The notes beneath the pieces are model-generated. The model did no database searches. It was not told the DNA's origin and saw only the letters and a list, made by a program, of their open reading frames with translations. From positions 3,100,001 to 3,164,000 of the forward strand of contig NC_017668.1 of the NCBI RefSeq assembly GCF_000284515.1: a stretch of DNA of 64,000 bases, given 5' to 3'. The position numbers and the translations under genes are program-made. Origin of the DNA: Halobacillus halophilus DSM 2266 (GTDB taxonomy: Bacteria > Bacillota > Bacilli > Bacillales > Halobacillaceae). Below, piece by piece: positions 1 through 64,000 of the stretch (positions are counted from its first letter, which is position 1; every line of letters starts with the position of its first letter).

Positions 1-211
1 CCATTCCTAATGTGATGACAGCATCGGGATTAATGTGGTGATAATGAGTAATCAGCTCTTCAGCTGAACGATTAAAATCTACGGGCAGGACCACCCCGTG
101 GATAGTATAATTTCCGATCGTCCGTCCATTCAGATATTCTACGATGGATTCGGTCGGGTTGAACGCAAAATTTAAAAAAGGTTCAAAACCTGTTAATAAT
201 AATTTTTTCAT
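1..211 (-). CDS. pcp: Pyroglutamyl-peptidase I, N-terminal part (partial)
   Basis: The reverse strand from 211 to the window edge encodes about 70 residues that begin MKKLLLTGFEPF and continue with NPTE and a later LPVDF stretch, the typical opening of pyrrolidone-carboxylate peptidase, a cytosolic cysteine peptidase that removes N-terminal pyroglutamate. The start is an ATG at 211 with an AAAGGCGG ribosome site a few bases upstream. The catalytic Glu/Cys/His region lies outside the window, so only family membership by the N-terminus can be claimed. Confidence 0.85.
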   Translation of the reverse strand, partial: MKKLLLTGFEPFLNFAFNPTESIVEYLNGRTIGNYTIHGVVLPVDFNRSAEELITHYHHINPDAVITLGM

Positions 212-232
212 GTGTAGACCGCCTTTCTTACT

Positions 233-604
233 TTATGAGAGGAGACACAAAAGAATAATAGAATACAGTATGGATCCTCCCCCTGCTGCTAAGAAGATCA
301 ACTTACCGCGACTAAGCCATACTTCTTTCCAATCTCTCCATTCGAAATCTTCTGCAATTCTCTCATCTGCGCGCTCCTGAGCTCTCGAATGTGGAACGAT
401 CAATTGAGAGAGTCTCTTAAAACCTCCGAAAAAAAGTTGAAGAAATCCCGTTTGGCCAATATAAAAGCTGGCTCCAATAATAAGAAGAATGAGCCCCCAA
501 TAAAATGATTCGTTGATTACTTCTGCTTCCTCAAGACCCATTCCCCACTGAATCAAAAACCATGCAGAAAATGAGAGTAACAATGTAATAATGTAGATTT
601 TCAA
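233..604 (-). CDS. Small membrane protein (DUF3899-like)
   Basis: A 123-residue protein with a hydrophobic N-terminal segment (about residues 4-20), a second at 33-52 and a third at the C-terminus (about 101-121), separated by a charged loop rich in Arg and Glu. Size and layout fit the small membrane proteins annotated DUF3899 in Bacillaceae, but I recognise the family only weakly. It lies just upstream of pcp on the same strand with a 21-base gap, so the two may be cotranscribed. Function is unknown. Confidence 0.7.
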   Translation of the reverse strand: MKIYIITLLLSFSAWFLIQWGMGLEEAEVINESFYWGLILLIIGASFYIGQTGFLQLFFGGFKRLSQLIVPHSRAQERADERIAEDFEWRDWKEVWLSRGKLIFLAAGGGSILYSIILLCLLS

Positions 605-744
605 GTAGATGCTCCTATCACGGACATAGATAAAACAAGACTTACTTCTCTTTAAGAAAGGACCAATCTATCATTCTTCTGGTTGATTATTATGGTAGAA
701 TAGAATAAGGTTTTTCACCATAAGAGGTAAAGGGGAAGGTATGT

Positions 745-1608
745 ATGTCTAGTCAATATAATTTAGCCTCTTCCGAATTTCATTCATTAAAATCGGTGTC
801 CAGTAAAATGTTTGAAATCATCAGCAGGCAATTAAATGTAAATACAGCATATGTTACAAAGCGTGGCGACACAGCGATGACAGTTCTTTGCTCGTTTAAT
901 AGAGAGGACGAAATTATTCCAGAAGGTTATAGCGTGGAGTATGGCGGCACCTACTGCCGACTGATTATCTCGGAAGATAACAACTTCATGCACACGAGTA
1001 ATTTATCAAAAGATGAATTAACTAGAGAACTCGAAGTTACCTCCCAGTTGGAAGTGAAAGGCTTTCTTGGTGTCACGTTAAAAAACACAGATGGTCACGT
1101 ATTCGGTACCTTATGTGTGATGGATAAAGAAGAAAAGGACTTCAGTAAAGAAGATGTAGAATATTTAAAGTCAATGGCGGACATTCTTTCTCATCTTATT
1201 GACTTGGATGAAACAAAATATAACATGGGTCTTTTAAACGTCCCTATTATTCCGATTACAAGCGGCGTTTCTATCTTAACACTGCAAGGTATTATTGATG
1301 GGTACAGAGCCGATAAAATTATGGAAACGGTACTTCAGTACGGAGTTGATCACGACATCGACTCTTTCGTTATCGACTTGTCCGGACTGGTAATCGTGGA
1401 TAACACCTTTCCAAGTGTGCTGATTGAACTGGTGCGATCTTTAAAACTAATGGGAATGGAAACCATTATGACGGGGATTACGCCGGAAATTGCCAAACAT
1501 GAAGTTAACAATACTCAGCTTCTTCATCTAAATACTAAAACGGTGCCGAATCTGGAGACCGCGCTTGAGTATATTGGATTTAGGTTGATTGAAAAGCAGG
1601 AAACGTAA
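745..1608 (+). CDS. GAF-STAS domain signalling protein
   Basis: Residues about 10-155 look like a GAF sensor domain (the stretch around VTLKNTDGHVFGTLCVMD is typical), and residues about 165-280 form a STAS domain with the predicted phosphoacceptor region SFVIDLSGLVIVD. This architecture is seen in RsbR-type paralogues and related partner-switching regulators of Bacillaceae, where the STAS part is a switch-kinase substrate. In this copy the position usually held by Ser/Thr after the DLSG loop reads VIVDNT, so phosphorylation is uncertain. Start chosen at 745 because AGGGGAAGG precedes it by six bases; an ATG at 741 runs into a stop at once. Monocistronic, followed by a strong hairpin. Confidence 0.8.
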   Translation: MSSQYNLASSEFHSLKSVSSKMFEIISRQLNVNTAYVTKRGDTAMTVLCSFNREDEIIPEGYSVEYGGTYCRLIISEDNNFMHTSNLSKDELTRELEVTSQLEVKGFLGVTLKNTDGHVFGTLCVMDKEEKDFSKEDVEYLKSMADILSHLIDLDETKYNMGLLNVPIIPITSGVSILTLQGIIDGYRADKIMETVLQYGVDHDIDSFVIDLSGLVIVDNTFPSVLIELVRSLKLMGMETIMTGITPEIAKHEVNNTQLLHLNTKTVPNLETALEYIGFRLIEKQET

Positions 1609-1627
1609 ACTCAATTTAAAATAGTTC

Positions 1628-1670
1628 ACAAGAAAGCGCAGCTTCCAAGTGGGAAGCTGTGCTTTCTTGT
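1628..1670. terminator. Bidirectional terminator hairpin
   Basis: A 19-base stem with one G-U pair and a five-base loop (arms 1628-1646 and 1652-1670) lies between the convergent GAF-STAS and FUSC genes. It can serve both strands. Confidence 0.8.
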
Positions 1671-1687
1671 ACGTTTATGTTTTCCTG

Positions 1688-3871
1688 CTACTTCCTTTTG
1701 TCTACCCCCATATGTTCACCCATCATCAGGAGCGATTGATTAATCTTCCAAATATAGTATAAATGATGAACAAGATCACCTTGATTTTCTTGATAATCAG
1801 GGGCGAACCGTTCGATTTTTTCCCTTTCTTCCTGTAAATCATACATTGTCCCTGCCCATTCATCCGTTTCAATCATCTTCGTTAAAACTTGGATGTTATG
1901 AGTAAATTTCTCTTCTACTGATAGAAATACGCTACTGACTTCTTTTGGATAGTAGAAATTCTTTTGGTACGAAGAGGCAACCAAGTGCTTCGCATAATAG
2001 TTAATGGCAGTGAAAATAGTAATCCAGCGCGGAAGTCCAGAATATTTCCGGGCACCCGGTCCTTGAAGAACAGGTTTGGACTCGTCTTCAATTGTTTGAA
2101 TCTTGCCATCCAGTTCAAAAGCGAGACCCGCCAAGTCTTTGACGCCAGTCGGACGCTTCAGACTTTGAATATACTGGTTCACGTACGATTCCAGTTCATT
2201 TAAATAATCCGTGAAAGCTTCTGATACCTTGTCCATCGTTTTAGTAGGATAAATAAAAGCTGAAACTCCTAAAGCTATAGCACCACCGGCAATGGTATCT
2301 ATAACGCGGGCCCCTAACAGTTCAATACTAATTCCACCCAGTATGAGGTCATACATAAAAGCTATAAGCATGGTAATAAATAAACTCATGATGGTGTACG
2401 AAACCGTTAATAAGTAAAAAGCTAAAAAGATCACCGCAAATAGGAGAATCACTTCGAGCGTCGAGTGGCCGGACACAAGGCTCGCGAGGATAAAGCCAAT
2501 CACTGCACCGATGAGCGTTCCCACCGAACGCTCTAATCCTTTCAAATACGTCCGTCCCACCGTTTCTGTGCCCAGTTGAACAATAAACGTTGTCAGCAGT
2601 ACCCAGTATGGCTGAATTGGGGAGATTAGGTAGCCTACTATAATGGCAATCGTTCCAGCAATAAGAGATTGTATTGCTTTTTTTGTAGTAGGCTTTAGCC
2701 CCTTATCTTCCTTCTCGTCTTCTTCGTCCTCTTCCGCTTCATCTTCTAAATCCGCGTCTGGAATGTCGATTGCTTGGAGCGAATACTGGATAAGAAGTGC
2801 TCCTTCCGTTACATGCGCCGCAATCGCCTCTATACGGCGAAGCAAGTAAAGCCACCCTTCCGGCTGCGAAGGCTGTTTGTTAAATAAATCATTAATGAAG
2901 TCCTGCAGCGATCTAATGACATATTCTGCTTCTGCGAGGTTTTTTTCCTTGTAGTCCTGGTCTAGGACTTCGGCCGCCTGCAACGTGGAAATAACCTGGA
3001 CAAGCAATTTACGCAGTTCAGCCATCTCCAGTGCATCATCTTTTTTCAACTTTTGCAGGCTGTCAGCCAGAGTCATAACAAACATAGCCGTATCAAAAAC
3101 ATAGAGCTTAAGCTGCTTGGCTGTAAGACCTGGCCAAATACCTTTAATGTCCTGAGCACTTAAGTCAGTGGAAACATTATTCGCGTATTCCCTCAACTTC
3201 CGCACGTTGTATTCAAGCTTTCTTACCCGTGATTCACTCGTTTCAGGATCCTTAATGATCTCAATTAATAGTTGAAACGTAAGGTTTGCTTGGCGGTGAA
3301 AAGAGCGCATGCTCCGCTTGAGAAGCTGGACTGAGTCTTTAAAAATAACAAAATTATAAAGGAATGCGTAGATAATTCCGATGGCGATCGCCAAATAAAA
3401 CAAGGGGAATTGGGCGGGTGATAATTTCAAAAAAGAAGAAAAATATACTGTAAAAAAGCCGATCATACCAAGAGAAAAGTAACGACTGCCGTACCTCGAG
3501 AAGTAAAAGGCGCTAAATATGATGGCTATCATCAATGCTGAAACGAGGATGGCGTTCCAGGCCAATAAGGAACCTAACGTCACGCCGCATCCAGCGGACA
3601 GCGCGAGCAGCAGCGTAGTCACTTGTTTCTTTTCCTTCGTATCATCCATTACGACCATAATCCCCATGAGACCGGCTATCCCTGAGATGATGGATGGCAA
3701 AAGCGGCTCAAAACCCAGCAAATTTAAGATAAGTGTAGTTGTAAAAACAGAGGAAATTAAACTAATGGTCGCTTTACCAGCCTGATTCAGCCGTTTCCGG
3801 CCCGGATCAGAGGCTAGTAACCGGCGGAGCCAATAGGATCTATATATGAATTGCTTCACTGCAGCATCCAC
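1688..3871 (-). CDS. FUSC-family membrane protein (aromatic acid/fusaric acid exporter-like)
   Basis: 727 residues with two membrane blocks: about five to six helices in residues 30-180 and another set around 395-545, each followed by a long helical cytoplasmic region. This duplicated arrangement and the sequence style match the FUSC / YccS family of putative aromatic-acid or fusaric-acid exporters. A run of acidic residues (about 373-390, mostly Glu and Asp) precedes the second membrane block, probably a flexible linker. Substrate unknown. Monocistronic, converging on the GAF-STAS gene. Confidence 0.8.
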   Translation of the reverse strand: MDAAVKQFIYRSYWLRRLLASDPGRKRLNQAGKATISLISSVFTTTLILNLLGFEPLLPSIISGIAGLMGIMVVMDDTKEKKQVTTLLLALSAGCGVTLGSLLAWNAILVSALMIAIIFSAFYFSRYGSRYFSLGMIGFFTVYFSSFLKLSPAQFPLFYLAIAIGIIYAFLYNFVIFKDSVQLLKRSMRSFHRQANLTFQLLIEIIKDPETSESRVRKLEYNVRKLREYANNVSTDLSAQDIKGIWPGLTAKQLKLYVFDTAMFVMTLADSLQKLKKDDALEMAELRKLLVQVISTLQAAEVLDQDYKEKNLAEAEYVIRSLQDFINDLFNKQPSQPEGWLYLLRRIEAIAAHVTEGALLIQYSLQAIDIPDADLEDEAEEDEEDEKEDKGLKPTTKKAIQSLIAGTIAIIVGYLISPIQPYWVLLTTFIVQLGTETVGRTYLKGLERSVGTLIGAVIGFILASLVSGHSTLEVILLFAVIFLAFYLLTVSYTIMSLFITMLIAFMYDLILGGISIELLGARVIDTIAGGAIALGVSAFIYPTKTMDKVSEAFTDYLNELESYVNQYIQSLKRPTGVKDLAGLAFELDGKIQTIEDESKPVLQGPGARKYSGLPRWITIFTAINYYAKHLVASSYQKNFYYPKEVSSVFLSVEEKFTHNIQVLTKMIETDEWAGTMYDLQEEREKIERFAPDYQENQGDLVHHLYYIWKINQSLLMMGEHMGVDKRK

Positions 3872-3959
3872 CTTTTTGTATTCATCGCTTATTTTTTTAC
3901 TTCTTCTATGTTAAGGGGTTTTAGCGTTCGGAACAACTTTTTTGTCCCGTCTGAACCAC

Positions 3960-3991
3960 AAAAAACCACCTGCAAATCAGTAAGCAGATGG
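3960..3991 (-). terminator. Terminator of the amino-sugar operon
   Basis: On the reverse strand an 8-bp stem CCATCTGC/GCAGGTGG (one G-U) is followed by six T residues, about 90 bases downstream of the RpiR regulator gene. Confidence 0.6.
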
Positions 3992-4037
3992 GAGAAAATT
4001 ATTCAATAACTAAGATTGAATAATAGGGAATTTTTGT

Positions 4038-4053
4038 ATGACCTGAGGTGGAA
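4038..4053. repeat. GACCTGAGGTGG repeat, single arm
   Basis: ATGACCTGAGGTGGAA recurs at 10212-10227 and in the palindromes at 28796-28859 and 29478-29534. This copy has no nearby inverted partner and sits just past the 3' end of the amino-sugar operon, in the same direction as the copy at its 5' end. Confidence 0.7.
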
Positions 4054-4078
4054 TTAAATGGATGAATGGATAAACCAG

Positions 4079-4945
4079 TTATTTTCCTTTCAGCTGGTTC
4101 ATCACATCTGTAATTTCATTAAAGTAGGCGGAGGCTTGCTCGTACTGCTCCGTAACCAAGTTGACAAACAGGATATCGATCATATGCAGCTGGGCTAGAC
4201 GGGAAGAAGTCGCACCACTCCGGAATGGCGCTGGTATCTCCCGGGAAGCGGAAATAAACAGGGAAATATTAGCTGAATTCGTCACCGGTGACTGACCGTA
4301 TCTTGTCAGGCTGATCGTTTTTGCCCCTTTTTCCTTCGCGATCTCCATGACTTTAGCTGTTTCATACGTTTCTCCGGAAAATGAAATCCCAAAGACGACG
4401 TCCTGCTCATCCACGTTAGCAATATTCATGACCGCATTGTGAAGGTCTGTAAAGGCGGACGTACTTTTGTTCATCCTCAAGAATTTCTGCTGAGCATCCT
4501 GAGCCACAATGCCAGACGCCCCCACACCAAAGAAGTGGATTCTCCGGGCGTTCTTAAGTACCTCAACCGCCCGCGCCAAAGTTTGATAATCGACCAGCTC
4601 AGTCGTTTCATTGATTGCCTGCATGCTGTTACTCGTTACTTTTTCTACAATAGAGTCCGGCTGCTCGCCCGGCTGAATATCCCGGTATTTGGAGCCGGGC
4701 TTTTTCTGTAAATCACCGGATATGCGCAATTTGAGCTCTTGTAATCCTTTTAACCCCAGAGACTTGCACAATCTCATGACCGCCGCGCTGCTGGTAGAAC
4801 TTAATTCTCCCAGCTGACTGGCCGTACAGTGAATCGCCTCATGGGGCTGATCAAGTATAAACTGCGCGATTTTACGCTCAGATGGGGGAAGCTTATCCTT
4901 CATTTCGTTCAATATCACGAGCCCGCCGGTTAAAGAATTTTTCAT
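4079..4945 (-). CDS. MurR/RpiR-family transcriptional regulator
   Basis: N-terminal HTH_6 domain (about residues 5-80, with QLGELSSTSSAAVMRLCKSL as the helix-turn-helix) followed by a sugar-phosphate-binding SIS domain (about 125-255, with FGVGASGIVAQD). RpiR regulators of this type sense amino-sugar phosphates such as MurNAc-6-phosphate and usually repress the operon they sit in. A GTG at 4954 is in frame, but ATG 4945 has GGGGTGA at proper distance and leaves 14 bases after the permease stop. Last gene of the kinase-MurQ-ABC operon, so it is probably the specific regulator; the likely operator is the inverted repeat at 10143-10189. Confidence 0.88.
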   Translation of the reverse strand: MKNSLTGGLVILNEMKDKLPPSERKIAQFILDQPHEAIHCTASQLGELSSTSSAAVMRLCKSLGLKGLQELKLRISGDLQKKPGSKYRDIQPGEQPDSIVEKVTSNSMQAINETTELVDYQTLARAVEVLKNARRIHFFGVGASGIVAQDAQQKFLRMNKSTSAFTDLHNAVMNIANVDEQDVVFGISFSGETYETAKVMEIAKEKGAKTISLTRYGQSPVTNSANISLFISASREIPAPFRSGATSSRLAQLHMIDILFVNLVTEQYEQASAYFNEITDVMNQLKGK

Positions 4946-4959
4946 CCATATCACCCCGC

Positions 4960-5799
4960 TTATCCTTTTATAGCTCCTTCAGTCATGCCTTTCACAATCC
5001 TGCGCTGGAAGATCGCATAGAGAATAATGACTGGAACAATCGCAATGACAAGACTTGCAAACAGCGTGCCCCATGCATTGGTATATTGCGTCTCATTACT
5101 AATGTAATCAATGGCGAGTGCCAGCGTATAGTTCTCTTCGGATTGTAAAAAAATCAACGCCATAAAGTATTCATTCCAAAATTGTATCATGTTCATGATA
5201 GTTACGGTAATAATCCCTGTGGTCGAAAGTGGTGTGATAATTTTCCATAGAATGCCGTAAGGGCTCATCCCATCAATGGATGCAGCCTCCTCCAATGATT
5301 TAGGGATCGTTGCCATAAAGCTGGTCAGCACAAAAATACTGAAAGGAAGCTGACTCACGGCATAAACGATCGCGAGGCCGAAGATATTATCAAGCAGATT
5401 CAGCTGCATCAATAAGAAAAACAACGGAATCCACCCGAGCACCATCGGAATCATCATCGCTGAAATATACAACGTAAATAACAGCCGGTTACCCCGGAAC
5501 CTCATCCTCTCCAGAGCATAAGAAGTCGGAATGGCCATAGCAAGCGTCAATAACGCCCCAAGACCGGTCACAATTAAACTATTAAATACACTGATATCGA
5601 TATTATAATTGGTCCATGCGTCCACGAAGTTACCGAAATTAAATGATTCAGGCATACCCCAGGGATTGGAGTAAATCTCAGCATTGGATTTAAAGGCCCC
5701 GAGAATCATCCATACGATCGGATATAAAACAGCGAGCGACCAAATAATGAGTGGAATGCGCACAATAGATCGTGAGAAAAATCCGCCTTTACGTTTCAC
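4960..5799 (-). CDS. Carbohydrate ABC transporter permease, MalG type
   Basis: 279 residues with six predicted membrane helices and the cytoplasmic EAA motif (EEAASIDGMSPYGILWKIITPL, residues about 170-190), which contacts the ATPase. It fits the CUT1 family of sugar permeases (MalG/UgpE/AraQ-like). It follows the partner permease by 18 bases and precedes the RpiR gene. No ATPase gene lies in the cluster, so a shared MsmX-type ATPase is expected, as is usual for Bacillaceae CUT1 importers. Confidence 0.9.
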   Translation of the reverse strand: MKRKGGFFSRSIVRIPLIIWSLAVLYPIVWMILGAFKSNAEIYSNPWGMPESFNFGNFVDAWTNYNIDISVFNSLIVTGLGALLTLAMAIPTSYALERMRFRGNRLLFTLYISAMMIPMVLGWIPLFFLLMQLNLLDNIFGLAIVYAVSQLPFSIFVLTSFMATIPKSLEEAASIDGMSPYGILWKIITPLSTTGIITVTIMNMIQFWNEYFMALIFLQSEENYTLALAIDYISNETQYTNAWGTLFASLVIAIVPVIILYAIFQRRIVKGMTEGAIKG

Positions 5800-5817
5800 T
5801 GTGTCCCCTCCTGCCGG

Positions 5818-6720
5818 TTAATATTCTACTTTCTCTCTTCTCATAAAGAATTGCATAATCAGCACGGTGATTAACGATAAAATCAGGATCATGACACCGA
5901 TCGTCGCCCCGTAGCCAAAGTTGTATTTTACAAACGCCTGTTCATATAAGTATGACCCCATCACGTGTGTGGAGTTATTCGGACCGCCCTTTGTCATTAC
6001 TTGAACGATAATAAAAGACCCATTCAATGTAGTAATAATAATGTATAAAATGGATATTTTAATCTGCGGCCAAATCAGTGGAAGCGTTACTTTCCAAAAC
6101 TGCTGCCATTCCGTCGCTCCATCAATTTCCGCGGCTTCATAGTAGCTTTTTGAGATATTTGAAATTCCACCCATCAGCATAAGCATGAATAATCCTATTC
6201 CCGCCCAGACGGAAGGCAGCACTAGACTTGGCAGTGCCCAATCTTCACTTCCAAGCCACGGGCGCGTCCAGCTTTCAAGGCCGATAAATTCCAGGCCTGA
6301 GTTCACAAGCCCAAGACTCGGGTTGTAGATGAACATCCACAGAATACCGATAACCACCACCGACATAATATTCGGGAAGAAAAAGACGATGCGGTAAAAA
6401 GGGGCTTCTTTTATTTTCATTTGGGTTAACGCGACTGCAAAAAACGTTGCTAGAATCATGATGCCAATCACTTTCGTAACCACAAGAAAATAGTCATGAA
6501 GTATAGTTAAGGGGATAATATCATCGTTTAACAGCCGTTTATAATTATCGAATCCGACAAACTCTGCGAGAGACGATGCTCCCGACCACTCAAAAAAAGA
6601 GTAATACAATCCATTGAACAATGGATAGAGAGTAAATACTGAAAACATTATGAACGTAGGTACGAGACAAAAAGCAAGAAACAGATTACGCTGCTTTTTC
6701 GACTGAACCATCTCTTTCAC
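5818..6720 (-). CDS. Carbohydrate ABC transporter permease, MalF/UgpA type
   Basis: 300 residues, six membrane helices and the EAA loop EAAEIDGATEWQQFWKVTLP (about residues 192-211). It pairs with the MalG-type permease downstream to form the channel of a CUT1 sugar importer. Together with the binding protein, MurQ and kinase genes, the likely cargo is an amino sugar or murein-derived saccharide; this is inference from context. Confidence 0.9.
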   Translation of the reverse strand: MKEMVQSKKQRNLFLAFCLVPTFIMFSVFTLYPLFNGLYYSFFEWSGASSLAEFVGFDNYKRLLNDDIIPLTILHDYFLVVTKVIGIMILATFFAVALTQMKIKEAPFYRIVFFFPNIMSVVVIGILWMFIYNPSLGLVNSGLEFIGLESWTRPWLGSEDWALPSLVLPSVWAGIGLFMLMLMGGISNISKSYYEAAEIDGATEWQQFWKVTLPLIWPQIKISILYIIITTLNGSFIIVQVMTKGGPNNSTHVMGSYLYEQAFVKYNFGYGATIGVMILILSLITVLIMQFFMRREKVEY

Positions 6721-6739
6721 CTCTTTTCAGGATAGGTAG

Positions 6740-6781
6740 TAAAAATGGAATGTGGAATTGGCTTCAGCCTCCACATTCCAT
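6740..6781 (-). terminator. Intercistronic hairpin with T-run
   Basis: A perfect 12-bp stem (6745-6756 with 6770-6781) and a short T-run on the reverse strand lie between the binding-protein and first permease genes. Such hairpins often end part of the transcripts or protect the upstream message, so that binding protein is made in excess over permease. Confidence 0.7.
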
Positions 6782-6793
6782 CCCTTTTATGTC

Positions 6794-8164
6794 TTATTCC
6801 AAATTGCTGCGATACTCACTGGCTGCTTTTTCAGCTTCTTCTACAAACTCTTCCGCTGTAATATTACCAAGCATCAGGGAAACGAGTGAGTTACTGATTG
6901 GCGTTTCTAAATTTGAACTCATCGGGTGTGGTTTCTGATAAATTTGAACCTGATCCGGATCGTTGATCATCTTATTCGCTTCGATTAAGAACTGTGGAAC
7001 TTCTTCGCTGGATGCTAAGTCCACACCTTGAAGGTTCATAATCGCACCGGTGTGCTCAGAAAACAATTTCGCATATTCCTTCGTAAACACAAATTCTACA
7101 AATGCTTTGGCTGCTTCTGGGTTCTCCGCTTTTTCAGCAATAGCTAGCGGTCTCAAGTCCGGCACAATCGCATATGGGTCCCCTTCATCCTGCATAGGAG
7201 ACGGGATAAAACCATACTGGAAGTCTTCCGGCGTATCTTTTTCCATTTCATTTGGAAGCCAGAACCCAACAGGAATGAACGCGTTATCGTGCATCAGGAA
7301 GTTCATTTGCGACTGCGTATGGTTCAAAGCGCCAAATCCAGGATCAATATAGCCTTCTTTCTGCATCTGTTCTACTTTTTTCATTACATTAAGTACTGGT
7401 TCACTGGTCCAGGCGCCTTCTTCCCCTGTGATGACCTTATTTAGAAGTTCGTCACCGCCTGCAGCACCGAATGCTGGATACAGCATGCCCCGTAAGAAGT
7501 AATAAGGATACTGGCCCGTGGTTACAAATGGAGCAATGTCTTCTTCTTGTTTAATCTGTCCCATGGTATCCATGAAACCCGGGAAGTCTTTCGGCACATC
7601 CCAGCCTTTTTCCTCAAACCAGGCACTGTCATACCATGTACCCCACGTATCAAAAACGAGTGGCAGACTATAAACATCGCCATCATATTTAGCCGGATCT
7701 ACAATAAAGCTTTCACTTAACGGAGTACCGTCTTCAAGTTCGATCCCGTTCATCCAATCCGTCAGATTCATCAGCTGACCATCTTCCACCATTTGAGTTT
7801 CACTGGATCCCGCACCATCAATATAGACAACATCAGGCGGATCATCGGATACCCAGCGCGAACGCATCTCTTCGTTGATATTTGGGCCCGCATGTTCCGT
7901 TATGGTTACATCAGGGTATTTCTCTTTAAAATCACCGATAACTTCCTTCCACCATGAATCTCCATATCCTCCAACGAAGTACTGAATTTCAAGTTCCCCG
8001 GAAATTTCTCCGTCTCCACCAGATTCAGAGCTTCCTTCCGAATCAGAACCTTCACTTTCACTGCTTGTGTCCTCCGATCCTGCTCCCGGAGCGCACGCTG
8101 CTAAAACTAAAACCAAAAATGCCACCAACATGAACCAGGCCGATTGTTTTCGCCAAATGGTCAA
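6794..8164 (-). CDS. Sugar ABC transporter substrate-binding lipoprotein
   Basis: 456 residues. The N-terminus has a signal peptide ending in the lipobox LVLAAC, with Cys about residue 24 as the lipid anchor, then an acidic Ser/Gly/Glu linker and a family-1 extracellular solute-binding fold. It captures the sugar outside the membrane for the two permeases that follow. The strongly acidic linker suits a salt-adapted secreted protein. Ligand not deducible from sequence; neighbours suggest MurNAc, GlcNAc or a disaccharide of them. Confidence 0.9.
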   Translation of the reverse strand: MTIWRKQSAWFMLVAFLVLVLAACAPGAGSEDTSSESEGSDSEGSSESGGDGEISGELEIQYFVGGYGDSWWKEVIGDFKEKYPDVTITEHAGPNINEEMRSRWVSDDPPDVVYIDGAGSSETQMVEDGQLMNLTDWMNGIELEDGTPLSESFIVDPAKYDGDVYSLPLVFDTWGTWYDSAWFEEKGWDVPKDFPGFMDTMGQIKQEEDIAPFVTTGQYPYYFLRGMLYPAFGAAGGDELLNKVITGEEGAWTSEPVLNVMKKVEQMQKEGYIDPGFGALNHTQSQMNFLMHDNAFIPVGFWLPNEMEKDTPEDFQYGFIPSPMQDEGDPYAIVPDLRPLAIAEKAENPEAAKAFVEFVFTKEYAKLFSEHTGAIMNLQGVDLASSEEVPQFLIEANKMINDPDQVQIYQKPHPMSSNLETPISNSLVSLMLGNITAEEFVEEAEKAASEYRSNLE

Positions 8165-8222
8165 TGCAAGCTCCCCCTTTTATTTGGTAAATTTATTTGA
8201 AACCCACAGTGTGGTGTTCAAA

Positions 8223-9131
8223 TCATTCATCCTGTGTTCTCAGTGCCTGCCGCAGATGCCCCTCGTTCTTATCCAGCAGGTTAAGTGCTTTTTCATAAGA
8301 AACGCCTGACTGGAGCATGACAATAGCCGGCTTCACTTGAAAATCTGCCTCCACTAAGGTCTGGTCAGCTTTTTCATAAGATGTCTGCGTGCACTCCACA
8401 ATAATCCGTTTGGCCCGCTCGCGCAGCTTATGATTACTCGCGTGAACGTCGACCATTAAATTCTCATATACCTTTCCGAGATGAACCATCGTTGTGGTGC
8501 TGATCATGTTCAATATCATCTTGTGGGCGGTAGCGGCTTTCAACCGAGTCGATCCTGTTAATACTTCTGGTCCTACCACTACTTCAATGGAAGTTTCGGC
8601 AAAAGCACTGATTTCCGACAAGGGATTGCACGAGAGCGATATCGTATAAGCCCCTTTCTCCCCTGCGTATTTCAAAGCTCCGATTGGATAAGGCGTACGG
8701 CCGCTTGCTGTAATTCCGACCACCACATCCAGGTCAGTGAGCTGTTTATCTTTGAGATCCATTTTTCCCTGCTGCTCATTGTCCTCTGTATTTTCACGCG
8801 CACGGGCTAGCGCATCGCCTCCGCCTGCCATAACAGCCTGGACTTTATCCGGCGGGACCATAAACGTAGGGGGACATTCTGACGCATCCAGGATTCCAAG
8901 TCTCCCACTTGTTCCTGCCCCAACGTAAAACAATCGTCCTCCTTTTTTTAAAGCTGTGGTAATATACTTAATCGCTTCCTCCACTTGCGGAAGTACGGTT
9001 TGCACAGCTTCCGCAACTCGCTGGTCTTCTTTATTCATTACCGTGAGGATTTCACCAGTCGACATTTGATCCATATGTTTTGACCGCAGATTACGCTGCT
9101 CTGTAGTTAATAAAGCTAAAGAATCTTCCAT
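8223..9131 (-). CDS. murQ: N-acetylmuramic acid 6-phosphate etherase
   Basis: 302 residues with the SIS fold and the family signatures FYVGAGTSGRLGILDASECP and VGITASGRTPYP. The enzyme splits the lactyl ether of MurNAc-6-phosphate, giving GlcNAc-6-phosphate and D-lactate, in cytoplasmic murein recycling. Start taken at ATG 9131 because AGGTGG lies eight bases upstream; an in-frame GTG at 9143 has no such site. It lies 18 bases after the sugar kinase gene, implying the kinase supplies its substrate. Confidence 0.95.
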   Translation of the reverse strand: MEDSLALLTTEQRNLRSKHMDQMSTGEILTVMNKEDQRVAEAVQTVLPQVEEAIKYITTALKKGGRLFYVGAGTSGRLGILDASECPPTFMVPPDKVQAVMAGGGDALARARENTEDNEQQGKMDLKDKQLTDLDVVVGITASGRTPYPIGALKYAGEKGAYTISLSCNPLSEISAFAETSIEVVVGPEVLTGSTRLKAATAHKMILNMISTTTMVHLGKVYENLMVDVHASNHKLRERAKRIIVECTQTSYEKADQTLVEADFQVKPAIVMLQSGVSYEKALNLLDKNEGHLRQALRTQDE

Positions 9132-9149
9132 ATTCCTTACCACCTTTCT

Positions 9150-10091
9150 TCACTTTGCGAGTAAACAGGCCCCGAATTCCGGCGGTCCAAAAGCTTTACA
9201 ATAAGTTCCCAGCCTCCGCTTATGTAATTGTTCAATGAAATGCTGTTTTACAACCGCTGAATGTTGAAAAATAGATCCCGCTGCCGTCACCGGTGTTTCT
9301 GACGTAAACGATGAAGATTCCCGATACAAGCTTGCTGCATGCAGGATCAGTTCCTCCGCAGCCTCCTGCAAAAGAGCAATCGCTACTTCATCTCCCTGCT
9401 CTGAAGCAGCAATTACATGCCTGGCTAATCGCGCAATCTCGTGCTTTTCATGTGGACGTCCGTATAAATACGATATAAGCTGCGCTGGTTGCTCCAAATG
9501 AAGATCGCTTAAAAGTAAAGAAGTAATCGCGGTGTCTTGCCCACGACCATCCGCAGCTTTCGACACTTTTGACAGCGCTTTCAAAGATATGTAATAACCG
9601 CTGCCTTCATCGCCAATCAGGTGTCCCCAACCGCCGCAGCGAATGATCTTTCCGCATTTATCCATGGCAATCGCATTGGATCCGGTACCGGCGATAACGA
9701 GCATGCCGCTCGCAGCTTCTTCAGGAAGAGCCCCTTTCAATGCAATCATGCTGTCCGAGGTTACAAACAAATGACAATTTTCAGAAAAATTTAGAGAGTA
9801 AAATTTTTTTCTCAGTAACTCCGTCATATGTTCTTCATCATCCTGGCGTCCAACGCCAGCCAGTCCGCATCCCACTCCAACAATCTGATGTGGCGCGATC
9901 GTAAATTTTGCAAGCCCCTGTCTGATTAAACTTACGAGTCTTGCTCCTGCTTCTTCAAAACCAATAATATGAGGATTACTACCTTTTCCTATTATTCGTT
10001 TCGGCTGGGCCGGGAGCTTGTTTTGGCCGGCTTCCATAAACAAACAGGTCGTTTTCGTACCTCCGCCATCAATCCCAATGACATAATTCAT
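9150..10091 (-). CDS. BadF/BcrA-family sugar kinase (likely MurNAc/GlcNAc kinase)
   Basis: 313 residues of the ASKHA fold: phosphate-1 loop IGIDGGGTKTTCLF at the N-terminus, adenosine-side motif VIAGTGSNAIA and the RCGGWGHLIGDEGSGYYI segment typical of N-acetylglucosamine kinase-like proteins. A kinase next to MurQ recalls the MurK-MurQ pair known from Clostridium acetobutylicum, where unphosphorylated MurNAc is imported and then phosphorylated inside. This contrasts with the PTS route (MurP) of B. subtilis. Start ATG 10091 preferred over 10097 because GGGGGA is then five bases away. First gene of the operon. Confidence 0.88.
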   Translation of the reverse strand: MNYVIGIDGGGTKTTCLFMEAGQNKLPAQPKRIIGKGSNPHIIGFEEAGARLVSLIRQGLAKFTIAPHQIVGVGCGLAGVGRQDDEEHMTELLRKKFYSLNFSENCHLFVTSDSMIALKGALPEEAASGMLVIAGTGSNAIAMDKCGKIIRCGGWGHLIGDEGSGYYISLKALSKVSKAADGRGQDTAITSLLLSDLHLEQPAQLISYLYGRPHEKHEIARLARHVIAASEQGDEVAIALLQEAAEELILHAASLYRESSSFTSETPVTAAGSIFQHSAVVKQHFIEQLHKRRLGTYCKAFGPPEFGACLLAK

Positions 10092-10120
10092 GGCCATCCC
10101 CCAAACTTTTTTATGAATTT

Positions 10121-10149
10121 AGTATAACGTTCGTGATTTTTTATGTCAA
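10121..10149 (-). promoter_or_regulatory. Sigma-A promoter of the amino-sugar operon
   Basis: On the reverse strand TTGACA (10149-10144), a 17-base spacer and TATACT (10126-10121) form a near-consensus promoter about 30 bases upstream of the kinase start. Confidence 0.85.
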
Positions 10150-10189
10150 TTAAACTTTTAATATTTCGACATAAAATTTTAATTGACAT
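10143..10189. promoter_or_regulatory. Probable RpiR/MurR operator
   Basis: ATGTCAATTAAA (10143-10154) and TTTAATTGACAT (10178-10189) are perfect 12-base inverted arms; a third related half-site, CGACATAAAA, lies between them. The left arm covers the -35 box of the operon promoter, as expected for repressor binding. Assignment to the operon's own RpiR protein is inference. Confidence 0.6.
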
Positions 10190-10207
10190 TTAAATAGTTG
10201 GGATTTT

Positions 10208-10227
10208 ATGGATGACCTGAGGTGGAA
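10208..10227. repeat. GACCTGAGGTGG repeat, single arm
   Basis: ATGGATGACCTGAGGTGGAA, same core and same direction as 4038-4053. The two copies bracket the whole amino-sugar operon with its promoter. Confidence 0.7.
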
Positions 10228-10377
10228 CAATATGGAATATTACAAATGACTACGCCTGGATCAGTGGTTTACATTGAATAACTTTGCTATATACTCTTAA
10301 ATCATATATCTTGACTTCAAACTATTAACTACGTTACCTTTAATCGTGCAGATAAAAATCATAAGGAGGAATGCCAA

Positions 10378-10908
10378 ATGTCAACACTAACACTAGACCA
10401 AGCACACAGTGCTATCGACTTCCAGATTAAACACATGATGGTTTCGAAGGCTAAAGGAGAATTCACTGATTTTAATATAGAGGTGGATGGTGACTTTACA
10501 GATCTTGAATCTGCTAAAATCACAGCAACCATTCCTGTACAATCCATTGATACTGGAAATGAAGACCGTGATAATCACCTTCGCGCAGGTGACTTCTTTG
10601 AAGCGGAAACGTACCCGAATATGATTTTCGAAAGTAAATCCATCCAAAAAGTAGATGATGATGAGTACAAAATCACCGGAGACTTTACGATTAAAGGGGT
10701 AACGAATGAAGAAACATTTAACGTAGAGTATAACGGAACTTCCAAGAGTCCTTTGGACGGAAGTACGGTAGCTGGCTTCGACGTAAACGGAAAAGTCAAC
10801 CGCGAAGCGTATGGCATGACGTATAACGCTGCCATGGAAACCGGAGGCCTTATGCTAGGTAAAGATGTAAAATTCGAAGGAAACTTTGAATTTATCGTAT
10901 CTGAATAA
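10378..10908 (+). CDS. YceI-family protein
   Basis: 176 residues of the YceI lipocalin-like fold: opening LDQAHSAIDFQIKHMMVSKAKG, then the paired HLRAGDFFEAETYPNMIFES and FTIKGVTNEETFNVEY motifs. YceI proteins bind isoprenoid or other hydrophobic ligands in a beta-barrel. This copy lacks a signal peptide, so it is probably cytoplasmic, as common in Bacillaceae. AAGGAGG lies seven bases before the ATG. Monocistronic with a hairpin after the stop. Ligand unknown. Confidence 0.92.
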   Translation: MSTLTLDQAHSAIDFQIKHMMVSKAKGEFTDFNIEVDGDFTDLESAKITATIPVQSIDTGNEDRDNHLRAGDFFEAETYPNMIFESKSIQKVDDDEYKITGDFTIKGVTNEETFNVEYNGTSKSPLDGSTVAGFDVNGKVNREAYGMTYNAAMETGGLMLGKDVKFEGNFEFIVSE

Positions 10909-10916
10909 TACAGGTA

Positions 10917-10955
10917 AAAATTCCAATCCTCATGCACGAGAGGGTTGGAATTTTA
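10917..10955. terminator. Terminator after the YceI gene
   Basis: A 14-base stem with one G-U or mismatch position (AAAATTCCAATCCT with AGGGTTGGAATTTT) followed by TTATTTAT. Confidence 0.75.
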
Positions 10956-11039
10956 TTTATCTCTTCTGCCATAATGCCCCAACTATCTTTCCCCCTCTCT
11001 TTCGTGGTAAGATAATAGTAACGATAAGGAGGTTGATTT

Positions 11040-12437
11040 ATGCCCTTTTCTACTGTAACGGTTAAAGAAAACAAGCAGGAATCCCAATTGCAAGTCCAGC
11101 GTATGGCGATCTTCAATCAGTCTAAAATTATTGAAGCCGTCAATGATCAAGATGAAACGTACTATCTTTTTTTTCATAAAGATCAGTATTTGAATTATGC
11201 TTCCGCGAAGAAATTGACCAAGCGGTCTTATGTGAATAAAGTCTTCCAAAAAGGGATCGTATTCCTACCTCCTCACCCGCTGATTGATTTCGTCCTCTCC
11301 TCCCAGCCTCAGTTCAGCAAGCGAAGTTTTAATGGATTATTTAAAAAACTCCAGAACTATTATAGTTTGCAGGAAACGGCTTTGATTGCCACTTACTTCG
11401 AATCCTTTATTAATAAAGAAAAATTATCAAACTTTATCGAAAGCCTTTTTTACAAAGAACGCCGTGACGGAAAATTACTGTCATGTTACCGAATTCTTCA
11501 CATCCTTAAAGACTTCTCCCCACATCATCGTTTAGCGGACGCTTTTTCAGGAGATCTTGATTTCAACCGATATGATGAGCGTTACAAAAACAATGATGAG
11601 ACCATTCTATCCTCCGATCCAATTTATATGGAGAAAAAATTGTATTCTTCCAAGCACCATGATCAGTCATTTCAGAAATTATCAAATATGTATACTAAAC
11701 AAGGTCGAATAAATGATTTGCTGGCGATCTCCATTCAGCAAGCTGTCCATACGCAGGAGCCAAAAGATTATGCAGCCCTGCATGCGCTGATAGACAGTCG
11801 ATTCGAGGACTTAGACCGTCTCCACCTCCTTGAAGATTTGCATAAACGCGGGTTGGCCATTGAGACGCTGCAGCAGGATCTACTGCATGCTTATATCGAA
11901 AATGAAAAATTCAAGGACATTCTAAAACTGATCCACCAGAGCGGACTCACTCTAACCTCTCACCAGTCCGGTCAATTAGTGAAGATGGTTAAAGAAAATG
12001 ACGACGCAGCTGAGGAATTGACACCTGAGGAATTACGAATGCTTCTCGAGCATTTGCTGGAGAGCGGCGACCCCGAGGCAGCTGAGATTCTTACCCGGGC
12101 GATCAGTTCCCTGCTGGATGAACATGAAGTTTCTTATATCAAAAAATGGGCAGAGCCTCTCAAGCACCATCCCCAGGCAGAACCCGTAATAAAAAAAGTT
12201 GACCTGATGAACGAACTAATCGAGGATCCTAACCAGCAAATGAAGTTAGGCGAACTTTATCATGAATTCCGCCAGCCTCAAAAAGCCATTGAGTGTATGA
12301 GTTTTGATATGGAACTTCGTGAAGAAGACCATCGACCAGTCCAGTGGCTTGCTAAACTGTATCATGAAGTGGGCATGAAAGAAGAGCATCACGCCTACAA
12401 ACAGCTGTACATTGATATGGTGAAACGTCGAGCATAA
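11040..12437 (+). CDS. Helical TPR-like protein of unknown function
   Basis: 465 residues, no signal peptide or membrane helix. From about residue 195 to the end the sequence is almost wholly helical, with degenerate 34-residue-like units (for example around KLSNMYTKQGRINDLLAIS and KLGELYHEFRQPQKAIECM) resembling tetratricopeptide repeats. TPR proteins act as protein-protein scaffolds. The first 190 residues show no domain I recognise. AAGGAGG stands six bases before the ATG. Monocistronic, with a terminator after it. Confidence 0.75.
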   Translation: MPFSTVTVKENKQESQLQVQRMAIFNQSKIIEAVNDQDETYYLFFHKDQYLNYASAKKLTKRSYVNKVFQKGIVFLPPHPLIDFVLSSQPQFSKRSFNGLFKKLQNYYSLQETALIATYFESFINKEKLSNFIESLFYKERRDGKLLSCYRILHILKDFSPHHRLADAFSGDLDFNRYDERYKNNDETILSSDPIYMEKKLYSSKHHDQSFQKLSNMYTKQGRINDLLAISIQQAVHTQEPKDYAALHALIDSRFEDLDRLHLLEDLHKRGLAIETLQQDLLHAYIENEKFKDILKLIHQSGLTLTSHQSGQLVKMVKENDDAAEELTPEELRMLLEHLLESGDPEAAEILTRAISSLLDEHEVSYIKKWAEPLKHHPQAEPVIKKVDLMNELIEDPNQQMKLGELYHEFRQPQKAIECMSFDMELREEDHRPVQWLAKLYHEVGMKEEHHAYKQLYIDMVKRRA

Positions 12438-12446
12438 AGATTCAAG

Positions 12447-12484
12447 AAGCACAACACGAGACTTCAGCGTGTTGTGCTTTTTCT
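12447..12484 (+). terminator. Terminator after the TPR-like gene
   Basis: A 12-bp perfect stem AAGCACAACACG/CGTGTTGTGCTT with a nine-base loop, followed by TTTTTC. Confidence 0.85.
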
Positions 12485-12682
12485 ATTTGCTGACATATTT
12501 AATTTGATCGCTCCCTTATCAAGAAAATCACCATTAACTAGGAGTAAATAATCAACTCCTTCACCTTCGCAGTTTGTACCGTTTTCCACGTATGGTTTGT
12601 TCAGTGGTGCATATGTAATAAAAGAGTGTTAGCCTTTAATATAAGGGAATACATACCAAAACAAGAGAGGATGTGTACATAA

Positions 12683-14158
12683 TTGAAAGTAAAAATTAAA
12701 CATTTAATTTGTCTCTCAGGACTTGGGCTACTGCTAAGTTTTCTGCTCCCTGTCAACGTTTCAGCCGCAGTGTTCGGTCCAGACTCCTGGGAACAATACC
12801 GGTTAAACAAAACAAATAACCCTGTCCACGGAGGATCCGTAGATGAAGCCATCCGAAAAAAGTACCCCACCGACAACCAGCTCAGGGCTACTCCAGTAGT
12901 GGTTAATGACACCCTCTACATCGGAAACCACAATACCGGAAGCCTGCAAGCCTTTAATGTGAAAAGTGGCGAGCGTCTATGGAAGTCTTCTGCCCCTAAC
13001 TGGGTACATTCAGAAATGATATACAAAGACGGTGTTCTTTTTGTCGGCTACGGGAACCGTTATTATCAGGAGAATGGTAACCGCGGAACTGGTGAAAGCG
13101 GAGTCCTGGCTGTAGATGCGGAAACAGGAGAAACCGTATGGAAGTTTGATACGAATGGAGAAGTCATGCCTACCCCCGCCATCCATGGGGATCACGTCTA
13201 TATCACGGCAGGTGATGAACAGCTATATGGCGTGAACCGTGAATCAGGGGAACTGGACTGGCAGTTTGATCTTGGAAGTATCGTCAGTATGTCCTCTCCC
13301 GTCATTGAAGGGGATACTCTTTATGTAGGCGGAGGTGGAAGTGCAGAGCAGTTTCATTTTAACGCCATCAATCTTGCCAATCAGGAACGAAAATGGGAAA
13401 CGGAATTTGACCAGGTGGCGGCAGGACTGGATGACGTGCCCCCTGTCGTAAGTGAAACTTCGATCTATACCACTGCCCTCGTAAAAGCCGAGGGAGACAA
13501 TATGTATGAACATATGCTGTATGAAATGGACAAAGAAACGGGTGAAATCACGCATAAAGAATCCCTGGGCACAGGAGAGCATGTAAAAAACAATAAATCC
13601 GGCGCTCCTGTCCTGCAGGATGGAACCATTTTTGTGGGAAGCCCGATTACACAAAAATTCTATGCCTTTGATACGGAAGCTAAAGAGATGAAATGGGAGT
13701 ATGAAGGCGGCGTCAATAAAGCCCCACCTGTTGCCTATAACGAATATGTTTATTTTGGTAACGCAGCGGGAGACGTCTTCACTTTTGAAGCAGAATCCGG
13801 CGAATTGGTTAACCAAATGAAGCTTGGCGGTACGCTTGCCCCGGCCGGCGCGATTATTATGAACGAGCACTATATATCTGGAAGCCAGGACGGAAATGTT
13901 TACATTCACCCTCTTGAAGATATTCGAACTCTAAGTGAATCCGAACTGTACACTGGCGAAAAGTCAGAGGAATTTACCGAGGTATCATCGGATCAGGCAA
14001 ACGCTGGGGACTCCACATCTTCATCCGATGGCTCTGAAGAATCCAGCAACTCAAACACCACCCTGATCATCATCCTTGTCGTATTAGCCCTAGTCATTTT
14101 CTTAGGTATCTATTGGTATCGTAAAAACTCTGGAAAAAAGAACTCTCAGCCAAAATAA
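12683..14158 (+). CDS. Membrane-anchored PQQ-like beta-propeller protein
   Basis: 491 residues. A signal peptide (about 1-29, cut near VSAAVFG) is followed by six to seven propeller blades of the PQQ-binding-like type, each with a variant of DTLYIGN..LQAFNVKSGERLWK. A Ser/Asp/Glu linker (about 430-460) leads to a single C-terminal helix (463-481) and a Lys-rich tail, so the propeller faces outside. The quinoprotein catalytic residues are not evident; such proteins more often bind partners or assemble envelope proteins. The start is TTG at 12683, since the nearby ATG at 12671 closes after three codons; the ribosome site GAGAGG is rather distant. Confidence 0.85.
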   Translation: MKVKIKHLICLSGLGLLLSFLLPVNVSAAVFGPDSWEQYRLNKTNNPVHGGSVDEAIRKKYPTDNQLRATPVVVNDTLYIGNHNTGSLQAFNVKSGERLWKSSAPNWVHSEMIYKDGVLFVGYGNRYYQENGNRGTGESGVLAVDAETGETVWKFDTNGEVMPTPAIHGDHVYITAGDEQLYGVNRESGELDWQFDLGSIVSMSSPVIEGDTLYVGGGGSAEQFHFNAINLANQERKWETEFDQVAAGLDDVPPVVSETSIYTTALVKAEGDNMYEHMLYEMDKETGEITHKESLGTGEHVKNNKSGAPVLQDGTIFVGSPITQKFYAFDTEAKEMKWEYEGGVNKAPPVAYNEYVYFGNAAGDVFTFEAESGELVNQMKLGGTLAPAGAIIMNEHYISGSQDGNVYIHPLEDIRTLSESELYTGEKSEEFTEVSSDQANAGDSTSSSDGSEESSNSNTTLIIILVVLALVIFLGIYWYRKNSGKKNSQPK

Positions 14159-14164
14159 TGCCAT

Positions 14165-14201
14165 TAAAAAAGCCGCTCTCATCGTAAGAGCGGCTTTTTT
14201 A
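14165..14201. terminator. Bidirectional terminator between convergent genes
   Basis: AAAAAGCCGCTCT / AGAGCGGCTTTTTT stem with a six-base loop, between the propeller and MFS genes; A- and T-runs on both sides let it act in both directions. Confidence 0.9.
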
Positions 14202-14207
14202 TTTCTG

Positions 14208-15476
14208 TTATTGAGCTTTTCTCTGATCTTCTGAATGTCTTATATTCGCCTTTAAGCGTCGAATATCCACTTTCGTTAAAATCGAGACAATTAAAGCAAT
14301 GACGAATAAACCAGCAAAATAAATTAAACTACTCTCATAGCTGCCTACTGTGTCTCTCATGAAGGCTGCGAATGTAGGGCCAACTAAACCAGCTGCTGCC
14401 CAGGCAGTCAAAATATAGCCGTGGATTGCTCCAAGTTCTTTCGTTCCAAACAAGTCGCCAATAAAGGCGGGAATAGTTGAAAATCCTCCACCATAACACG
14501 TATAAATAATCCCGAAGAAAATGACAAATAGTGTAACAGATGTGGTCATTGGTAACACGATGAACAACACAATCTGCAGAGCAAAGAAAATCAAGTAGGT
14601 CGTGGAACGTCCAATATAATCGGATGCTGTGGCCCATGCAATTCGTCCGCCGCCATTAAAAAGTCCCATAATTCCTACCAGAGAAGCGGCAGCTGCTGAA
14701 GTCATTCCTACTGTATTCTCAGCAATCGGTTTTGCAGCGGATATTACAGCGATTCCACAGGTGACATTAATAAACAGCATGATCCATAGATAATAGAAGC
14801 GCTTCTTCTTCAAGGCTTCCTTGGCTCCAATGAAGGCAAGATCCATCTTATCTACATCCTCTTCCTCGGAGTCATCATACCCCTCCGGCGTCCATCCTTC
14901 TGGCGGACGTGACATGTAGAGAGAAGATAGAATCATAATAACAAAATAGGAAGCTCCTAAAATATAAAACGTCATAGCAATTCCTACTGAGCCGATTAAC
15001 CAGTTCATAACGGGACTGGCAATTGCGGCCGCAAAACCAAAGCCCATAATAGCCATGCCGGTCGCAAGTCCACGTCGGTCTGGGAACCATTTAACCAATG
15101 TAGAGACAGGTGCTATGTAGCCCACACCGAGCCCAATGCCTCCAAGTACTCCATAAAATAAATACAAAGCCCACAATGATCCGAGGTTAACAGCAAATCC
15201 TGAGCCGAATACTCCAATTCCAAAAAATATGGCAGCCGTAATACCAGCTACGCGTGGGCCATATTTTTCCACAAACCAGCCAAGAAAAGCAGCAGATAAT
15301 CCTAAGAATAAGATAGCTAAACTAAATGTAAATTGTACTTGCGAAGAACTCCACCCAAATTCTTCTATTAAAGGATTTGTAAAGTTACTCCACGCGTACA
15401 CAGAGCCAATGGATATATGTATCCCTACCGCACATAAAGCAATCAGCCATCGATTCTTCACCTTCTGTTTTGCCAT
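14208..15476 (-). CDS. MFS transporter, oxalate/formate antiporter (OFA) family
   Basis: 422 residues with twelve predicted helices. The opening GIHISIGSVYAWSNF and the segment GVLGGIGLGVGYIAPVSTLVKWFPDRRG are characteristic of the OFA group of major facilitator carriers, which exchange small carboxylates such as oxalate/formate or import monocarboxylates. The central cytoplasmic loop (about 200-215) is acidic. Monocistronic. The actual anion cannot be told from sequence. Confidence 0.9.
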   Translation of the reverse strand: MAKQKVKNRWLIALCAVGIHISIGSVYAWSNFTNPLIEEFGWSSSQVQFTFSLAILFLGLSAAFLGWFVEKYGPRVAGITAAIFFGIGVFGSGFAVNLGSLWALYLFYGVLGGIGLGVGYIAPVSTLVKWFPDRRGLATGMAIMGFGFAAAIASPVMNWLIGSVGIAMTFYILGASYFVIMILSSLYMSRPPEGWTPEGYDDSEEEDVDKMDLAFIGAKEALKKKRFYYLWIMLFINVTCGIAVISAAKPIAENTVGMTSAAAASLVGIMGLFNGGGRIAWATASDYIGRSTTYLIFFALQIVLFIVLPMTTSVTLFVIFFGIIYTCYGGGFSTIPAFIGDLFGTKELGAIHGYILTAWAAAGLVGPTFAAFMRDTVGSYESSLIYFAGLFVIALIVSILTKVDIRRLKANIRHSEDQRKAQ

Positions 15477-15962
15477 AATTGTCCTCCATTCGAGATAAAT
15501 ATGAATCTATTACCTCTTTCCTTTCTTATGAAATTTAAAACATACTTTGGCATAGAAGGATATAATTTACATTTACTACAACCAGTAAAGGATCGGGAGA
15601 GTCAGGTACTCGTGAACCTCCATTTTTTCAGAGATAATTATAGGAAGAAACATAGCTCTTTTCTTCATCCAGCCCCAACGTTATTGATCTACATCAAACC
15701 AGAAGAAATCTGCGACCACCGCTAATACGATAATAAATAAAACAGCAACTACCTCCCCTGGTACGGACCCCTCTTTTCTGAAAAAGAATTTCTTTTCTAA
15801 TATCAATTTTTCGAATACAAAACAAATTGGTTTTTAAAACTATGAAACTTAATACAGGAAAATCTATATTTCTGTTTCCTCAACTATAAGCAAAGCTTAA
15901 AACTAGGACATGTCTATTTTGAATAACATGATATATAGTGACAATAACGAAGGAGCGTGGCT
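15477..15962. other. AT-rich intergenic region between divergent genes
   Basis: Control region for the MFS gene (leftward) and the LysM hydrolase (rightward). I see no convincing gene. The reverse strand between about 15674 and 15800 is open for some 40 codons ending in a hydrophobic helix (VVAVLFIIVLAVVADFFWF), but it lacks a ribosome site and good start, so it is not called. Confidence 0.5.
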
Positions 15963-17375
15963 ATGCAAATTCATGTTGTTGATCAAGGAGAGTCGTTATG
16001 GAGAATTTCACAAAAATATGGATCTGATATGAATCAGATTGTTCTTCTCAATCAGCTGACCAACCCTGATAATCTCGTCATTGGTCAGAGCCTTGTGATT
16101 CCTGACCCGGTTCGTGAATATGTGGTGCAGCCAGGGGATAGTGTATATGCCATTGCTCAGCGCATCGGCGTATCAATCGAAGAGCTAGCCGAAATGAATA
16201 ATATTACGAACCCTGCCCAGATTTATGCGGGCGAGATGCTGATCTTTCCATACTTTTCCCATGAGGTGAAACCAGGTGAAAATTTATGGAGCATTGCTTC
16301 TCGATACGGCACTACAGTTAATCAACTTGCGCAAGTGAATTCGATCGCAAATCCCGCTCTCATTTATCCTGGTCAGACCTTAAGAATCCCTGCGCGGCCT
16401 CGCCCTTTAATCGAAGTAAATGCTTACACAACAAAGCTCAATGTTTCCGGCAGCCAGGAAGTCCGGGCGCTGGGCCGAAACTTTACCTACCTGTCACTTT
16501 TTATGTACGCCATTCAGGCAGATGGAAGTATAACGGAACGAGATGAAGGGCCTGTGCTGGATGCTGCTGCTTCGACCGGAGCACTCCCGCTCCTCGTCCT
16601 CACTAACTTTTCGGGTGGATCCTTTGATTCCGATCTGGCCGCAACCATTCTTAGAAGCCCCCAACTTCAGGATACACTAATCACCAATTTACTGGAGGTG
16701 ATGGGCCAAAAAGGGTACAGAGGGGTGAACGTTGATTTTGAATACGTGTATCAAACAGATCGGGATAATTACAATGATTTCTTGCGCCGTTTAACTGACA
16801 GGTTGCGGCCCCAAGGTTTTCTCGTCTCCACTGCCCTTGCCCCTAAAATCAGCGCTGATCAACAGGGACTTCTCTACGAAGCTCATGATTATGAAACCCA
16901 GGCTAACATAGTTGATTTCATTGTTCTTATGACCTATGAGTGGGGATGGGCCGGTGGGCGACCGTGGGCGATTGCACCGATTAACAAAGTGAGAGAAGTG
17001 CTTGATTACGCCGTAACCGTTATTCCTAGAGATAAAATACTCATGGGGATGCCGCTCTATGGACGCGACTGGAAGATTCCCTGGGTGGAAGGAACGCTCG
17101 CCCGAACCGTAAGCCCGGTTGAAGCCGTGCAGCTGGCTGCAAACTATGGAGTAGCTATTCAGTATAATGAAGAATACCAATCTCCCTTCTTCCGCTATAC
17201 CGATAACAGTGGCCAGGAACACGAAGTATGGTTTGAGGATGCGCGAAGTGTTCAAGCGAAATATGATACCATCAAAATTTACGGACTGAGGGGGGCGAGT
17301 TACTGGGTTCTTGGGAGTCCTTTTCCACAAAATTGGCCTGTGCTGCAAAGTAATTTTCGTGTGAAAAAGTTGTGA
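15963..17375 (+). CDS. LysM-GH18 cortex/spore glycosidase, YaaH-like
   Basis: 470 residues. Three LysM repeats (about 1-47, 52-97 and 99-143; e.g. VDQGESLWRISQKYG, VQPGDSVYAIAQRIG, VKPGENLWSIASRYG) bind peptidoglycan; the rest is a GH18 TIM barrel with the catalytic-strand motif GYRGVNVDFEYV, where the DxE pair is the usual acid/base site. This matches YaaH/YdhD-type spore-coat N-acetylglucosaminidases linked to cortex lysis on germination. Start ATG 15963 rather than GTG 15957 because AAGGAG then lies seven bases upstream. No signal peptide, as usual for proteins made in the mother cell. Confidence 0.9.
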   Translation: MQIHVVDQGESLWRISQKYGSDMNQIVLLNQLTNPDNLVIGQSLVIPDPVREYVVQPGDSVYAIAQRIGVSIEELAEMNNITNPAQIYAGEMLIFPYFSHEVKPGENLWSIASRYGTTVNQLAQVNSIANPALIYPGQTLRIPARPRPLIEVNAYTTKLNVSGSQEVRALGRNFTYLSLFMYAIQADGSITERDEGPVLDAAASTGALPLLVLTNFSGGSFDSDLAATILRSPQLQDTLITNLLEVMGQKGYRGVNVDFEYVYQTDRDNYNDFLRRLTDRLRPQGFLVSTALAPKISADQQGLLYEAHDYETQANIVDFIVLMTYEWGWAGGRPWAIAPINKVREVLDYAVTVIPRDKILMGMPLYGRDWKIPWVEGTLARTVSPVEAVQLAANYGVAIQYNEEYQSPFFRYTDNSGQEHEVWFEDARSVQAKYDTIKIYGLRGASYWVLGSPFPQNWPVLQSNFRVKKL

Positions 17376-17385
17376 TTAACAAAGA

Positions 17386-17417
17386 GAGAGGATCATTTAT
17401 TTCGATCCCCTCTTCTT
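17386..17417. terminator. Hairpin between convergent genes
   Basis: AGAGGATC / GATCCCCT stem with one mismatch and an AT-rich loop, followed by TCTTCTTTATTTT; lies between the LysM hydrolase and the zinc-ribbon gene. Confidence 0.5.
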
Positions 17418-17421
17418 TATT

Positions 17422-18861
17422 TTATAAATCATTTCGTTCGGTTTCATCAATATCAATATCAGATATTTTCAAGCCATCCCCATTCACATGTACAGTATAA
17501 TTTTTAATTCGATCATAATGAATCTGTTCATCCTTATGGTTTGTGAAAATAAATTCTTCGTTTGTTGTTATGATAAAAACAGCATCACTCTTTTCTTCTA
17601 CTTCTATTATTTCATTATTCGTGAATTCATAGTTGTAACCCTTATCTTTCAAGTCCCCTATATATTCTGCAATATCTTCTTCAGCTTTACTGCCTTCTTC
17701 GAGATAAGGGGCCACTTGGTCATAATCACGGTCATTTAAAGCACTTTCATATGAATCTCTAAATCCCAATACATGTTCTTCAGCATCTACTGAAGTCCAC
17801 ATATTAGCATCCACAGACTCCACTTCTTCATATTCTGTCTCGGTTTCGTAAACTGGAATTTCTTTCTCCGTCTCTTCCTCTTCTTCAAACTCGAATACTA
17901 ATGAACCCCACATGTCAGAATCCAGATTTATGGATTCTGTTTGAAGAGTCTTACCTTCTTCATCTTTCCACTCTGCATGTAGCACTACCTCTTCTTCTGG
18001 AAAAGGCCCTAGAGCCTGATATTCAGATAGTTTCTTCTTAGTGCTTTTTCCATTAATAAACAAAGTAGCATCAGAATGGTTGGTTTCAATTCTATACGTT
18101 TCTTCAGGGAATTGAGCAAGAACTTCCGTTTCTTTTGCATCATTAGGATATACAGACACAGTTTCCTGATAACTAAATTCACCGAAATCATTAGAAGAGG
18201 ACCCCTCAATACCGTATTCCCCGGGATATGCTTTACCTAGTTCCACAACCTCTCCCGCTTCTTTCACTTTTGCGGTATGATCTCCCATGTTAACTGTAGT
18301 CTTGTCCATAGTTGCTGAAGCGACTACATTATTAGGTATAGCCTCAATCTCGTAGCTATGATATAAACCAGGTACAATCGTATTCCTTTTTACTACAAAT
18401 AAATCATTTCCATTGTAATCTTTTACAGTCGAATCAAAAGGTTGAGAGTCTTCCGAATGAAATTCATCTGTTAATTGCATTCTCAGCGACTCCCAATCAC
18501 TTTGATGAATAAATTCTAAGTATTGATCTTTATCTAATAAGGCTTCCTTATCCACTTCTACGTGGTTAAAAAACGCTTTGGCATTTCGATCTGTCAAAGC
18601 ACGATCCATAGCCTGAACATTTTTGAGTGGATCAAGCGCAGATGATATGGCAATATGAGTACCAATTAAAAGAATGATCGCCGCCACTGAAACAGTTGCA
18701 ATAATTTTTGTTTTTCGTGTCAGAGGTTTCCTGTGGACCTTTTGAGTTTCAGACTGTTTTTCTTTTGTACTAGCTCCTTCTTCATGTTGATTTTTTCCAC
18801 AGGATGTACAAAAATGTTCACCTTTCTCAACGTGACTTCCACAATGAGTACAATAGTTCAC
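17422..18861 (-). CDS. TcaA-like zinc-ribbon membrane protein
   Basis: 479 residues. A zinc ribbon at the N-terminus (CTHCG..CTSCG, residues 4-19), a basic stretch, one membrane helix (about 52-72), then extracellular domains, including a beta-rich segment with ATLFINGKSTKKKL, and a C-terminal NTF2-like domain (about 365-475). This order matches TcaA/YvbJ proteins, linked in Staphylococcus to teicoplanin susceptibility and cell-wall stress. Between helix and C-terminal domain is an acidic Glu-rich linker. It heads a tail-to-head run with two other zinc-ribbon membrane genes. Confidence 0.85.
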   Translation of the reverse strand: MNYCTHCGSHVEKGEHFCTSCGKNQHEEGASTKEKQSETQKVHRKPLTRKTKIIATVSVAAIILLIGTHIAISSALDPLKNVQAMDRALTDRNAKAFFNHVEVDKEALLDKDQYLEFIHQSDWESLRMQLTDEFHSEDSQPFDSTVKDYNGNDLFVVKRNTIVPGLYHSYEIEAIPNNVVASATMDKTTVNMGDHTAKVKEAGEVVELGKAYPGEYGIEGSSSNDFGEFSYQETVSVYPNDAKETEVLAQFPEETYRIETNHSDATLFINGKSTKKKLSEYQALGPFPEEEVVLHAEWKDEEGKTLQTESINLDSDMWGSLVFEFEEEEETEKEIPVYETETEYEEVESVDANMWTSVDAEEHVLGFRDSYESALNDRDYDQVAPYLEEGSKAEEDIAEYIGDLKDKGYNYEFTNNEIIEVEEKSDAVFIITTNEEFIFTNHKDEQIHYDRIKNYTVHVNGDGLKISDIDIDETERNDL

Positions 18862-18972
18862 AACTATTTCTCCTTTCCAGTATCACTCATCCTTCTTTTA
18901 TGGTTCATTACTATTGTTGAAATTTAAAATAAACAGCCATTCAGCATTATGTAGTGTGGTGATTATAGTTTT

Positions 18973-19755
18973 TTAAAAGAAGTTGAGGAAGGATTCTATA
19001 TCTCTCAAAGTGTTGACAGCCATTCCACGTACTATTAAATAAGAGATGATTAGTATAGACAGACTAGTGCCGGTACTCCAGTAAAAGATATTTTTTTCTG
19101 GCATTTTGGTAATCCCATGGTGATAAATAAATAGGGTAGGAACAATTAATAGTGCAAAGAAGGATGAAATGCTTAATGTAGTTACAGTAAATACTATAGC
19201 CCCACTTAAGCCAAATACAATTGCTAGCAGATTCACGCCCACAAAAGGTATTAAAACCCCGCCATATTGAGCTATTCCACTTCTTAAACTTAAAGGAAGA
19301 TTCAATAATTTAGATACAATGAATAGAACAGCAAAACTAATCGCAATACCTATCAAGGAAACTACAAATATCCGGGAACTCACCGCAAAAAATGGTAGAG
19401 ACTCACTTTCCATAAAAAATCCACTGGCTTGTTTGAAGAGGGTGTTCACTAAAAAGTAAATACTCAATGTAAATGTCACCATATAGAGAAACAAACTTAT
19501 CACGCCTTGGACAACAGAAGCTTCAGTAGCTTGTAAAGCAGATACAGGACGCTTCAAAAAATCGAGCGAAGTCTGGCCATATTCTCCAGAAAACTGCTTA
19601 ACCTTATCCATAGACAATGACGCATTTTCATTTACACCACTAACATGAGTAGCTGCAACCTCGGAATTAGAATTTCCTTCGGTACTTAAACTACTTCCGC
19701 ACACTCCACAAAACTTACCTGAACTTTGTTCATTACCGCAATTTGTACATTTCAT
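18973..19755 (-). CDS. Zinc-ribbon multi-helix membrane protein (YIP1/DUF6574-like)
   Basis: 260 residues. Zinc ribbon CTNCG..CGVCG at residues 3-20, a polar linker to about 60, then five predicted membrane helices. The layout fits the Yip1-like zinc-ribbon membrane proteins of Bacilli, of unknown role. It lies 111 bases upstream of the TcaA-like gene on the same strand. Functional link to that gene is inference from shared ribbon and position. Confidence 0.75.
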   Translation of the reverse strand: MKCTNCGNEQSSGKFCGVCGSSLSTEGNSNSEVAATHVSGVNENASLSMDKVKQFSGEYGQTSLDFLKRPVSALQATEASVVQGVISLFLYMVTFTLSIYFLVNTLFKQASGFFMESESLPFFAVSSRIFVVSLIGIAISFAVLFIVSKLLNLPLSLRSGIAQYGGVLIPFVGVNLLAIVFGLSGAIVFTVTTLSISSFFALLIVPTLFIYHHGITKMPEKNIFYWSTGTSLSILIISYLIVRGMAVNTLRDIESFLNFF

Positions 19756-19931
19756 CTAATCATCCTTCACTGTTTGTAAATAAGAATAAGTACTAATTTT
19801 AATCTAAATAACCACACCTCCTTCCTAAGAAAATTCATCCATAAATCATGCATTCATATAAACATCCTCCCTACTAGTCTTAATTCTTACTTAAATAGGA
19901 CTTATTAGAGATACATGTCCTCGAATACAAG

Positions 19932-20483
19932 TTACTCTAACCCATAGATCAACCATTTTCCATCTACACGTTCCAATTCTACAATTACTAAGTCGGGGTT
20001 TTGTTCATAAAGGGGTTCCGGATATATCTCTACCATTACATTTAATACGGCAATATTTTCAGATACATCACTTTCTATGTTCAATATCTCTATTGAGGCA
20101 TTCTCAGGAATAAAACCATTGTTTGAAACAGGATGCAATGGAATAGAGGGATGTAGATACTGTTCAACCTCCAATAGTTCTCCAGCTTCAATAGCAGTAA
20201 AGAAATCCTCTACCGTCTTTTCGGGTGTTTCAATCAAAGACAAGAAACCAAAAACATCTGAATTCAATGAGGAAGAAGAATTGATAATCAACCATAATAT
20301 TACGATACATGGGATAAGCCAAATAAAAGCAGGTTTACGGTTGGCGCGTGTAGAATCACTCTTCTCATCCATATGCCCCACATGCTTCCCACATTCGTGA
20401 CAATAAATAGTTGGCTTTGAGAAGAGGGTTTTGCAGCTGGGACAATTCTGAGTTTGTCCACATTGACCACAGAAGGCTTTCAT
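19932..20483 (-). CDS. Zinc-ribbon, single-helix protein with NTF2-like domain (start shifted)
   Basis: 183 residues from ATG 20483: two CxxC pairs in the first 35 residues (CGQCG, CPSC, CHECG), one membrane helix (about 52-68) and a C-terminal NTF2/DUF4878-like domain. ATG 20483 has no ribosome site. A strong site with its own ATG exists at 20523, and that frame encodes a matching ribbon half (MTRICINCSHPVSNE) that would run into this frame as SNE-KAFCGQCG if two A residues were added at 20479-20484. The gene thus looks frameshifted at an A-run: decay or sequence error. Third of three adjacent zinc-ribbon membrane genes. Confidence 0.7.
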   Translation of the reverse strand: MKAFCGQCGQTQNCPSCKTLFSKPTIYCHECGKHVGHMDEKSDSTRANRKPAFIWLIPCIVILWLIINSSSSLNSDVFGFLSLIETPEKTVEDFFTAIEAGELLEVEQYLHPSIPLHPVSNNGFIPENASIEILNIESDVSENIAVLNVMVEIYPEPLYEQNPDLVIVELERVDGKWLIYGLE

Positions 20484-20537
20484 TACTTACGGGGTGAGAA
20501 CAATTTATGCAAATCCGGGTCATTTTGCCCTCCTTTT
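20484..20537 (-). promoter_or_regulatory. Ribosome site and original start of the zinc-ribbon gene
   Basis: AAAAGGAGGG at 20537-20528 lies four bases before ATG 20523. The reading frame from this ATG gives CINCSHPVSNE, the missing first half of a zinc ribbon, then diverges from the downstream frame. Confidence 0.6.
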
Positions 20538-20713
20538 TAATTACTTATTTTTTTAGGTACATTCGTAAATTCTTTTCAACAATTTCGACATTTGCCACAA
20601 ATTACCTGCATAAATTTTTACAATTTTATAAGTTATTATTCCCCGTACAATTGATTGATTAAATATCCTTTTATTTCATAAAACAATCATAGTGAATACG
20701 TTTGGCTTTTCAT

Positions 20714-20760
20714 TAAAAAAAGTGGACATAACCCGGCAGTATACCGTACTCATGTCCACT
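20714..20760 (-). terminator. Terminator of the small membrane gene
   Basis: On the reverse strand AGTGGACAT pairs with ATGTCCACT across a 21-base loop and is followed by seven T residues. Confidence 0.75.
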
Positions 20761-20790
20761 ATCAACCCATAAATCTACTTATCTATTCAA

Positions 20791-21048
20791 TTATGCTTCG
20801 ATTCTGATCGAATACTTAGTAAAGTATGCACCAAGGAGTAAGAGGCCAATTGTAACTCCCCAACTGATAAGGCCTAGAAAATCAAACCAGTACGCCATAA
20901 GCTGGGTTACCGCGATCAGATAAAAACAAATAGGTGTTAAGGCACTTTTGAAATCCGTATAACCCAGCTTTTTTCTCTTTCTAATTGTAAAAATTACAGA
21001 CCCAACCAGGGCTCCTACTACAACAATGGATACTACTACATGGACCAT
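20791..21048 (-). CDS. Small membrane protein, unknown
   Basis: 85 residues with three hydrophobic segments (about 2-20, 38-55 and 60-78) and a basic RKRKK loop after the first. I do not recognise a family. Followed by its own terminator. A role cannot be proposed. Confidence 0.6.
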   Translation of the reverse strand: MVHVVVSIVVVGALVGSVIFTIRKRKKLGYTDFKSALTPICFYLIAVTQLMAYWFDFLGLISWGVTIGLLLLGAYFTKYSIRIEA

Positions 21049-21072
21049 TTCGTCTCTCCTCTCGAAAACACA

Positions 21073-21285
21073 TCAGAATCCACCTCCAGAGGGAGGACTA
21101 GGAGGACCGCCTCTAAAGGATTTCTCTTTTTCTATCGCCCGATCCACTTCTTTTTCTTTTTCCGTTTTTTCTCCCTTTTGCATTCTATGAGTATCATATC
21201 GTTTCTTCTGTTTTCGTTTGTCGAGATAAATCATCATGGCTACAAACAGAACTAAAAATAGCCCCCATAGAATATTAGCAAACAA
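21073..21285 (-). CDS. Small single-helix membrane protein, unknown
   Basis: 70 residues from TTG 21285, chosen because AGGAGG stands seven bases upstream; a longer frame from GTG 21363 has no ribosome site. One N-terminal helix (about 2-20) with a Lys/Arg-rich cytoplasmic tail ending in a Gly/Pro stretch (GGPPSPPSGGGF). Not recognised. It precedes the 85-residue membrane gene by 24 bases on the same strand, suggesting cotranscription. Confidence 0.55.
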   Translation of the reverse strand: MFANILWGLFLVLFVAMMIYLDKRKQKKRYDTHRMQKGEKTEKEKEVDRAIEKEKSFRGGPPSPPSGGGF

Positions 21286-21373
21286 GTAATCTCCTCCTGA
21301 AACTTTTGATTCAGCTTGCTCTTTTTGCAGAAATCGCTTTAAGAAAATATAAAACCCTACCACATCGTCAGTA

Positions 21374-21642
21374 TCAATGGTCTACACATTTTCCAGATAA
21401 ATGGTCATGAATGGATCGTCTGTCCGTTAAAAAAGCAACCATAGCTGCACTAATCACGCTGTTGATCCCAAGAGTTAAGTAGGTTAAGACCAGCTTTCCT
21501 ATGATTTCGCGTATAAACGTGTCAAGCAATGTAAGACGCTTGCCGTTAACTTTAACCACATGAATCCTAAAGATTCATTTACCGATCATATAACCGCTCC
21601 ATATCACAGGGAGAACGGTCAAGTAGAAACCATACCCTATAT
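21374..21642 (-). pseudogene. RDD-family membrane protein remnant
   Basis: The reverse strand from 21642 encodes GFYLTVLPVIWSGYMIGK, then an in-frame TGA at 21577-21575, then IFRIHVVKVNGKRLTLLDT and two further hydrophobic stretches to the stop at 21374. Read through the TGA, this is the second half of an RDD domain (IWSGYxIGKR..GI.VVKxNGKR). The TGA stands where the family has Arg, so a CGA to TGA change is likely. The first RDD helix with its Arg-Asp-Asp signature is missing and a TAG bounds the frame upstream, so the gene is also truncated. Confidence 0.7.
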
Positions 21643-21959
21643 CCTAGGAAAACCCTTATGTAAATTCTAGAGAAAAATTATCGTTTACTATAGTAAATAT
21701 GAAAGCGAAGGGGGGTACTTACAATTAAAAGTCGAGCATAAAGGAGATCCCACGAACTTTAAATCCATCCCTTTCTAAACCAGAATTCATCTGATCAGGC
21801 CCCTCCATACTTATCTACCTTAACACCACTATTTTAACATAATTATCCATCTATTTCGATTCGCTTATGATTCTATTTTTTCTGCGAGTGGCTATTTCTT
21901 CCTTTTTCGACTTCCCTTATAATAGAAGAATATCTTCTATTAAAAAGGAGTTCTTCCAC

Positions 21960-22886
21960 ATGCAGAAGCAAGCCTTGTACAACCTTAAAGGAGTCTGGCT
22001 CTTAATGCGCTCTATTGCCGTTGTCTCCTCCAGTGTCGCTACCATTGTTTCTACTGTTCTTCCTTTGTATTTATATTTCACCTTCTCTACAAATCAGTTG
22101 ATGATTTTATTCCTTCTATTAATCTTTGGCGCATTCCTCATCCACGGCATTCTTACGCATATCCTGAACGATTATGTAGACGATCTCTCCGGCACCGATA
22201 CATACAGCCCTGCTATATTATCGGGCGGAAGCCGCGTTATTCAATCTGGCTTTATATCATCAGCCAACCTCTGGAAAATTGGAAAAGGGCTGCTTCTGCT
22301 TTTAGGTCTAACTATCATTTTGCTGTTTATTTCCGGGTATCCAAAACTCGGGATTTTACTCGCAGTAGGAGTATGGGGAGCTGTGTCCTATTCGCTGCCA
22401 CCTCTTCAATTCAGCTACCGCCCATTTTTAGGTGAATGGCTATCGACCTTCCCGTCCGTTCTCTTCCTCGGTCTCGCCGGTGCGTGGCTCACACTTGATT
22501 CTCTGCCTGAATGGGTCATGCAGAATGCTGTCATTAATGCTCTTTTTTGCATTGCCTGGGTAATGGTTCACCATATTCCTGACCGGGAGGCCGATAAAAA
22601 AGCAACACCTATGAAGCAGACGAGTGTCGTATGGGCCGCTGATCGCTTCGGCATCGCTTACGCTCGTCTCCCAGCATTAATGTATTTCACTTTTACAGTT
22701 CTATGTGCTTTTTGGCTAGGTGCAGATCGAGGGGTGGCCGCTCTCGGCGTAGTAGCGATGGCTGGCGCTTCTATCTATTTAATTTTTAAAATGAGTATGC
22801 ATGATTATGAACAGGTTTCGGCCTACGAAAAGATCATTCTTATTTTAGCCATGGTCAATGCCGTATGGCTCGGAATATTTATTTAA
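21960..22886 (+). CDS. UbiA-family prenyltransferase
   Basis: 308 residues with eight to nine helices and the first Asp-rich motif LNDYVDDLSGTD (about residues 73-84); the second conserved loop reads HHIPDREADKKA. These place it in the UbiA superfamily, which transfers prenyl chains to aromatic or other acceptors in the membrane. It is not clearly MenA. Start ATG 21960 has AAGGAG upstream; an ATG at 21867 lacks one. The gene ends within a few bases of the left end of the IS200/IS605 element, whose terminal hairpin may now serve as its terminator. Confidence 0.85.
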   Translation: MQKQALYNLKGVWLLMRSIAVVSSSVATIVSTVLPLYLYFTFSTNQLMILFLLLIFGAFLIHGILTHILNDYVDDLSGTDTYSPAILSGGSRVIQSGFISSANLWKIGKGLLLLLGLTIILLFISGYPKLGILLAVGVWGAVSYSLPPLQFSYRPFLGEWLSTFPSVLFLGLAGAWLTLDSLPEWVMQNAVINALFCIAWVMVHHIPDREADKKATPMKQTSVVWAADRFGIAYARLPALMYFTFTVLCAFWLGADRGVAALGVVAMAGASIYLIFKMSMHDYEQVSAYEKIILILAMVNAVWLGIFI

Positions 22887-22901
22887 CTCACATTAGTAAA
22901 A

Positions 22902-22928
22902 AAGCACTTCGAATGGTTCGAAGTGCTT
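22902..22928. repeat. Left-end hairpin of the IS200/IS605 element
   Basis: AAGCACTTCGAA and TTCGAAGTGCTT form a perfect 12-bp stem with a three-base loop. In this family such imperfect-end hairpins are bound by the TnpA dimer in single-stranded form. Confidence 0.8.
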
Positions 22929-23302
22929 GCCCGGATTTGTTGTATTATCATCTTGTATTGGTCGTGAAATATAGAAGACACGTCATCGATGACACCATTT
23001 CAAACTATGCTAAAGATAAATTCTTGTCGTTGAGTGAAAGCTACAATATTTCACTGGTCGAATGGAATCACGACATTGATCATATTCATATTTTATTCAA
23101 AGCTCATCCCAACACCGAATTATCAAAATTTATTAACGCTTATAAAAGTGCAAGCTCCAGACTTATCAAAAAAGAGTTTCCTTCCGTTCGGGAGGAATTA
23201 TGGAAGGAAATGTTTTGGTCAAGAAGCTTTTGCTTAGTAACCACGGGTGGTTCGTCCATTGAAGTAGTAAAAAAATATATTGAAAACCAAGAGAAGAAAT
23301 GA
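22913..23302 (+). CDS. tnpA: IS200/IS605 transposase TnpA (Y1 HUH type)
   Basis: About 130 residues with YYHLVLVVKYRR near the N-terminus, the HUH metal site in HDIDHIHILF and the catalytic Tyr in VVKKYIENQ. It excises and inserts the element as single-stranded DNA circles. The start is uncertain: ATG 22913 lies in the loop side of the left-end hairpin and has no ribosome site; the frame is open back to 22865 inside the ubiA-like gene. TnpB starts 11 bases after the stop. Confidence 0.9.
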   Translation: MVRSACPDLLYYHLVLVVKYRRHVIDDTISNYAKDKFLSLSESYNISLVEWNHDIDHIHILFKAHPNTELSKFINAYKSASSRLIKKEFPSVREELWKEMFWSRSFCLVTTGGSSIEVVKKYIENQEKK

Positions 23303-23313
23303 AGTGATTTGAT

Positions 23314-24426
23314 ATGGCCAAACAAAACAAAGCCTATACGTTTCGTTTGTATCCAACGGATGAGCAAGCATTGCTTCTCCACAAAACCTTCGGTTGTGTT
23401 CGTTTCGTGTATAACAAAATGTTAGCCGAACGCATAGAAACATACGAAACTCACAAAAAAGATAAAGAGGAACTAAAAAAGGTCAAACATCCAACGCCTG
23501 CTAAATATAAGAAGGAATTTGATTGGTTGAAAGAAGTAGATAGTCTCGCTTTGGCAAACGCTCAACTGAGCTTGGATAAGGCATATAAATCCTTTTTCGA
23601 AGGAAAAAACAAATTTCCAAAATTCAAAAGTAAGCGACATAAACAAAGCTACACAACCAACGCCGTGAACGGAAACATTCAACTATTAGATGGCCATATC
23701 AAATTACCAAAGCTCAAAAAGGTAAAAATGAAGCAACATCGAGATATTCCTTCGGAATATACCATAAAGTCTTGTACGTTATCTGTGACGGGTTCAGGAA
23801 AATACTTTTGTTCCATTCTTACAGAATACGAGAAAGAGATAAAACCTAAAAAAGCCGAACAAGTCGTTGGGTTGGATTTTGCGATGAAAGGGTTGTTTGT
23901 CGATAGTGAGGGTAAGAAAGCCAATTACCCAAATTTCTATCGTCAAATACTTGTGAAATTAGCAAAAGAACAACGGAGATTGTCTCGCAAAAAGAAAGGC
24001 TCTTCCAATTGGAATAAGCAACGCATACGAGTGGCTAAAATCCAGGAGAAAGCGGCCAATCAACGTAAGAACTTCCTTCATCACAAATCAAAAGAGTTGG
24101 TGACAAACTATGATGCCGTTATCATCGAAGACCTGGATATGAAAGGGATGTCACAAGCCTTGAAGTTTGGTAAAAGTGTTGCTGATAATGGGTGGGGAAT
24201 GTTCAAATCTTTCTTAAAATACAAACTGAACGAACAAGGGAAGCATTTGATCAAGATTGATAAATGGTACCCATCTACACAAACTTGTTCGCATTGTGGA
24301 AATACACAGCCAATGCCTATGAATATTCGGACATACACTTGTTCGTGCGGGCTGAATCTCGATAGAGATTACAATTCGGCTCTCAACATTAAAAAAGAAG
24401 GGATTCGGCTATTAGCACTACTCTAA
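23314..24426 (+). CDS. tnpB: TnpB RNA-guided nuclease of IS200/IS605
   Basis: 370 residues and apparently intact. N-terminal helix-turn-helix/REC-like region (YTFRLYPTDEQALLLHKTFG), RuvC-like nuclease with D188 (VGLDFAMKG), E272 (VIIEDLDMKGM) and D352 (LDRDYNSALNI), and a zinc finger with C325, C328, C343 and C345. TnpB proteins of this kind cut DNA next to a short TAM under guidance of an RNA from the element's right end, which helps element retention. All catalytic residues are present, so activity is plausible. Confidence 0.93.
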   Translation: MAKQNKAYTFRLYPTDEQALLLHKTFGCVRFVYNKMLAERIETYETHKKDKEELKKVKHPTPAKYKKEFDWLKEVDSLALANAQLSLDKAYKSFFEGKNKFPKFKSKRHKQSYTTNAVNGNIQLLDGHIKLPKLKKVKMKQHRDIPSEYTIKSCTLSVTGSGKYFCSILTEYEKEIKPKKAEQVVGLDFAMKGLFVDSEGKKANYPNFYRQILVKLAKEQRRLSRKKKGSSNWNKQRIRVAKIQEKAANQRKNFLHHKSKELVTNYDAVIIEDLDMKGMSQALKFGKSVADNGWGMFKSFLKYKLNEQGKHLIKIDKWYPSTQTCSHCGNTQPMPMNIRTYTCSCGLNLDRDYNSALNIKKEGIRLLALL

Positions 24427-24550
24427 TGAATATAAACTCTTGGAACAAGAGGGTTAGCTTGGTCTATTTCGTCAGCTAACAAAAGTGGCGATTACCCAAG
24501 AAGCCCCCCTTCAAGCGACCCGTAAGGGTGGTAAGTGGCGGGTAGTTCAC
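24380..24550 (+). ncRNA. Putative omega-RNA at the right end of the IS
   Basis: By analogy with characterised TnpB systems, the RNA starts within the 3' part of tnpB and runs to the element's right end at 24550, with the guide just beyond it (from 24551). The non-coding part 24427-24550 is rich in short inverted stretches (for example GTTAGCTTGG..CAGCTAAC and CGACCCGTAAGGGTGG). The 5' limit is a guess. Confidence 0.5.
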
Positions 24551-24668
24551 ATGAAACAGCGAATGAAGTAATGCCCGTTATAATGAATATCAAAATAGCG
24601 AAGAAAAATAATTGCACCATCATGTCTCCAATATTAAAACTACCACTTGAAGCTGTAAGTAAAATCAT
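24492..24668 (-). pseudogene. Small membrane-protein gene (DUF4083-like) cut by the IS right end
   Basis: From ATG 24668, with AAGGGGG nine bases upstream, 38-40 residues are native: MILLTASSGSFNIGDMMVQL then a hydrophobic helix. At 24551 the frame enters the IS and ends after 18 more codons at 24492. The opening SFNIGDMMVQL resembles the DUF4083 family of about 60-residue membrane proteins. The lost 3' part is not found left of the IS, so a deletion or rearrangement also occurred there. The 58-residue chimera might still be made. Confidence 0.6.
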
Positions 24669-24776
24669 AAATAAGCCCCCTTAAAAATGGAAATCACATC
24701 ACAACGATTTGAAGAAATTCGATGTTTAGTTTCTTATTGCCTTCTTCATATTTTTTAAATTTTTCTACGAATTAAT

Positions 24777-25427
24777 TCATTTGTTCCCGATGCTTTGTAA
24801 TTCCATTAAGTCTTCTATGACCAAATCAGCTTCAGAAAGTTCTTCTTTACGGGCAAAATCAAAACGGCACCCAATAGCCTTCAGCCCATTTTCTTTAGCG
24901 GCACGGAAATCGGAGAGCCGGTCTCCAACGACAATTCCCTGGCTAATCTCATATTTTTTCATAATATGCTGGACTAAATCTGCTTTATCGAGCGTCTTGA
25001 TCTCTTGAATACTGAATGTTTCCGTCACCCATTGATCTAATTGGTAATAGTTCACGATGGCGTTTAAATAATCGGTTAGTCCATTACTTGCTATGTAAAT
25101 CTCGTATTGATTTTCTTTTAAGTATTGGAAAACTTCCTCTACATGAGGATATAGAGCCCCTTGTCCATCTTTAATGTTTTTCACCAAACGCTCCAGAAAA
25201 TAAGCATTAGCCTCTTCCCTTACTTCTTCTGAATGATTAGGTAAGAGGGTAGACCACACTTTCGGAAGTGGTACCCCCATAATCTCTCGATAGTGATCTA
25301 TCGGAGTGGCGTCATTCCATTTATTTTGTAACCTTAACTGATTAAACGTATCTTCCAAAGATAACGCTAAAATTTTGTCGGTTTGAAACAGAGTTCCATC
25401 CATATCAAAAATTAGGGACTGTGTCAT
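24777..25427 (-). CDS. HAD-family hydrolase (phosphoglycolate phosphatase-like)
   Basis: 216 residues. HAD motif I FDMDGTLFQTD at the N-terminus with the two catalytic Asp residues, motif II IASNG, motif III Lys near LDKADLV, and motif IV VGDRLSDFRAAKENG. The cap domain is the small helical type seen in Gph/PpaX phosphatases. Substrate unknown. AAAGGAG stands upstream of ATG 25427. Monocistronic. Confidence 0.9.
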   Translation of the reverse strand: MTQSLIFDMDGTLFQTDKILALSLEDTFNQLRLQNKWNDATPIDHYREIMGVPLPKVWSTLLPNHSEEVREEANAYFLERLVKNIKDGQGALYPHVEEVFQYLKENQYEIYIASNGLTDYLNAIVNYYQLDQWVTETFSIQEIKTLDKADLVQHIMKKYEISQGIVVGDRLSDFRAAKENGLKAIGCRFDFARKEELSEADLVIEDLMELQSIGNK

Positions 25428-25609
25428 GAACTTTTCTCCTTTACGGTTTCTCTTTTATGGCTGATTACTTACTAATGAAGCATTTATTCAAAGGACTAGA
25501 CTATATACCATTAGCGATTCCTATTGGTACAATTAATTCCGGTTCCAGTTTTTTCAATATTGGATAAGGGTATGGGGTAAAAAACTCTATTCCAAATAGG
25601 AGAGCTTGA

Positions 25610-25777
25610 ATGAGAACAAATATTATTCTAAAAATCCTGAGATTACTAGGTGCAGCAGCCTTGCTAACGGGCTTCTTTCTACAGATGCAGCGATCATACG
25701 ATATCGTCATAAACATCATGCTTCTTGGATTTGTATGCTGCATCATTACAACGATTGCTACTGAAAATAGTCTATAA
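25610..25777 (+). CDS. Small two-helix membrane protein, unknown
   Basis: 55 residues from ATG 25610 with AGGAG seven bases upstream. Two hydrophobic segments (about 9-23 and 30-47). The strand is opposite to its neighbours. Not recognised; kept because start site and composition look like a real small membrane protein. Confidence 0.5.
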   Translation: MRTNIILKILRLLGAAALLTGFFLQMQRSYDIVINIMLLGFVCCIITTIATENSL

Positions 25778-25805
25778 CAATGCATTATACTTATTTATCG
25801 GTCAG

Positions 25806-26069
25806 CTACTCATTCAAAATCTGAATGTTTTTCACATCGTATTCATGAGGCGTCCACGCTTCTGTTGATGTATGATCAATCAACACAGCTTCCACTTGCT
25901 GGCCAACCTTAAATTTGTCCCCATCCTTAACTATGATCTCATTGTGCCCAATAGATACCATATCCCCTTCGATTCTAGTAATCTCACCGCTTAATCGAAT
26001 CTCTTCTGAATGATTTGAGCATGCCGAGAGCATAAAGCACATACATAGGAGAATGAGAGTGCTTCTCAA
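25806..26069 (-). CDS. Small secreted lipoprotein, unknown
   Basis: 87 residues from TTG 26069, chosen because GGAGGTG lies five to six bases upstream; an ATG at 26129 gives an unlikely basic extension and has no site. Signal peptide with lipobox CFMLSAC, then about 70 residues of beta-type sequence (LSGEITRIEGDMVSIGHNEI, VKDGDKFKVGQQVEAVLI), possibly a small OB-like fold. Membrane-anchored on the outer face. Function unknown. Confidence 0.7.
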   Translation of the reverse strand: MRSTLILLCMCFMLSACSNHSEEIRLSGEITRIEGDMVSIGHNEIIVKDGDKFKVGQQVEAVLIDHTSTEAWTPHEYDVKNIQILNE

Positions 26070-26165
26070 ATTTGCACCTCCAGAAAAATGATTCACCTTT
26101 CTTTTGAACAGTTTTAATAATCGTAACATAGAAGTTTATCAGGAGTGAGGCCGTCATTTAATATA

Positions 26166-26200
26166 GTACAAGACTCGTTCTAAACGAACGAGTCTTGTAC
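26166..26200 (-). terminator. Terminator of the YcsI-like gene
   Basis: Perfect 15-bp inverted repeat (26166-26180 with 26186-26200) abutting the stop codon of the gene at 26201. Confidence 0.75.
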
Positions 26201-26968
26201 TTATCTGTCGTAATTTGGATCAAGTTGATCTGTAATGAGCATGTGACCTGGTGCATGGGTTATCATAATCGGAGGCTTCGCTTGAAGTGCTGCATTTTGA
26301 GGAGTGACCCCGCAAGCCCAGAACACAGGTGTAGAAGAAGCAGGATCAAAATCAACAGGATCTCCATAATCAGGATTCTGAAGATTAGGAATGCCAATGT
26401 CCTCCGGATGTCCGGCGTGAACCGGACTTCCATGAGCCTGTCCAAATCGCTCGGAGATTTCCAAAGCTTCATCCATTAGATTATTGGGAATCGCTCTCAT
26501 GCTGACCACCATTTTTCCTTCAAACAAACCAGCTTTCTCTAACGGGATATTCGTCTTATACATAGGAACAACTTTCTCTTGTTCCTGATGAAGCATTGGA
26601 ATGCCGCCCTCAACCAGGGCTGTTTCGAAAGTGAAGCTGCATCCAATCAGGAAGGTTACGAAATCGTCCTGCCACACATCCGTTAAGTTCAGCACTTCTT
26701 CTGAAAATTCACCATTGCGGTAAATACGATAACGAGGCAGATCCGTTCGTACGTCCGCATCGGCCATTGCCGGAACGGTCTGACCGGCTTCAAGTACCTC
26801 AACTAATGGGCAGGGCTTTGGATTTCGAATACAAAAGAGTAGAAAATCAAAAGCATATTCTTTCGGCAGGGTTACTAAATTAGTTTGAACGTATTTTTCA
26901 CATAATCCAGACGTTGTCCCTGTCCATTCTTCGTTACGAAAACGAAATCTCTCATCTCCCGGCTTCAT
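26201..26968 (-). CDS. Putative hydro-lyase, YcsI/DUF1445 family
   Basis: 255 residues. Conserved features of the family include YVQTNLVTLPKEYAFDFLLFC, FLIGCSFTFETAL and the C-terminal VFWACGVTPQNA with ITHAPGHMLITD. Proteins of this family have been called putative hydro-lyases; the mammalian relative is a D-glutamate cyclase. In B. subtilis ycsI lies near lactam and carboxylase genes, but here no such genes adjoin. Start ATG 26968 (GAGGTG six bases upstream) is preferred over GTG 26977. Confidence 0.88.
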   Translation of the reverse strand: MKPGDERFRFRNEEWTGTTSGLCEKYVQTNLVTLPKEYAFDFLLFCIRNPKPCPLVEVLEAGQTVPAMADADVRTDLPRYRIYRNGEFSEEVLNLTDVWQDDFVTFLIGCSFTFETALVEGGIPMLHQEQEKVVPMYKTNIPLEKAGLFEGKMVVSMRAIPNNLMDEALEISERFGQAHGSPVHAGHPEDIGIPNLQNPDYGDPVDFDPASSTPVFWACGVTPQNAALQAKPPIMITHAPGHMLITDQLDPNYDR

Positions 26969-27055
26969 GAACAGCACCTCATTTTTATAGTTAAAAATAG
27001 CATCTTAAGAACTTTCTTCTAAGTGATCCATTGTTCTTCTGCTTTTTCCTTTTAA

Positions 27056-28711
27056 TTAAACGGAATAAACCACACCTTCATATGGTTCCAGAACTCCTCG
27101 GTTCTTTTGTTCCTGATCATTCGATACAACTACTGAGCCTGCCTGAATGGTCTGGATTAACTCCTCGGCTACTCCTGCCTGCTGGTCAGAGAAGTTGCAT
27201 AGTACGACAAGAGTTTCATTCCCATTCGTTCGTTTATAAGCAAATACCACCGGATCTTCTCTCATCAACAGTTCAAAATTTCCATCCGTAATGATATCTT
27301 TCTCTTTTCTCAGCTGGATCAGCCGTTGGTAGAAATAAAAGATCGAGTTTTTATCTTGAAGCGCGGCTTCAGCATTGATTTCTGGATACGCAGGATTAAC
27401 CTGAAGCCACGGTGTTCCACTGGTAAAACCGGCGTGCTCCTGACTGTTCCATTGCATCGGCGTCCGCGCATTATCTCGACCTTTAACATAAATGGCTTCC
27501 ATTAGCTCCTCATGTGACCAGCCTTCCGCTTTCTTTTCTTCATACATATTAAGCAGTTCAATATCCTGGTAATCCTCCAGGTTTTCAAAACGGGCGTTGG
27601 TCATACCAAGTTCTTCTCCCTGGTAAATATACGGTGTTCCCTGCATCATGTGAAGGCAGATGGCAAGCATTTTAGCCGATTTCTCCCGGTAGGACTCGTC
27701 ATTTCCAAATCGGGAGACGATCCGCGGCTGATCGTGATTATTCCAGTACAAACTGTTCCAGCCCGTCCCGTGCAGCTTTGTCTGCCATTTTTCAAAGTTT
27801 TCCTTGAGTTCTATTAGATTAAGTGGTTTTAAATTCCACTTATCTCCTTCGGAATCCAAGTCCATATGTTCGAAGGTAAAGATCATATTCAATTCTTCAT
27901 TCTCAGGGTCAGTGTACTGCCTGGCATCCTCCGGTGAAGCTCCAGGCATCTCCCCAACAGTCATGACGTCGTAGTGAGACAGAACTTCATTGTTCATTTC
28001 CTGTAAAAATTCATGAATTCTTGGGCCATTCATGAAATAAGGGCTTCCATCGCCATCCAGTCCTTCCGGATAAGAAGGATCTTTCGAGATGAAATTGATA
28101 ACGTCCATACGGAATCCGTCCATGCCTTTATCCAACCAGAACTTCATCATGTCATAAACCTCTTTACGGAGTTGGGGATTCTCCCAATTTAAGTCGGGCT
28201 GCTTTTTAGCAAAAATATGAAGGTAGTACTGCCCAGTCTGTTCATCATACTGCCAGGCCGGGCCGCCAAAGACGGAATTCCAATTCGTAGGGGGATCCCC
28301 GTTTTCTTTGCCATCCTTCCATATGTAGTAATCACGGTACGGATTGTCTGTGCTTTTAGAAGATTCCACAAACCAGGGATGCTCATCGGAGGTGTGGTTG
28401 ACTACCAGATCCATTACAAGCTTCATTCCCCGCTGATGTACTTCATCGAGTAGTTGCTCCAAATCTTCCATCGATCCAAACAGATCATCTACCTGCCGGT
28501 AATTGCGTATATCATAGCCGTTATCTTCCTGTGGAGAATCATAGACCGGAGACAGCCAAATTACATCAATACCAAGCTCCTTCAAATAATCGAGTTTCTC
28601 TATGATTCCGGGGATATCTCCAATTCCGTCCCCGTTCGTATCATTAAAGCTTTTCGGATAAATTTGATAGACGACGCTTTTCTTCCACCATTCGTGCGTT
28701 TGGTTTGTCAT
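27056..28711 (-). CDS. Alpha-glucosidase / oligo-1,6-glucosidase, GH13
   Basis: 551 residues, typical length for GH13_31 enzymes such as MalL. Region I DLVVNHTSDEHPWF, nucleophile D203 in GFRMDVINF, acid/base E254 in TVGEMPG and D327 in NNHDQPR are all present. The domain order is TIM barrel with loop B (105-175) and a C-terminal beta sandwich from about 480. It hydrolyses short alpha-glucosides in the cytoplasm. No transporter adjoins, and it appears monocistronic. Trehalose-6-phosphate hydrolase is a less likely alternative. Confidence 0.93.
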   Translation of the reverse strand: MTNQTHEWWKKSVVYQIYPKSFNDTNGDGIGDIPGIIEKLDYLKELGIDVIWLSPVYDSPQEDNGYDIRNYRQVDDLFGSMEDLEQLLDEVHQRGMKLVMDLVVNHTSDEHPWFVESSKSTDNPYRDYYIWKDGKENGDPPTNWNSVFGGPAWQYDEQTGQYYLHIFAKKQPDLNWENPQLRKEVYDMMKFWLDKGMDGFRMDVINFISKDPSYPEGLDGDGSPYFMNGPRIHEFLQEMNNEVLSHYDVMTVGEMPGASPEDARQYTDPENEELNMIFTFEHMDLDSEGDKWNLKPLNLIELKENFEKWQTKLHGTGWNSLYWNNHDQPRIVSRFGNDESYREKSAKMLAICLHMMQGTPYIYQGEELGMTNARFENLEDYQDIELLNMYEEKKAEGWSHEELMEAIYVKGRDNARTPMQWNSQEHAGFTSGTPWLQVNPAYPEINAEAALQDKNSIFYFYQRLIQLRKEKDIITDGNFELLMREDPVVFAYKRTNGNETLVVLCNFSDQQAGVAEELIQTIQAGSVVVSNDQEQKNRGVLEPYEGVVYSV

Positions 28712-28795
28712 ATATCTTCACCTGCTTTTCCATAATTTAATAACCTTTTCCCTAACACTACCTATCTGAAAACAACCTCATTCTAACACACCTCA

Positions 28796-28859
28796 ATCCA
28801 TAATCTTCCACCTCAGGCCATCCAGAAAATGGATGACCTGAGGTGGAAGGTTTTGGATT
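28796..28859. repeat. Imperfect palindrome built on the GACCTGAGGTGG repeat
   Basis: Arms 28796-28825 and about 28830-28859 with a loop of about five bases; the inner part TTCCACCTCAGG / CCTGAGGTGGAA is perfect and the outer part carries a few mismatches. It lies between the divergent alpha-glucosidase gene and a hypothetical gene. Confidence 0.85.
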
Positions 28860-28946
28860 ATTTAATTAAATTTCATTTTTACCTTTTAAATGTGCTGGAG
28901 TTTGATAGGATATTAGTAGGCTGGCTTTGAAAGGGAGTTGTTGAGA

Positions 28947-29387
28947 ATGGACATGAAATTTACACAAGAACAGTTTCAGTTACTAATGGAAATGGCTTAC
29001 ATAACCAATCGTACAGTAGGAACTAAAAAGCAAGATCACTTGAGCGATTATGAAGATTTGACGCAATATATTCTCTCTTACGCCAAAGATTTTGAACTTG
29101 AAAATCTGGTAAGTTATGATGAAGAATCTAAGAAATACGTACCGACTGAGGATTTTAAAATTCAATTAAATAGAAAAACCAGGACACCTGAAGAAGAAGT
29201 TTTTCTTGACCAGCTTGCAAGTAGACTAGGGTCCAGGGATGCACTTGAGGAAGCTGATCGAGAAGATAAATTAGATAAAGTGATTGAGCAAAAAATCCAT
29301 TACCATAGTGAATACTTAAAAGAATTTAAGACTTTTAAAACTGACAGATTGTATGTGGTAACGAGTGAAGATGTAGATATGGACTAA
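28947..29387 (+). CDS. Hypothetical cytoplasmic protein
   Basis: 146 residues from ATG 28947 (AAGGGAG nine bases upstream; in-frame TTG codons at 28938 and 28941 are alternatives). Acidic, helical and without membrane segments. The N-terminal part KFTQEQFQLLMEMAYIT recalls helical adaptor proteins but I do not recognise a family. It is bracketed by two members of the palindrome family (28796-28859 and 29478-29534) and followed by a strong terminator. Confidence 0.7.
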   Translation: MDMKFTQEQFQLLMEMAYITNRTVGTKKQDHLSDYEDLTQYILSYAKDFELENLVSYDEESKKYVPTEDFKIQLNRKTRTPEEEVFLDQLASRLGSRDALEEADREDKLDKVIEQKIHYHSEYLKEFKTFKTDRLYVVTSEDVDMD

Positions 29388-29430
29388 AAAAAGGAAGAGC
29401 TGCAATTTTTGCAGCTCTTCCTTTTTTTCA
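29386..29430. terminator. Bidirectional terminator
   Basis: AGGAAGAGCTGCAA / TTGCAGCTCTTCCT stem flanked by seven A and seven T residues. Confidence 0.9.
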
Positions 29431-29477
29431 GGCTCTTAATCCCAGCTTTATACTAACGACTTCAGATCCAAATTTTC

Positions 29478-29534
29478 AAGAAACTCCCACCTCAGGTCAT
29501 CCATTTTATGGATGACCTGAGGTGGGAGTTTCTT
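29478..29534. repeat. Perfect 27-bp palindrome built on the GACCTGAGGTGG repeat
   Basis: Arms 29478-29504 and 29508-29534 are perfect inverted copies with a three-base loop. It lies downstream of both the hypothetical gene and the YodQ-like gene, after a separate normal terminator, so a second terminator is not obviously needed. Confidence 0.9.
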
Positions 29535-29563
29535 CCTTTATCTTTTTTTAATCTATTGTGGTT

Positions 29564-30832
29564 TCATTCTTCTGTTCCGCACCATTCCATCAAGGTTAAT
29601 GCCATAATTTCTGCTGCTTCAAATACTTTGTCCATCTCAATATACTCATTTGGGTAATGAGCCATTTCCGTTACTCCAGGACCAAAGACTAAAGAAGGCG
29701 TTTTTCCCGCTTCCGTTAACAATCCGCCGTCCGTTCCCCATGGGGAGGCCTCAATAACAGGATCAGCGCCCAGTACGTTCCGATACCCAGCTACGAGGGT
29801 GTTCATGAACGGGTGCTCTTGATCCATCGCTCCTGGAAGCCAGCGTGCGCCAAACCACTCCAACGTGGTCGGATGTTCTTCAAACCAGGGATCTTTATCT
29901 TTCAGTTGCTTCAGCCAGTTTTCCATTTCTGCTTTAGCATTTTCGATCGTTTCTTCTGGAGAAATCCCCATACGTCCTTCTATTTTCACGAGATCGGCCA
30001 CGGAAGATGGCCAGTCTCCTCCTTCAATTTTCCCTACATTGATCGGAATGGGGATCGGGATGTTTTGGTACAGTGGATCGTTGATCTGATCATTTCGCTG
30101 TTTTTCTAACTGACGAATATGATCGATAACCATCATACTTTTTTCAATTGCGCTAACCCCTTGATAGCGCGTCCCTCCATGAGCCGATCGGCCTTTTACA
30201 TAAATACGAAACCACATGGAGCCTTGCTGCTTGGGAAAAATCTTCATGTTGGTTGGCTCAGGGATAAGAGCCGCCTCGGCTTTATATCCTTTCATTACGG
30301 CTGCAAGGGTTCCTGTTCCTCCACTCTCCTCTTCGATAACGCTTTGAAAAATAACGTCTCCCTTAAGTCTGATGCCAAGATTCTTTAATACCTTCAAAGC
30401 AAGGAGCATGGAGACATTGCCGCCTTTCATATCCGTAACCCCGCGGCCATACATCCGTCCGTCGATCACCTTACCGCTATAAGGATCATGCTCCCACTGG
30501 GTGCGGTCCCCGGCAGGAACCACATCAATATGGCCATTAAAGATAATAGACCGGCCCTCGCCTGTTCCTTGTTGGACCCCTACAACGTTCGGGCTTCCTT
30601 TAAAGTTCTCTCTTGAAGAAGCAAAATAAGGATGCTTCCTAACCTCTTCTTCATCCGGATCCCAACGATCGATGGTCATTCCCAGTTCCTTTAACGTTTC
30701 GATCACGACAGCTTGTGCTTCGGCTTCATTCCCCTGGGTGCTGTCCGCTTGAACCAGACGCTGAAGAAGTTTCGTGCCTTCTTCTCTATAGCCCTGAAGC
30801 CATTCGTGAATATTATCCTTGTTGAGTTCCAC
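29564..30832 (-). CDS. yodQ: M20-family deacylase, YodQ-like
   Basis: 422 residues. M20 metallopeptidase signatures: NGHIDVVPAGD (zinc ligand His and Asp), GRGVTDMKGG, and the catalytic Glu pair in QSVIEEESGG; dimerisation domain about 195-310. ArgE/DapE-like deacetylases of this length occur in the B. subtilis yodTSRQP-kamA cluster, to which the three genes upstream also correspond. It probably deacylates an N-acyl amino acid of lysine-type breakdown. Start is GTG 30832 with AAAGGAG eight bases before it. Last gene of the operon. Confidence 0.82.
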   Translation of the reverse strand: MELNKDNIHEWLQGYREEGTKLLQRLVQADSTQGNEAEAQAVVIETLKELGMTIDRWDPDEEEVRKHPYFASSRENFKGSPNVVGVQQGTGEGRSIIFNGHIDVVPAGDRTQWEHDPYSGKVIDGRMYGRGVTDMKGGNVSMLLALKVLKNLGIRLKGDVIFQSVIEEESGGTGTLAAVMKGYKAEAALIPEPTNMKIFPKQQGSMWFRIYVKGRSAHGGTRYQGVSAIEKSMMVIDHIRQLEKQRNDQINDPLYQNIPIPIPINVGKIEGGDWPSSVADLVKIEGRMGISPEETIENAKAEMENWLKQLKDKDPWFEEHPTTLEWFGARWLPGAMDQEHPFMNTLVAGYRNVLGADPVIEASPWGTDGGLLTEAGKTPSLVFGPGVTEMAHYPNEYIEMDKVFEAAEIMALTLMEWCGTEE

Positions 30833-30851
30833 TATCCATTCTCCTTTCTCA

Positions 30852-31514
30852 TCACGATAATGTAGTTACTTGATCAGACAGCATTAACTCAGCAGCCGTA
30901 TGCTTCATTACATCGTCAGCTGTATAAGGAGCCATCACTTCTTTTAACAAAAGTCCTTTCTCCGTGACCTCTATGACAGCCCGGTCGGTGATGATGATGT
31001 CCACACATGCTTTAGCTGTTAAAGGGAGCTGGCACTCGGGTACAATTTTTGGTTCTCCATGCTTGTTTACATGGCTCATCAGTACAATGACCTTCTTAGC
31101 CTTTTGAGCAAGCTCCATGGCTCCGCCTATCCCCGGCACCCGTTTTCCCGGCACAATCCAGTTAGCCAGATCCCCCTTTTCGCTGACTTCCAGGCCTCCC
31201 AAAATAGTAATATCCAGATTTCCTGATCGAATAATGCCAAAGGCAGTCGCGCTGTCAAAATAAGAAGCACCCGGGACGATACTTACCGGAAAACCAGCTG
31301 CATTGCAGAGCATTGGATTTTCCTCACCCTCTTCGGGAGATTCTCCCATGCCAAGTACTCCGTTCTCCGCTTGGAACATAACCTGCATATCTGTCGGAAT
31401 ATGATTGGAAACGAGGGAAGGGATACCGATTCCCAAGTTAACGATCATGCCGGGGTCTATTTCCTTAGCCGCCCGCCTGGCCATCCGGTTGCGCAGATCT
31501 ACTCCCATGCCCAT
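30852..31514 (-). CDS. yodR: CoA-transferase subunit B, YodR-like
   Basis: 220 residues of the family I (SugarP_isomerase fold) beta subunit: GMIVNLGIGIP near the start and FQAENGVLGMG with E50, the catalytic Glu that forms the CoA thioester in this family. It pairs with the YodS-like subunit, whose gene it overlaps by 16 bases, indicating coupled translation. In the Yod pathway it should activate an acetamido or amino fatty acid with acetyl-CoA or succinyl-CoA; substrate is inferred from gene order only. Confidence 0.88.
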   Translation of the reverse strand: MGMGVDLRNRMARRAAKEIDPGMIVNLGIGIPSLVSNHIPTDMQVMFQAENGVLGMGESPEEGEENPMLCNAAGFPVSIVPGASYFDSATAFGIIRSGNLDITILGGLEVSEKGDLANWIVPGKRVPGIGGAMELAQKAKKVIVLMSHVNKHGEPKIVPECQLPLTAKACVDIIITDRAVIEVTEKGLLLKEVMAPYTADDVMKHTAAELMLSDQVTTLS

Positions 31515-32200
31515 GTCCAGTTCACCCCTTTACTTTGAATAATCATATCAACGAAAATCCCGGGTGTTACCACGCATTCAGGATCTAATTCACCCGCTGG
31601 CACAATTTCTTCGACTTCGACAATCGTGTAGTCCCCTGCCATAGCAACAAGAGGGCTCGTATTTCTGGCACTTGTATCGTACACAAGGTTGCCAAAAGTG
31701 TCTGCTTTTTTTGCATAGACAATGGAAACTTCAGCTCTGAGTGGTGTTTCCAGAATGCACGTTTTTCCATCGACCGTTACCTTTTGTTTCCCCTCTTCCA
31801 CCATACTTCCAAGTCCTACATCCACTAAAATCCCTTTCAAACCTACTCCGCCCGCTCGAATTCGCTCAGCGAGTGTACCCTGCGGAGAGAATTCTACCTC
31901 TAACTTTCCATCCGTCATCAATTGACCCGCCACAGGATTGGAGCCGATGTGTGAGGCAATGATCTTTTTCGCAAGCCCCCGGCTGACGATACGTCCGATG
32001 CCGATATCAGGAAAAGCAGCGTCATTTCCAATCAGTGTCAGATCCTTGATTCCCTTTTCTAAAATGGCATCAATTAGTGTTGGCGGGTTTCCGATCCCTC
32101 CAAAGCCTCCGAACATTAGCGTGCTTCCGTCGTGAATATAGGACAGAGCTTCATGTATAGTTCCTACTTTATTTACAGGCTTTTGTTTACTTTTTTGCAT
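31499..32200 (-). CDS. yodS: CoA-transferase subunit A, YodS-like
   Basis: 233 residues of the family I alpha subunit, with the glycine-rich CoA-binding GGFGGIGNPPTLIDAI and later SNPVAGQLMTDG and EFSPQGTLAERIRAGG. Partner of the following subunit. Start ATG 32200 is favoured by AGGAGG seven bases upstream over ATG 32206. It follows the aminotransferase gene by 11 bases in one operon. Confidence 0.88.
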   Translation of the reverse strand: MQKSKQKPVNKVGTIHEALSYIHDGSTLMFGGFGGIGNPPTLIDAILEKGIKDLTLIGNDAAFPDIGIGRIVSRGLAKKIIASHIGSNPVAGQLMTDGKLEVEFSPQGTLAERIRAGGVGLKGILVDVGLGSMVEEGKQKVTVDGKTCILETPLRAEVSIVYAKKADTFGNLVYDTSARNTSPLVAMAGDYTIVEVEEIVPAGELDPECVVTPGIFVDMIIQSKGVNWTWAWE

Positions 32201-32211
32201 CTTCATTCCTC

Positions 32212-33579
32212 CTATCCAGTCGAATCCATGTATCCCTTCAGCATCAAATCTCGTTGAACTTCGTGAATAGAATCTTGAAGCAGCTTGACTAACGTATCCA
32301 TTTCCTGCTTATTGATCGTTAATGGAGGAGAGACAATAATGGCATCTCCGTCGCCTCCTTCAATCCCCGCTGAAGCCGGGTAAATCAACAGTCCCTTATC
32401 ACGAGCTTTTTCAACCAAAAGCCGGGTCAAGTTCAGCTGTTTAGGGAATGGTGTCTTCGTAAACAAATGAGATACAAATTCAATTCCTATCAGCAGCCCT
32501 TTCCCGCGAACGTCTCCAACTATCGGAGTTGTAAGTGCCATATTTCTCAGCTGGTTTACTAAATACTCACCGTTTTTAGCGGAACGATCGACCAGCTGGT
32601 GTTTTTCGATAAAGGTGAGAACGGCTAGAGCCACTGCCGAAGATTGAGGATTGGCACTATAGGTGTGACCTCCGATAATCGCTTTTGACCCTTTACGAAT
32701 TGGTTCCAATATCCGGTCATGAATAAGAGCGGCGGCGATTGGTGCATAGCCTGCACTCATTCCTTTTCCAAGTGTAAGAATATCCGGCTTAACTCCATAA
32801 TGCTCCATTGCGAACATTTTTCCTGTCCGTCCTATGCCTGTCATCACTTCATCAGCAATAAATAATACCTGATGATGATCGCAAATTTCTTTAATCCGTT
32901 TGTAGTACTCAGCAGAAGGAACAATGACTCCTCCAGCAGCCCCTATAATGGGTTCCGCTATGAACGCAGCTACCTGTTCAGCACCAGTCCGGCGAATGGC
33001 TGCGTCCAGTTCATCCGCACATTTCATTTCATAATCGCTGCAAGACTCCTGAGCGGGCCGCCGGTAGCAGTAAGGCGGCGAAATACCTGGATAATCTTCT
33101 AACATGGGGGCAAAACGTTTCCTTCGTTCTGTATGGCCTGACATGGAAAGAGCCCCCATGGTGATCCCGTGGTAACTGGTCCAGCGTGAAATGATTTTAT
33201 GCTTCCGGTACATCCCTTGCTCCTGCCAATACTGCACAGCAATCTTTAAGGCCGTTTCATTTGCCTCTGACCCGCTATTTACAAAAAAGGAATAATAGGG
33301 ATCGTCTGCCTCAAAAGCAAGATCATTTAATTTCTCCGCCAGCTTCTCGGCTGGTTGGGAAGTGAACTGAGAACGGTAAACAAAGGAAATTTTCCTTGCC
33401 TGTTCCGTCACAGCCTCCACAATTTCAGGAACGGCATGACCGATACTTGCGGTAACGGCTCCAGAGGATCCATCTAAATATTTGTTACCATGTTCGTCAT
33501 ATATGAAGACCCCCTCCCCATAAGCAGCTACCGGATAAACATCATCAAATGACGGTTTAATCAACCATGAATCGTTCAT
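32212..33579 (-). CDS. yodT: Class III aminotransferase, YodT-like
   Basis: 455 residues. PLP-dependent fold type I: substrate/cofactor region FFVNSGSEANETALKIA, HGITMGALSMSG, the DEVMTGIGRTG aspartate that holds the pyridine ring, and the lysine in LTLGKGMSAGYAPI that binds PLP. Class III enzymes act on omega- or beta-amino groups. It leads the yodT-S-R-Q operon, with GGAAGGAGG before ATG 33579. The B. subtilis cluster also holds kamA (lysine 2,3-aminomutase) and yodP; these are absent here. Confidence 0.88.
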   Translation of the reverse strand: MNDSWLIKPSFDDVYPVAAYGEGVFIYDEHGNKYLDGSSGAVTASIGHAVPEIVEAVTEQARKISFVYRSQFTSQPAEKLAEKLNDLAFEADDPYYSFFVNSGSEANETALKIAVQYWQEQGMYRKHKIISRWTSYHGITMGALSMSGHTERRKRFAPMLEDYPGISPPYCYRRPAQESCSDYEMKCADELDAAIRRTGAEQVAAFIAEPIIGAAGGVIVPSAEYYKRIKEICDHHQVLFIADEVMTGIGRTGKMFAMEHYGVKPDILTLGKGMSAGYAPIAAALIHDRILEPIRKGSKAIIGGHTYSANPQSSAVALAVLTFIEKHQLVDRSAKNGEYLVNQLRNMALTTPIVGDVRGKGLLIGIEFVSHLFTKTPFPKQLNLTRLLVEKARDKGLLIYPASAGIEGGDGDAIIVSPPLTINKQEMDTLVKLLQDSIHEVQRDLMLKGYMDSTG

Positions 33580-33807
33580 TTTCTGCCTCCTTCCTATTAC
33601 CACAAATTATTACATCCACTTTTTTGTAAAAGATTCCTATTACATATAGTTTATGTTAATTTACCGATCATTTATATTCGTCTTTATCATGTAATTCACA
33701 CCTTTTTTATTGTACGCTTTGTATAATAAATAAAAGGAATATCTAACCTTAGAAAAGATGAATGAATGGATCTTTATACAGAGTGGTGAAAGAAGGGGGA
33801 TATGAAC

Positions 33808-35445
33808 GTGAGTATTACAGTTTACGAAGCTTTACGGCTTCCGGGTCTCTCATCTGCGAGGCTCATCGCAGGACAAGGTGGCACTCACAACTTGATTAAA
33901 TGGGTGACGACCGTTGAGGTTATTGAAGATATTAGCCGTCTTCAGGAAGGAGAGTTCTTAGTTACAACTGGATATGGATTGGACCAGCATAGTGAACATT
34001 TTCAAAAACTATTGGCCATGAAGAAACTATCCGGCGCAGCCATCTACACCGGTTTTTATCTGAAACAGATTCCTCAGGTATTTAAGGATATAGCGAACCA
34101 GAATGATTTGCCTTTAATCGAACTTCCTACCGCTCTCAACTTCTCCAGCATTACCAAAAGTATCTTAGAACAGATTCTCAATAAACAGATGGAATTAATC
34201 TCGTCTTCTCTGGATTTTCATAAACAATTAACCCAGCTCGTGGTTAAAAATGAAGGAAAACCAAGCATTTCTGATCGCCTTTCTCTCTTAACCGGCACCT
34301 CTCTATTTATCATGGATGAGTCAGGGGATCTTTCCTATTCTGTGCAGAAGCATGAATCCATCAGCATCGATGAAACAGAACTCATAGTGCATCAGGATTC
34401 TTTACCTTACAAAGACTTATCAGAAAAGTGCCAGTTAGAAAGGAAGCCCCTGGAAATGGAGCTGAATAGATTCAAGGTCCTCTTCTATCCTATTTCAGCT
34501 AATGAAAAAAACTACGGCTGCCTGATTGCGATTAAAGAACTCGATGAATGGAGCGAGCTTCATATAAGTACACTCGAGCATGCCGCTGCCGTATTTGCCA
34601 TTGAATACCTGAAAGAAGAGGCCGTCTTACAAACCCAGAACCGTCTCCGGGGAGAGTTTCTCGAGCAGCTGATCAACAAGAATTTTCAAACTTCGTCGAT
34701 GGCGTTGGAACGGGGAAAGAAACTGGGATTTGACCTCTCTCTAAGTCAGGCCATCCTCTACGTAAAACTGGAAAACATTCAAGACAGTCGTCACTTTAAG
34801 AAAAGCATGGATCTTCTAAACGATCTGGCTCGTACGGAATTGGAAAAGCTCGGCCGCCAGTTTGTAATTAGAGAACGGCTCGAAGGATTAATGATTCTTT
34901 TTGAAGTGAAAGAGGGAAGAAATACAAACTGGAAACAGGACAGCCTTAAGACAGCCGGGATCCTGCATCGTTTATGGAAACAAAGATTCCCGCGAGTTCA
35001 AGTCACGGTCGGGGTAGGGAGAACATATGCAGAGGTCAGCCGGCTGAATCAGAGTGCGGTAGAAGCTGAATATGCCGCCGACCTCCATACCCTCCTATTT
35101 ATGGAGAAAAAAATTATCCATTATGACGACCTGGCTGCCTTTCACTTACTGCTACAAATGAAAGAAGCCGGACTAAGCCTCAAGCAATTCTACGAGGAGC
35201 AAATGGGAAGCTTATTAAATAAGAGTAAGCAGGGCATTGACCTTATTTATACGCTCGAAGCTTTCTTTAAGCATAACCACCATATTCAGGCGACGGCATC
35301 AGAGCTGTTCATCCACCGCCACACCTTGAAATATCGCTTAAATCTTATTGAAAAGCGAAGCGGTTATCATCTGGATTCAGCCGATGACCGGTTAAAGCTT
35401 CAGCTGGCGATGGCAGCATATAAGCTGGAGCAGTACTATCAGTAA
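33808..35445 (+). CDS. PucR-family transcriptional regulator
   Basis: 545 residues: N-terminal PucR domain (about 5-125; GEFLVTTGYGLDQ, DLPLIELPTALNFSSITKSI), a middle GAF-like region and a C-terminal HTH_30 helix-turn-helix (FFKHNHHIQATASELFIHRHTLKYRLNLIEK). PucR proteins activate catabolic genes for purines or amino acids. It is divergent from the yodT-S-R-Q operon by 220 bases, so it is probably its activator (inference). GTG 33808 sits seven bases after AAGGGGGA and is preferred; ATG 33802 would be only one base away from that site. Confidence 0.88.
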   Translation: MSITVYEALRLPGLSSARLIAGQGGTHNLIKWVTTVEVIEDISRLQEGEFLVTTGYGLDQHSEHFQKLLAMKKLSGAAIYTGFYLKQIPQVFKDIANQNDLPLIELPTALNFSSITKSILEQILNKQMELISSSLDFHKQLTQLVVKNEGKPSISDRLSLLTGTSLFIMDESGDLSYSVQKHESISIDETELIVHQDSLPYKDLSEKCQLERKPLEMELNRFKVLFYPISANEKNYGCLIAIKELDEWSELHISTLEHAAAVFAIEYLKEEAVLQTQNRLRGEFLEQLINKNFQTSSMALERGKKLGFDLSLSQAILYVKLENIQDSRHFKKSMDLLNDLARTELEKLGRQFVIRERLEGLMILFEVKEGRNTNWKQDSLKTAGILHRLWKQRFPRVQVTVGVGRTYAEVSRLNQSAVEAEYAADLHTLLFMEKKIIHYDDLAAFHLLLQMKEAGLSLKQFYEEQMGSLLNKSKQGIDLIYTLEAFFKHNHHIQATASELFIHRHTLKYRLNLIEKRSGYHLDSADDRLKLQLAMAAYKLEQYYQ

Positions 35446-35474
35446 TAATGATAATATAAGCGGCTGCTTCAATA

Positions 35475-35507
35475 AGGGCTGGGTTCCCATAAAACGGAAC
35501 CCAGCCC
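35475..35507. terminator. Hairpin between convergent genes
   Basis: GGGCTGGGTTCC / GGAACCCAGCCC perfect 12-bp stem, loop of about eight bases. T-runs are poor, so termination strength is uncertain. Confidence 0.55.
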
Positions 35508-35531
35508 TCTCCTGAAGATATTGTTTATACA

Positions 35532-36221
35532 CTATTGCTCAATCTGATCCACAGCAATAGCGGGAACAGTAATCTCTCCACCCATGGTCGATTCATAGGT
35601 TAAGAGACCAAGCGAAACTCCCATAATTGTAATTTTGTCATCTTCTAATATGCGTGAATTAATAATAGCAGAATCATAAGAAACAAAGATGACTTGATCA
35701 TAATCATCATCAACAGCAATCCTTAATTGTGTTTCTTCTCCTTCTGCTTCAATCACTTGAATAACTCTCCCTGAAAGCTTAACCTTTTCCCCTTCATAAT
35801 CATCAGGTGTGCGGGCTAATTGTTCAAACGTGGTACCTGTCTCGTATCCTTTCTTAGCTTCTTCCTCCGCCTCTTTCCTTGCTTTCTCTTCTTCAGCTTC
35901 CTGCTTCGCTTTTTCTTCTGCGGCTTTCTTTTCAGCTGCTGCTTCTTCAGCTTCTTGCTTTTTCTTCTCTTCAGCTAACTTCTGTTCTTTCTCTTTTTCA
36001 CTTAGTTTAAACCATGGCTCTGCTTCTGCTAATTTAGCTTCAAGTTCTGAGATAGTTTGATCTTTTTGCTCGACCTCTTCTTCTAGTGAGGCAACTTTAT
36101 TATTAAGACTTTCACTTTCGGCCGTATTTCCAGAAGCTATTCCAATCATAATAAAAAATACAATAGCACTGCTGCTGATCCACAACCAGACTTTTTTCTT
36201 GTTCTTTTTTGTTTCCAACAT
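35532..36221 (-). CDS. Membrane-anchored coiled-coil protein with OB-like domain
   Basis: 229 residues. A helix at 11-28 anchors the protein; residues about 38-125 form a Lys/Glu/Ala-rich coiled coil of the TolA type; the C-terminal ~100 residues (EKVKLSGRVIQVIEAEGEET, then VISYDS-type strands) look like an OB-fold barrel. Similar secreted or surface proteins occur in Bacilli without known role. The codon bias of the coiled coil is very repetitive, which can inflate similarity. Monocistronic. Confidence 0.75.
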   Translation of the reverse strand: MLETKKNKKKVWLWISSSAIVFFIMIGIASGNTAESESLNNKVASLEEEVEQKDQTISELEAKLAEAEPWFKLSEKEKEQKLAEEKKKQEAEEAAAEKKAAEEKAKQEAEEEKARKEAEEEAKKGYETGTTFEQLARTPDDYEGEKVKLSGRVIQVIEAEGEETQLRIAVDDDYDQVIFVSYDSAIINSRILEDDKITIMGVSLGLLTYESTMGGEITVPAIAVDQIEQ

Positions 36222-36430
36222 TCATCCTCCTAAGACTAAAGACTTAACGATTCTATAGTATTATCGGCTAAGATCCGAGGAATTCCATGCATTTAAACAC
36301 TTATCTTTAATAAAATGATCAGTTAAATCTGAGTGTAAACTCGGTTAAAAACAATTGGAACCACGATGATAAAGGGAGGAGGTTGTTCGGAAATATAAAA
36401 AATCTATCATAGTTTATAAAAAAGCAAATA

Positions 36431-36462
36431 AAAAAAGACTGCCTCCGAAGAGACAGCCTTTG
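36431..36462. terminator. Hairpin after gtaB
   Basis: AAGACTGCCTC / GAGACAGCCTT stem with mismatches and a CGAA loop, with T-run on the reverse strand. The related hairpin at 42825-42857 has the same build. Confidence 0.55.
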
Positions 36463-36472
36463 CCACATTACA

Positions 36473-37357
36473 TTAACTTTTCACTTTCTCATTAGACTCT
36501 ACAAGCTCCGTAATTAATTCCATCACATCGTCTTTCAAGTCCTCACGCTCCAGTGCAATTTCAATGGTCGTTTTGATAAAGCCAAGCTTTTCACCCACAT
36601 CGTAGCGAGCACCCTCAAAGTCATAAGCAAACACGCGTTGAATCGTATTCAGGTGCTGAATGGCATCCGTTAATTGAACTTCGTCGCCGGCGCCTTTCTC
36701 CTGCTTATCCAGATACATCATAATCTCCGGTGTAAGAACGTAGCGACCCATGATCGCAAGGTTAGATGGAGCCTGCCCTTTAGGCGGCTTCTCAACAAAA
36801 TTTTTCACGCCGTACAAACGGCCATTCTTATTTTCAGGATCAATAATCCCATAACGGTGCGTCTGATCCTCTTCTACCTGCTGTACTCCAATAACAGAAG
36901 AGCGCGTTTCTTCGTATTGATCCATCAGCTGCTTCAGTCCCGGTTCTTCCGAGCGGATGATATCATCACCAAGAAGGACAGCGAACGGTTCATCTCCAAT
37001 AAACTTACGGGCACACCAGACCGCATGTCCAAGGCCTTTAGGCTCTTTTTGACGAATGTAGTGAATATCAACATTGGAGGTTTCGTTCACCTTATCAAGC
37101 ATTTCAAACTTCTCTTTGCTCATTAAGTTGTCTTCCAGCTCGAAGTTTTTATCGAAATGGTCTTCAATCGCACGCTTCCCTTTACCTGTCACAATAATAA
37201 TATCCTCAATGCCGGATTTAATTGCTTCTTCCACTATGTATTGAATAGTTGGTTTATCTACAATTGGCAGCATTTCTTTTGGCATGGCTTTTGTTGCAGG
37301 GAGGAACCTTGTCCCCAGCCCTGCTGCCGGGATAATCGCTTTTTTTATTTTCCCCAT
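36473..37357 (-). CDS. gtaB: UTP-glucose-1-phosphate uridylyltransferase
   Basis: 294 residues. Nucleotidyltransferase signature [39 protein letters not shown]-binding and metal region VLLGDDII, and FVEKPP. It makes UDP-glucose for wall teichoic acid, glycolipid and polysaccharide synthesis. ATG 37357 is chosen because AAAGGTGG lies ten bases before it; ATG 37366 is only one base from that site. Monocistronic, followed by a hairpin. Confidence 0.95.
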
Positions 37358-37452
37358 TCCATTCATTCCACCTTTAGCATGAATTTTGTCTAACTTTAGT
37401 ATAATTTAAAAGGTAGATTATAACAAACTGAATTTTTTATGGTAAAAAAGAA

Positions 37453-38352
37453 TCAAAATACAATCGTTTTATTTTCATGTACAATGACCCGGTCTTCGAT
37501 ATCCCACTTAACCGCTCGGGTTAGCACACTTCGCTCAATTAAGCGCCCTTTTTTCTTTAAATCCCGCACGCCGTTCCGGTGATCGACCCGAATCACATCC
37601 TGTTCTATAATCGGACCTTCATCCAGATCATCGGTGACATAATGAGAAGTGGCTCCGATCAGCTTAACGCCGCGCTCATAAGCACGCTTGTGCGGGCTTG
37701 CTCCGATAAACGCCGGCAGGAACGAGTGGTGAATATTGATAATCTTGGATGGATGCGCCGCCACGAAATCCGGCGTCAAAATTTGCATATAACGAGCGAG
37801 AACAATCACGTCCACCTCATACTCTTCCAAAAGTTTCAGCTGCTGAGCTTCGACTTCTTTTCGTATATCTTTATTTGCTGGAATATAGTAAAACGGAATC
37901 CCAAATGACTCCACAATTTCCCTTCCCGTTTCGTGGTTACTGATCACAAGAGCAATGTCAGTCATCAAATCGCCGCTCTCCCATTGGTAAAGAAGCTCCC
38001 TAAGACAATGAACTTCTTTAGAAGCAAAAATCGCTGTTTTCTTTAAGTTGGATAGAAAAGTAAGCTTCCACTTCATTGAAAATTTCTCGCCAATATCGTT
38101 GAAAGCTTCCCTGATTTCCGATTCCTTTTCTTTCATGCCAGGGGCTTCAAATACGATCCGCAGGAAAAAAGTACCCTCGCTCGGGTCTGTCGTATATTGA
38201 CTGGATTCCACAATATTCGCTCCCTGCTCGAACAAAAATGTAGATATGGCTGAAACGATGCCCGGCTGGTCGCTGCAGCTGACCAATAGCCGTGCTTTGT
38301 TTTGATTATTAGTTAAGTATTGCTGTATTTGTTCGTTGTTGTATGAAGACAT
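37453..38352 (-). CDS. purU: Formyltetrahydrofolate deformylase
   Basis: 299 residues: N-terminal ACT domain (about 18-95; ARLLVSCSDQPGIVSAIS) and a C-terminal formyl-transferase fold with NIHHSFLPAFIGASPHKRAYERG (catalytic Asn/His) and GATSHYVTDDLDEGPII (Asp). It hydrolyses 10-formyl-THF to THF and formate, balancing one-carbon pools. Monocistronic, start ATG 38352. Confidence 0.95.
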   Translation of the reverse strand: MSSYNNEQIQQYLTNNQNKARLLVSCSDQPGIVSAISTFLFEQGANIVESSQYTTDPSEGTFFLRIVFEAPGMKEKESEIREAFNDIGEKFSMKWKLTFLSNLKKTAIFASKEVHCLRELLYQWESGDLMTDIALVISNHETGREIVESFGIPFYYIPANKDIRKEVEAQQLKLLEEYEVDVIVLARYMQILTPDFVAAHPSKIINIHHSFLPAFIGASPHKRAYERGVKLIGATSHYVTDDLDEGPIIEQDVIRVDHRNGVRDLKKKGRLIERSVLTRAVKWDIEDRVIVHENKTIVF

Positions 38353-38422
38353 AGACTACCTCACCTTTTATTCATTGTTTCCTTCATTATAGAGGAGGGT
38401 GATTCGATTGAAAAGGTAAGCC

Positions 38423-38947
38423 TTATTTTTTCAACCAGAACCTTTTTAACACATTTCCATCCTCTTCTATGTAGTCTTCATCAGCATTTCCACCGTTGTT
38501 AAGAATGGTTTTAAAAGAGGCTGTATTCCATTCATCACATACAACAAGTGCTTCGTTTATTCCCAAGCCCTTCGCTTTCTCAAGAGACAATGCCAGAAGC
38601 TTACTCGCGTATCCTTTTCTTCTTTCGGAAGGCCGGATGCCATACCCAATATGACCGCCGTTGTTCCGAAGCAATTCCGTTAGATCGTGACGAATATTGA
38701 CCACTCCAAGGATTCTATTCTCAGAGTTAAGCAGCCAGTAGGTTGAAGTTGGTACCCATCCTTCCCGAAGTTTTACTCCATTCTCCTGATCGATTAAATA
38801 TTGTACCATTTCTCCGAAGGGCGCCGGATCCTTTTGAATGACCCAGGGCACCATTTTTTCACCGCTTTCCAGCCATTCGTTATAGAAAGATAGGTACTCC
38901 TTTTCTAACTTTACCGTAGGTTTGACTAAATACAATTCCTCATTCAT
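38423..38947 (-). CDS. GNAT-family N-acetyltransferase
   Basis: 174 residues. Acetyl-CoA binding motif A is IGYGIRPSERRKGYASKLLALSL (about 97-120) with the R/Q-x-x-G-x-G/A core, and CDEWNTASFKTILNNGG follows as motif B. The sequence belongs to the group often annotated as predicted acetyltransferases near aminoglycoside or amino-acid targets; the acceptor is unknown. Monocistronic, close to the 5' edge of the repeat element. Confidence 0.85.
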   Translation of the reverse strand: MNEELYLVKPTVKLEKEYLSFYNEWLESGEKMVPWVIQKDPAPFGEMVQYLIDQENGVKLREGWVPTSTYWLLNSENRILGVVNIRHDLTELLRNNGGHIGYGIRPSERRKGYASKLLALSLEKAKGLGINEALVVCDEWNTASFKTILNNGGNADEDYIEEDGNVLKRFWLKK

Positions 38948-39361
38948 CTAATCTTTACCCCCTTTCCATAGTATTGGTTCTTTCAGAAAAGCTCCCGTTT
39001 GTTGAAGACTCAGTTTCGAGATATTTGTTGAGCGGAAGGTCCTGCGGGGGACGATTTCGCTTTCCGCGGGCATGAGGTGAGCTTCCTCGGGCTTAACAGC
39101 CCTGCGGGATCTCACCGATCATGTTCATCCCGCAGGAGTCTACATCGTCCCCCTCCGGACCTGGCCGAATCAGAAACTCGAAACCACTAAATCCCCTGTC
39201 TGCTTGGTGAGAATAAGCATGGGATAAGGAGTGTATTTTCATGCTAGAACGATGTAAAAAAGCTTGTCATAGAAGCAATTAAGACCTATTTAGAAGGAGA
39301 GCATTCACTTTTATGGAAGGGTCCGTTATTCTCACTCAGCTGGGTTGGTGGGGAAATGGCG

Positions 39362-40915
39362 CATATCCGTCAAGCTAGTAAGTGAATAATTCTAGATAAG
39401 CAGTGGTCCAATCCTTCAATTACACATATTTCCAATCAAGGTTATATTGACTCCTAAAGGAGTCAGTAATAAAAAGAAGGGAATCTTTTATTTATAAGTT
39501 AATCCTAAAACATCGAACGGACTTTCATGTTTTTCTTTGTGGTCTTTCCTGCCGTGTCGCCTAGCGTTTTCGAAGATAGCTTCTAATATCTTTACGACAC
39601 TCTTCGAATCAGATTTTATTGGAGACACTAGATATGGCAAAGCCTGTTTCACGATATCCATGCACTTATATTCACTTGCTTCTATTCGGTGTTTCCAATA
39701 TAAATAGTGACGACACTGGAAAGTCACCATGGAAGAGAGAAGAATCTCAATTAACGTTCCATATAAATGACATTCCAATCGATCTTGATTTATTTTTCGG
39801 ACATCATCCATTTCAAATAGGGATTTCCAAGCTTTAAATAAGATCTCTACCTGCCACCTTATGGAATACAAAGGGTAAAGGTCTTGAGCGGCCAAATCTT
39901 CCTGTGTTACATTGGTCACAAGGATTTGAATTTGAGTTCTTTGATTGGCAGAAAGGGTCTGGTGACCTTTCTGCCTTTTTAAATGTAACGCTCTTTCCCG
40001 TTGCTTTTGTTGTTGAAGCGTAAGCTTCTGAGCTACAATGCGAGCCACATAGGAACTTCGTGAATCTCCTCCCACTTTTATGAATCCATAATCAATGGTT
40101 TCTCCCGAAACCTTATGTTTCAGATCTTCCTCAGGCTTAATTTGTATCCAACCTTCTTTCGAACTCCCGGTCCAAAACTTGGTTTGGCTCGGCACTCTGC
40201 TAATGAAAAATGCCCCTTTACTCTCCATCTCCTTTATTAATCTTGCCGAATAATAACCTAAATCCCGTAACAGTAGATCCCCTGGTTCCAATGACTCCAT
40301 CTGATCACGTGCGGCATCTTTATCACTTTTAGCTTCTGCTTGAATCTTATGGTAGAGTAACTTGCCCCTGAGCCATTCATATTCTAGTTGTACTTTAACT
40401 CCATGCCCCTGTACTCCTGGATAATCGGAGTAAGAGCTGGGCAGACGAAAAGATGTCGCATCCATAATTCTAAGGCGCGAGAATAATGAATGATGTTCCA
40501 AAACCGACGAAGTTATTTCCTGCTTATCGGCTAATTGCTTATATACTTGTTTTAGAAAGGAAACCGCTTTATCGTTAAAACGTTCATGCAAAGCTTGTTT
40601 AGAGATAAAAGTATGGAATTCGTAGGAGATTTGGCTACATAAGTTAGGTAAGGTGTTTTTGCCCACGGAATCTTTTAAGAGGGTGCATAAACTTAAGAAT
40701 GCTTCTGGTTTAAGTTTACTGGTCCGTTTCAAAAATCCCGTTTCTTTAGCTGTTTGTCGTAGAGAATGATCTCCTAAAGTTTCTGTAATAGCTTGAGCCA
40801 TAGACCGAAGGTGTTTACTAAGATCCATAAAATTATCCTCCTTTAGAAATTTCATCTAAAAGAGTAACGTTTATAAGGGAGTTACGAAATTATAGAGCTT
40901 AGCTTGACGGGTATG
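39362..40915 (-). mobile_element. IS4-family (IS231-like) insertion sequence
   Basis: 1554 bases with inverted ends CATATCCGTCAAGCT at 39362 and the inverse of CATACCCGTCAAGCT ending at 40915, flanked by an exact 11-base direct duplication GGGAAATGGCG (39351-39361 and 40916-40926). Eleven-base duplications and CATxCCC ends are typical of the IS231 group. One transposase gene. It interrupts the repeat element, which shows it inserted after that element. Confidence 0.92.
39488..40828 (-). CDS. IS4-family transposase
   Basis: 446 residues, intact. DDE residues: D in LRIMDATSFRLP, D in LLLRDLGYY and E in the YREK signature, here YSIRWQVEILFKAWK, which fits the spacing Y-2-R-3-E-6-K exactly. Cut-and-paste transposase. 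ATG 40828 has AAAGGAGG eight bases upstream; an ATG at 40855 would precede that site. Confidence 0.93.
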   Translation of the reverse strand: MDLSKHLRSMAQAITETLGDHSLRQTAKETGFLKRTSKLKPEAFLSLCTLLKDSVGKNTLPNLCSQISYEFHTFISKQALHERFNDKAVSFLKQVYKQLADKQEITSSVLEHHSLFSRLRIMDATSFRLPSSYSDYPGVQGHGVKVQLEYEWLRGKLLYHKIQAEAKSDKDAARDQMESLEPGDLLLRDLGYYSARLIKEMESKGAFFISRVPSQTKFWTGSSKEGWIQIKPEEDLKHKVSGETIDYGFIKVGGDSRSSYVARIVAQKLTLQQQKQRERALHLKRQKGHQTLSANQRTQIQILVTNVTQEDLAAQDLYPLYSIRWQVEILFKAWKSLFEMDDVRKINQDRLECHLYGTLIEILLSSMVTFQCRHYLYWKHRIEASEYKCMDIVKQALPYLVSPIKSDSKSVVKILEAIFENARRHGRKDHKEKHESPFDVLGLTYK

Positions 40916-41135
40916 GGGAAATGGCGAGACTCCCATGGGAGAAGGAACTAGGTGAGATCCCGCAGGGAGTGAAACGAGCGAGGAAGCTCACCGTTCCCCC
41001 ATAGGAAAGCGAGTTATTTCCCCACCAGCCCTTTTCCATAACAACATAACGGATCCAAATTATCTCGAAACTGAGTCTTCCACAATCCGGCCCTTTAGCT
41101 TAATAAGTTTGTGAATGATTAATAACCTTTCTTCT

Positions 41136-41303
41136 TTACAAGAATGCAGCTACTAAGATTGTTAAAATGATCAGGGGCAAAAGGACAAAAACCCCTATCA
41201 GCACTTTAAGGTTCTCTGGATTGCTTGAAAACAGAGAGCTGCGAAAGCCATATAACATAAGAATCAGGAAGCTGATCGATATAATCGTTATAGCCAGATA
41301 CAC
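41136..41303 (-). CDS. Small two-helix membrane protein, unknown
   Basis: 55 residues from GTG 41303, which has AGAGGAG seven bases upstream; a longer frame from TTG 41330 has no site. Two hydrophobic helices (about 2-20 and 34-54) joined by a short polar loop. Not recognised. It sits between the repeat element and the NlpC/P60 gene on the same strand as the latter, 70 bases downstream of it. Confidence 0.55.
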   Translation of the reverse strand: MYLAITIISISFLILMLYGFRSSLFSSNPENLKVLIGVFVLLPLIILTILVAAFL

Positions 41304-41373
41304 AAAACCACTCCTCTTAGAAGAAGCCAACCATCAAGTGTAGACAGGAGTCTGCTCACTCACAAAACAAGAG

Positions 41374-42588
41374 CTAGTCGACCCGCTTCGCTCCATAATA
41401 TTTCGGTCCCCAGTATTCGTTCGACTTCAGATTCGTCACTTCCACGCCTTCAGCTAAGGTTACATGAACGATTTGATGATTGCCGATATAGAAGGCTGGA
41501 TTCAGGTAATCGTCCTTTAAAAATACAAGGTCGCCAGGCTGGAGATCATCTTTTTCTACAGATTCACCAACCTCCCATTGTTCTTCTGCACGACGGGGGA
41601 ACGACATACCTACCTTCTCCATAACATATTCGACGAATCCTGCGGTATCAAATCCGGCGGGTGTGGTTCCATCTTTTTGATAAGGTACTTCTCCAATATA
41701 TTTAGTGGCTTCTGAGACTATAGGATCTTCCCTGGGAATCGTCAGATCTTCAAATCGTTTTACTCCGGTGAATTTTTCCTGCCAGTATTCTCCACTTAGA
41801 TAAGAGATTGTGACTTCCTGGGTCCTTGAGGCATGGAGAAATCGCCCCCCTCCAATGTAGATACCATTATGAGAAATTCCGTCCCGGTACGTGTCGCTGA
41901 AAAAGATAACATCACCCGGTTGGATGTTATCTACATCTATCTTTTCCCCCACCTGCCACTGCTGGTCAGTAGAACGAGGGAGGTAAATCCCTTTCGCTTC
42001 CTCAAATACATACTGAATGAGCCCGGAACAATCGAATGCTTCTGGCGTTTCCCCACCAAAAAGATAAGGCACTCCCAGATACTGAAGAGCTGTTTGCACC
42101 AGATCTTCCTCTCTTGCAATCTCCGGAGCATCCGTTATTCTTCTAGCCATCTCGAAGTTTCCACTCCAGTAGCTGTCACCCTCAAAAGATGTCACTTCCA
42201 CTCCATCCGAGACGGTTGGGTGAATGATCTGGTCTTTTCCCATATAGATCGCCGCATGGGTCAGGCCTTCATCGTCTTTACTGAAAAAGAGTACGTCACC
42301 TTCCTGCAAAGCATCGCGCTCTACCTGCTCCCCCATATTCTTCTGCTGCTCCAGCGTTCGCGGGAGTTCGAACTCTAGGACTTGCTGGAATATATATTGA
42401 ATAAATCCAGAACTGTCGAACCCTTGCTTTGGAGAAGCACCTCCCTGCTCGTAATCGACGCCTATATAGATTTCCGCTTCTTCTACAAGCGGATGCTTTT
42501 CACGATCATCTTTGGAAAACTGCCATACAACCAAACTAATAACCATGAGTGTGATGGCTGTCATCCATTTACCACGATGCTTGCGCAA
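41374..42588 (-). CDS. Triple NlpC/P60 protein with one intact catalytic site
   Basis: 404 residues from TTG 42588 (AAAGGAGG seven bases upstream; TTG 42630 lacks a site). A basic N-terminus and one helix (about 10-25) export or anchor it. Three NlpC/P60 domains follow, about 35-150, 155-275 and 285-400. Only the middle one keeps the catalytic Cys (AFDCSGLIQYV) and its His (ISHNGIYIG). Domain 1 has Ser for Cys (GFDSSGFIQYI) with His kept; domain 3 has Thr for Cys (GFDTAGFVEYV) and lacks the His. These enzymes cut D-Glu-diaminopimelate bonds in peptidoglycan; the dead copies may bind the wall. Confidence 0.85.
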   Translation of the reverse strand: MRKHRGKWMTAITLMVISLVVWQFSKDDREKHPLVEEAEIYIGVDYEQGGASPKQGFDSSGFIQYIFQQVLEFELPRTLEQQKNMGEQVERDALQEGDVLFFSKDDEGLTHAAIYMGKDQIIHPTVSDGVEVTSFEGDSYWSGNFEMARRITDAPEIAREEDLVQTALQYLGVPYLFGGETPEAFDCSGLIQYVFEEAKGIYLPRSTDQQWQVGEKIDVDNIQPGDVIFFSDTYRDGISHNGIYIGGGRFLHASRTQEVTISYLSGEYWQEKFTGVKRFEDLTIPREDPIVSEATKYIGEVPYQKDGTTPAGFDTAGFVEYVMEKVGMSFPRRAEEQWEVGESVEKDDLQPGDLVFLKDDYLNPAFYIGNHQIVHVTLAEGVEVTNLKSNEYWGPKYYGAKRVD

Positions 42589-42824
42589 TGATTGGCCTCC
42601 TTTACATATAAGGCTGGTGTATTGATGCAAATTTTACCAAAGATTGCTGGGAAAGTTTACTGATCTGTCCGGTCAATACTCTCGGTAGCTTGTTAGAGAT
42701 ATATAAATGGGAAAATAGAAAGAGTCTCTTCTACCATTTCAGATAAATGAGATGGTAGATTAAATCCGTCTGATCTTTTTCCAACAAGGTATCCACACTG
42801 CTAGAACTAACTGACCAATATACC

Positions 42825-42857
42825 AAAAAAAGACCGTCTCCCCGAGACAGTCTTTTT
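42825..42857 (-). terminator. Terminator of the TAXI-TRAP operon
   Basis: AAGACCGTCTC / GAGACAGTCTT stem with one mismatch, T-run on the reverse strand, ten bases after the SDR stop codon. Confidence 0.75.
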
Positions 42858-42867
42858 CCCTCTTTAT

Positions 42868-43659
42868 TTATAAAGCTTTAACCAGTCCCCCATCAATTAC
42901 AAGCGATTGACCGGTCAAATACGTATTTGCACCCGAGGCCAGAAAGACCACCGCTTTCGCAAATTCTTCTGGCTCTCCGTAACGTCCGATCGGAATGTTC
43001 TGCTCAGCTTTCTCACGTACTTCTTCCGCAGAAATCCCTGCCTGATCCGCGCGTTTTTGGTCCAATGAAGCGACGCGATCAGTAGCTATCCGGCCAGGGC
43101 CTACCGTATTAATTAAAATATTATCAGGGGCGAGTTCCTGAGATAGACTTTTAGAAAGACCAACGATTCCAGCCCGGAAAGTGTTCGATAAAATCAAATT
43201 ATCCAACGTCTGCTTAATCGATGAAGAAGCGATGTTCAGTATCTTTCCGCTCTTCTGCTCTTTCATGGAAGGAAGCACTTCACGGATCGTCCTGGTAAAA
43301 CTGAGCAGATTGAGTTCAAACGCCTGTTGCCAATCTTCGTCGGAGAAGTCATCAAATGTTCCGGCCGGTGGACCGCCTGCATTGTTAATTAATACATCTA
43401 CGGTTCCGTGCAGTTCGACGGCTTTTTGAACAAGCTGTTCGATCTGTGTTTTATTGGTCACGTCACAAACTTGATATTCTACATTCGGATTGCCGCTAAC
43501 TTCTTTAATTTCAGCTTTTGCCTTTTCCAGTTCTGCCTCGCTGCGGCTTGATATCAGCACCTTTGCCCCTTCTTTCGCAAATTCAGTACTGATCGCTTTT
43601 CCTAATCCCTTACTTGAAGCAAGTACGATAACCGATTTATCTTTTAAGTGGAGATCCAT
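42868..43659 (-). CDS. SDR-family oxidoreductase
   Basis: 263 residues. Cofactor motif ASSKGLGKAIS near the N-terminus (a variant of TGxxxGxG), NNAGG, and the catalytic Ser in NIASSSIKQT; the usual YxxxK Tyr is replaced by a Phe-containing stretch (NTFRAGIVGLSKSL), where the Lys remains but Tyr is absent. This matches the FabG-like 'atypical' SDR group without classic Tyr. Start 43659 is favoured because AAAGG lies nine bases upstream; ATG 43668 overlaps the previous stop. Last gene of the TAXI-TRAP operon. Confidence 0.85.
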   Translation of the reverse strand: MDLHLKDKSVIVLASSKGLGKAISTEFAKEGAKVLISSRSEAELEKAKAEIKEVSGNPNVEYQVCDVTNKTQIEQLVQKAVELHGTVDVLINNAGGPPAGTFDDFSDEDWQQAFELNLLSFTRTIREVLPSMKEQKSGKILNIASSSIKQTLDNLILSNTFRAGIVGLSKSLSQELAPDNILINTVGPGRIATDRVASLDQKRADQAGISAEEVREKAEQNIPIGRYGEPEEFAKAVVFLASGANTYLTGQSLVIDGGLVKAL

Positions 43660-43664
43660 CTGTT

Positions 43665-44543
43665 TCATCCTTTCTCGTTATCTTTTAAGTCTTTCACTGA
43701 ATTTCGCAGAGTCGTAAATCCATCAATCTGACATTCAATTACATCCCCATCTCTAATCACTACAGCCCCCGGTGTGCCGGTTGAGATAATATCACCAGGC
43801 AGCAAAGTCATCACCTTGGAATGAAACGATACGAGATAATCAGGGTCAAACGTCATATTATTGACTTCGTTCGTACGGTGGGACCGGCCGTTAATGACCG
43901 TCGTCACGTTCAACTTCCTTACGTCTTCGATTTCCTCAGGAGTAATAAGCTCAGGACCGAAGCTGAAAAAAGTATCGAAGCTCTTCGATCGGGTTAGATA
44001 CCTGGGATTTTGTTTTAAAATATCTTCAGCAGTCATATCAATAACGGTGGTATATCCTGCGATCACCTGATCTGCTTCTTCTTCTGGAACATCTTTGCAG
44101 GTTTGTCCAATTACGATACCTAATTCCGCTTCTCCAGTCGTTCGTTCCGATTGGGTGGGAATACAAATAAGGCCTTCGTGGCCGATAATGGTCGTGTCCG
44201 GCTTCATAAAACTGGCGGGTTCTTTCTGAGGCGCCTGCTCCTCAAGATCCGACGCATGGTCCACATAGTTCAATCCGATTCCCCAAATCTTTCTGGGGCG
44301 GCGGTAAAGAGGACCTACGTTATATTTCTCTTCTATGGCTAGCGACTCTTGCTCCTGTTTTGGAAGCTTATCCCACCAGTTTTTAAATCGTTCAAAGCTC
44401 TCGGACTGGAGAAGTTCAAATAGATCCGTCGGCCACGCCTTATCCATCTTCTCATTTATTGCCTGAACAGTTACAACATTTCTTGCTCCATCAAGCACGG
44501 CTGCTGTTTCTATTCCCTCTTGTTCTATTGTTAAAAAACGCAT
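43665..44543 (-). CDS. Fumarylacetoacetate hydrolase family protein
   Basis: 292 residues. FAH fold with KIWGIGLNYVDHASDLE, SFMKPDTTIIGHEGLI, the acidic metal cluster in EAELGIVIGQTC and VIDMTAEDI, and the C-terminal LLPGDIISTGTPGAVV. Family members hydrolyse or decarboxylate beta-diketo or 2-oxo acids. Its place behind a TAXI-TRAP transporter suggests it acts on the imported carboxylate. Start ATG 44543 (GGGGGAAGG upstream) leaves 16 bases after the TRAP permease stop; an ATG at 44591 would overlap it. Confidence 0.88.
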   Translation of the reverse strand: MRFLTIEQEGIETAAVLDGARNVVTVQAINEKMDKAWPTDLFELLQSESFERFKNWWDKLPKQEQESLAIEEKYNVGPLYRRPRKIWGIGLNYVDHASDLEEQAPQKEPASFMKPDTTIIGHEGLICIPTQSERTTGEAELGIVIGQTCKDVPEEEADQVIAGYTTVIDMTAEDILKQNPRYLTRSKSFDTFFSFGPELITPEEIEDVRKLNVTTVINGRSHRTNEVNNMTFDPDYLVSFHSKVMTLLPGDIISTGTPGAVVIRDGDVIECQIDGFTTLRNSVKDLKDNEKG

Positions 44544-44559
44544 ACCCTTCCCCCTTTCA

Positions 44560-46713
44560 TTATAGTGCGGATCGTTCCTGCTGAATTTCATTTGTTTTTC
44601 TAAAATTCACTGCAAGTACCAGGGCAAAGACGGCCAGACCAATTACGTCAGTAATAAACCCGGGATAAATCAAGAGCATAGCCCCAGCTCCGGACAGCGC
44701 CCGCATCCATCCAGGCACACTTTTCTTCAAATACCCTTCGGCCATAATCGATAACAAGAACACACCAATCAGCGATGTTACTGTAATCACTAAGATGTTC
44801 AGAATGGTGGCATCGAGCATAAGCATTTCGTGGGAGAATACGAACATGAATGGTACGATAAATCCAGCAATCGCAAGTTTCATGGCCTGGAAACCAGTCT
44901 TGTTCGGGTTCCCTCCGGCAACACCAGCTCCGGCAAAGGCGGCCAGTGCAACGGGCGGTGTGATGTTCGCAAAAATACCAAAGTAAAAGACAAACATGTG
45001 TGCTACAAAAGTAGCCGTTTCCGTGGAGCCAGCAATTTCTCGGTACAGAGGAAGCTGCAGCAGAATAGGTGCGGCCATCGTACTCGTAATAATATAGGTC
45101 GGGATACTAGGCAGTCCCATTCCTAAAATGATCGATGTGATCATAGTCAGCACAAGTGTAATCAGCAATTGAATCAGAGGGCTGTTCACGGTGCTTCCGA
45201 TATTGACAATACTATTGGCAATTTCCAGAGCCACCCCGGTTAAGGATGCGATTCCTACTACAATTCCTACAGCTCCGCAGGCAATGGCTACTGGAACAGT
45301 CGTCCGTGCTCCGTCTTCCAGAGCTTGCAGACAATCCTTAACTCCTACTTCTTCACCCTCAATTTTCAGTCGTTTTCTCCACACATTAATGAGAAGCGGT
45401 ACAACTAGAATAATGAGTAGTTCCCACCAGTCACTTCTAACGTTCGGAAGCGAGCTGCCGGTAAGAATCGCAGATAATTGCGGCTGAAAAATAAGGAAGA
45501 GAGAAATAGCCGTAATAATTGGAAGCATCCGCTTGGACCCTGCTATTACCACGGTCGCAATAATAGACCAGAAAGCCGCATAAAAAGGTGTTTTACCTGA
45601 GAAAAGTAAATAAAGCAGTGTAAGCATCGGAATGATTAAGTGTCCGCGTTCGACAATCACGCCTTTTAAGGAAGGCAGTTCACTTTTAGGCAATCCTTTC
45701 AAACCACGTTTCGCTGCACGAAAGTGAACCTGCAGAAGAATTCCAATATAAAACAGAAGCGCAGGTATTATTCCTGCTAGAATAATTTTTGTGTAAGCTA
45801 CATTCAAGTTCTCAGCCATGATAAAGGCTGCGGCTCCCATAATAGGTGGCAGAATCTGACCTCCGACACTCGCTGCCGATTCGACAGCGCCCGCAAAGTT
45901 TTTATTGTAGCCGATTTTTTTCATTAAAGGGATGGTAAAGGTTCCTGTGGTAACCACGTTCGCAATCGCCGATCCATTGATGGAACCTAAGAAGCCGCTG
46001 GCAATTACAGCTACTTTGGCCGGGCCGCCTTTCGTGTGACCTGCGACGGCTAATGCAAGGTCATTAAATAATTTGCCCATGCCGGATCGGCCCAGGAAGG
46101 CACCAAATAAAATAAATAGAATGATATAGCTGGCGGATACTCCAATGGCTGTACCGAGTACGCCTTCTGTTATAAACACAAGCTGAGAAATAATCTGTTT
46201 CCCTACTCCAGTGATCGTGTTCATATTGAGGACAGGATAAACCGACAGCTTCACGTAAAATCCGTATATAAGGAATCCAAGTCCTAATAAAGAGAGTCCC
46301 CAGCCAGTTACTCTTCGGGTAATATCAAACAGCAGCACGATAACCAGAATACCGACATAAAAGTCCAGGTCGTTAATTTGACCGCCGGACTGGATGATCC
46401 GCTCGGCAGTAACAAACATATATATCGCTACAAACAGCGAAAGAGCGGCCGTTATGTAGTCGTAAAAAGGGATTCCTTTTCCCCCTTTTTTCCTTACAAA
46501 AGGATAGAGTAAAAATCCAAGGGTCATTAATGTGTATAAGTGGATACTCCGTTGTTTAATATCTACCAGCGATCCGGCGTAAGAGGTATATAAATGAAAC
46601 AAAGATAAAGCAATCGCAAGGACGGATATAGTCAGGGCTACTGGTTTGGCCAAGTTTTCCCGGGTGGTACTTTCGCGGTCATAGTCTTCTGCCTGTTTTG
46701 CTTTTTTCTTCAT
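44560..46713 (-). CDS. TRAP transporter permease, fused 4TM/12TM (TAXI type)
   Basis: 717 residues with about sixteen to eighteen helices: an N-terminal DctQ-like small subunit (first four helices) fused to the DctM-like large subunit. Signatures include GRSGMGKLFNDLALAVAGHTKGGPAKVAVIASG and GMGLPSIPTYI. Such fusions work with TAXI binding proteins to import organic acids with sodium, which suits a halophile. The binding protein and DUF1850 genes precede it in the operon; the substrate is unknown. Confidence 0.93.
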   Translation of the reverse strand: MKKKAKQAEDYDRESTTRENLAKPVALTISVLAIALSLFHLYTSYAGSLVDIKQRSIHLYTLMTLGFLLYPFVRKKGGKGIPFYDYITAALSLFVAIYMFVTAERIIQSGGQINDLDFYVGILVIVLLFDITRRVTGWGLSLLGLGFLIYGFYVKLSVYPVLNMNTITGVGKQIISQLVFITEGVLGTAIGVSASYIILFILFGAFLGRSGMGKLFNDLALAVAGHTKGGPAKVAVIASGFLGSINGSAIANVVTTGTFTIPLMKKIGYNKNFAGAVESAASVGGQILPPIMGAAAFIMAENLNVAYTKIILAGIIPALLFYIGILLQVHFRAAKRGLKGLPKSELPSLKGVIVERGHLIIPMLTLLYLLFSGKTPFYAAFWSIIATVVIAGSKRMLPIITAISLFLIFQPQLSAILTGSSLPNVRSDWWELLIILVVPLLINVWRKRLKIEGEEVGVKDCLQALEDGARTTVPVAIACGAVGIVVGIASLTGVALEIANSIVNIGSTVNSPLIQLLITLVLTMITSIILGMGLPSIPTYIITSTMAAPILLQLPLYREIAGSTETATFVAHMFVFYFGIFANITPPVALAAFAGAGVAGGNPNKTGFQAMKLAIAGFIVPFMFVFSHEMLMLDATILNILVITVTSLIGVFLLSIMAEGYLKKSVPGWMRALSGAGAMLLIYPGFITDVIGLAVFALVLAVNFRKTNEIQQERSAL

Positions 46714-46720
46714 TTTTCCC

Positions 46721-47209
46721 TCACCTCAGCTTTACTGAAATATAAGTATTGATACCATTCCATATAGAGGAACGGACGACCTTGATTCGATAGGAATGAT
46801 TCTTCTTAAGGTCCAGGTGGTGACGCTCATATATCACACGGTGGTTCGTCTCCCTTCCTGTCCGTAAGGCTAGTTCTTTCCCAATCGTTTGAGTGATGCC
46901 TGTCATATAGACCCATCCATCTTTTAGGAAGGTGTCTTCACCCGCATCATTTGGCACTCCCGCTCCAAAGGTCTTAAAACGGGTTGCTGTTAGTTCAATC
47001 ACCCCGTCTTCAAGCGCAAACATTTCTTCCCAGTCTTCTTTTTCCACCGAATGTGTCCACCGGATGGAGAATTCCGCACCTTCCTTGTACAGGAACGCAC
47101 TTTCAGTTTCATCTTCCGCTACAATCAGAAGGAGTGGAATTTTGACAACTGCGAGGAGAATGCCCAGGCAAAGAGTGACAGCGGCGATCATTACTACTTT
47201 CCATTTCAT
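46721..47209 (-). CDS. DUF1850 family protein
   Basis: 162 residues with one N-terminal helix (about 5-24) and an exported domain containing FSIRWTHSVEKEDWEEMFAL, the typical DUF1850 core. These proteins are regularly encoded between TAXI binding protein and fused permease, as here (gap 8 bases to the permease), but their role in transport is unknown. Confidence 0.88.
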   Translation of the reverse strand: MKWKVVMIAAVTLCLGILLAVVKIPLLLIVAEDETESAFLYKEGAEFSIRWTHSVEKEDWEEMFALEDGVIELTATRFKTFGAGVPNDAGEDTFLKDGWVYMTGITQTIGKELALRTGRETNHRVIYERHHLDLKKNHSYRIKVVRSSIWNGINTYISVKLR

Positions 47210-47247
47210 CGTATAAAAAAGGGCACCGGAGCGATGCCCTATGACCC

Positions 47248-48243
47248 TTACTCTAAAATGCCCTGTTCTTCATAGAATTTCTTAGCTCCCGGGTGAAGAG
47301 GGGCCACTAAATCCTTAGCAATTTCATCACGGCCTAGCTGTTTCAATGCCCCTACCGAAACGCCTTCTGTACCCAAGTATTCGTAGTAACGCTTCGTCAG
47401 GTCATAGACCACGTCTTCACTTAAGTCTGGAGAAACAATAATCATATTCTGAATCCCTACCGTTTCAACTGGATTCTCTAATTTATATTTTGCTTCATTT
47501 CCAGCTTCAATTTTATTGGCTTTGTAGAAAGGATATTTATCCATCAGCTTCTTAGCCGTTTCTCCTTTAATTTCTACAAAATTAATGTCCGTTTGCTGCT
47601 GTAAATCTGTAATATTGCTGTTCGGTACTCCTGAGGTAAAGAAAGCCGCATCCAGGTTTCCATTTTTCATTTCCTGTACACTATCTGCATAACCTGTATG
47701 GGTTACCTTGGAGAAGTCATCATAAGTCAGTCCAACCGCTTCCAGAACTTTCTTCGCGCTCTGCTCTACCCCAGAACCGACTTTTCCAACGCCTACTTTT
47801 TTACCTTTCAAATCTTCTATGGATTGGATGCCGCTGTCTTTCAGAGCAACTACCTGCACCACATTCTGGTACATGCCGGCCATGGCTTGAACATCAACTG
47901 AATTCCCTTCAAATTGTCCATTGCCTTCGATAGCATCATACCCGACGTCACTCATAATGATAGCCATCTGATTTAATTGATCCTGGATGTTCTGGATATT
48001 CGCTACAGAAGCTCCAGTCGATTCGACGGTTACATTATCAATACTGTCACTTTCTTCAAAAACCGGCTTTAAGGCTCCGCCGATTGGGTAGTAAGTTCCT
48101 GATGTTCCTCCTGTTCCAAGTACAATAGATTTCGAATCCGATCCGCCTGATCCAGACGCTCCTTCTGAGCCTCCGTCTCCTCCACAGGCAGCTAATACCA
48201 TCACAGAAGCAAGCGCTATTAAAAATACTAATTTTTTCAACAT
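47248..48243 (-). CDS. TAXI-family TRAP transporter substrate-binding lipoprotein
   Basis: 331 residues. Signal peptide with lipobox VMVLAAC, then a TAXI (TRAP-associated extracytoplasmic immunogenic) fold with VLGTGGTSGTYYPIGGAL near its start and GKKVGVGKVGSGVEQSA. It presents a carboxylate to the fused permease encoded downstream. First gene of the operon TAXI-DUF1850-permease-FAH-SDR. A perfect cre box lies about 40 bases upstream of its start. Confidence 0.92.
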   Translation of the reverse strand: MLKKLVFLIALASVMVLAACGGDGGSEGASGSGGSDSKSIVLGTGGTSGTYYPIGGALKPVFEESDSIDNVTVESTGASVANIQNIQDQLNQMAIIMSDVGYDAIEGNGQFEGNSVDVQAMAGMYQNVVQVVALKDSGIQSIEDLKGKKVGVGKVGSGVEQSAKKVLEAVGLTYDDFSKVTHTGYADSVQEMKNGNLDAAFFTSGVPNSNITDLQQQTDINFVEIKGETAKKLMDKYPFYKANKIEAGNEAKYKLENPVETVGIQNMIIVSPDLSEDVVYDLTKRYYEYLGTEGVSVGALKQLGRDEIAKDLVAPLHPGAKKFYEEQGILE

Positions 48244-48282
48244 CGTTCATCCCCCATTTCTGAATTTCAATTTCTAAAACTA

Positions 48283-48298
48283 ATGGTAACGCTTTCAT
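48283..48298 (-). promoter_or_regulatory. CcpA cre box of the TAXI-TRAP operon
   Basis: Reverse strand ATGAAAGCGTTACCAT matches the cre consensus WTGNAANCGNWNNCWW at every position, 40 bases upstream of the binding-protein ATG. Position suggests repression by CcpA when sugars are present. Confidence 0.75.
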
Positions 48299-48406
48299 AT
48301 TATTTTTAGAATATTATGAACATATTGGACATTTTGGTCTTTTTGGTCACGTAGTACACAAAAGTAAAAGAGCAGTTAAACATTATTGTTGATTTTCATA
48401 GAAGAC

Positions 48407-48953
48407 TTAATAAACTATAGGGCCGGATTGTGTAAGACTCCGTTTCGAGATAATCTGGGCCCATTGCCAAAAATTTGATGAGGGAGGCTGCGGAAACAAC
48501 TCGCTTTCCTGCGGGGGAACTGGCAAGCCTCCTCAGTCGTTAACACTCCCTGTGGGGTCTTTCCTAGCTCCTTCTCCCGCGGGAGTCTCGTCGTTTTCCT
48601 TCGCCCCCCTATGGTCGAGGAGTGAACGGACCCTTCTATAGGAATATTCAGCATCCTGAATCAGCCTTTAATGCTTCTATAGCAAGGATTATCCAACGTA
48701 CACGCTCACTGTTATAGGTTTATCCCCACTATAAATTAGGCGTTTCAAACATGATTTCGAGCTCTCTGTATCGCGAGGTCCGGAGGGGGACGATGAAGAC
48801 TCCTGCGGGATGAACATGATCGGTGAGATCCCGCAGGGCTGTTAAGCCCGAGGAAGCTCAGCACATGCCCGCGGAAAGCGAAATCGTCCCCAGCAGGACC
48901 TAATTCTCACAAAAGTCTCGAAACTTAGTCTTAAACAAACGGGAGCTTTACTG
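48407..48953. repeat. 0.5-kb composite repeat element, copy B (inverted relative to A and C)
   Basis: Inner inverted ends AAGACTCCGTTTCGAGAT (48434-48451) and GTCTCGAAACTTAGTCTT (48915-48932), 499 bases in all. Contains the two GC-rich modules (about 48500-48610 and 48780-48900) and the central AATGCTTCTATAGC also seen in copy C. Confidence 0.85.
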
Positions 48954-48985
48954 TAAGATCAACTTGGGGATCTAACAAAGAGAAA

Positions 48986-49022
48986 ATAAAAAAGACCTTT
49001 TGCCTGATCTGCAAAAGGTCTT
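48986..49022 (-). terminator. Terminator overlapping the response-regulator stop codon
   Basis: AAGACCTTTTGC / GCAAAAGGTCTT perfect 12-bp stem with a seven-base loop and T-run on the reverse strand. Confidence 0.85.
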
Positions 49023-49707
49023 ACACTTTCATATGATAGCGATTTACGGGGCGGCCCACTCCTCCATACTGAATGTCGATATCCACCTCGCCGATTTTTT
49101 GGAGGTATTCTAAGTACCTGCGTGCTGTTACCCGGGCCATTCCCACACCGTCTGCTACCTGTTCAGCGGATAAAGCATCAGAGTTTCGGCTGAGAAAAGT
49201 AGTAATTTGCTCCAGAGTCTGTTGATTTAATCCTTTAGGTAATTCTTTGACATCATGATCAAGCTTACTTCCAACCAGCCCATCGATCTGCTGCTGTTGT
49301 AAAGCTCCCTCACCCCTTATTTCCGAACGGAAATCCCGGTAGTTTGTGAGCGCTTGCTGCAGACGCTCAAATTTAAAAGGTTTAATCAGATAATCGATGG
49401 CACCGTGCCTGAACATGGAGCGAATGGTATCTTTATCGTTGGCTGCTGTAATTACAATGACATCAACATCAAACGCATGCTTTCGTATTTCTTTAAGTGC
49501 TTCCACACCATCCTGTCCCGGCATAAAAATATCCAGAACGATCAGATGGGGAGAAAGCTCTTTGGCCATTCTCACTCCTTCTCTCCCATCCGAAGCGACA
49601 TCAACGACTTGAAACGGAGATACCCGTTCAATGAATTGCCGATTCACTTCCTGGACCATGGGGTCGTCTTCAATTAACAACACTTCAATAACCTGTTGCC
49701 TGCTCAT
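49021..49707 (-). CDS. Response regulator, DctR/CitB family
   Basis: 228 residues. Receiver domain (about 1-125) with the acidic pair IEDD, phospho-acceptor Asp in IVLDIFMPG, Thr in VITAA and the Lys in LIKPFKFERL; C-terminal helix-turn-helix (about 165-225) with LSAEQVADGVGMARVTARRYLEYL, typical of the CitT/DcuR/DctR group. ATG 49707 has GGAGG upstream, inside the end of the kinase gene; the overlap points to coupled translation. Controls carboxylate uptake genes in relatives. Confidence 0.92.
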   Translation of the reverse strand: MSRQQVIEVLLIEDDPMVQEVNRQFIERVSPFQVVDVASDGREGVRMAKELSPHLIVLDIFMPGQDGVEALKEIRKHAFDVDVIVITAANDKDTIRSMFRHGAIDYLIKPFKFERLQQALTNYRDFRSEIRGEGALQQQQIDGLVGSKLDHDVKELPKGLNQQTLEQITTFLSRNSDALSAEQVADGVGMARVTARRYLEYLQKIGEVDIDIQYGGVGRPVNRYHMKV

Positions 49708-51304
49708 AGGAATCCTCCTCAAGTATCATAGGAAACGTAATTAATATGCTCATGCCCTCTCCCTTTCGAGAAAAAACTTCGATCTCTCCCAGTCCTTTAT
49801 CCACGATATTGTTCACTAAATAAAGCCCGATCCCTGAGCCCTTCTGTCCTTTTGTTGTAAAACCTTTATCAAAGATAGCTGTTTGTTGTTCACTGGAAAT
49901 CCCCTTGCCATTGTCCTCCACACTGATGGAACAGCTATGTTCATTTTGCGAGATAGAAACATCGATCCACTTTTCTTCGCGTTCCATTTCCTCAAAGGCG
50001 TGAAAAGCATTTTCGATAAGATTGCCTAATATAAGAACAAAATCATGCTGATCAAGTAAAGGCGGATAACGATGCATTTCACTTTGGCTATCAATCACCA
50101 CTTCAATTCCCAGTTCTTTACCGCGGCTTACTTTACTGAGCAATAGACCGGATAAACTATAATCCTTCAAATTTTTCACTAAAAAGTTAGATAGGCGCTC
50201 CTGTTTTTCTGAAGTTTCAAATACAAAATCCAGTGCCTTATCCTTCTGATCTAGTTGAATGAGACCCGCAATGGTATGCAGCTTGTTTAAGTGCTCATGA
50301 TTCTGAACACGTAAAGCATCCACAAAGGCTTTCACGCCTGTTAGTTCTTCGGCGAGTCGGGTAACATCCGTCCGGTCCTGGAAAATCACTACCGCACCGA
50401 TTGTCTCCTCTTCTACTCTTATCGGAACGCGTGTGCTCATCACTAAAGTGCTCCCCAGCCGAAGCTCTTCATTATAAACACCCTGTCCCGAAGAGAGTAC
50501 GTCCCCAAGCCTGATGTCCGGCATAACCTGTTCGATCCTTTGCTTTCTCTGATCTCCTTTAATACCGAGAATCTTTTTAGCTTTATCGTTCATAATTGTA
50601 ATTTTTCCTTCATTATCAATTGCTACAATACCTTCATTCATAGCCTGGAAGGTGGCCGTCCGCTCCACGAGCAGCTGAACCACTTCGTGAGGTTCCAAAT
50701 GAAACGTCTGTTCTTTTAAATGCCTCGCCAGCAGCCAGGAACCCGTAATTCCGAAAAGTCCTGTTAATAAAAGAACCAGCAGGATTTCGCTTTTCATTGC
50801 AAACAGAATTTCCTGCAACGATGGCAGTAGATTTCCGACAATCACGACACCGATCTGCTCGTGATCTTCATTCATCACGGGTACAAACCCCCGTACAGCT
50901 ACTCCCATCACCCCCTCGGCCTTGGAAGTATAACTGTGTTCCCCAAAAGCCGGCCCTTCATCCTTGCCCGAAGATAAAGTGCCGAGCTTCTCTTCCACCG
51001 GATGAGAATATCGAATTCGATTCATATTCAGGACTACGATATAGTCCGAGCTGTTAATTGTACGAATCCGCTCCACTACAGGATTGATTTTCTTCCAACC
51101 CTCTGATTCGGTTAACCCTTCTTTAAGAGCTGGTAGATTTGCAATAGTCCTTCCGGTGACGAGGGCATGTTCTCCAAGTGATTCTTCTTTGGATTCAATT
51201 GAATTTCCTATTATGATAATACCGCCTATCAAAACGGTAAAGGCTACAATTCCAAATGATAGAATAGTAATCTTCCAGCGGATGGGCATCCGTTTAAGTG
51301 ACAT
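49685..51304 (-). CDS. Sensor histidine kinase, DctS/CitA family
   Basis: 539 residues: helix 9-31, extracellular PDC-type sensor (about 32-170), helix 172-194, PAS domain (about 205-320; NEGIVAIDNEGKITIMNDKAKKILG), SpoOB-type dimerisation helix with the phospho-His in VQNHEHLNKLHTIAGLIQL, and HATPase_c with NLIENAFHAFEE and GSGIGLYLV. This is the architecture of the DctS/DcuS/CitA carboxylate sensors. It is divergent from the DctP/DctB-like gene at 51399, as expected for a co-sensor pair. Confidence 0.92.
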   Translation of the reverse strand: MSLKRMPIRWKITILSFGIVAFTVLIGGIIIIGNSIESKEESLGEHALVTGRTIANLPALKEGLTESEGWKKINPVVERIRTINSSDYIVVLNMNRIRYSHPVEEKLGTLSSGKDEGPAFGEHSYTSKAEGVMGVAVRGFVPVMNEDHEQIGVVIVGNLLPSLQEILFAMKSEILLVLLLTGLFGITGSWLLARHLKEQTFHLEPHEVVQLLVERTATFQAMNEGIVAIDNEGKITIMNDKAKKILGIKGDQRKQRIEQVMPDIRLGDVLSSGQGVYNEELRLGSTLVMSTRVPIRVEEETIGAVVIFQDRTDVTRLAEELTGVKAFVDALRVQNHEHLNKLHTIAGLIQLDQKDKALDFVFETSEKQERLSNFLVKNLKDYSLSGLLLSKVSRGKELGIEVVIDSQSEMHRYPPLLDQHDFVLILGNLIENAFHAFEEMEREEKWIDVSISQNEHSCSISVEDNGKGISSEQQTAIFDKGFTTKGQKGSGIGLYLVNNIVDKGLGEIEVFSRKGEGMSILITFPMILEEDSYEQATGY

Positions 51305-51370
51305 GACCGATCTTCCTCCCTCGTCTATTATTAATAGTGTATCACTTTAAAGCAGGCCTATGTTACACTA

Positions 51371-51386
51371 TTGGAAACGATTACAA
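51371..51386 (+). promoter_or_regulatory. CcpA cre box before the DctB-like gene
   Basis: TTGGAAACGATTACAA fits WTGNAANCGNWNNCWW at every position. It ends where the AAGGAG ribosome site begins, so bound CcpA would block the transcript start region or elongation. Confidence 0.7.
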
Positions 51387-51398
51387 GGAGTAGTCCCT

Positions 51399-52451
51399 TT
51401 GAAAACGGTCGCAGCCATTTGTCTATTTATTTTCACAGGAATCGTGACAGCTTTTGTATTCGGATTTGATTTAAATGAATCCCAGGATTCCTTGCAGTAC
51501 GATGATGAACAGGAAGGAATTGAAGATAAGGTCGTAATTAAATTCAGTCACGTCGTTGCCGAAAACACCCCAAAAGGCAGGGCCGTCCGGCAATTCGCTT
51601 CCCTCGTTCATGAGCGGACAGACGGGGAAATTAAAGTGGAGATTTATCCGAATGGAACCCTTTATAACGATCAAAATGAGTATGACGCATTAATAAACGG
51701 CCATATTCAAATGATCGCGCCGGCTACATCCAAGCTTACCGAGCGGTTCCCAAAATGGCAGGTCCTGGATCTCCCATTTGCCTTCCCCACCTATCAAGCA
51801 GTGGAGGAAGCTTACGAGGGGACGATTGGTCAGACACTGATTGATCAATTGGGCCCTAAGGTAAAAGGAATAACCTTTTGGTACAACGGCTATAAGCAGG
51901 TGACCAGCAGCGAAGAACCTATGATCTTACCTTCTGATTTCAATCAAACTCACTTGAGAATCATGCCTAGTCCTGTTATTGAGTCCCAGTTCCATGCACT
52001 TGGAGCAAGTACCAGCCAGATGCCGTTCAATAAAACGTACAGTAATTTGGAAGTCGATTTTATTAATGGCCAGGAGAACACTTTATCAAACATTTACTCT
52101 AAGAATCTATACAAAGAACAAGACTACTTAACGATCAGTAATCACGGCTATCTGGGTTATGCTGTCCTTATGAATGATGAGTTTTGGAGTGAACTTTCTA
52201 ACGAACATCAGGCTATAATTTCACAGTCCATAGAAGAAACGACCGATTGGATTAAACGGCATTCCATAGAAATTAACGATGCACACCTCCGTCAGATTAA
52301 ACGGGACGACTCTCTGGAAGTGTATTATTTAACAAAAGAACAACGTGCCTTGTGGAAAGAAGCTGTTCAACCCGTATATCAGGTAACGGAGCCTATTGCC
52401 GGGGAACTTCTAATGGAAGAAGTTTATCGTTTACAAGAAAAATATCAATAG
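51399..52451 (+). CDS. DctP-family TRAP binding protein, likely DctB-like co-sensor
   Basis: 350 residues from TTG 51399 (AAGGAG eight bases upstream; ATG 51360 lacks a site). An N-terminal helix without lipobox exports it; the mature part has the DctP fold with FSHVVAENTPKGRAVRQFA, VEIYPNGTLYND and the carboxylate-contact region LRIMPSPVIESQFHALGA. No cognate DctQM permease lies nearby. In B. subtilis the similar DctB (YdbE) sits beside dctS-dctR and works as sensory partner of DctS; the same role is inferred here. Confidence 0.85.
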   Translation: MKTVAAICLFIFTGIVTAFVFGFDLNESQDSLQYDDEQEGIEDKVVIKFSHVVAENTPKGRAVRQFASLVHERTDGEIKVEIYPNGTLYNDQNEYDALINGHIQMIAPATSKLTERFPKWQVLDLPFAFPTYQAVEEAYEGTIGQTLIDQLGPKVKGITFWYNGYKQVTSSEEPMILPSDFNQTHLRIMPSPVIESQFHALGASTSQMPFNKTYSNLEVDFINGQENTLSNIYSKNLYKEQDYLTISNHGYLGYAVLMNDEFWSELSNEHQAIISQSIEETTDWIKRHSIEINDAHLRQIKRDDSLEVYYLTKEQRALWKEAVQPVYQVTEPIAGELLMEEVYRLQEKYQ

Positions 52452-52470
52452 GAACACTGGAGGAATCAAT

Positions 52471-52776
52471 ATGAACACATTATTTGTTGCCGGTCATTCC
52501 AAACTACCTACCGGAATGGCCGCAAACCACATATCCGAATCTTTAACCCTTACCTTGGAAGTTGACAAAAAATATGGTGTCATAGTGGATGCTTCCTGTA
52601 CTCTCGCCACAGATCATGGAAGAGAATTTATCAAATCCTTATTAAAAGGCTACAGTTTAAAAGAAGGTACGGACGAACCGGTGGCGCGTCTTAAAGAAGG
52701 CTATCTCGGCAAAGCCGGAAATGCTCTGGAAGCTGCTTTAAAAGATTCATACAAACAATATCAACTTCACCAGTAA
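52471..52776 (+). CDS. DUF3870-like protein
   Basis: 101 residues, no signal or membrane segment. FVAGHSKLPTGMAANHISESLTL and VIVDASCTLATDHGREFI fit my memory of the DUF3870 family of small proteins often found next to dicarboxylate or hydantoin uptake genes. It follows the DctB-like gene by 19 bases, so the two form an operon. Role unknown. Confidence 0.7.
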   Translation: MNTLFVAGHSKLPTGMAANHISESLTLTLEVDKKYGVIVDASCTLATDHGREFIKSLLKGYSLKEGTDEPVARLKEGYLGKAGNALEAALKDSYKQYQLHQ

Positions 52777-52800
52777 AAGCCACCACAGGTGGCTTTTTTC
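52775..52800 (+). terminator. Terminator after the DUF3870-like gene
   Basis: AAAAGCCACC / GGTGGCTTTT stem with a three-base loop, then TTTC. Confidence 0.85.
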
Positions 52801-52847
52801 TTTCCTTCTTTACAACCAACATGGATTGCGGAATTTAGAAAAAGTTC

Positions 52848-53436
52848 AGTTAAACGTTATTGTGAATTCATCAAAGGCTTATTAAGCAATAGGGCCGTTA
52901 TCTGTAAGACTCAGTTTCGAGATATTTTGTAGAGAAAGGGTCTCCAGGGAACGGCTCGCTTTCCGCGGGCATATGGTGAGCTTCCTCAGGCTTCGCCTTC
53001 CGGGATCTCACCGATCATGTGCATCCCGCAGGAGTCTTCACCGTTCCCTTCCGCCCCTTTGCGATTATTAAACGCTCAAAATCCTCTACGTATATACCTC
53101 CATATGAGGAAAAATGACCTGTGATTAACGTTAATTCCGAGTCTGTCTAGGGGGATAAACGCCGCTATAGAAGCATTTAGGACGATTTCAGGTTTCCCGT
53201 TTTTCCTATTAGCAGGGGTCCGTTCACAAGAAATCGCAGGGCTGGTGGGGAAATGAGGAGACTCCCGCGGGAGAAGGAGCTAGGCGAGACCCCACAAGGA
53301 GTGATAACGACTGAGGAGGCTTGCCAGTTCCCCCGCAGGAAAGCGACTTATTTCCCCACCAGCCCTCCTCCTTTTAACGTCACGGACCCATTTATCTCGA
53401 AACTGAGTCTTAAACAAACAGGAGCTTTTCTGAAAT
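52848..53436. repeat. 0.5-kb composite repeat element, copy C
   Basis: Inner inverted ends AAGACTCAGTTTCGAGAT (52906-52923) and its exact inverse (53394-53411), 506 bases. Two GC-rich hairpin modules (about 52960-53045 and 53250-53365). The left flank AGTTAAACGTTATTG..AGGGCCG is shared with copy B, the right flank AACAAACAGGAGCTTTTCTG with A and B. The region holds no convincing gene. Confidence 0.88.
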
Positions 53437-53529
53437 AACAACACGGAGGTTTAATAAAAAAAATAATTCATAAAGAGGAAAAATGTAGTAATCTAAGAGT
53501 AAGATATAGTAAAGAGAAAGGGGATAACG

Positions 53530-54528
53530 ATGTATAAAGGACCTATCTGGCGCAAGATCTCAAGAGCCGCAAGCCTGATTATGAATAACCAGAAAGAAAT
53601 TTATTTCATATTGGTTACCCTCGGCATTATCGGTTCTATAGCCTACGGAGCATTCTTCTATTATGAAATCTTAGACAGTGCCTACGCAGCAAGCCCGAAA
53701 ACCTTTATTGACTATCTCATCCGCCCTTCCCTCCTGGCTCTTTTTGTGGTTGCTATTCTCATTATGTTTACCGTTTTCTTTGCCAGAGTCTTATCCTTAT
53801 CTGCTTTGAAGAGCTTAACCGTATTTAAACTGGGGGTGGAATTTGGGGAATGGGAAGAAAAAGAACGAGCGATCGCCAGTAACTTCCGATTCACTTCTTC
53901 AGTTTTAAAAAACCATGAGGATACGCTCATCAAGTTAGTCAGAGAAAAGAGAACGGCCCTTCCGGATATTGTTGACTATTTGGTTGCTGAATTTAATAAA
54001 TTGATTAAAGCGACCAAGAATGACATTAAAATAGAAATTGACATCGTCTCTTACTCTCAGTTGGAGAATTTTGAACAGAATGTATATGAAGAAATTATCT
54101 CTGATCCCTACAGCACGACAAGATACTACAACTCTGTTTTTGGACCTTACAACCTTTTACTCGGTGTAGTTGAAAGACCGAACAAAGAAGATACTGTTAT
54201 TGTGAGAATGAGAAAAGAGAGCTCATACGTGATGGACGAATATGACCGTGAAACACTGGAAAGTCTGCTTGCCTATGCTGTTAACCTGAAAGAAACCTTA
54301 GAACTAAGGAAAACGGCGTACCTCAAAGGTGTAATGAATACCGACGAGGCCGAGGTCCCTGCTGAGCCCTGGGTATTAGCGAATGCCAATTCACTTCCGG
54401 AAAAATTAACAAGCTCTATCAGTAAAGATCAGTCCATGTCTGACGAACATTACTCCTCTCCTGACTTCGAGGATTATGAGAAGGCACCGATGTCCATCAT
54501 GGATCTGTACCACAAACGAAATTGCTAA
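53530..54528 (+). CDS. Membrane protein with cytoplasmic GAF-like domain, unknown
   Basis: 332 residues. Two helices (about 25-45 and 66-92), then a cytoplasmic part with a coiled segment (to about 165) and a mixed alpha/beta region (165-265) whose predicted strands resemble a GAF fold; the C-terminal 60 residues are polar and probably disordered. I do not recognise a named family. AAAGGGG lies upstream of ATG 53530. Monocistronic, ending in a strong terminator. Confidence 0.7.
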   Translation: MYKGPIWRKISRAASLIMNNQKEIYFILVTLGIIGSIAYGAFFYYEILDSAYAASPKTFIDYLIRPSLLALFVVAILIMFTVFFARVLSLSALKSLTVFKLGVEFGEWEEKERAIASNFRFTSSVLKNHEDTLIKLVREKRTALPDIVDYLVAEFNKLIKATKNDIKIEIDIVSYSQLENFEQNVYEEIISDPYSTTRYYNSVFGPYNLLLGVVERPNKEDTVIVRMRKESSYVMDEYDRETLESLLAYAVNLKETLELRKTAYLKGVMNTDEAEVPAEPWVLANANSLPEKLTSSISKDQSMSDEHYSSPDFEDYEKAPMSIMDLYHKRNC

Positions 54529-54603
54529 AAGTAAGAGAGCAGCAACACTTGACTCTATGCAGAATATTCAACTTTTATTAGATTCCGGTATAATTCCTAT
54601 TTA

Positions 54604-54640
54604 AAAGAGACCAGTGCATGGCACTGGTCTCTTCTTTTTT
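54604..54640. terminator. Bidirectional terminator between convergent genes
   Basis: AAGAGACCAGTGC / GCACTGGTCTCTT perfect stem with a three-base loop, followed by CTTTTTT. Confidence 0.9.
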
Positions 54641-55844
54641 AACTCACTTGAACTCGTTCCAACTCTGGAATCCGCTCCGCAATCTCTCTCCCAATTTCAA
54701 AAGAAGCGGTTGCCGCAGGTGATGGGGCATTACACACATGAACAGAACGCTTACCCGTAATGATATGAAAATCATCGACGAGACGTCCATCCTTCAACAT
54801 GGCCTGCGCCCTGACGCCAGCATCTGTTGGAATTACATCTTCTTCTTGAATATCCGGTACCAGGCGTTGAAGGCTCTTCACAAAACTCTCTTTATGAAAA
54901 GAGCGCACCATTTCCTTCATGCCTTCTTTCATATTGACTCTTGCCATTTTCCAAAACCCAGGGAATGATAAAACATCAAACGCATCTTTCCAGTGGAAAT
55001 CGGTCTTACGATACCCTTCACGCTTAAAGCTTAGTACAGCGTTTGGTCCTGCATGGATGCCACCGTCCATCATCTTCGTCAAATGAACGCCGAGAAAAGG
55101 GAAAGCAGGGTTCGGAATCGGATAAATCAGACCTTTTACTAAATGGTTCTTCTCCTCGGTTAATTTAAAATATTCTCCTCTGAACGGGACAATCTGCAAA
55201 TCCGTATGAATTCCTGCCATCCGGACAAGCCGGTCGCTGTGAAGACCTGCGCAGTTTATGAGAAAGCGCGATTTCAGTGTGCGCTCGCTCGTTTCTATCG
55301 TAACCTCGCCGGACCCCTCGTCAATTGTCTCGACAGCTGATCCGAATGAAAACTCGACACCGGCCTGCCTGAGCAATTCTGCGATTTTCACACTGACCTT
55401 CTTATAATTAACAATGCCTGTTGAAGGAACGCGGAGTCCTTCAATCCCATTGGCGTACGGTTCAATTTCCTGCAATTCCTTACGCCCAATCCTAGTCACA
55501 TTCAATCCATTTTCCTGAACGCGATCGTTCAGGGCTTCTAAACGAGGAATTTCCTCTTGTTCGGTTGCGACCAGCACTTTTCCGCACACTTCATGAGGAA
55601 CGTCATGAGTCTCACAGAATTCTACCATCGAGTTCCTGCCCTGCATGGCCATTCGCGCTTTTAAACTGCCAGGCTTGTAATAGACACCTGAGTGGATGAC
55701 GCCACTATTTCTTCCAGTCTGATGGGCAGAAAGCTCCTGTTCCTTTTCAACAACTATAATGGAAGCACCGGGATTCTTCTGAATGAGTGCGAAGGCTGTG
55801 GACAGACCCACAATACCCCCGCCGATAATCACATAATCATACAT
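54639..55844 (-). CDS. lhgO: L-2-hydroxyglutarate oxidase
   Basis: 401 residues. FAD-binding GGGIVGLSTAFAL and EKEQELSAHQTGRNSGVIHSGVYY, with the LhgO hallmark FRGEYFKL. It oxidises L-2-hydroxyglutarate to 2-oxoglutarate at the membrane, passing electrons to quinone. It follows glaH by 14 bases, giving the two-step route glutarate to L-2-hydroxyglutarate to 2-oxoglutarate of lysine breakdown. Confidence 0.94.
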   Translation of the reverse strand: MYDYVIIGGGIVGLSTAFALIQKNPGASIIVVEKEQELSAHQTGRNSGVIHSGVYYKPGSLKARMAMQGRNSMVEFCETHDVPHEVCGKVLVATEQEEIPRLEALNDRVQENGLNVTRIGRKELQEIEPYANGIEGLRVPSTGIVNYKKVSVKIAELLRQAGVEFSFGSAVETIDEGSGEVTIETSERTLKSRFLINCAGLHSDRLVRMAGIHTDLQIVPFRGEYFKLTEEKNHLVKGLIYPIPNPAFPFLGVHLTKMMDGGIHAGPNAVLSFKREGYRKTDFHWKDAFDVLSFPGFWKMARVNMKEGMKEMVRSFHKESFVKSLQRLVPDIQEEDVIPTDAGVRAQAMLKDGRLVDDFHIITGKRSVHVCNAPSPAATASFEIGREIAERIPELERVQVS

Positions 55845-55858
55845 TCTTCTGCCTCCTA

Positions 55859-56794
55859 CTACTTTACAAAATGTCCTCGCTGACGAAGTAATTCTCTATG
55901 GAGATCAGGATTCTCTTCAAACCCGGCCCTGCCGTGAAGCCAAAAACGATTATTCAGCATTACTAAATCTCCAACTGGAAGTTCCAGTTCAATGACCCCT
56001 TTTGAGTTTTCCATAGATTGAGACAGTTCTTTCAGATACTGAGCCTGAGCGATCGTTTCTGGGAACACAAACTGATCTATAAAACAGATGCAGGGACCAT
56101 TATTCCATTCATAGAATGGTTTCCGCTGTACATCTTCCGAGACGTTTTTACTGGCCGGAGCCTTATAGGTGAAAGGATAGGAAGCAAGTGGCTGATTGTA
56201 AAAGTAATCAAACTCTTCCCATTCATCAAGGTGCAGCAATCGAGAGCTTCCTCCAACTGCATTTTCTTCCTCCATCTTCATCATGAGCAGCCAGTCCGTC
56301 GGCTCATCCACATAGGTTCCATCCGTATGAAGTGTAAAGCGACGGTATGCCTGACGAAGATACGAATCACTGTCATCCGTATGCTTCACAGAGAAGCGTG
56401 CATAGTATTTTTTTGACATGGCATCAAAGTTTGGAATGCCCGCCAGGTGCGACAAGGCCGTGGAGAATTTCACATAGTCCTGAGCATCCTCCGTACGCCC
56501 TTGCAGTCCCACTGTAAAACCACCGGAATTCCGGTCATGAAGAAGAGTCCGGATCGTGTTTCCAAAGTCCTGATCCACTAAGTTCAGCAGTATATTTGCT
56601 GTGATAAACCGCTGGTAAGGAATATACTCCAACTGCTCATCACTAATGGCTTGAACCTCCTGCAAAAACTGATCAATCACCTGTTCTTCAAATTCAATAT
56701 GATATAAACGATTATGCTTTGGATGCGGCTGAATAGAATATCCTTGTCCTGTTATTGACGGAAGACTCTCTTTCTTCATTTCTACTGCACACAT
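55859..56794 (-). CDS. glaH: Glutarate 2-hydroxylase (CsiD/GlaH)
   Basis: 311 residues. Fe(II)/2-oxoglutarate dioxygenase with the metal triad in FTLHTDGTYV (His, Asp) and WLHGRAGF (His), and the CsiD-type TGYSI/HRLYHIEFEEQ opening. It hydroxylates glutarate to L-2-hydroxyglutarate. GGAGGG is eight bases before ATG 56794. First gene of the glaH-lhgO operon, under a structured leader (56795-57019) with its own terminator, so expression is probably controlled by RNA structure. Confidence 0.93.
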   Translation of the reverse strand: MCAVEMKKESLPSITGQGYSIQPHPKHNRLYHIEFEEQVIDQFLQEVQAISDEQLEYIPYQRFITANILLNLVDQDFGNTIRTLLHDRNSGGFTVGLQGRTEDAQDYVKFSTALSHLAGIPNFDAMSKKYYARFSVKHTDDSDSYLRQAYRRFTLHTDGTYVDEPTDWLLMMKMEEENAVGGSSRLLHLDEWEEFDYFYNQPLASYPFTYKAPASKNVSEDVQRKPFYEWNNGPCICFIDQFVFPETIAQAQYLKELSQSMENSKGVIELELPVGDLVMLNNRFWLHGRAGFEENPDLHRELLRQRGHFVK

Positions 56795-57019
56795 ATTAAT
56801 TTCCCTCCATAATAATTGTAGTAGTAAATTTTTAGGGGCCCATAAAAATCAAAAAAAGCCAGTCCTCTTCCATTTAAGGAAGAAAACTGGCTTTAAACTG
56901 CGAGTTAATCTCTGGCGCTGTAGAGATTAGACAGTTTTAACAGTTACGTTATCTGCTTATTGTACTAACGTTGCAGCCGGACAATGAAAGGGGCTTCCTT
57001 TCTATGGGGCTGCTTTCTA
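56795..57019 (-). ncRNA. Structured 5' leader of glaH-lhgO, possible riboswitch
   Basis: From the predicted start (about 57019) the reverse-strand RNA has hairpin 1 (57013-56973, outer stem GCAGCC/GGCTGC with inner GAAAGG/CCTTTC), hairpin 2 (56971-56946, ACGTTA/TAACGT), hairpin 3 (56937-56895, AAACTG/CAGTTT with inner AATCTCT/AGAGATT) and an intrinsic terminator (56894-56851) followed by seven U. AAAACTG of hairpin 3 can instead pair with CAGTTTT in the 5' arm of the terminator, a possible antiterminator. No T-box, lysine, glycine or other class I know fits. Confidence 0.65.
56851..56894 (-). terminator. Attenuator-type terminator inside the glaH leader
   Basis: AAAGCCAGT..CTTCC pairs with GGAAG..ACTGGCTTT, then TTTT and TGATTTTT on the reverse strand, about 57 bases upstream of the glaH ATG. 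The flanking genes diverge, so it cannot serve an upstream gene. Confidence 0.85.
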
Positions 57020-57025
57020 TAATCT

Positions 57026-57054
57026 ATCCTATCGATGTTTTAATATTCTGTCAA
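57026..57054 (-). promoter_or_regulatory. Promoter of glaH-lhgO
   Basis: Reverse-strand TTGACA (57054-57049), 17-base spacer, TAGGAT (57031-57026). The expected start falls a few bases before leader hairpin 1. Confidence 0.7.
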
Positions 57055-57215
57055 TGGATAAGGAAGAGTTGTTATGATTTATCGCAGTTAAAGATAGAAT
57101 AAACTGCCCGCGGATCATTATCTTTTCTCTGTTATTATTAAATTAACATTTAAGACGAAAAAAATCAGTGCTGAATTTAGATTCAATAGAAACAGGCTGA
57201 TGGTAGGAGGGACTT

Positions 57216-58343
57216 ATGATGAGAGTAGTCTTTGCTCCAGATTCTTTTAAAGGAAGTCTGACTTCCGTACAAGTATCAGAAATAATGGAACAAGCTTTTC
57301 TCGCCGTCGATCAAGATGCAGAAACAATTCTGAAACCGATGGCTGATGGCGGAGAAGGAACGCTCGAAGCTCTGTCTAAAGCCTCGGATCCTCAAAAAGT
57401 GAGCCTGACATGTACAGGTCCTCTTGGTGAAAAAGTCGAAAGTTCGTACCTCGAATTTGAGGATCGAGCTATTATTGAAGGAGCTGCTATTGCGGGATTA
57501 CCCCTTGTTCCTGAAGCACAGAGAAATCCTGATAACACCACTACTTATGGGATCGGTGAAGCAATTTCGCATGCTCTGAACCGCGGACATCGTGAGCTGA
57601 TGATCGCCATTGGAGGAAGCTCCAGCAATGATGGAGGTCTTGGGATGCTGCAAGCTCTCGGAATGAAGACGTTTGACGACGAGGGTAAGGAAACAGAAGG
57701 ATTCGGAAAAGATCTCTTCCATATTAAAAGGATTGATTTTTCTTCGATCGATTCCCGATTAAAAAACACAACCATCAGGGTTGCGTCTGATGTTGATAAT
57801 CCGCTTACGGGGCCTAAAGGGGCGAGCCATGTTTACGGACCTCAAAAAGGTGCCTCAGAAGAACAGGTGCTTACTTATGACCAGGCTTTGCTTGACTACG
57901 GAACACTTGTCGAAAAAGCGAGTGGTAGAGCGGTCATGAATTCGCCTGGAGCCGGAGCTGCAGGCGGACTGGGCTTTGCTTTTTTATCTATTGGAGCATC
58001 ACTGGAATCGGGAGCCAGACTCATCTCAGAAGCTATACATCTGCCGGAAGAGATACAAGGGGCTGACCTCGTTGTGACCGGTGAGGGGCAAAGTGACGAA
58101 CAGACGATGTACGGAAAAGCTCCAGGGTATGTGGCAGAATTGTCGAAGCAGCACAATAAGCCTGCCCTTCTCCTGTCAGGGAGTTTAGATGGAGATTACG
58201 AGGAATTAAATCAAGTTTTTACAGGATGTTTTTCGATCGTTCCAGGACCTCGAGAACTAACAGAATGTATGAATCATGCGGAAGAATATTTGTTTAAAGC
58301 AACAAAGCAAGTGGCACGTCTCATATTAAGTTTTGCAAAGTAA
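57216..58343 (+). CDS. glxK: Glycerate kinase, GlxK/GarK family
   Basis: 375 residues. Typical opening APDSFKGSLTS, the PMADGGEGTLEAL loop, GGSSSNDGGLGMLQALG and GAGAAGGLGFAFL. It phosphorylates D-glycerate to 2- or 3-phosphoglycerate. AGGAGGG stands just before ATG 57216; ATG 57219 is equally possible. Divergent from glaH; no glyoxylate or garlic-type genes adjoin, so its pathway context is open. Monocistronic with a terminator. Confidence 0.94.
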   Translation: MMRVVFAPDSFKGSLTSVQVSEIMEQAFLAVDQDAETILKPMADGGEGTLEALSKASDPQKVSLTCTGPLGEKVESSYLEFEDRAIIEGAAIAGLPLVPEAQRNPDNTTTYGIGEAISHALNRGHRELMIAIGGSSSNDGGLGMLQALGMKTFDDEGKETEGFGKDLFHIKRIDFSSIDSRLKNTTIRVASDVDNPLTGPKGASHVYGPQKGASEEQVLTYDQALLDYGTLVEKASGRAVMNSPGAGAAGGLGFAFLSIGASLESGARLISEAIHLPEEIQGADLVVTGEGQSDEQTMYGKAPGYVAELSKQHNKPALLLSGSLDGDYEELNQVFTGCFSIVPGPRELTECMNHAEEYLFKATKQVARLILSFAK

Positions 58344-58402
58344 CAGGAGAGCCTCGCACTTAATTAATATGGAGCTGTTTTAAATCAACTATAAAGAGAG
58401 AG

Positions 58403-58429
58403 ACGTCTAAGTTACTAGACGTTTTTTTC
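58403..58429 (+). terminator. Terminator after glycerate kinase
   Basis: ACGTCTA / TAGACGT stem with a six-base loop, followed by seven T. Confidence 0.8.
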
Positions 58430-58566
58430 TTATAACGACTTTCCACTATAATAGTCTTTTTATACCACAATCCATTATTTTCAGAAAATAAAGATAGTTA
58501 AAAATACTCTGTATATAGTTACCTCCATTTCCTATAATTGGATATATTACACCTGGGAGGTATTTT

Positions 58567-60261
58567 ATGAAGAAAAAACACGTAATACCGGTAGCTGTTC
58601 TATCATCTGCTTTGTTTATGGGGACCGTTTCACCAGCACAAACACTCGCTGTAAGTCCAAATGCCAATACAGAGGTTGTTCAGAAGAAAGTACATAGTGA
58701 AGGTAAAGGAAAACCATTCTTCGTTAAAGAAATGCAGGCAGAAAAACAAAAATCAGCAGATAGCAAAGCTGCGAAGGAATTCTTAAATAACAATAAAGCG
58801 AAGTTCAATATGGATAAACCCGAGGAAAGTCTGGAATCCGCTAATGTTACGAAAGATGAATTGGGAATGACACACGTTAAGCTCCAGCAGAAGAAAAACA
58901 ATATTCCTGTCGAAGGTAACGAGGTTACCGTGCATTACAGCAGCGATAATCGCGTTCAATCGGTTAGTGGACAATTCAACGAAGCGATTGAAAAAGAAGG
59001 GCTTCCTTCCAAAGCTTCTCTATCAGCTTCGGAAAGTATAAAACTCGCTAAAGAAGCAGTTAAGGCTCCGGACCAACTGGTAGAGTCACCAGATTCAGGG
59101 CTTGTTTATTACTCGTTTCAAGGTGAAAATCATTTAGCTTACAAAGTAAATGTGAATTTCCTGGGTGACAATCCAGGGAACTGGTCTGTTTATGTCGATG
59201 CGAATTCTGGCGAAGTTATCGATCAATACAACAAAATTATGCACGCACAGGATTATAAAGCATCCAAGGGATCCGGAATTGGCGTGTTAGGAGATCACCG
59301 TAAGCTTCACATCACACATAAAAACGATAAATCCGTTCAACAACCGGGAACAAACTTTTATCTTTTTGATAATTCCCATGAAGACTTGGAAGGGATCTAC
59401 ACTTATGATATGAAAAATCAATGGGGCGACAGTGATGTTCAGTTCCCTGGGGTTCTTTTCAGCTCTCCAAACGCATCATTTAAAGATTCTTATGATAGTC
59501 CGGCTGTAGATGCACACTACAATTCTGAACAAGTTTACGAGTACTTCCTGGAAGAACATGATCGTAACTCCATTGATGGAGAAGGCATGGCCATCAAGTC
59601 CTCAGTTCATTTTGGCCAGGATTATAATAATGCCTTCTGGAACGGGGAGCAAATGACCTACGGAGACGGAGATGGCGAATTTTTCGTACCTCTATCAGCT
59701 GGTCTAGATGTAGCAGCGCACGAAATGGCGCACGGGGTTACGACTTACTCCGCAGGTTTGAAATATCGCTTCCAATCCGGGGCGCTTAATGAAGCCTTCT
59801 CGGATATCTTCGGTGCTTTAGTAGATGAGGAGGACTGGGAAATCGGAGAAGACATTATGGCAGAAGATGCTAGAGAGTCGGGTCGTACCTCCCTTCGTAG
59901 TCTGAGCAACCCTAGTAAGTATGCAGTTGGGGAAAAATATACGCCATATGGAGATGGAAACGGGAAGTATCCTTCCCACATGGACGAGTACTATGATCTT
60001 CCTATAAACCTGGATAATGGCGGTGTTCATATTAACTCTTCCATCATCAACCATGCAGCCTATCTAACAGGCGAGCAGATTGGTAAGGATAAACTAGGGC
60101 AGATTTATTATCGTGCACTAACGGTTTATCTGACTCCAGATTCTGACTTCAGTCATGCGAGAGAATCCTTGATTCAGTCAGCTGTAGACCTCTACGGTGA
60201 TAATAGTGCCGAAGCCCAGGCCACAGAAGATGGATTGAATCAGGTCGGTATTACCGAATGA
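58567..60261 (+). CDS. Secreted M4 metalloprotease (bacillolysin/thermolysin type)
   Basis: 564 residues: signal peptide (about 1-28), FTP and PepSY propeptide domains to about 235, then the M4 catalytic domain. Zinc site H385-E-M-A-H389 with E409 in GALNEAFSD; the active-site His region lies in NGGVHINSSIINHAAYL. It should be secreted as a zymogen and self-processed. The mature part is strongly acidic, fitting activity in salt. GGGAGG stands six bases before the ATG. Own terminator at 60282-60315. Confidence 0.95.
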   Translation: MKKKHVIPVAVLSSALFMGTVSPAQTLAVSPNANTEVVQKKVHSEGKGKPFFVKEMQAEKQKSADSKAAKEFLNNNKAKFNMDKPEESLESANVTKDELGMTHVKLQQKKNNIPVEGNEVTVHYSSDNRVQSVSGQFNEAIEKEGLPSKASLSASESIKLAKEAVKAPDQLVESPDSGLVYYSFQGENHLAYKVNVNFLGDNPGNWSVYVDANSGEVIDQYNKIMHAQDYKASKGSGIGVLGDHRKLHITHKNDKSVQQPGTNFYLFDNSHEDLEGIYTYDMKNQWGDSDVQFPGVLFSSPNASFKDSYDSPAVDAHYNSEQVYEYFLEEHDRNSIDGEGMAIKSSVHFGQDYNNAFWNGEQMTYGDGDGEFFVPLSAGLDVAAHEMAHGVTTYSAGLKYRFQSGALNEAFSDIFGALVDEEDWEIGEDIMAEDARESGRTSLRSLSNPSKYAVGEKYTPYGDGNGKYPSHMDEYYDLPINLDNGGVHINSSIINHAAYLTGEQIGKDKLGQIYYRALTVYLTPDSDFSHARESLIQSAVDLYGDNSAEAQATEDGLNQVGITE

Positions 60262-60281
60262 TAATTGAATGAAAAATGAAG

Positions 60282-60315
60282 AAAGGCAGAGGTTTATATA
60301 ACCTCTGCCTTTTTT
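60282..60315 (+). terminator. Terminator after the M4 protease gene
   Basis: AAGGCAGAGGTT / AACCTCTGCCTT stem, five-base loop, then TTTT. Confidence 0.88.
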
Positions 60316-60326
60316 GTGCATCAAGC

Positions 60327-60623
60327 TTATGAAGTTGTAACCTTACGTTTCTCTCGAATGACGGCATTAATCGCTTTACGGTTTTTCCAGACAAACTTAC
60401 CCGCTTCTTCCCGCTTCAGTACACGCTCACCTTCGTCGCAATAATCGATGCCCCGGCCGTGCGCCGTGATCAAACCATCACGATAAACCATCAGTGTCCA
60501 GTCTCCGCTCCGTTCCTTGTCCGAAAACACTAGATAGTGCTTGGCGCCCTTTTCATCGTACTGTGCGAAATCACAAAAAGACGACAACAACTCTTCAATA
60601 TCCCGTTTAGTTTTAATAGTCAT
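60327..60623 (-). CDS. Hypothetical cytoplasmic protein
   Basis: 98 residues from ATG 60623, chosen for AAGGGATGG six bases upstream; an ATG at 60677 lies before that site. Mixed alpha/beta, with DWTLMVYRDGLITAHGRGIDYCDEG as the most structured part and a basic C-terminus. Not recognised. Monocistronic. Confidence 0.65.
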   Translation of the reverse strand: MTIKTKRDIEELLSSFCDFAQYDEKGAKHYLVFSDKERSGDWTLMVYRDGLITAHGRGIDYCDEGERVLKREEAGKFVWKNRKAINAVIREKRKVTTS

Positions 60624-60872
60624 CTTATTCCATCCCTTATTTTTCGTTTCTTTCATTATATCATATGACATTTTCATTTCACTTCTATCTACAAAACACT
60701 TTAATAAGCTACAGAATTAGACGAAAAGGTAATAGATTCGGATGGAGTAAAACTCCTTGTGCTTCAGCATTTTGCCATTACCCATAAGTATGAATGGCGT
60801 GTTAGGATAAGGTATGAAAGGATAGGATAGGCGTAAGCAGGGAGTTTATACATAGGTAAGTCATAGGTAGAT

Positions 60873-60917
60873 AAAAGGCAATGCTTCCACCCTTAATTGC
60901 GGAAGCATTGCCTTTTA
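60873..60917 (-). terminator. Terminator of the DHQ synthase II-like gene
   Basis: AAAAGGCAATGCTTCC / GGAAGCATTGCCTTTT perfect 16-bp stem with a 12-base loop, overlapping the stop codon at 60915. Confidence 0.85.
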
Positions 60918-61454
60918 TTTCTCCCAAATAACCTCACCCACTTGCGCACCTAAGTGCCGTCCGGGCTTATCCTTGATCCCGAGCAGGCGGTGGCCAACTT
61001 CCAGACTGAGTAAAGGAAGTTCTCCTTCATCCTCTTCCATCACATAAACACTCGAGGACTTTTGCAGCGTAGCTGAGATCGTCCCTTCTTCCGTCTGACA
61101 TTCAATCCTTAGAAACGGGCGTTTCTCTACCTTCACGCGTCCAAGAGGGAGTTCCCGATCCTCTTTTCCAGATAACAACAAGCTTTCTCCAGGGTTCAGT
61201 TCATGTAAGTAATACGTTTTTTCCTTTTGATATAAGTATTGATGAAACGCGCCGCAGTTAATACGAAATGGACGCGGCGGATAACCGTCCGACTCGCGGT
61301 TTTCGGAAAGTACCTTCACGTAACCGTGTCCTGTATTTCCTACATAGAGCCCGTCTTCCGGGTCGAGGACGTCGATGAAATCTAGACAGACTCTCATGCC
61401 TTCACCGATTCCCTCAATCTTCGTTACTTCTATATATTCATTTTTGCTAGTCAT
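60915..61454 (-). CDS. Stand-alone C-terminal domain of 3-dehydroquinate synthase II
   Basis: 179 residues from ATG 61454 (GGGAGG about 11 bases upstream). Motifs RVCLDFIDVL, GLYVGNTGHGYVKVLSEN, PPRPFRINCGAFHQY and VKVEKRPFLRIE follow the second half of the archaeal-type dehydroquinate synthase II in order; archaeal proteins are about 330-380 residues, so the N-terminal half is missing. The 26 codons before the ATG do not restore it. No shikimate genes adjoin. Without the N-terminal half the synthase reaction is unlikely as such; a different role or partner protein is possible. Confidence 0.75.
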   Translation of the reverse strand: MTSKNEYIEVTKIEGIGEGMRVCLDFIDVLDPEDGLYVGNTGHGYVKVLSENRESDGYPPRPFRINCGAFHQYLYQKEKTYYLHELNPGESLLLSGKEDRELPLGRVKVEKRPFLRIECQTEEGTISATLQKSSSVYVMEEDEGELPLLSLEVGHRLLGIKDKPGRHLGAQVGEVIWEK

Positions 61455-61595
61455 CGATTGATTGGACCTCCCTTTTCTTAATAAATCAAGTATATCAGAA
61501 CCATACAGTCGTCTCGAAGATGGAAAATTCAAATAAATAGTTGTCCTCAGAGGTTCGGATGTGTCATGGTTAATAAAAAGAACAGAGGTGATTGG

Positions 61596-62780
61596 ATGAC
61601 TACGTTATTGGAACAAGCACAATCCATGCAAGCGAGTTTGACCCAGTGGCGACAATATTTACATCAAAACCCGGAGACAGGGTATGAAGAATACAATACA
61701 TCCCGATTTGTTCAGGAAAAACTGAAAGAATCCGGTTATGAACCTTACGTGATAGCGAAAACCGGGGTCGTCGCTTTGATCGACTCTGGAAACCCTGGAC
61801 CCACGGTCGGGTTAAGAGCCGACATGGATGCTCTTCCGATACAGGATGAAAAAACGACAAGCTATGCCTCGAATACGCCAGGGAAAGCCCATTTATGCGG
61901 GCACGACGGGCACACCACTATGCTGCTCGGGGCAGCGAAGCTATTAAAAGATAACCCTCCTAAACAAGGCAGGGTCAAGCTTATCTTTCAGCCGGCGGAG
62001 GAAGCGCTGTTTGGCGCTCGAACGATGATCGAAGATGGTGTTCTTGAAAATCCTGAGATCGACGTGATGGCTGGTCTGCACGTCAATCCAGATTATCCTG
62101 TTGGGCAAGTAACCTGTGCTCAAAAAGAAGCCTGCGCAGCCGCTGACTTTTTTGACCTTGAGGTTATTGGAAAAGGTGGTCACGCGGCCCAGCCTCATAA
62201 AGCAGCAGATCCGATCAGTGTAGCTGCCGAAGTCATCAGTTCCCTGCAGCAGGTTGTCAGCCGCCAGGTGAATCCGTTGTCTCCTACGGTACTTACCGTC
62301 GGCCAGATTCACGGCGGTTCGGCGAACAATGCGATCGCTCCAAGAGTGTCGATTGGCGGCACCGTCCGCACGCTCGATCCAGAAGTGCGCGACTCAATCG
62401 AAGCGAAAATGGAAAGTATCATTAAAGGAATTACCCAGGGCTTTGGCATGGATTACCGGTTCCACTACCAATATTTCTATCCACCGCTTGTGAATGACGA
62501 AGATCTACTTCCTTCGGTGGAACAGGCCGTGAACAATGTATTCGGCCCTGGAAAATTTTCTGTCATCCCGCCTTCAATGGGCGGAGAAGACTTTTCCTTT
62601 TACGCCGAAAAGATTCCTGCAATTTTCTTCCGACTTGGAGTTAGAAATGAAGAAAAAGAAGCCATTTATCCTCTTCATCACCCGCAGTTTGACCTTGATG
62701 AGGATGCATTACCTTATGGTTCTGCGACTTTGACGCAGTGGGCGCTTTCGATGACGGAGGATTTAAGGAAGTATAAATAG
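61596..62780 (+). CDS. M20-family amidohydrolase (N-acyl amino acid hydrolase)
   Basis: 394 residues. Zinc-ligand motifs GLRADMDALPI, CGHDGHTTMLLGAAKLL and FQPAEEALFGA with the catalytic Glu, and the terminal PLHHPQFDLDEDALPYG region; lid domain about 185-300. It fits the hippurate hydrolase/N-acetyl-amino-acid deacylase (YtnL/YxeP) group. ATG 61596 has AGAGGTG upstream; an ATG at 61566 does not. Monocistronic with a perfect terminator. Confidence 0.93.
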   Translation: MTTLLEQAQSMQASLTQWRQYLHQNPETGYEEYNTSRFVQEKLKESGYEPYVIAKTGVVALIDSGNPGPTVGLRADMDALPIQDEKTTSYASNTPGKAHLCGHDGHTTMLLGAAKLLKDNPPKQGRVKLIFQPAEEALFGARTMIEDGVLENPEIDVMAGLHVNPDYPVGQVTCAQKEACAAADFFDLEVIGKGGHAAQPHKAADPISVAAEVISSLQQVVSRQVNPLSPTVLTVGQIHGGSANNAIAPRVSIGGTVRTLDPEVRDSIEAKMESIIKGITQGFGMDYRFHYQYFYPPLVNDEDLLPSVEQAVNNVFGPGKFSVIPPSMGGEDFSFYAEKIPAIFFRLGVRNEEKEAIYPLHHPQFDLDEDALPYGSATLTQWALSMTEDLRKYK

Positions 62781-62788
62781 TGTGGAAT

Positions 62789-62822
62789 AGCTTGCAGAGA
62801 TGAGATCTCTGCAAGCTTTTTA
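62789..62822 (+). terminator. Terminator after the amidohydrolase gene
   Basis: AGCTTGCAGAGAT / ATCTCTGCAAGCT perfect 13-bp stem with a three-base loop, then TTTTATTTG. Confidence 0.9.
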
Positions 62823-62868
62823 TTTGTTAATGGTGGCAGCGGCGTTCGTAAACTGGTTGGGGGCTGTG

Positions 62869-62940
62869 CTCGCTCTCGATTGGGCCGTGCTCTCCCTCGC
62901 TCTCGATTGGGTCGCGCTCTCCCCTAATTGGGCCGTGCGT
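62869..62940. repeat. 27-base tandem repeat, two and a half copies
   Basis: Units 62869-62895 and 62896-62922 differ at two bases, and a third, partial and degenerate unit follows. Both strands are open through it, so either frame would give nine-residue repeats; no start site supports a gene. Confidence 0.75.
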
Positions 62941-62991
62941 AACCTGAGCAGGCCACCGCTTCTTTATGATTATTTTAACCATTCCTCTATA

Positions 62992-63949
62992 TTAGTCGGC
63001 ATCTGATAAGTTCTTCCTTTTGTTTCCCCCTTCACCTCAAGATTTGTCCTGTTTAATAGTTTTCCCATCATATAGCGCGAGGGGACATGTAAAAAATCGC
63101 GACAAGCTTTATTAGTCATGGATCGGCCAAATAATAGGAAATAGTCTGCTATGCTTGATAATGAGCCTCGCTGGTACGAGCATCACAGTAGGGACATTCC
63201 CATAGCCTTCTAATTCTAGCCATAGCATAACGTTTGCACTTAGGGCATTGAACTCCCTTCTCAACATAGGTTTCGGGAATTGAAAACGCTCAGAGAATAT
63301 TAGAGTAATAGGGACGATGGTTCTCTACAAGGTTTTCTGAAATGCGCCCGAGTTCAAAACTTTTCCTTCTTTTATATAAAGAATAAACCTCTTGAATTCT
63401 CTCTATGGTTTCTTCCAGGTGAGTAATGGGGATGGTTGGATCTGTTTGCAGATCTATATTAGTAGAAGAGCTGCTGAGGGCAACATGAGGAATAATCGGA
63501 TAATCGTGGATACCACGAGCATGGAACCAATGCTCCAGCTGGAGTTTCTGGAGGTTCACTTGTGCGATGGGGTTCGGAAGTCGCTCTTCTTTGCCTTGTG
63601 AAATGTGTCGGAAAGGCTGGGATTTGCCTTCGTATATAATCGTTCCGGAGATATTTTTAACTTCTATAATAAAACCTGCGTGAGAGGTTAAAAGGAGGGT
63701 ATCGAGTTGAAAGGTTTTGACGCTTGCAAGCAGCAGCCTAAGATCTTCGAATATATGAAAAGGGGTTTTGGGAAGAAATTCGAGAAAATAATCGAGCGCA
63801 AGTTCCCCGCGGTACCCCGCCCACCTCTTCTGAATGGAATGCTCTATACTTTTTCTTTTCTCATAGTTCTCTGGAATTCGGCGATATAAGGCCTCCTCCT
63901 GTCTTAATATAAGAGGTACGCTTCTTTTTTTACGATTCAATAGTTTCAC
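62992..63949 (-). pseudogene. NERD-domain nuclease-like gene, broken
   Basis: Reverse strand. Residues 1-219 from GTG 63949 form a NERD domain (RGELALDYFLEFL, LDTLLL, FIIEVKNISG). At 63290 an in-frame TGA follows YYSNIL; past it the same frame continues with IPETYVEKGVQCPKCKRYAM and WECPYCD, a zinc finger usual for the C-terminus of these proteins. A one-base loss near 63150 (GCATAGCA for GCAATAGCA) then shifts the frame, and SMTNKACRDFLHVPSRYMM with KLLNRTNLEVKG completes the protein to a stop at 62992. The full product would be about 318 residues. NERD proteins are thought to bind or cut DNA. Confidence 0.8.
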
Positions 63950-64000
63950 ACTTCCTTCTTCAATAATAAGTCTATCTCTATTAAATCCGTCTATCCTCTT

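Follow-up and report, generated by a model that had tools for sequence, protein, structure and literature searches.

HutP, the antiterminator protein of the hut operon, responds to a pathway metabolite. In the BglG/SacY/LicT systems, an RNA hairpin (RAT) overlaps the 5′ arm of a terminator and excludes that terminator. Glutarate is where three catabolic branches meet: GlaH with LhgO, a CoA-transferase with a dehydrogenase, and an aminotransferase with an aldehyde dehydrogenase. CsiR, GcdR, and LhgR are DNA-binding regulators. According to passages from two papers (PMC6667623, PMC8206213), these three proteins regulate proteobacterial glutarate catabolism by the csiD(glaH)-lhgO pathway. We analysed the glaH-lhgO locus of Halobacillus halophilus DSM 2266 in a window of 64,000 nucleotides (NC_017668.1, positions 3,100,001 to 3,164,000; all coordinates below are counted within the window). 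Here the two genes follow a leader RNA that ends in an intrinsic terminator (Table 1).

A preliminary description of this DNA had placed a promoter, three hairpins, and a terminator on the minus strand between 57054 and 56795, and had taken the terminator for an attenuator inside the leader of genes that it named glaH and lhgO. The promoter-like hexamers and the terminator are at the places that it gave. The terminator stem (56894-56855) has 17 pairs, 7 of them GC, with a run of 7 Ts (56857-56851) and 56 bases to the ATG of glaH. The three hairpins are present as well, and the 171-base leader folds at -63.6 kcal/mol, compared to -34.4 kcal/mol (standard deviation 4.0) for dinucleotide shuffles (z = -7.4). 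Both proteins match NCBIfam equivalogs above the cut-off, so the gene names are right. The attenuator is real: an intrinsic terminator lies ahead of the first gene, as it does in all 103 of the relatives described below. The divergent neighbour of glaH is a glycerate kinase gene.

Table 1. Features of the glaH-lhgO locus in the window
Feature	Position	Strand	Evidence or detail
Promoter-like site TTGACA-17-TAGGAT	57026..57054	-	10/12 consensus matches
Domain 1	56973..57013	-	P1 57013-57008 with 56978-56973; internal loop; P1b 57002-56997 with 56991-56986
P0 5′ strand AACTG	56941..56945	-	CTG kept in 100/101 leaders
Domain 2	56895..56937	-	P2 56937-56931 with 56901-56895; P2b 56927-56922 with 56913-56908
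P0 3′ strand CAGTT, part of terminator 5′ arm	56885..56889	-	CAG kept in 101/101
Intrinsic terminator with T run	56851..56894	-	Pattern scan; terminator also behind all 103 relatives
glaH, glutarate dioxygenase (controlled gene)	55859..56794	-	NF002814, 433.5 bits (cut-off 333)
lhgO, L-2-hydroxyglutarate oxidase (controlled gene)	54639..55844	-	NF008726, 587.9 bits (cut-off 299)
DUF3870 gene, B type, proposed trans-acting partner	52471..52776	+	PF12986, 105.7 bits; co-occurrence, neighbourhood

A promoter scan of this region alone is at the level of chance (6 sites found versus 5.2 expected). Among 25 sequences upstream of glaH, TTGAC[A/T] is present in 24 (the exception is L040), 191-240 bases ahead of the end of the terminator. 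Between the terminator and the ribosome site of glaH (56829-56848) there is also a near-palindrome, TTTTTATGGGCCCCTAAAAA. Perfect palindromes centred on GGCC lie behind the terminator in 8 of the 17 glaH leaders of the family that were scanned, and in two f17 leaders. Because their arms have changed and are still complementary, they fit a hairpin in the RNA whose loop is fixed; a DNA operator is also possible.

We built a covariance model (R1) from 19 glaH leaders, using a structure that was written by hand. GlaH was detected in 21 of the 44 genomes of the family, and R1 has a strong match ahead of glaH in 20 of these 21 (E at most 4.2e-17); since 18 of the 20 were used to build R1, just two of these matches are independent. 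In the twenty-first genome (G065), R1 matches before other genes of the pathway, and a leader with the same layout can be seen by eye before glaH. Among the named organisms with glaH are Halobacillus species, Pontibacillus litoralis (a model match of 102.9 bits), Bacillus ectoiniformans (24.3 bits), and B. piscicola (25.7 bits). Across the order, 35 of 397 genomes have R1 matches (E up to 0.01). A second model (R2), built from 34 R1 matches, has matches in 50 of the 397 genomes of the order (25 of 135 genera). In the class, it matches 18 of 398 genomes, and 13 of these 18 are outside the order. About 4 matches per ~400 genomes are expected by chance at the R2 threshold; most of the matches are far stronger, and the weakest may be chance. 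Within the genome that the window comes from, the glaH leader is the sole match to R2 or R1 below E = 0.1.

Some genomes have several leaders close together: G084 (L122) has four in a stretch of about 10 kb, and G586 (L151-L153) has four in about 19 kb. In G015 (L043, L045), glaH is matched as two overlapping pieces in different frames, behind an R1-matched leader. This is either a broken gene or a sequencing error.

The preliminary description saw no conserved core of the T-box, lysine, glycine, SAM, TPP, FMN, or c-di-AMP classes in the leader, and Rfam agrees: at the gathering score, release 15 has 0 matches in the window, in 20 leader loci, and in 11 loci of the A type (see below). With E up to 10, the window has 13 matches, all of them far under their own cut-offs and at chance level. 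In the open literature that we searched, no paper mentions a riboswitch together with both glaH and glutarate, and none mentions a candidate riboswitch together with 2-hydroxyglutarate. In the excerpts that searches returned, papers on riboswitches with lysine degradation and glutarate, with 5-aminovalerate, or with glutaryl-CoA dehydrogenase do not concern the glaH leader; the sole mention of DUF3870 concerns other proteins; and none of the matches listed for antitermination, leader RNA, or DUF819 involves glutarate. A text search of PMC6265302 returned no mention of a riboswitch, a leader, genomic context, Bacillus, Halobacillus, or Firmicutes, and passages of PMC8119775 mention neither a riboswitch nor csiD. 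Judged by its sequence, the glaH leader is a member of a large RNA class, which is new as far as the excerpts from the literature and Rfam at the gathering score go.

We collected 103 matches (E up to 0.1) from 86 loci; two pairs of rows are identical, which leaves 101 distinct leaders. A search of this kind, with a model built from the leaders of glaH orthologues, had been suggested in the preliminary description, and the orthologues do covary. The covariation score is 0.600, compared to 0.190 for shuffled alignments and at most 0.106 if the partners are slid by 1-3 columns, and 90.7% of the pairing cells are paired, compared to 67.2% when shuffled; these figures lean upward because the sequences share ancestry and were aligned to fit the model. 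(Alignments A3, A4, A5, and A7 were fitted to the model structure, and the pair counts on A4 and A5 lean towards it; A8 is a MAFFT alignment.) Among the 101 distinct leaders, every pair shows compensatory changes, both the 12 of P1 and P1b and the 14 that the model gives to P2 and P2b. The outer and inner pairs of P2b are often open (81% paired), and some distant members have a simple 5′ hairpin, or none that is visible, instead of domain 1. Among the unpaired bases, few reach 90% conservation. All 103 copies are followed by a terminator (102 by pattern and one by eye).

To describe the controlled genes, we took the first frame of at least 150 residues behind each of the 103 leaders, and we named each cluster from one representative. 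The first gene encodes GlaH in 49 cases, a protein similar to succinate-glutarate CoA-transferase in 19, a protein similar to glutaryl-CoA dehydrogenase in 6, a class III aminotransferase in 6, a permease in 4, an aldehyde dehydrogenase in 3, a GntR-FCD protein in 3, and a PotA-like protein, LhgO, or a dynamin-like protein in 2 each. A TRAP permease, a Rieske oxygenase, and an unnamed cluster were found once each; a frame on the opposite strand came first in 3 cases, and no frame was found in 1. The best NCBIfam match of the CoA-transferase is succinate-glutarate CoA-transferase. For the dehydrogenase, the best match is acryloyl-CoA reductase and the second is glutaryl-CoA dehydrogenase, and the aldehyde dehydrogenase is just under the cut-off of the model for ketoglutaric-semialdehyde. 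Since these matches are all under the cut-off, the substrates of the enzymes are putative. Related leaders precede genes that probably belong to the glutarate pathway, which supports the link to glutarate made in the preliminary description. Glutarate is common to all of the controlled branches, so we chose it as the likely inducer. Overall, the support for a conserved transcription attenuator of glutarate genes is good, and we have very little doubt that it is one.

Several loci have unusual arrangements. At L122 (2579-5758, in G084), a leader is followed by genes for a Rieske oxygenase and then a BCCT transporter, and this leader adjoins leaders on the aldehyde dehydrogenase, CoA-transferase, and glaH genes. 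Perhaps the Rieske/BCCT locus serves to degrade a betaine (for instance valerobetaine) to glutarate semialdehyde. In three genomes from a single genus (L101, L103, and L104), we saw by eye that the leader is followed by a conserved Cys-rich frame of 22-23 codons (MCKKTGCGKC...) and then by a large dynamin-like gene. L191 (9146, 9317) and L196 (3687, 3859) each have two leaders back to back before divergent operons, with aminotransferase, aldehyde dehydrogenase, and permease genes on one side and CoA-transferase and dehydrogenase genes on the other.

The element reads ACUG-UNAA-[P2[P2b]]-NAAGCCAGU, and its GCCAGU doubles as the 5′ arm of the terminator. In 100 of the 101 leaders, domain 2 can be closed by a competing helix (P0), in which CUG pairs with CAG of the terminator's 5′ arm. 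The preliminary description had proposed another switch, with AAAACTG at 56938-56932 pairing either with CAGTTT in its own hairpin or with CAGTTTT in the terminator. Both pairings are possible in this leader, but the second copy of ACTG is not a conserved switch: it can form at least 6 pairs with CAGTTTT in 5 of the 101 leaders, that is, in few relatives. The 5′ strand of P0 uses the first ACTG instead (56945-56941). The pair next to the P0 core is kept in 100 of 101 leaders (98.1 when shuffled) and the one after it in 71 (62.7 when shuffled). Two further positions pair less often than when shuffled (31 vs. 44.9 and 45 vs. 51.7), so P0 is short. Because the CUG/CAG core is invariant, covariation supports P0 weakly in the glutarate leaders.

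We also computed the probability of P0 by thermodynamic folding. Before the 3′ arm of the terminator exists, the median probability is 0.87, and it is above 0.5 for 73 of the 101 leaders. Once the 3′ arm is present, the median is 0.000, and 1 of 101 is above 0.5. For the leader in the window, the predicted probability drops from 0.92 to 5e-11. In these folding models, P0 and the terminator are mutually exclusive.

The leader is accompanied by genes that encode DUF3870. Within the family, PF12986 is found in 28 of 44 genomes, including all 23 that were then known to have the leader. Four of the other five genomes have a paralogue of the A type only. The fifth (G061) has both types, and next to its B-type gene R2 detects a previously missed leader (75.9 bits). 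None of 14 control genomes, B. subtilis among them, has a DUF3870 match. Another 57 genomes with leaders lie outside the family; of the 47 of these that were examined, 46 have a DUF3870 protein of some kind. The exception, G629, has a leader and no DUF3870 at E up to 10. In the order, a profile for the B type clearly matches 108 of 397 genomes, each with a best E of 3.6e-34 or lower, and the next match is at 3.5e-24. The B-type protein is present in 50 of 50 genomes with a leader and in 58 of the 347 others (P = 1.6e-33, Fisher exact test, ignoring ancestry); shared ancestry inflates all of these counts. One of the 58 genomes (G382) has an R1 match.

The genes are often close together as well. 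In 60 of 71 genomes, DUF3870 lies no more than 10 kb from a leader, and in 33 of these 60 the two are on opposite strands; in 9 of the 71, DUF3870 is directly upstream of a leader on the same strand. (Nine leader genomes are omitted from these counts, and G385 has no DUF3870 position in them; for G385, the B-type profile puts DUF3870 about 3 kb from the leader.) In G065, DUF3870 is downstream of a leader, as expected for an enzyme of the pathway. This close linkage favours an antiterminator that depends on a protein, which was the second suggestion of the preliminary description. Within the window (49685-52776), a gene for a DcuS-like sensor kinase faces a gene for a DctP binding protein, which is followed directly by DUF3870. 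This cluster possibly ties the sensing of dicarboxylates outside the cell to the glutarate regulon.

As a test of prediction, we examined 40 neighbourhoods of B-type genes, from 38 of the 58 genomes that have a B-type gene and no R2 match. R2 (E below 0.01) found leaders in 17 of these neighbourhoods, a motif search found them in 19, and the two combined found them in 22. The motif was found in 1 of 40 reversed sequences and in 0 shuffled ones, and in the window it finds the glaH leader alone; we composed it with the class already in view, so it is not a blind criterion. Neither model nor motif found a leader in the other 18 neighbourhoods, and one of these (L193) has a leader by eye. We took on 26 leaders: 24 by model or motif and one by eye from these regions, plus L165 (weak matches to R2 alone were excluded). 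All 26 precede genes of the glutarate pathway: GlaH (7), CoA-transferase (12), dehydrogenase (4), or aminotransferase (3).

A-type DUF3870 genes are followed by other attenuators that share this layout. In most of the loci that we read, the A-type gene precedes genes for DUF819 and for a ykfB-like protein of the enolase superfamily. Between DUF3870 and DUF819 is a short attenuator, GAUUG/AGCUG/AACUG-[UUUAUC...GAUAAA]-A(C/U)CCAG plus a terminator, which starts 6-42 bases past the DUF3870 frame in 14 of 14 loci. The stop codon of DUF3870 is a few bases before the P0 strand, and in L171 and L172 the P0 strand is inside the end of the gene. In 14 sequences, whose alignment was not fitted to the structure, 98.7% of the P0 and P2 cells pair (90.2% when shuffled). 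Double changes number 18 (5.4 when shuffled), and the pair types show no excess (11 vs. 10.8). Two variable outer pairs of P0 change from AU to GC, on the strand that is shared with the terminator. R2 weakly matches four of these elements in place: L170 (26 bits, E = 0.011), L164 (E = 0.31), L172 (E = 4.2), and L166 (E = 5.8).

Across the phylum, DUF3870 is found in 20 of 127 genomes, including the window's own. These genomes have 22 DUF3870 genes, of which 15 have a terminator within 350 bases; for 7, none was found. At the first terminator after DUF3870, the P0-P2 layout is present in 9 of 15 cases, compared to 87 of 856 control terminators (P = 4.8e-6, Fisher exact test), and it is absent in the other 6. 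The same scan, which requires a helix of at least 7 pairs, finds the layout in 12 of 14 A-type loci (P = 1.9e-10). If the minimum helix is 6, the counts are 10 of 15, 13 of 14, and 186 of 856. A stricter scan for terminators finds one at 5 of the 22 phylum genes, with the layout at 5 of 5, compared to 13 of 14 for the A type and 14 of 69 for controls; the scan was then loosened to the version above, whose controls exclude 26 terminators that carry CCAG in the arm. The P0 strands from the phylum include GGCC/GGCC, CCAU/AUGG, and UGCUGG/CCAGCG. As these differ in sequence, it is the pairing that is kept and not the letters. The next genes encode PrpD- and PrpF-like proteins, acetyl-CoA hydrolase/transferases, malic enzyme, carboxyltransferases, DctP, MeaB, and others. 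One small protein beside so many pathways for carboxylates and acyl-CoAs suits a regulator rather than one enzyme.

The DUF3870 protein itself has no relative in the PDB by sequence, and its predicted fold is similar to IscU (pLDDT 85.6). The scaffold proteins IscU and NifU carry three conserved cysteines; in 31 DUF3870 sequences, one cysteine column is invariant. A comparison of five DUF3870 proteins with Pfam (E up to 10) found PF12986 only, and no CAT RNA-binding domain. We also considered homology to HutP and rejected it (hhalign probability 0.2). HutP is absent from the 50 fold matches that were listed for the DUF3870 model, an absence that excludes nothing.

We propose the following mechanism. 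By default, the terminator would form and glaH-lhgO would be off. In the nascent RNA, P0 (AACUG with CAGUU) would close domain 2 (P2/P2b) and hold the 5′ arm of the terminator, and if P0 were stabilised, RNA polymerase would read through. We infer that DUF3870, which is encoded nearby, binds the element when a metabolite of the glutarate pathway is present and stabilises the antiterminator, as in a HutP-like system. The inducer would most likely be glutarate, and the operon would be on when it is present. Antitermination of the glutarate regulon with the help of DUF3870 is the reading that we favour, with a probability of about 0.58. We give about even odds to a broader idea: that DUF3870 proteins throughout the phylum are ligand-responsive antiterminators that bind RNA and have an IscU-like fold, that each works with its own P0-P2-terminator element guarding an operon for the breakdown of carboxylates or acyl-CoAs, and that the glaH leader is the glutarate member.

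The leader could instead be a riboswitch that needs no protein and turns the genes on: the two domains would bind glutarate or a close metabolite and stabilise P0, and DUF3870 would belong to the neighbourhood as a protein of the pathway or of signalling. A large conserved fold with two domains and much covariation would suit a riboswitch, as would the single metabolite that the controlled branches share, the formation of P0 without protein in the model of the nascent RNA, and the leader of G629, where DUF3870 was not detected. However, conservation of 90% or more is rare among the unpaired bases, DUF3870 is present in each of the order's 50 genomes with a leader, and elsewhere in the phylum it sits beside attenuators of other pathways, which share just P0, P2, and the terminator with the glaH leader. 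We think that a protein-free riboswitch is less likely than antitermination with DUF3870, but it is the main rival. The attenuator might also be worked by another factor, such as another RNA-binding protein, a tRNA, or, for the A type, ribosomes that are finishing the DUF3870 gene, whose stop codon is near the P0 strand and which overlaps that strand in L171 and L172. This seems improbable, as Rfam has no T-box match at the gathering score and DUF3870 (the sole gene family that we compared for tracking) tracks the leader closely. An ordinary terminator next to chance hairpins would fit the chance-level promoter scan of the region alone, but it would leave the covariation, the recurrence before one pathway, and the terminator behind all 103 copies as coincidences, and we give it almost no weight.

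Our results would add an undescribed class of RNA with a defined regulon, and the RNA marks genes for the breakdown of glutarate, 5-aminovalerate, and perhaps valerobetaine. The leader is also a candidate part, from Bacillota, for glutarate-responsive control. If DUF3870 is indeed the partner, then it would be a new family of antitermination proteins, and DUF3870 would gain a function.

Among the known systems, HutP and hut are similar: an intrinsic terminator controls access to a catabolic operon, the gene for a small protein lies ahead of this terminator or next to it, and induction is by a metabolite (as we propose here). The order that is typical of HutP, with the regulator before its terminator, is found in 14 of 14 A-type loci but in just 9 of 71 genomes with glutarate loci. 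Unlike HutP, to which it has no profile similarity, DUF3870 is accompanied by a P0-P2 antiterminator that overlaps the terminator. In this respect the RNA is more like the targets of BglG, SacY, and LicT, where the antiterminator hairpin also overlaps and excludes the terminator's 5′ arm; however, DUF3870 lacks their domain, the RNA is longer and has another sequence, and the pathways are for carboxylates. With metabolite riboswitches that use terminators, the glaH leader shares a covarying 5′ leader, an alternative closing helix with a terminator, and a single metabolic theme. Unlike the riboswitch classes in Rfam, it has no match at the gathering score, its ligand is putative, and it is tied to one protein family. 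Finally, the leader controls the same pathway as CsiR, GcdR, and LhgR, but these Bacillota use transcription attenuation.
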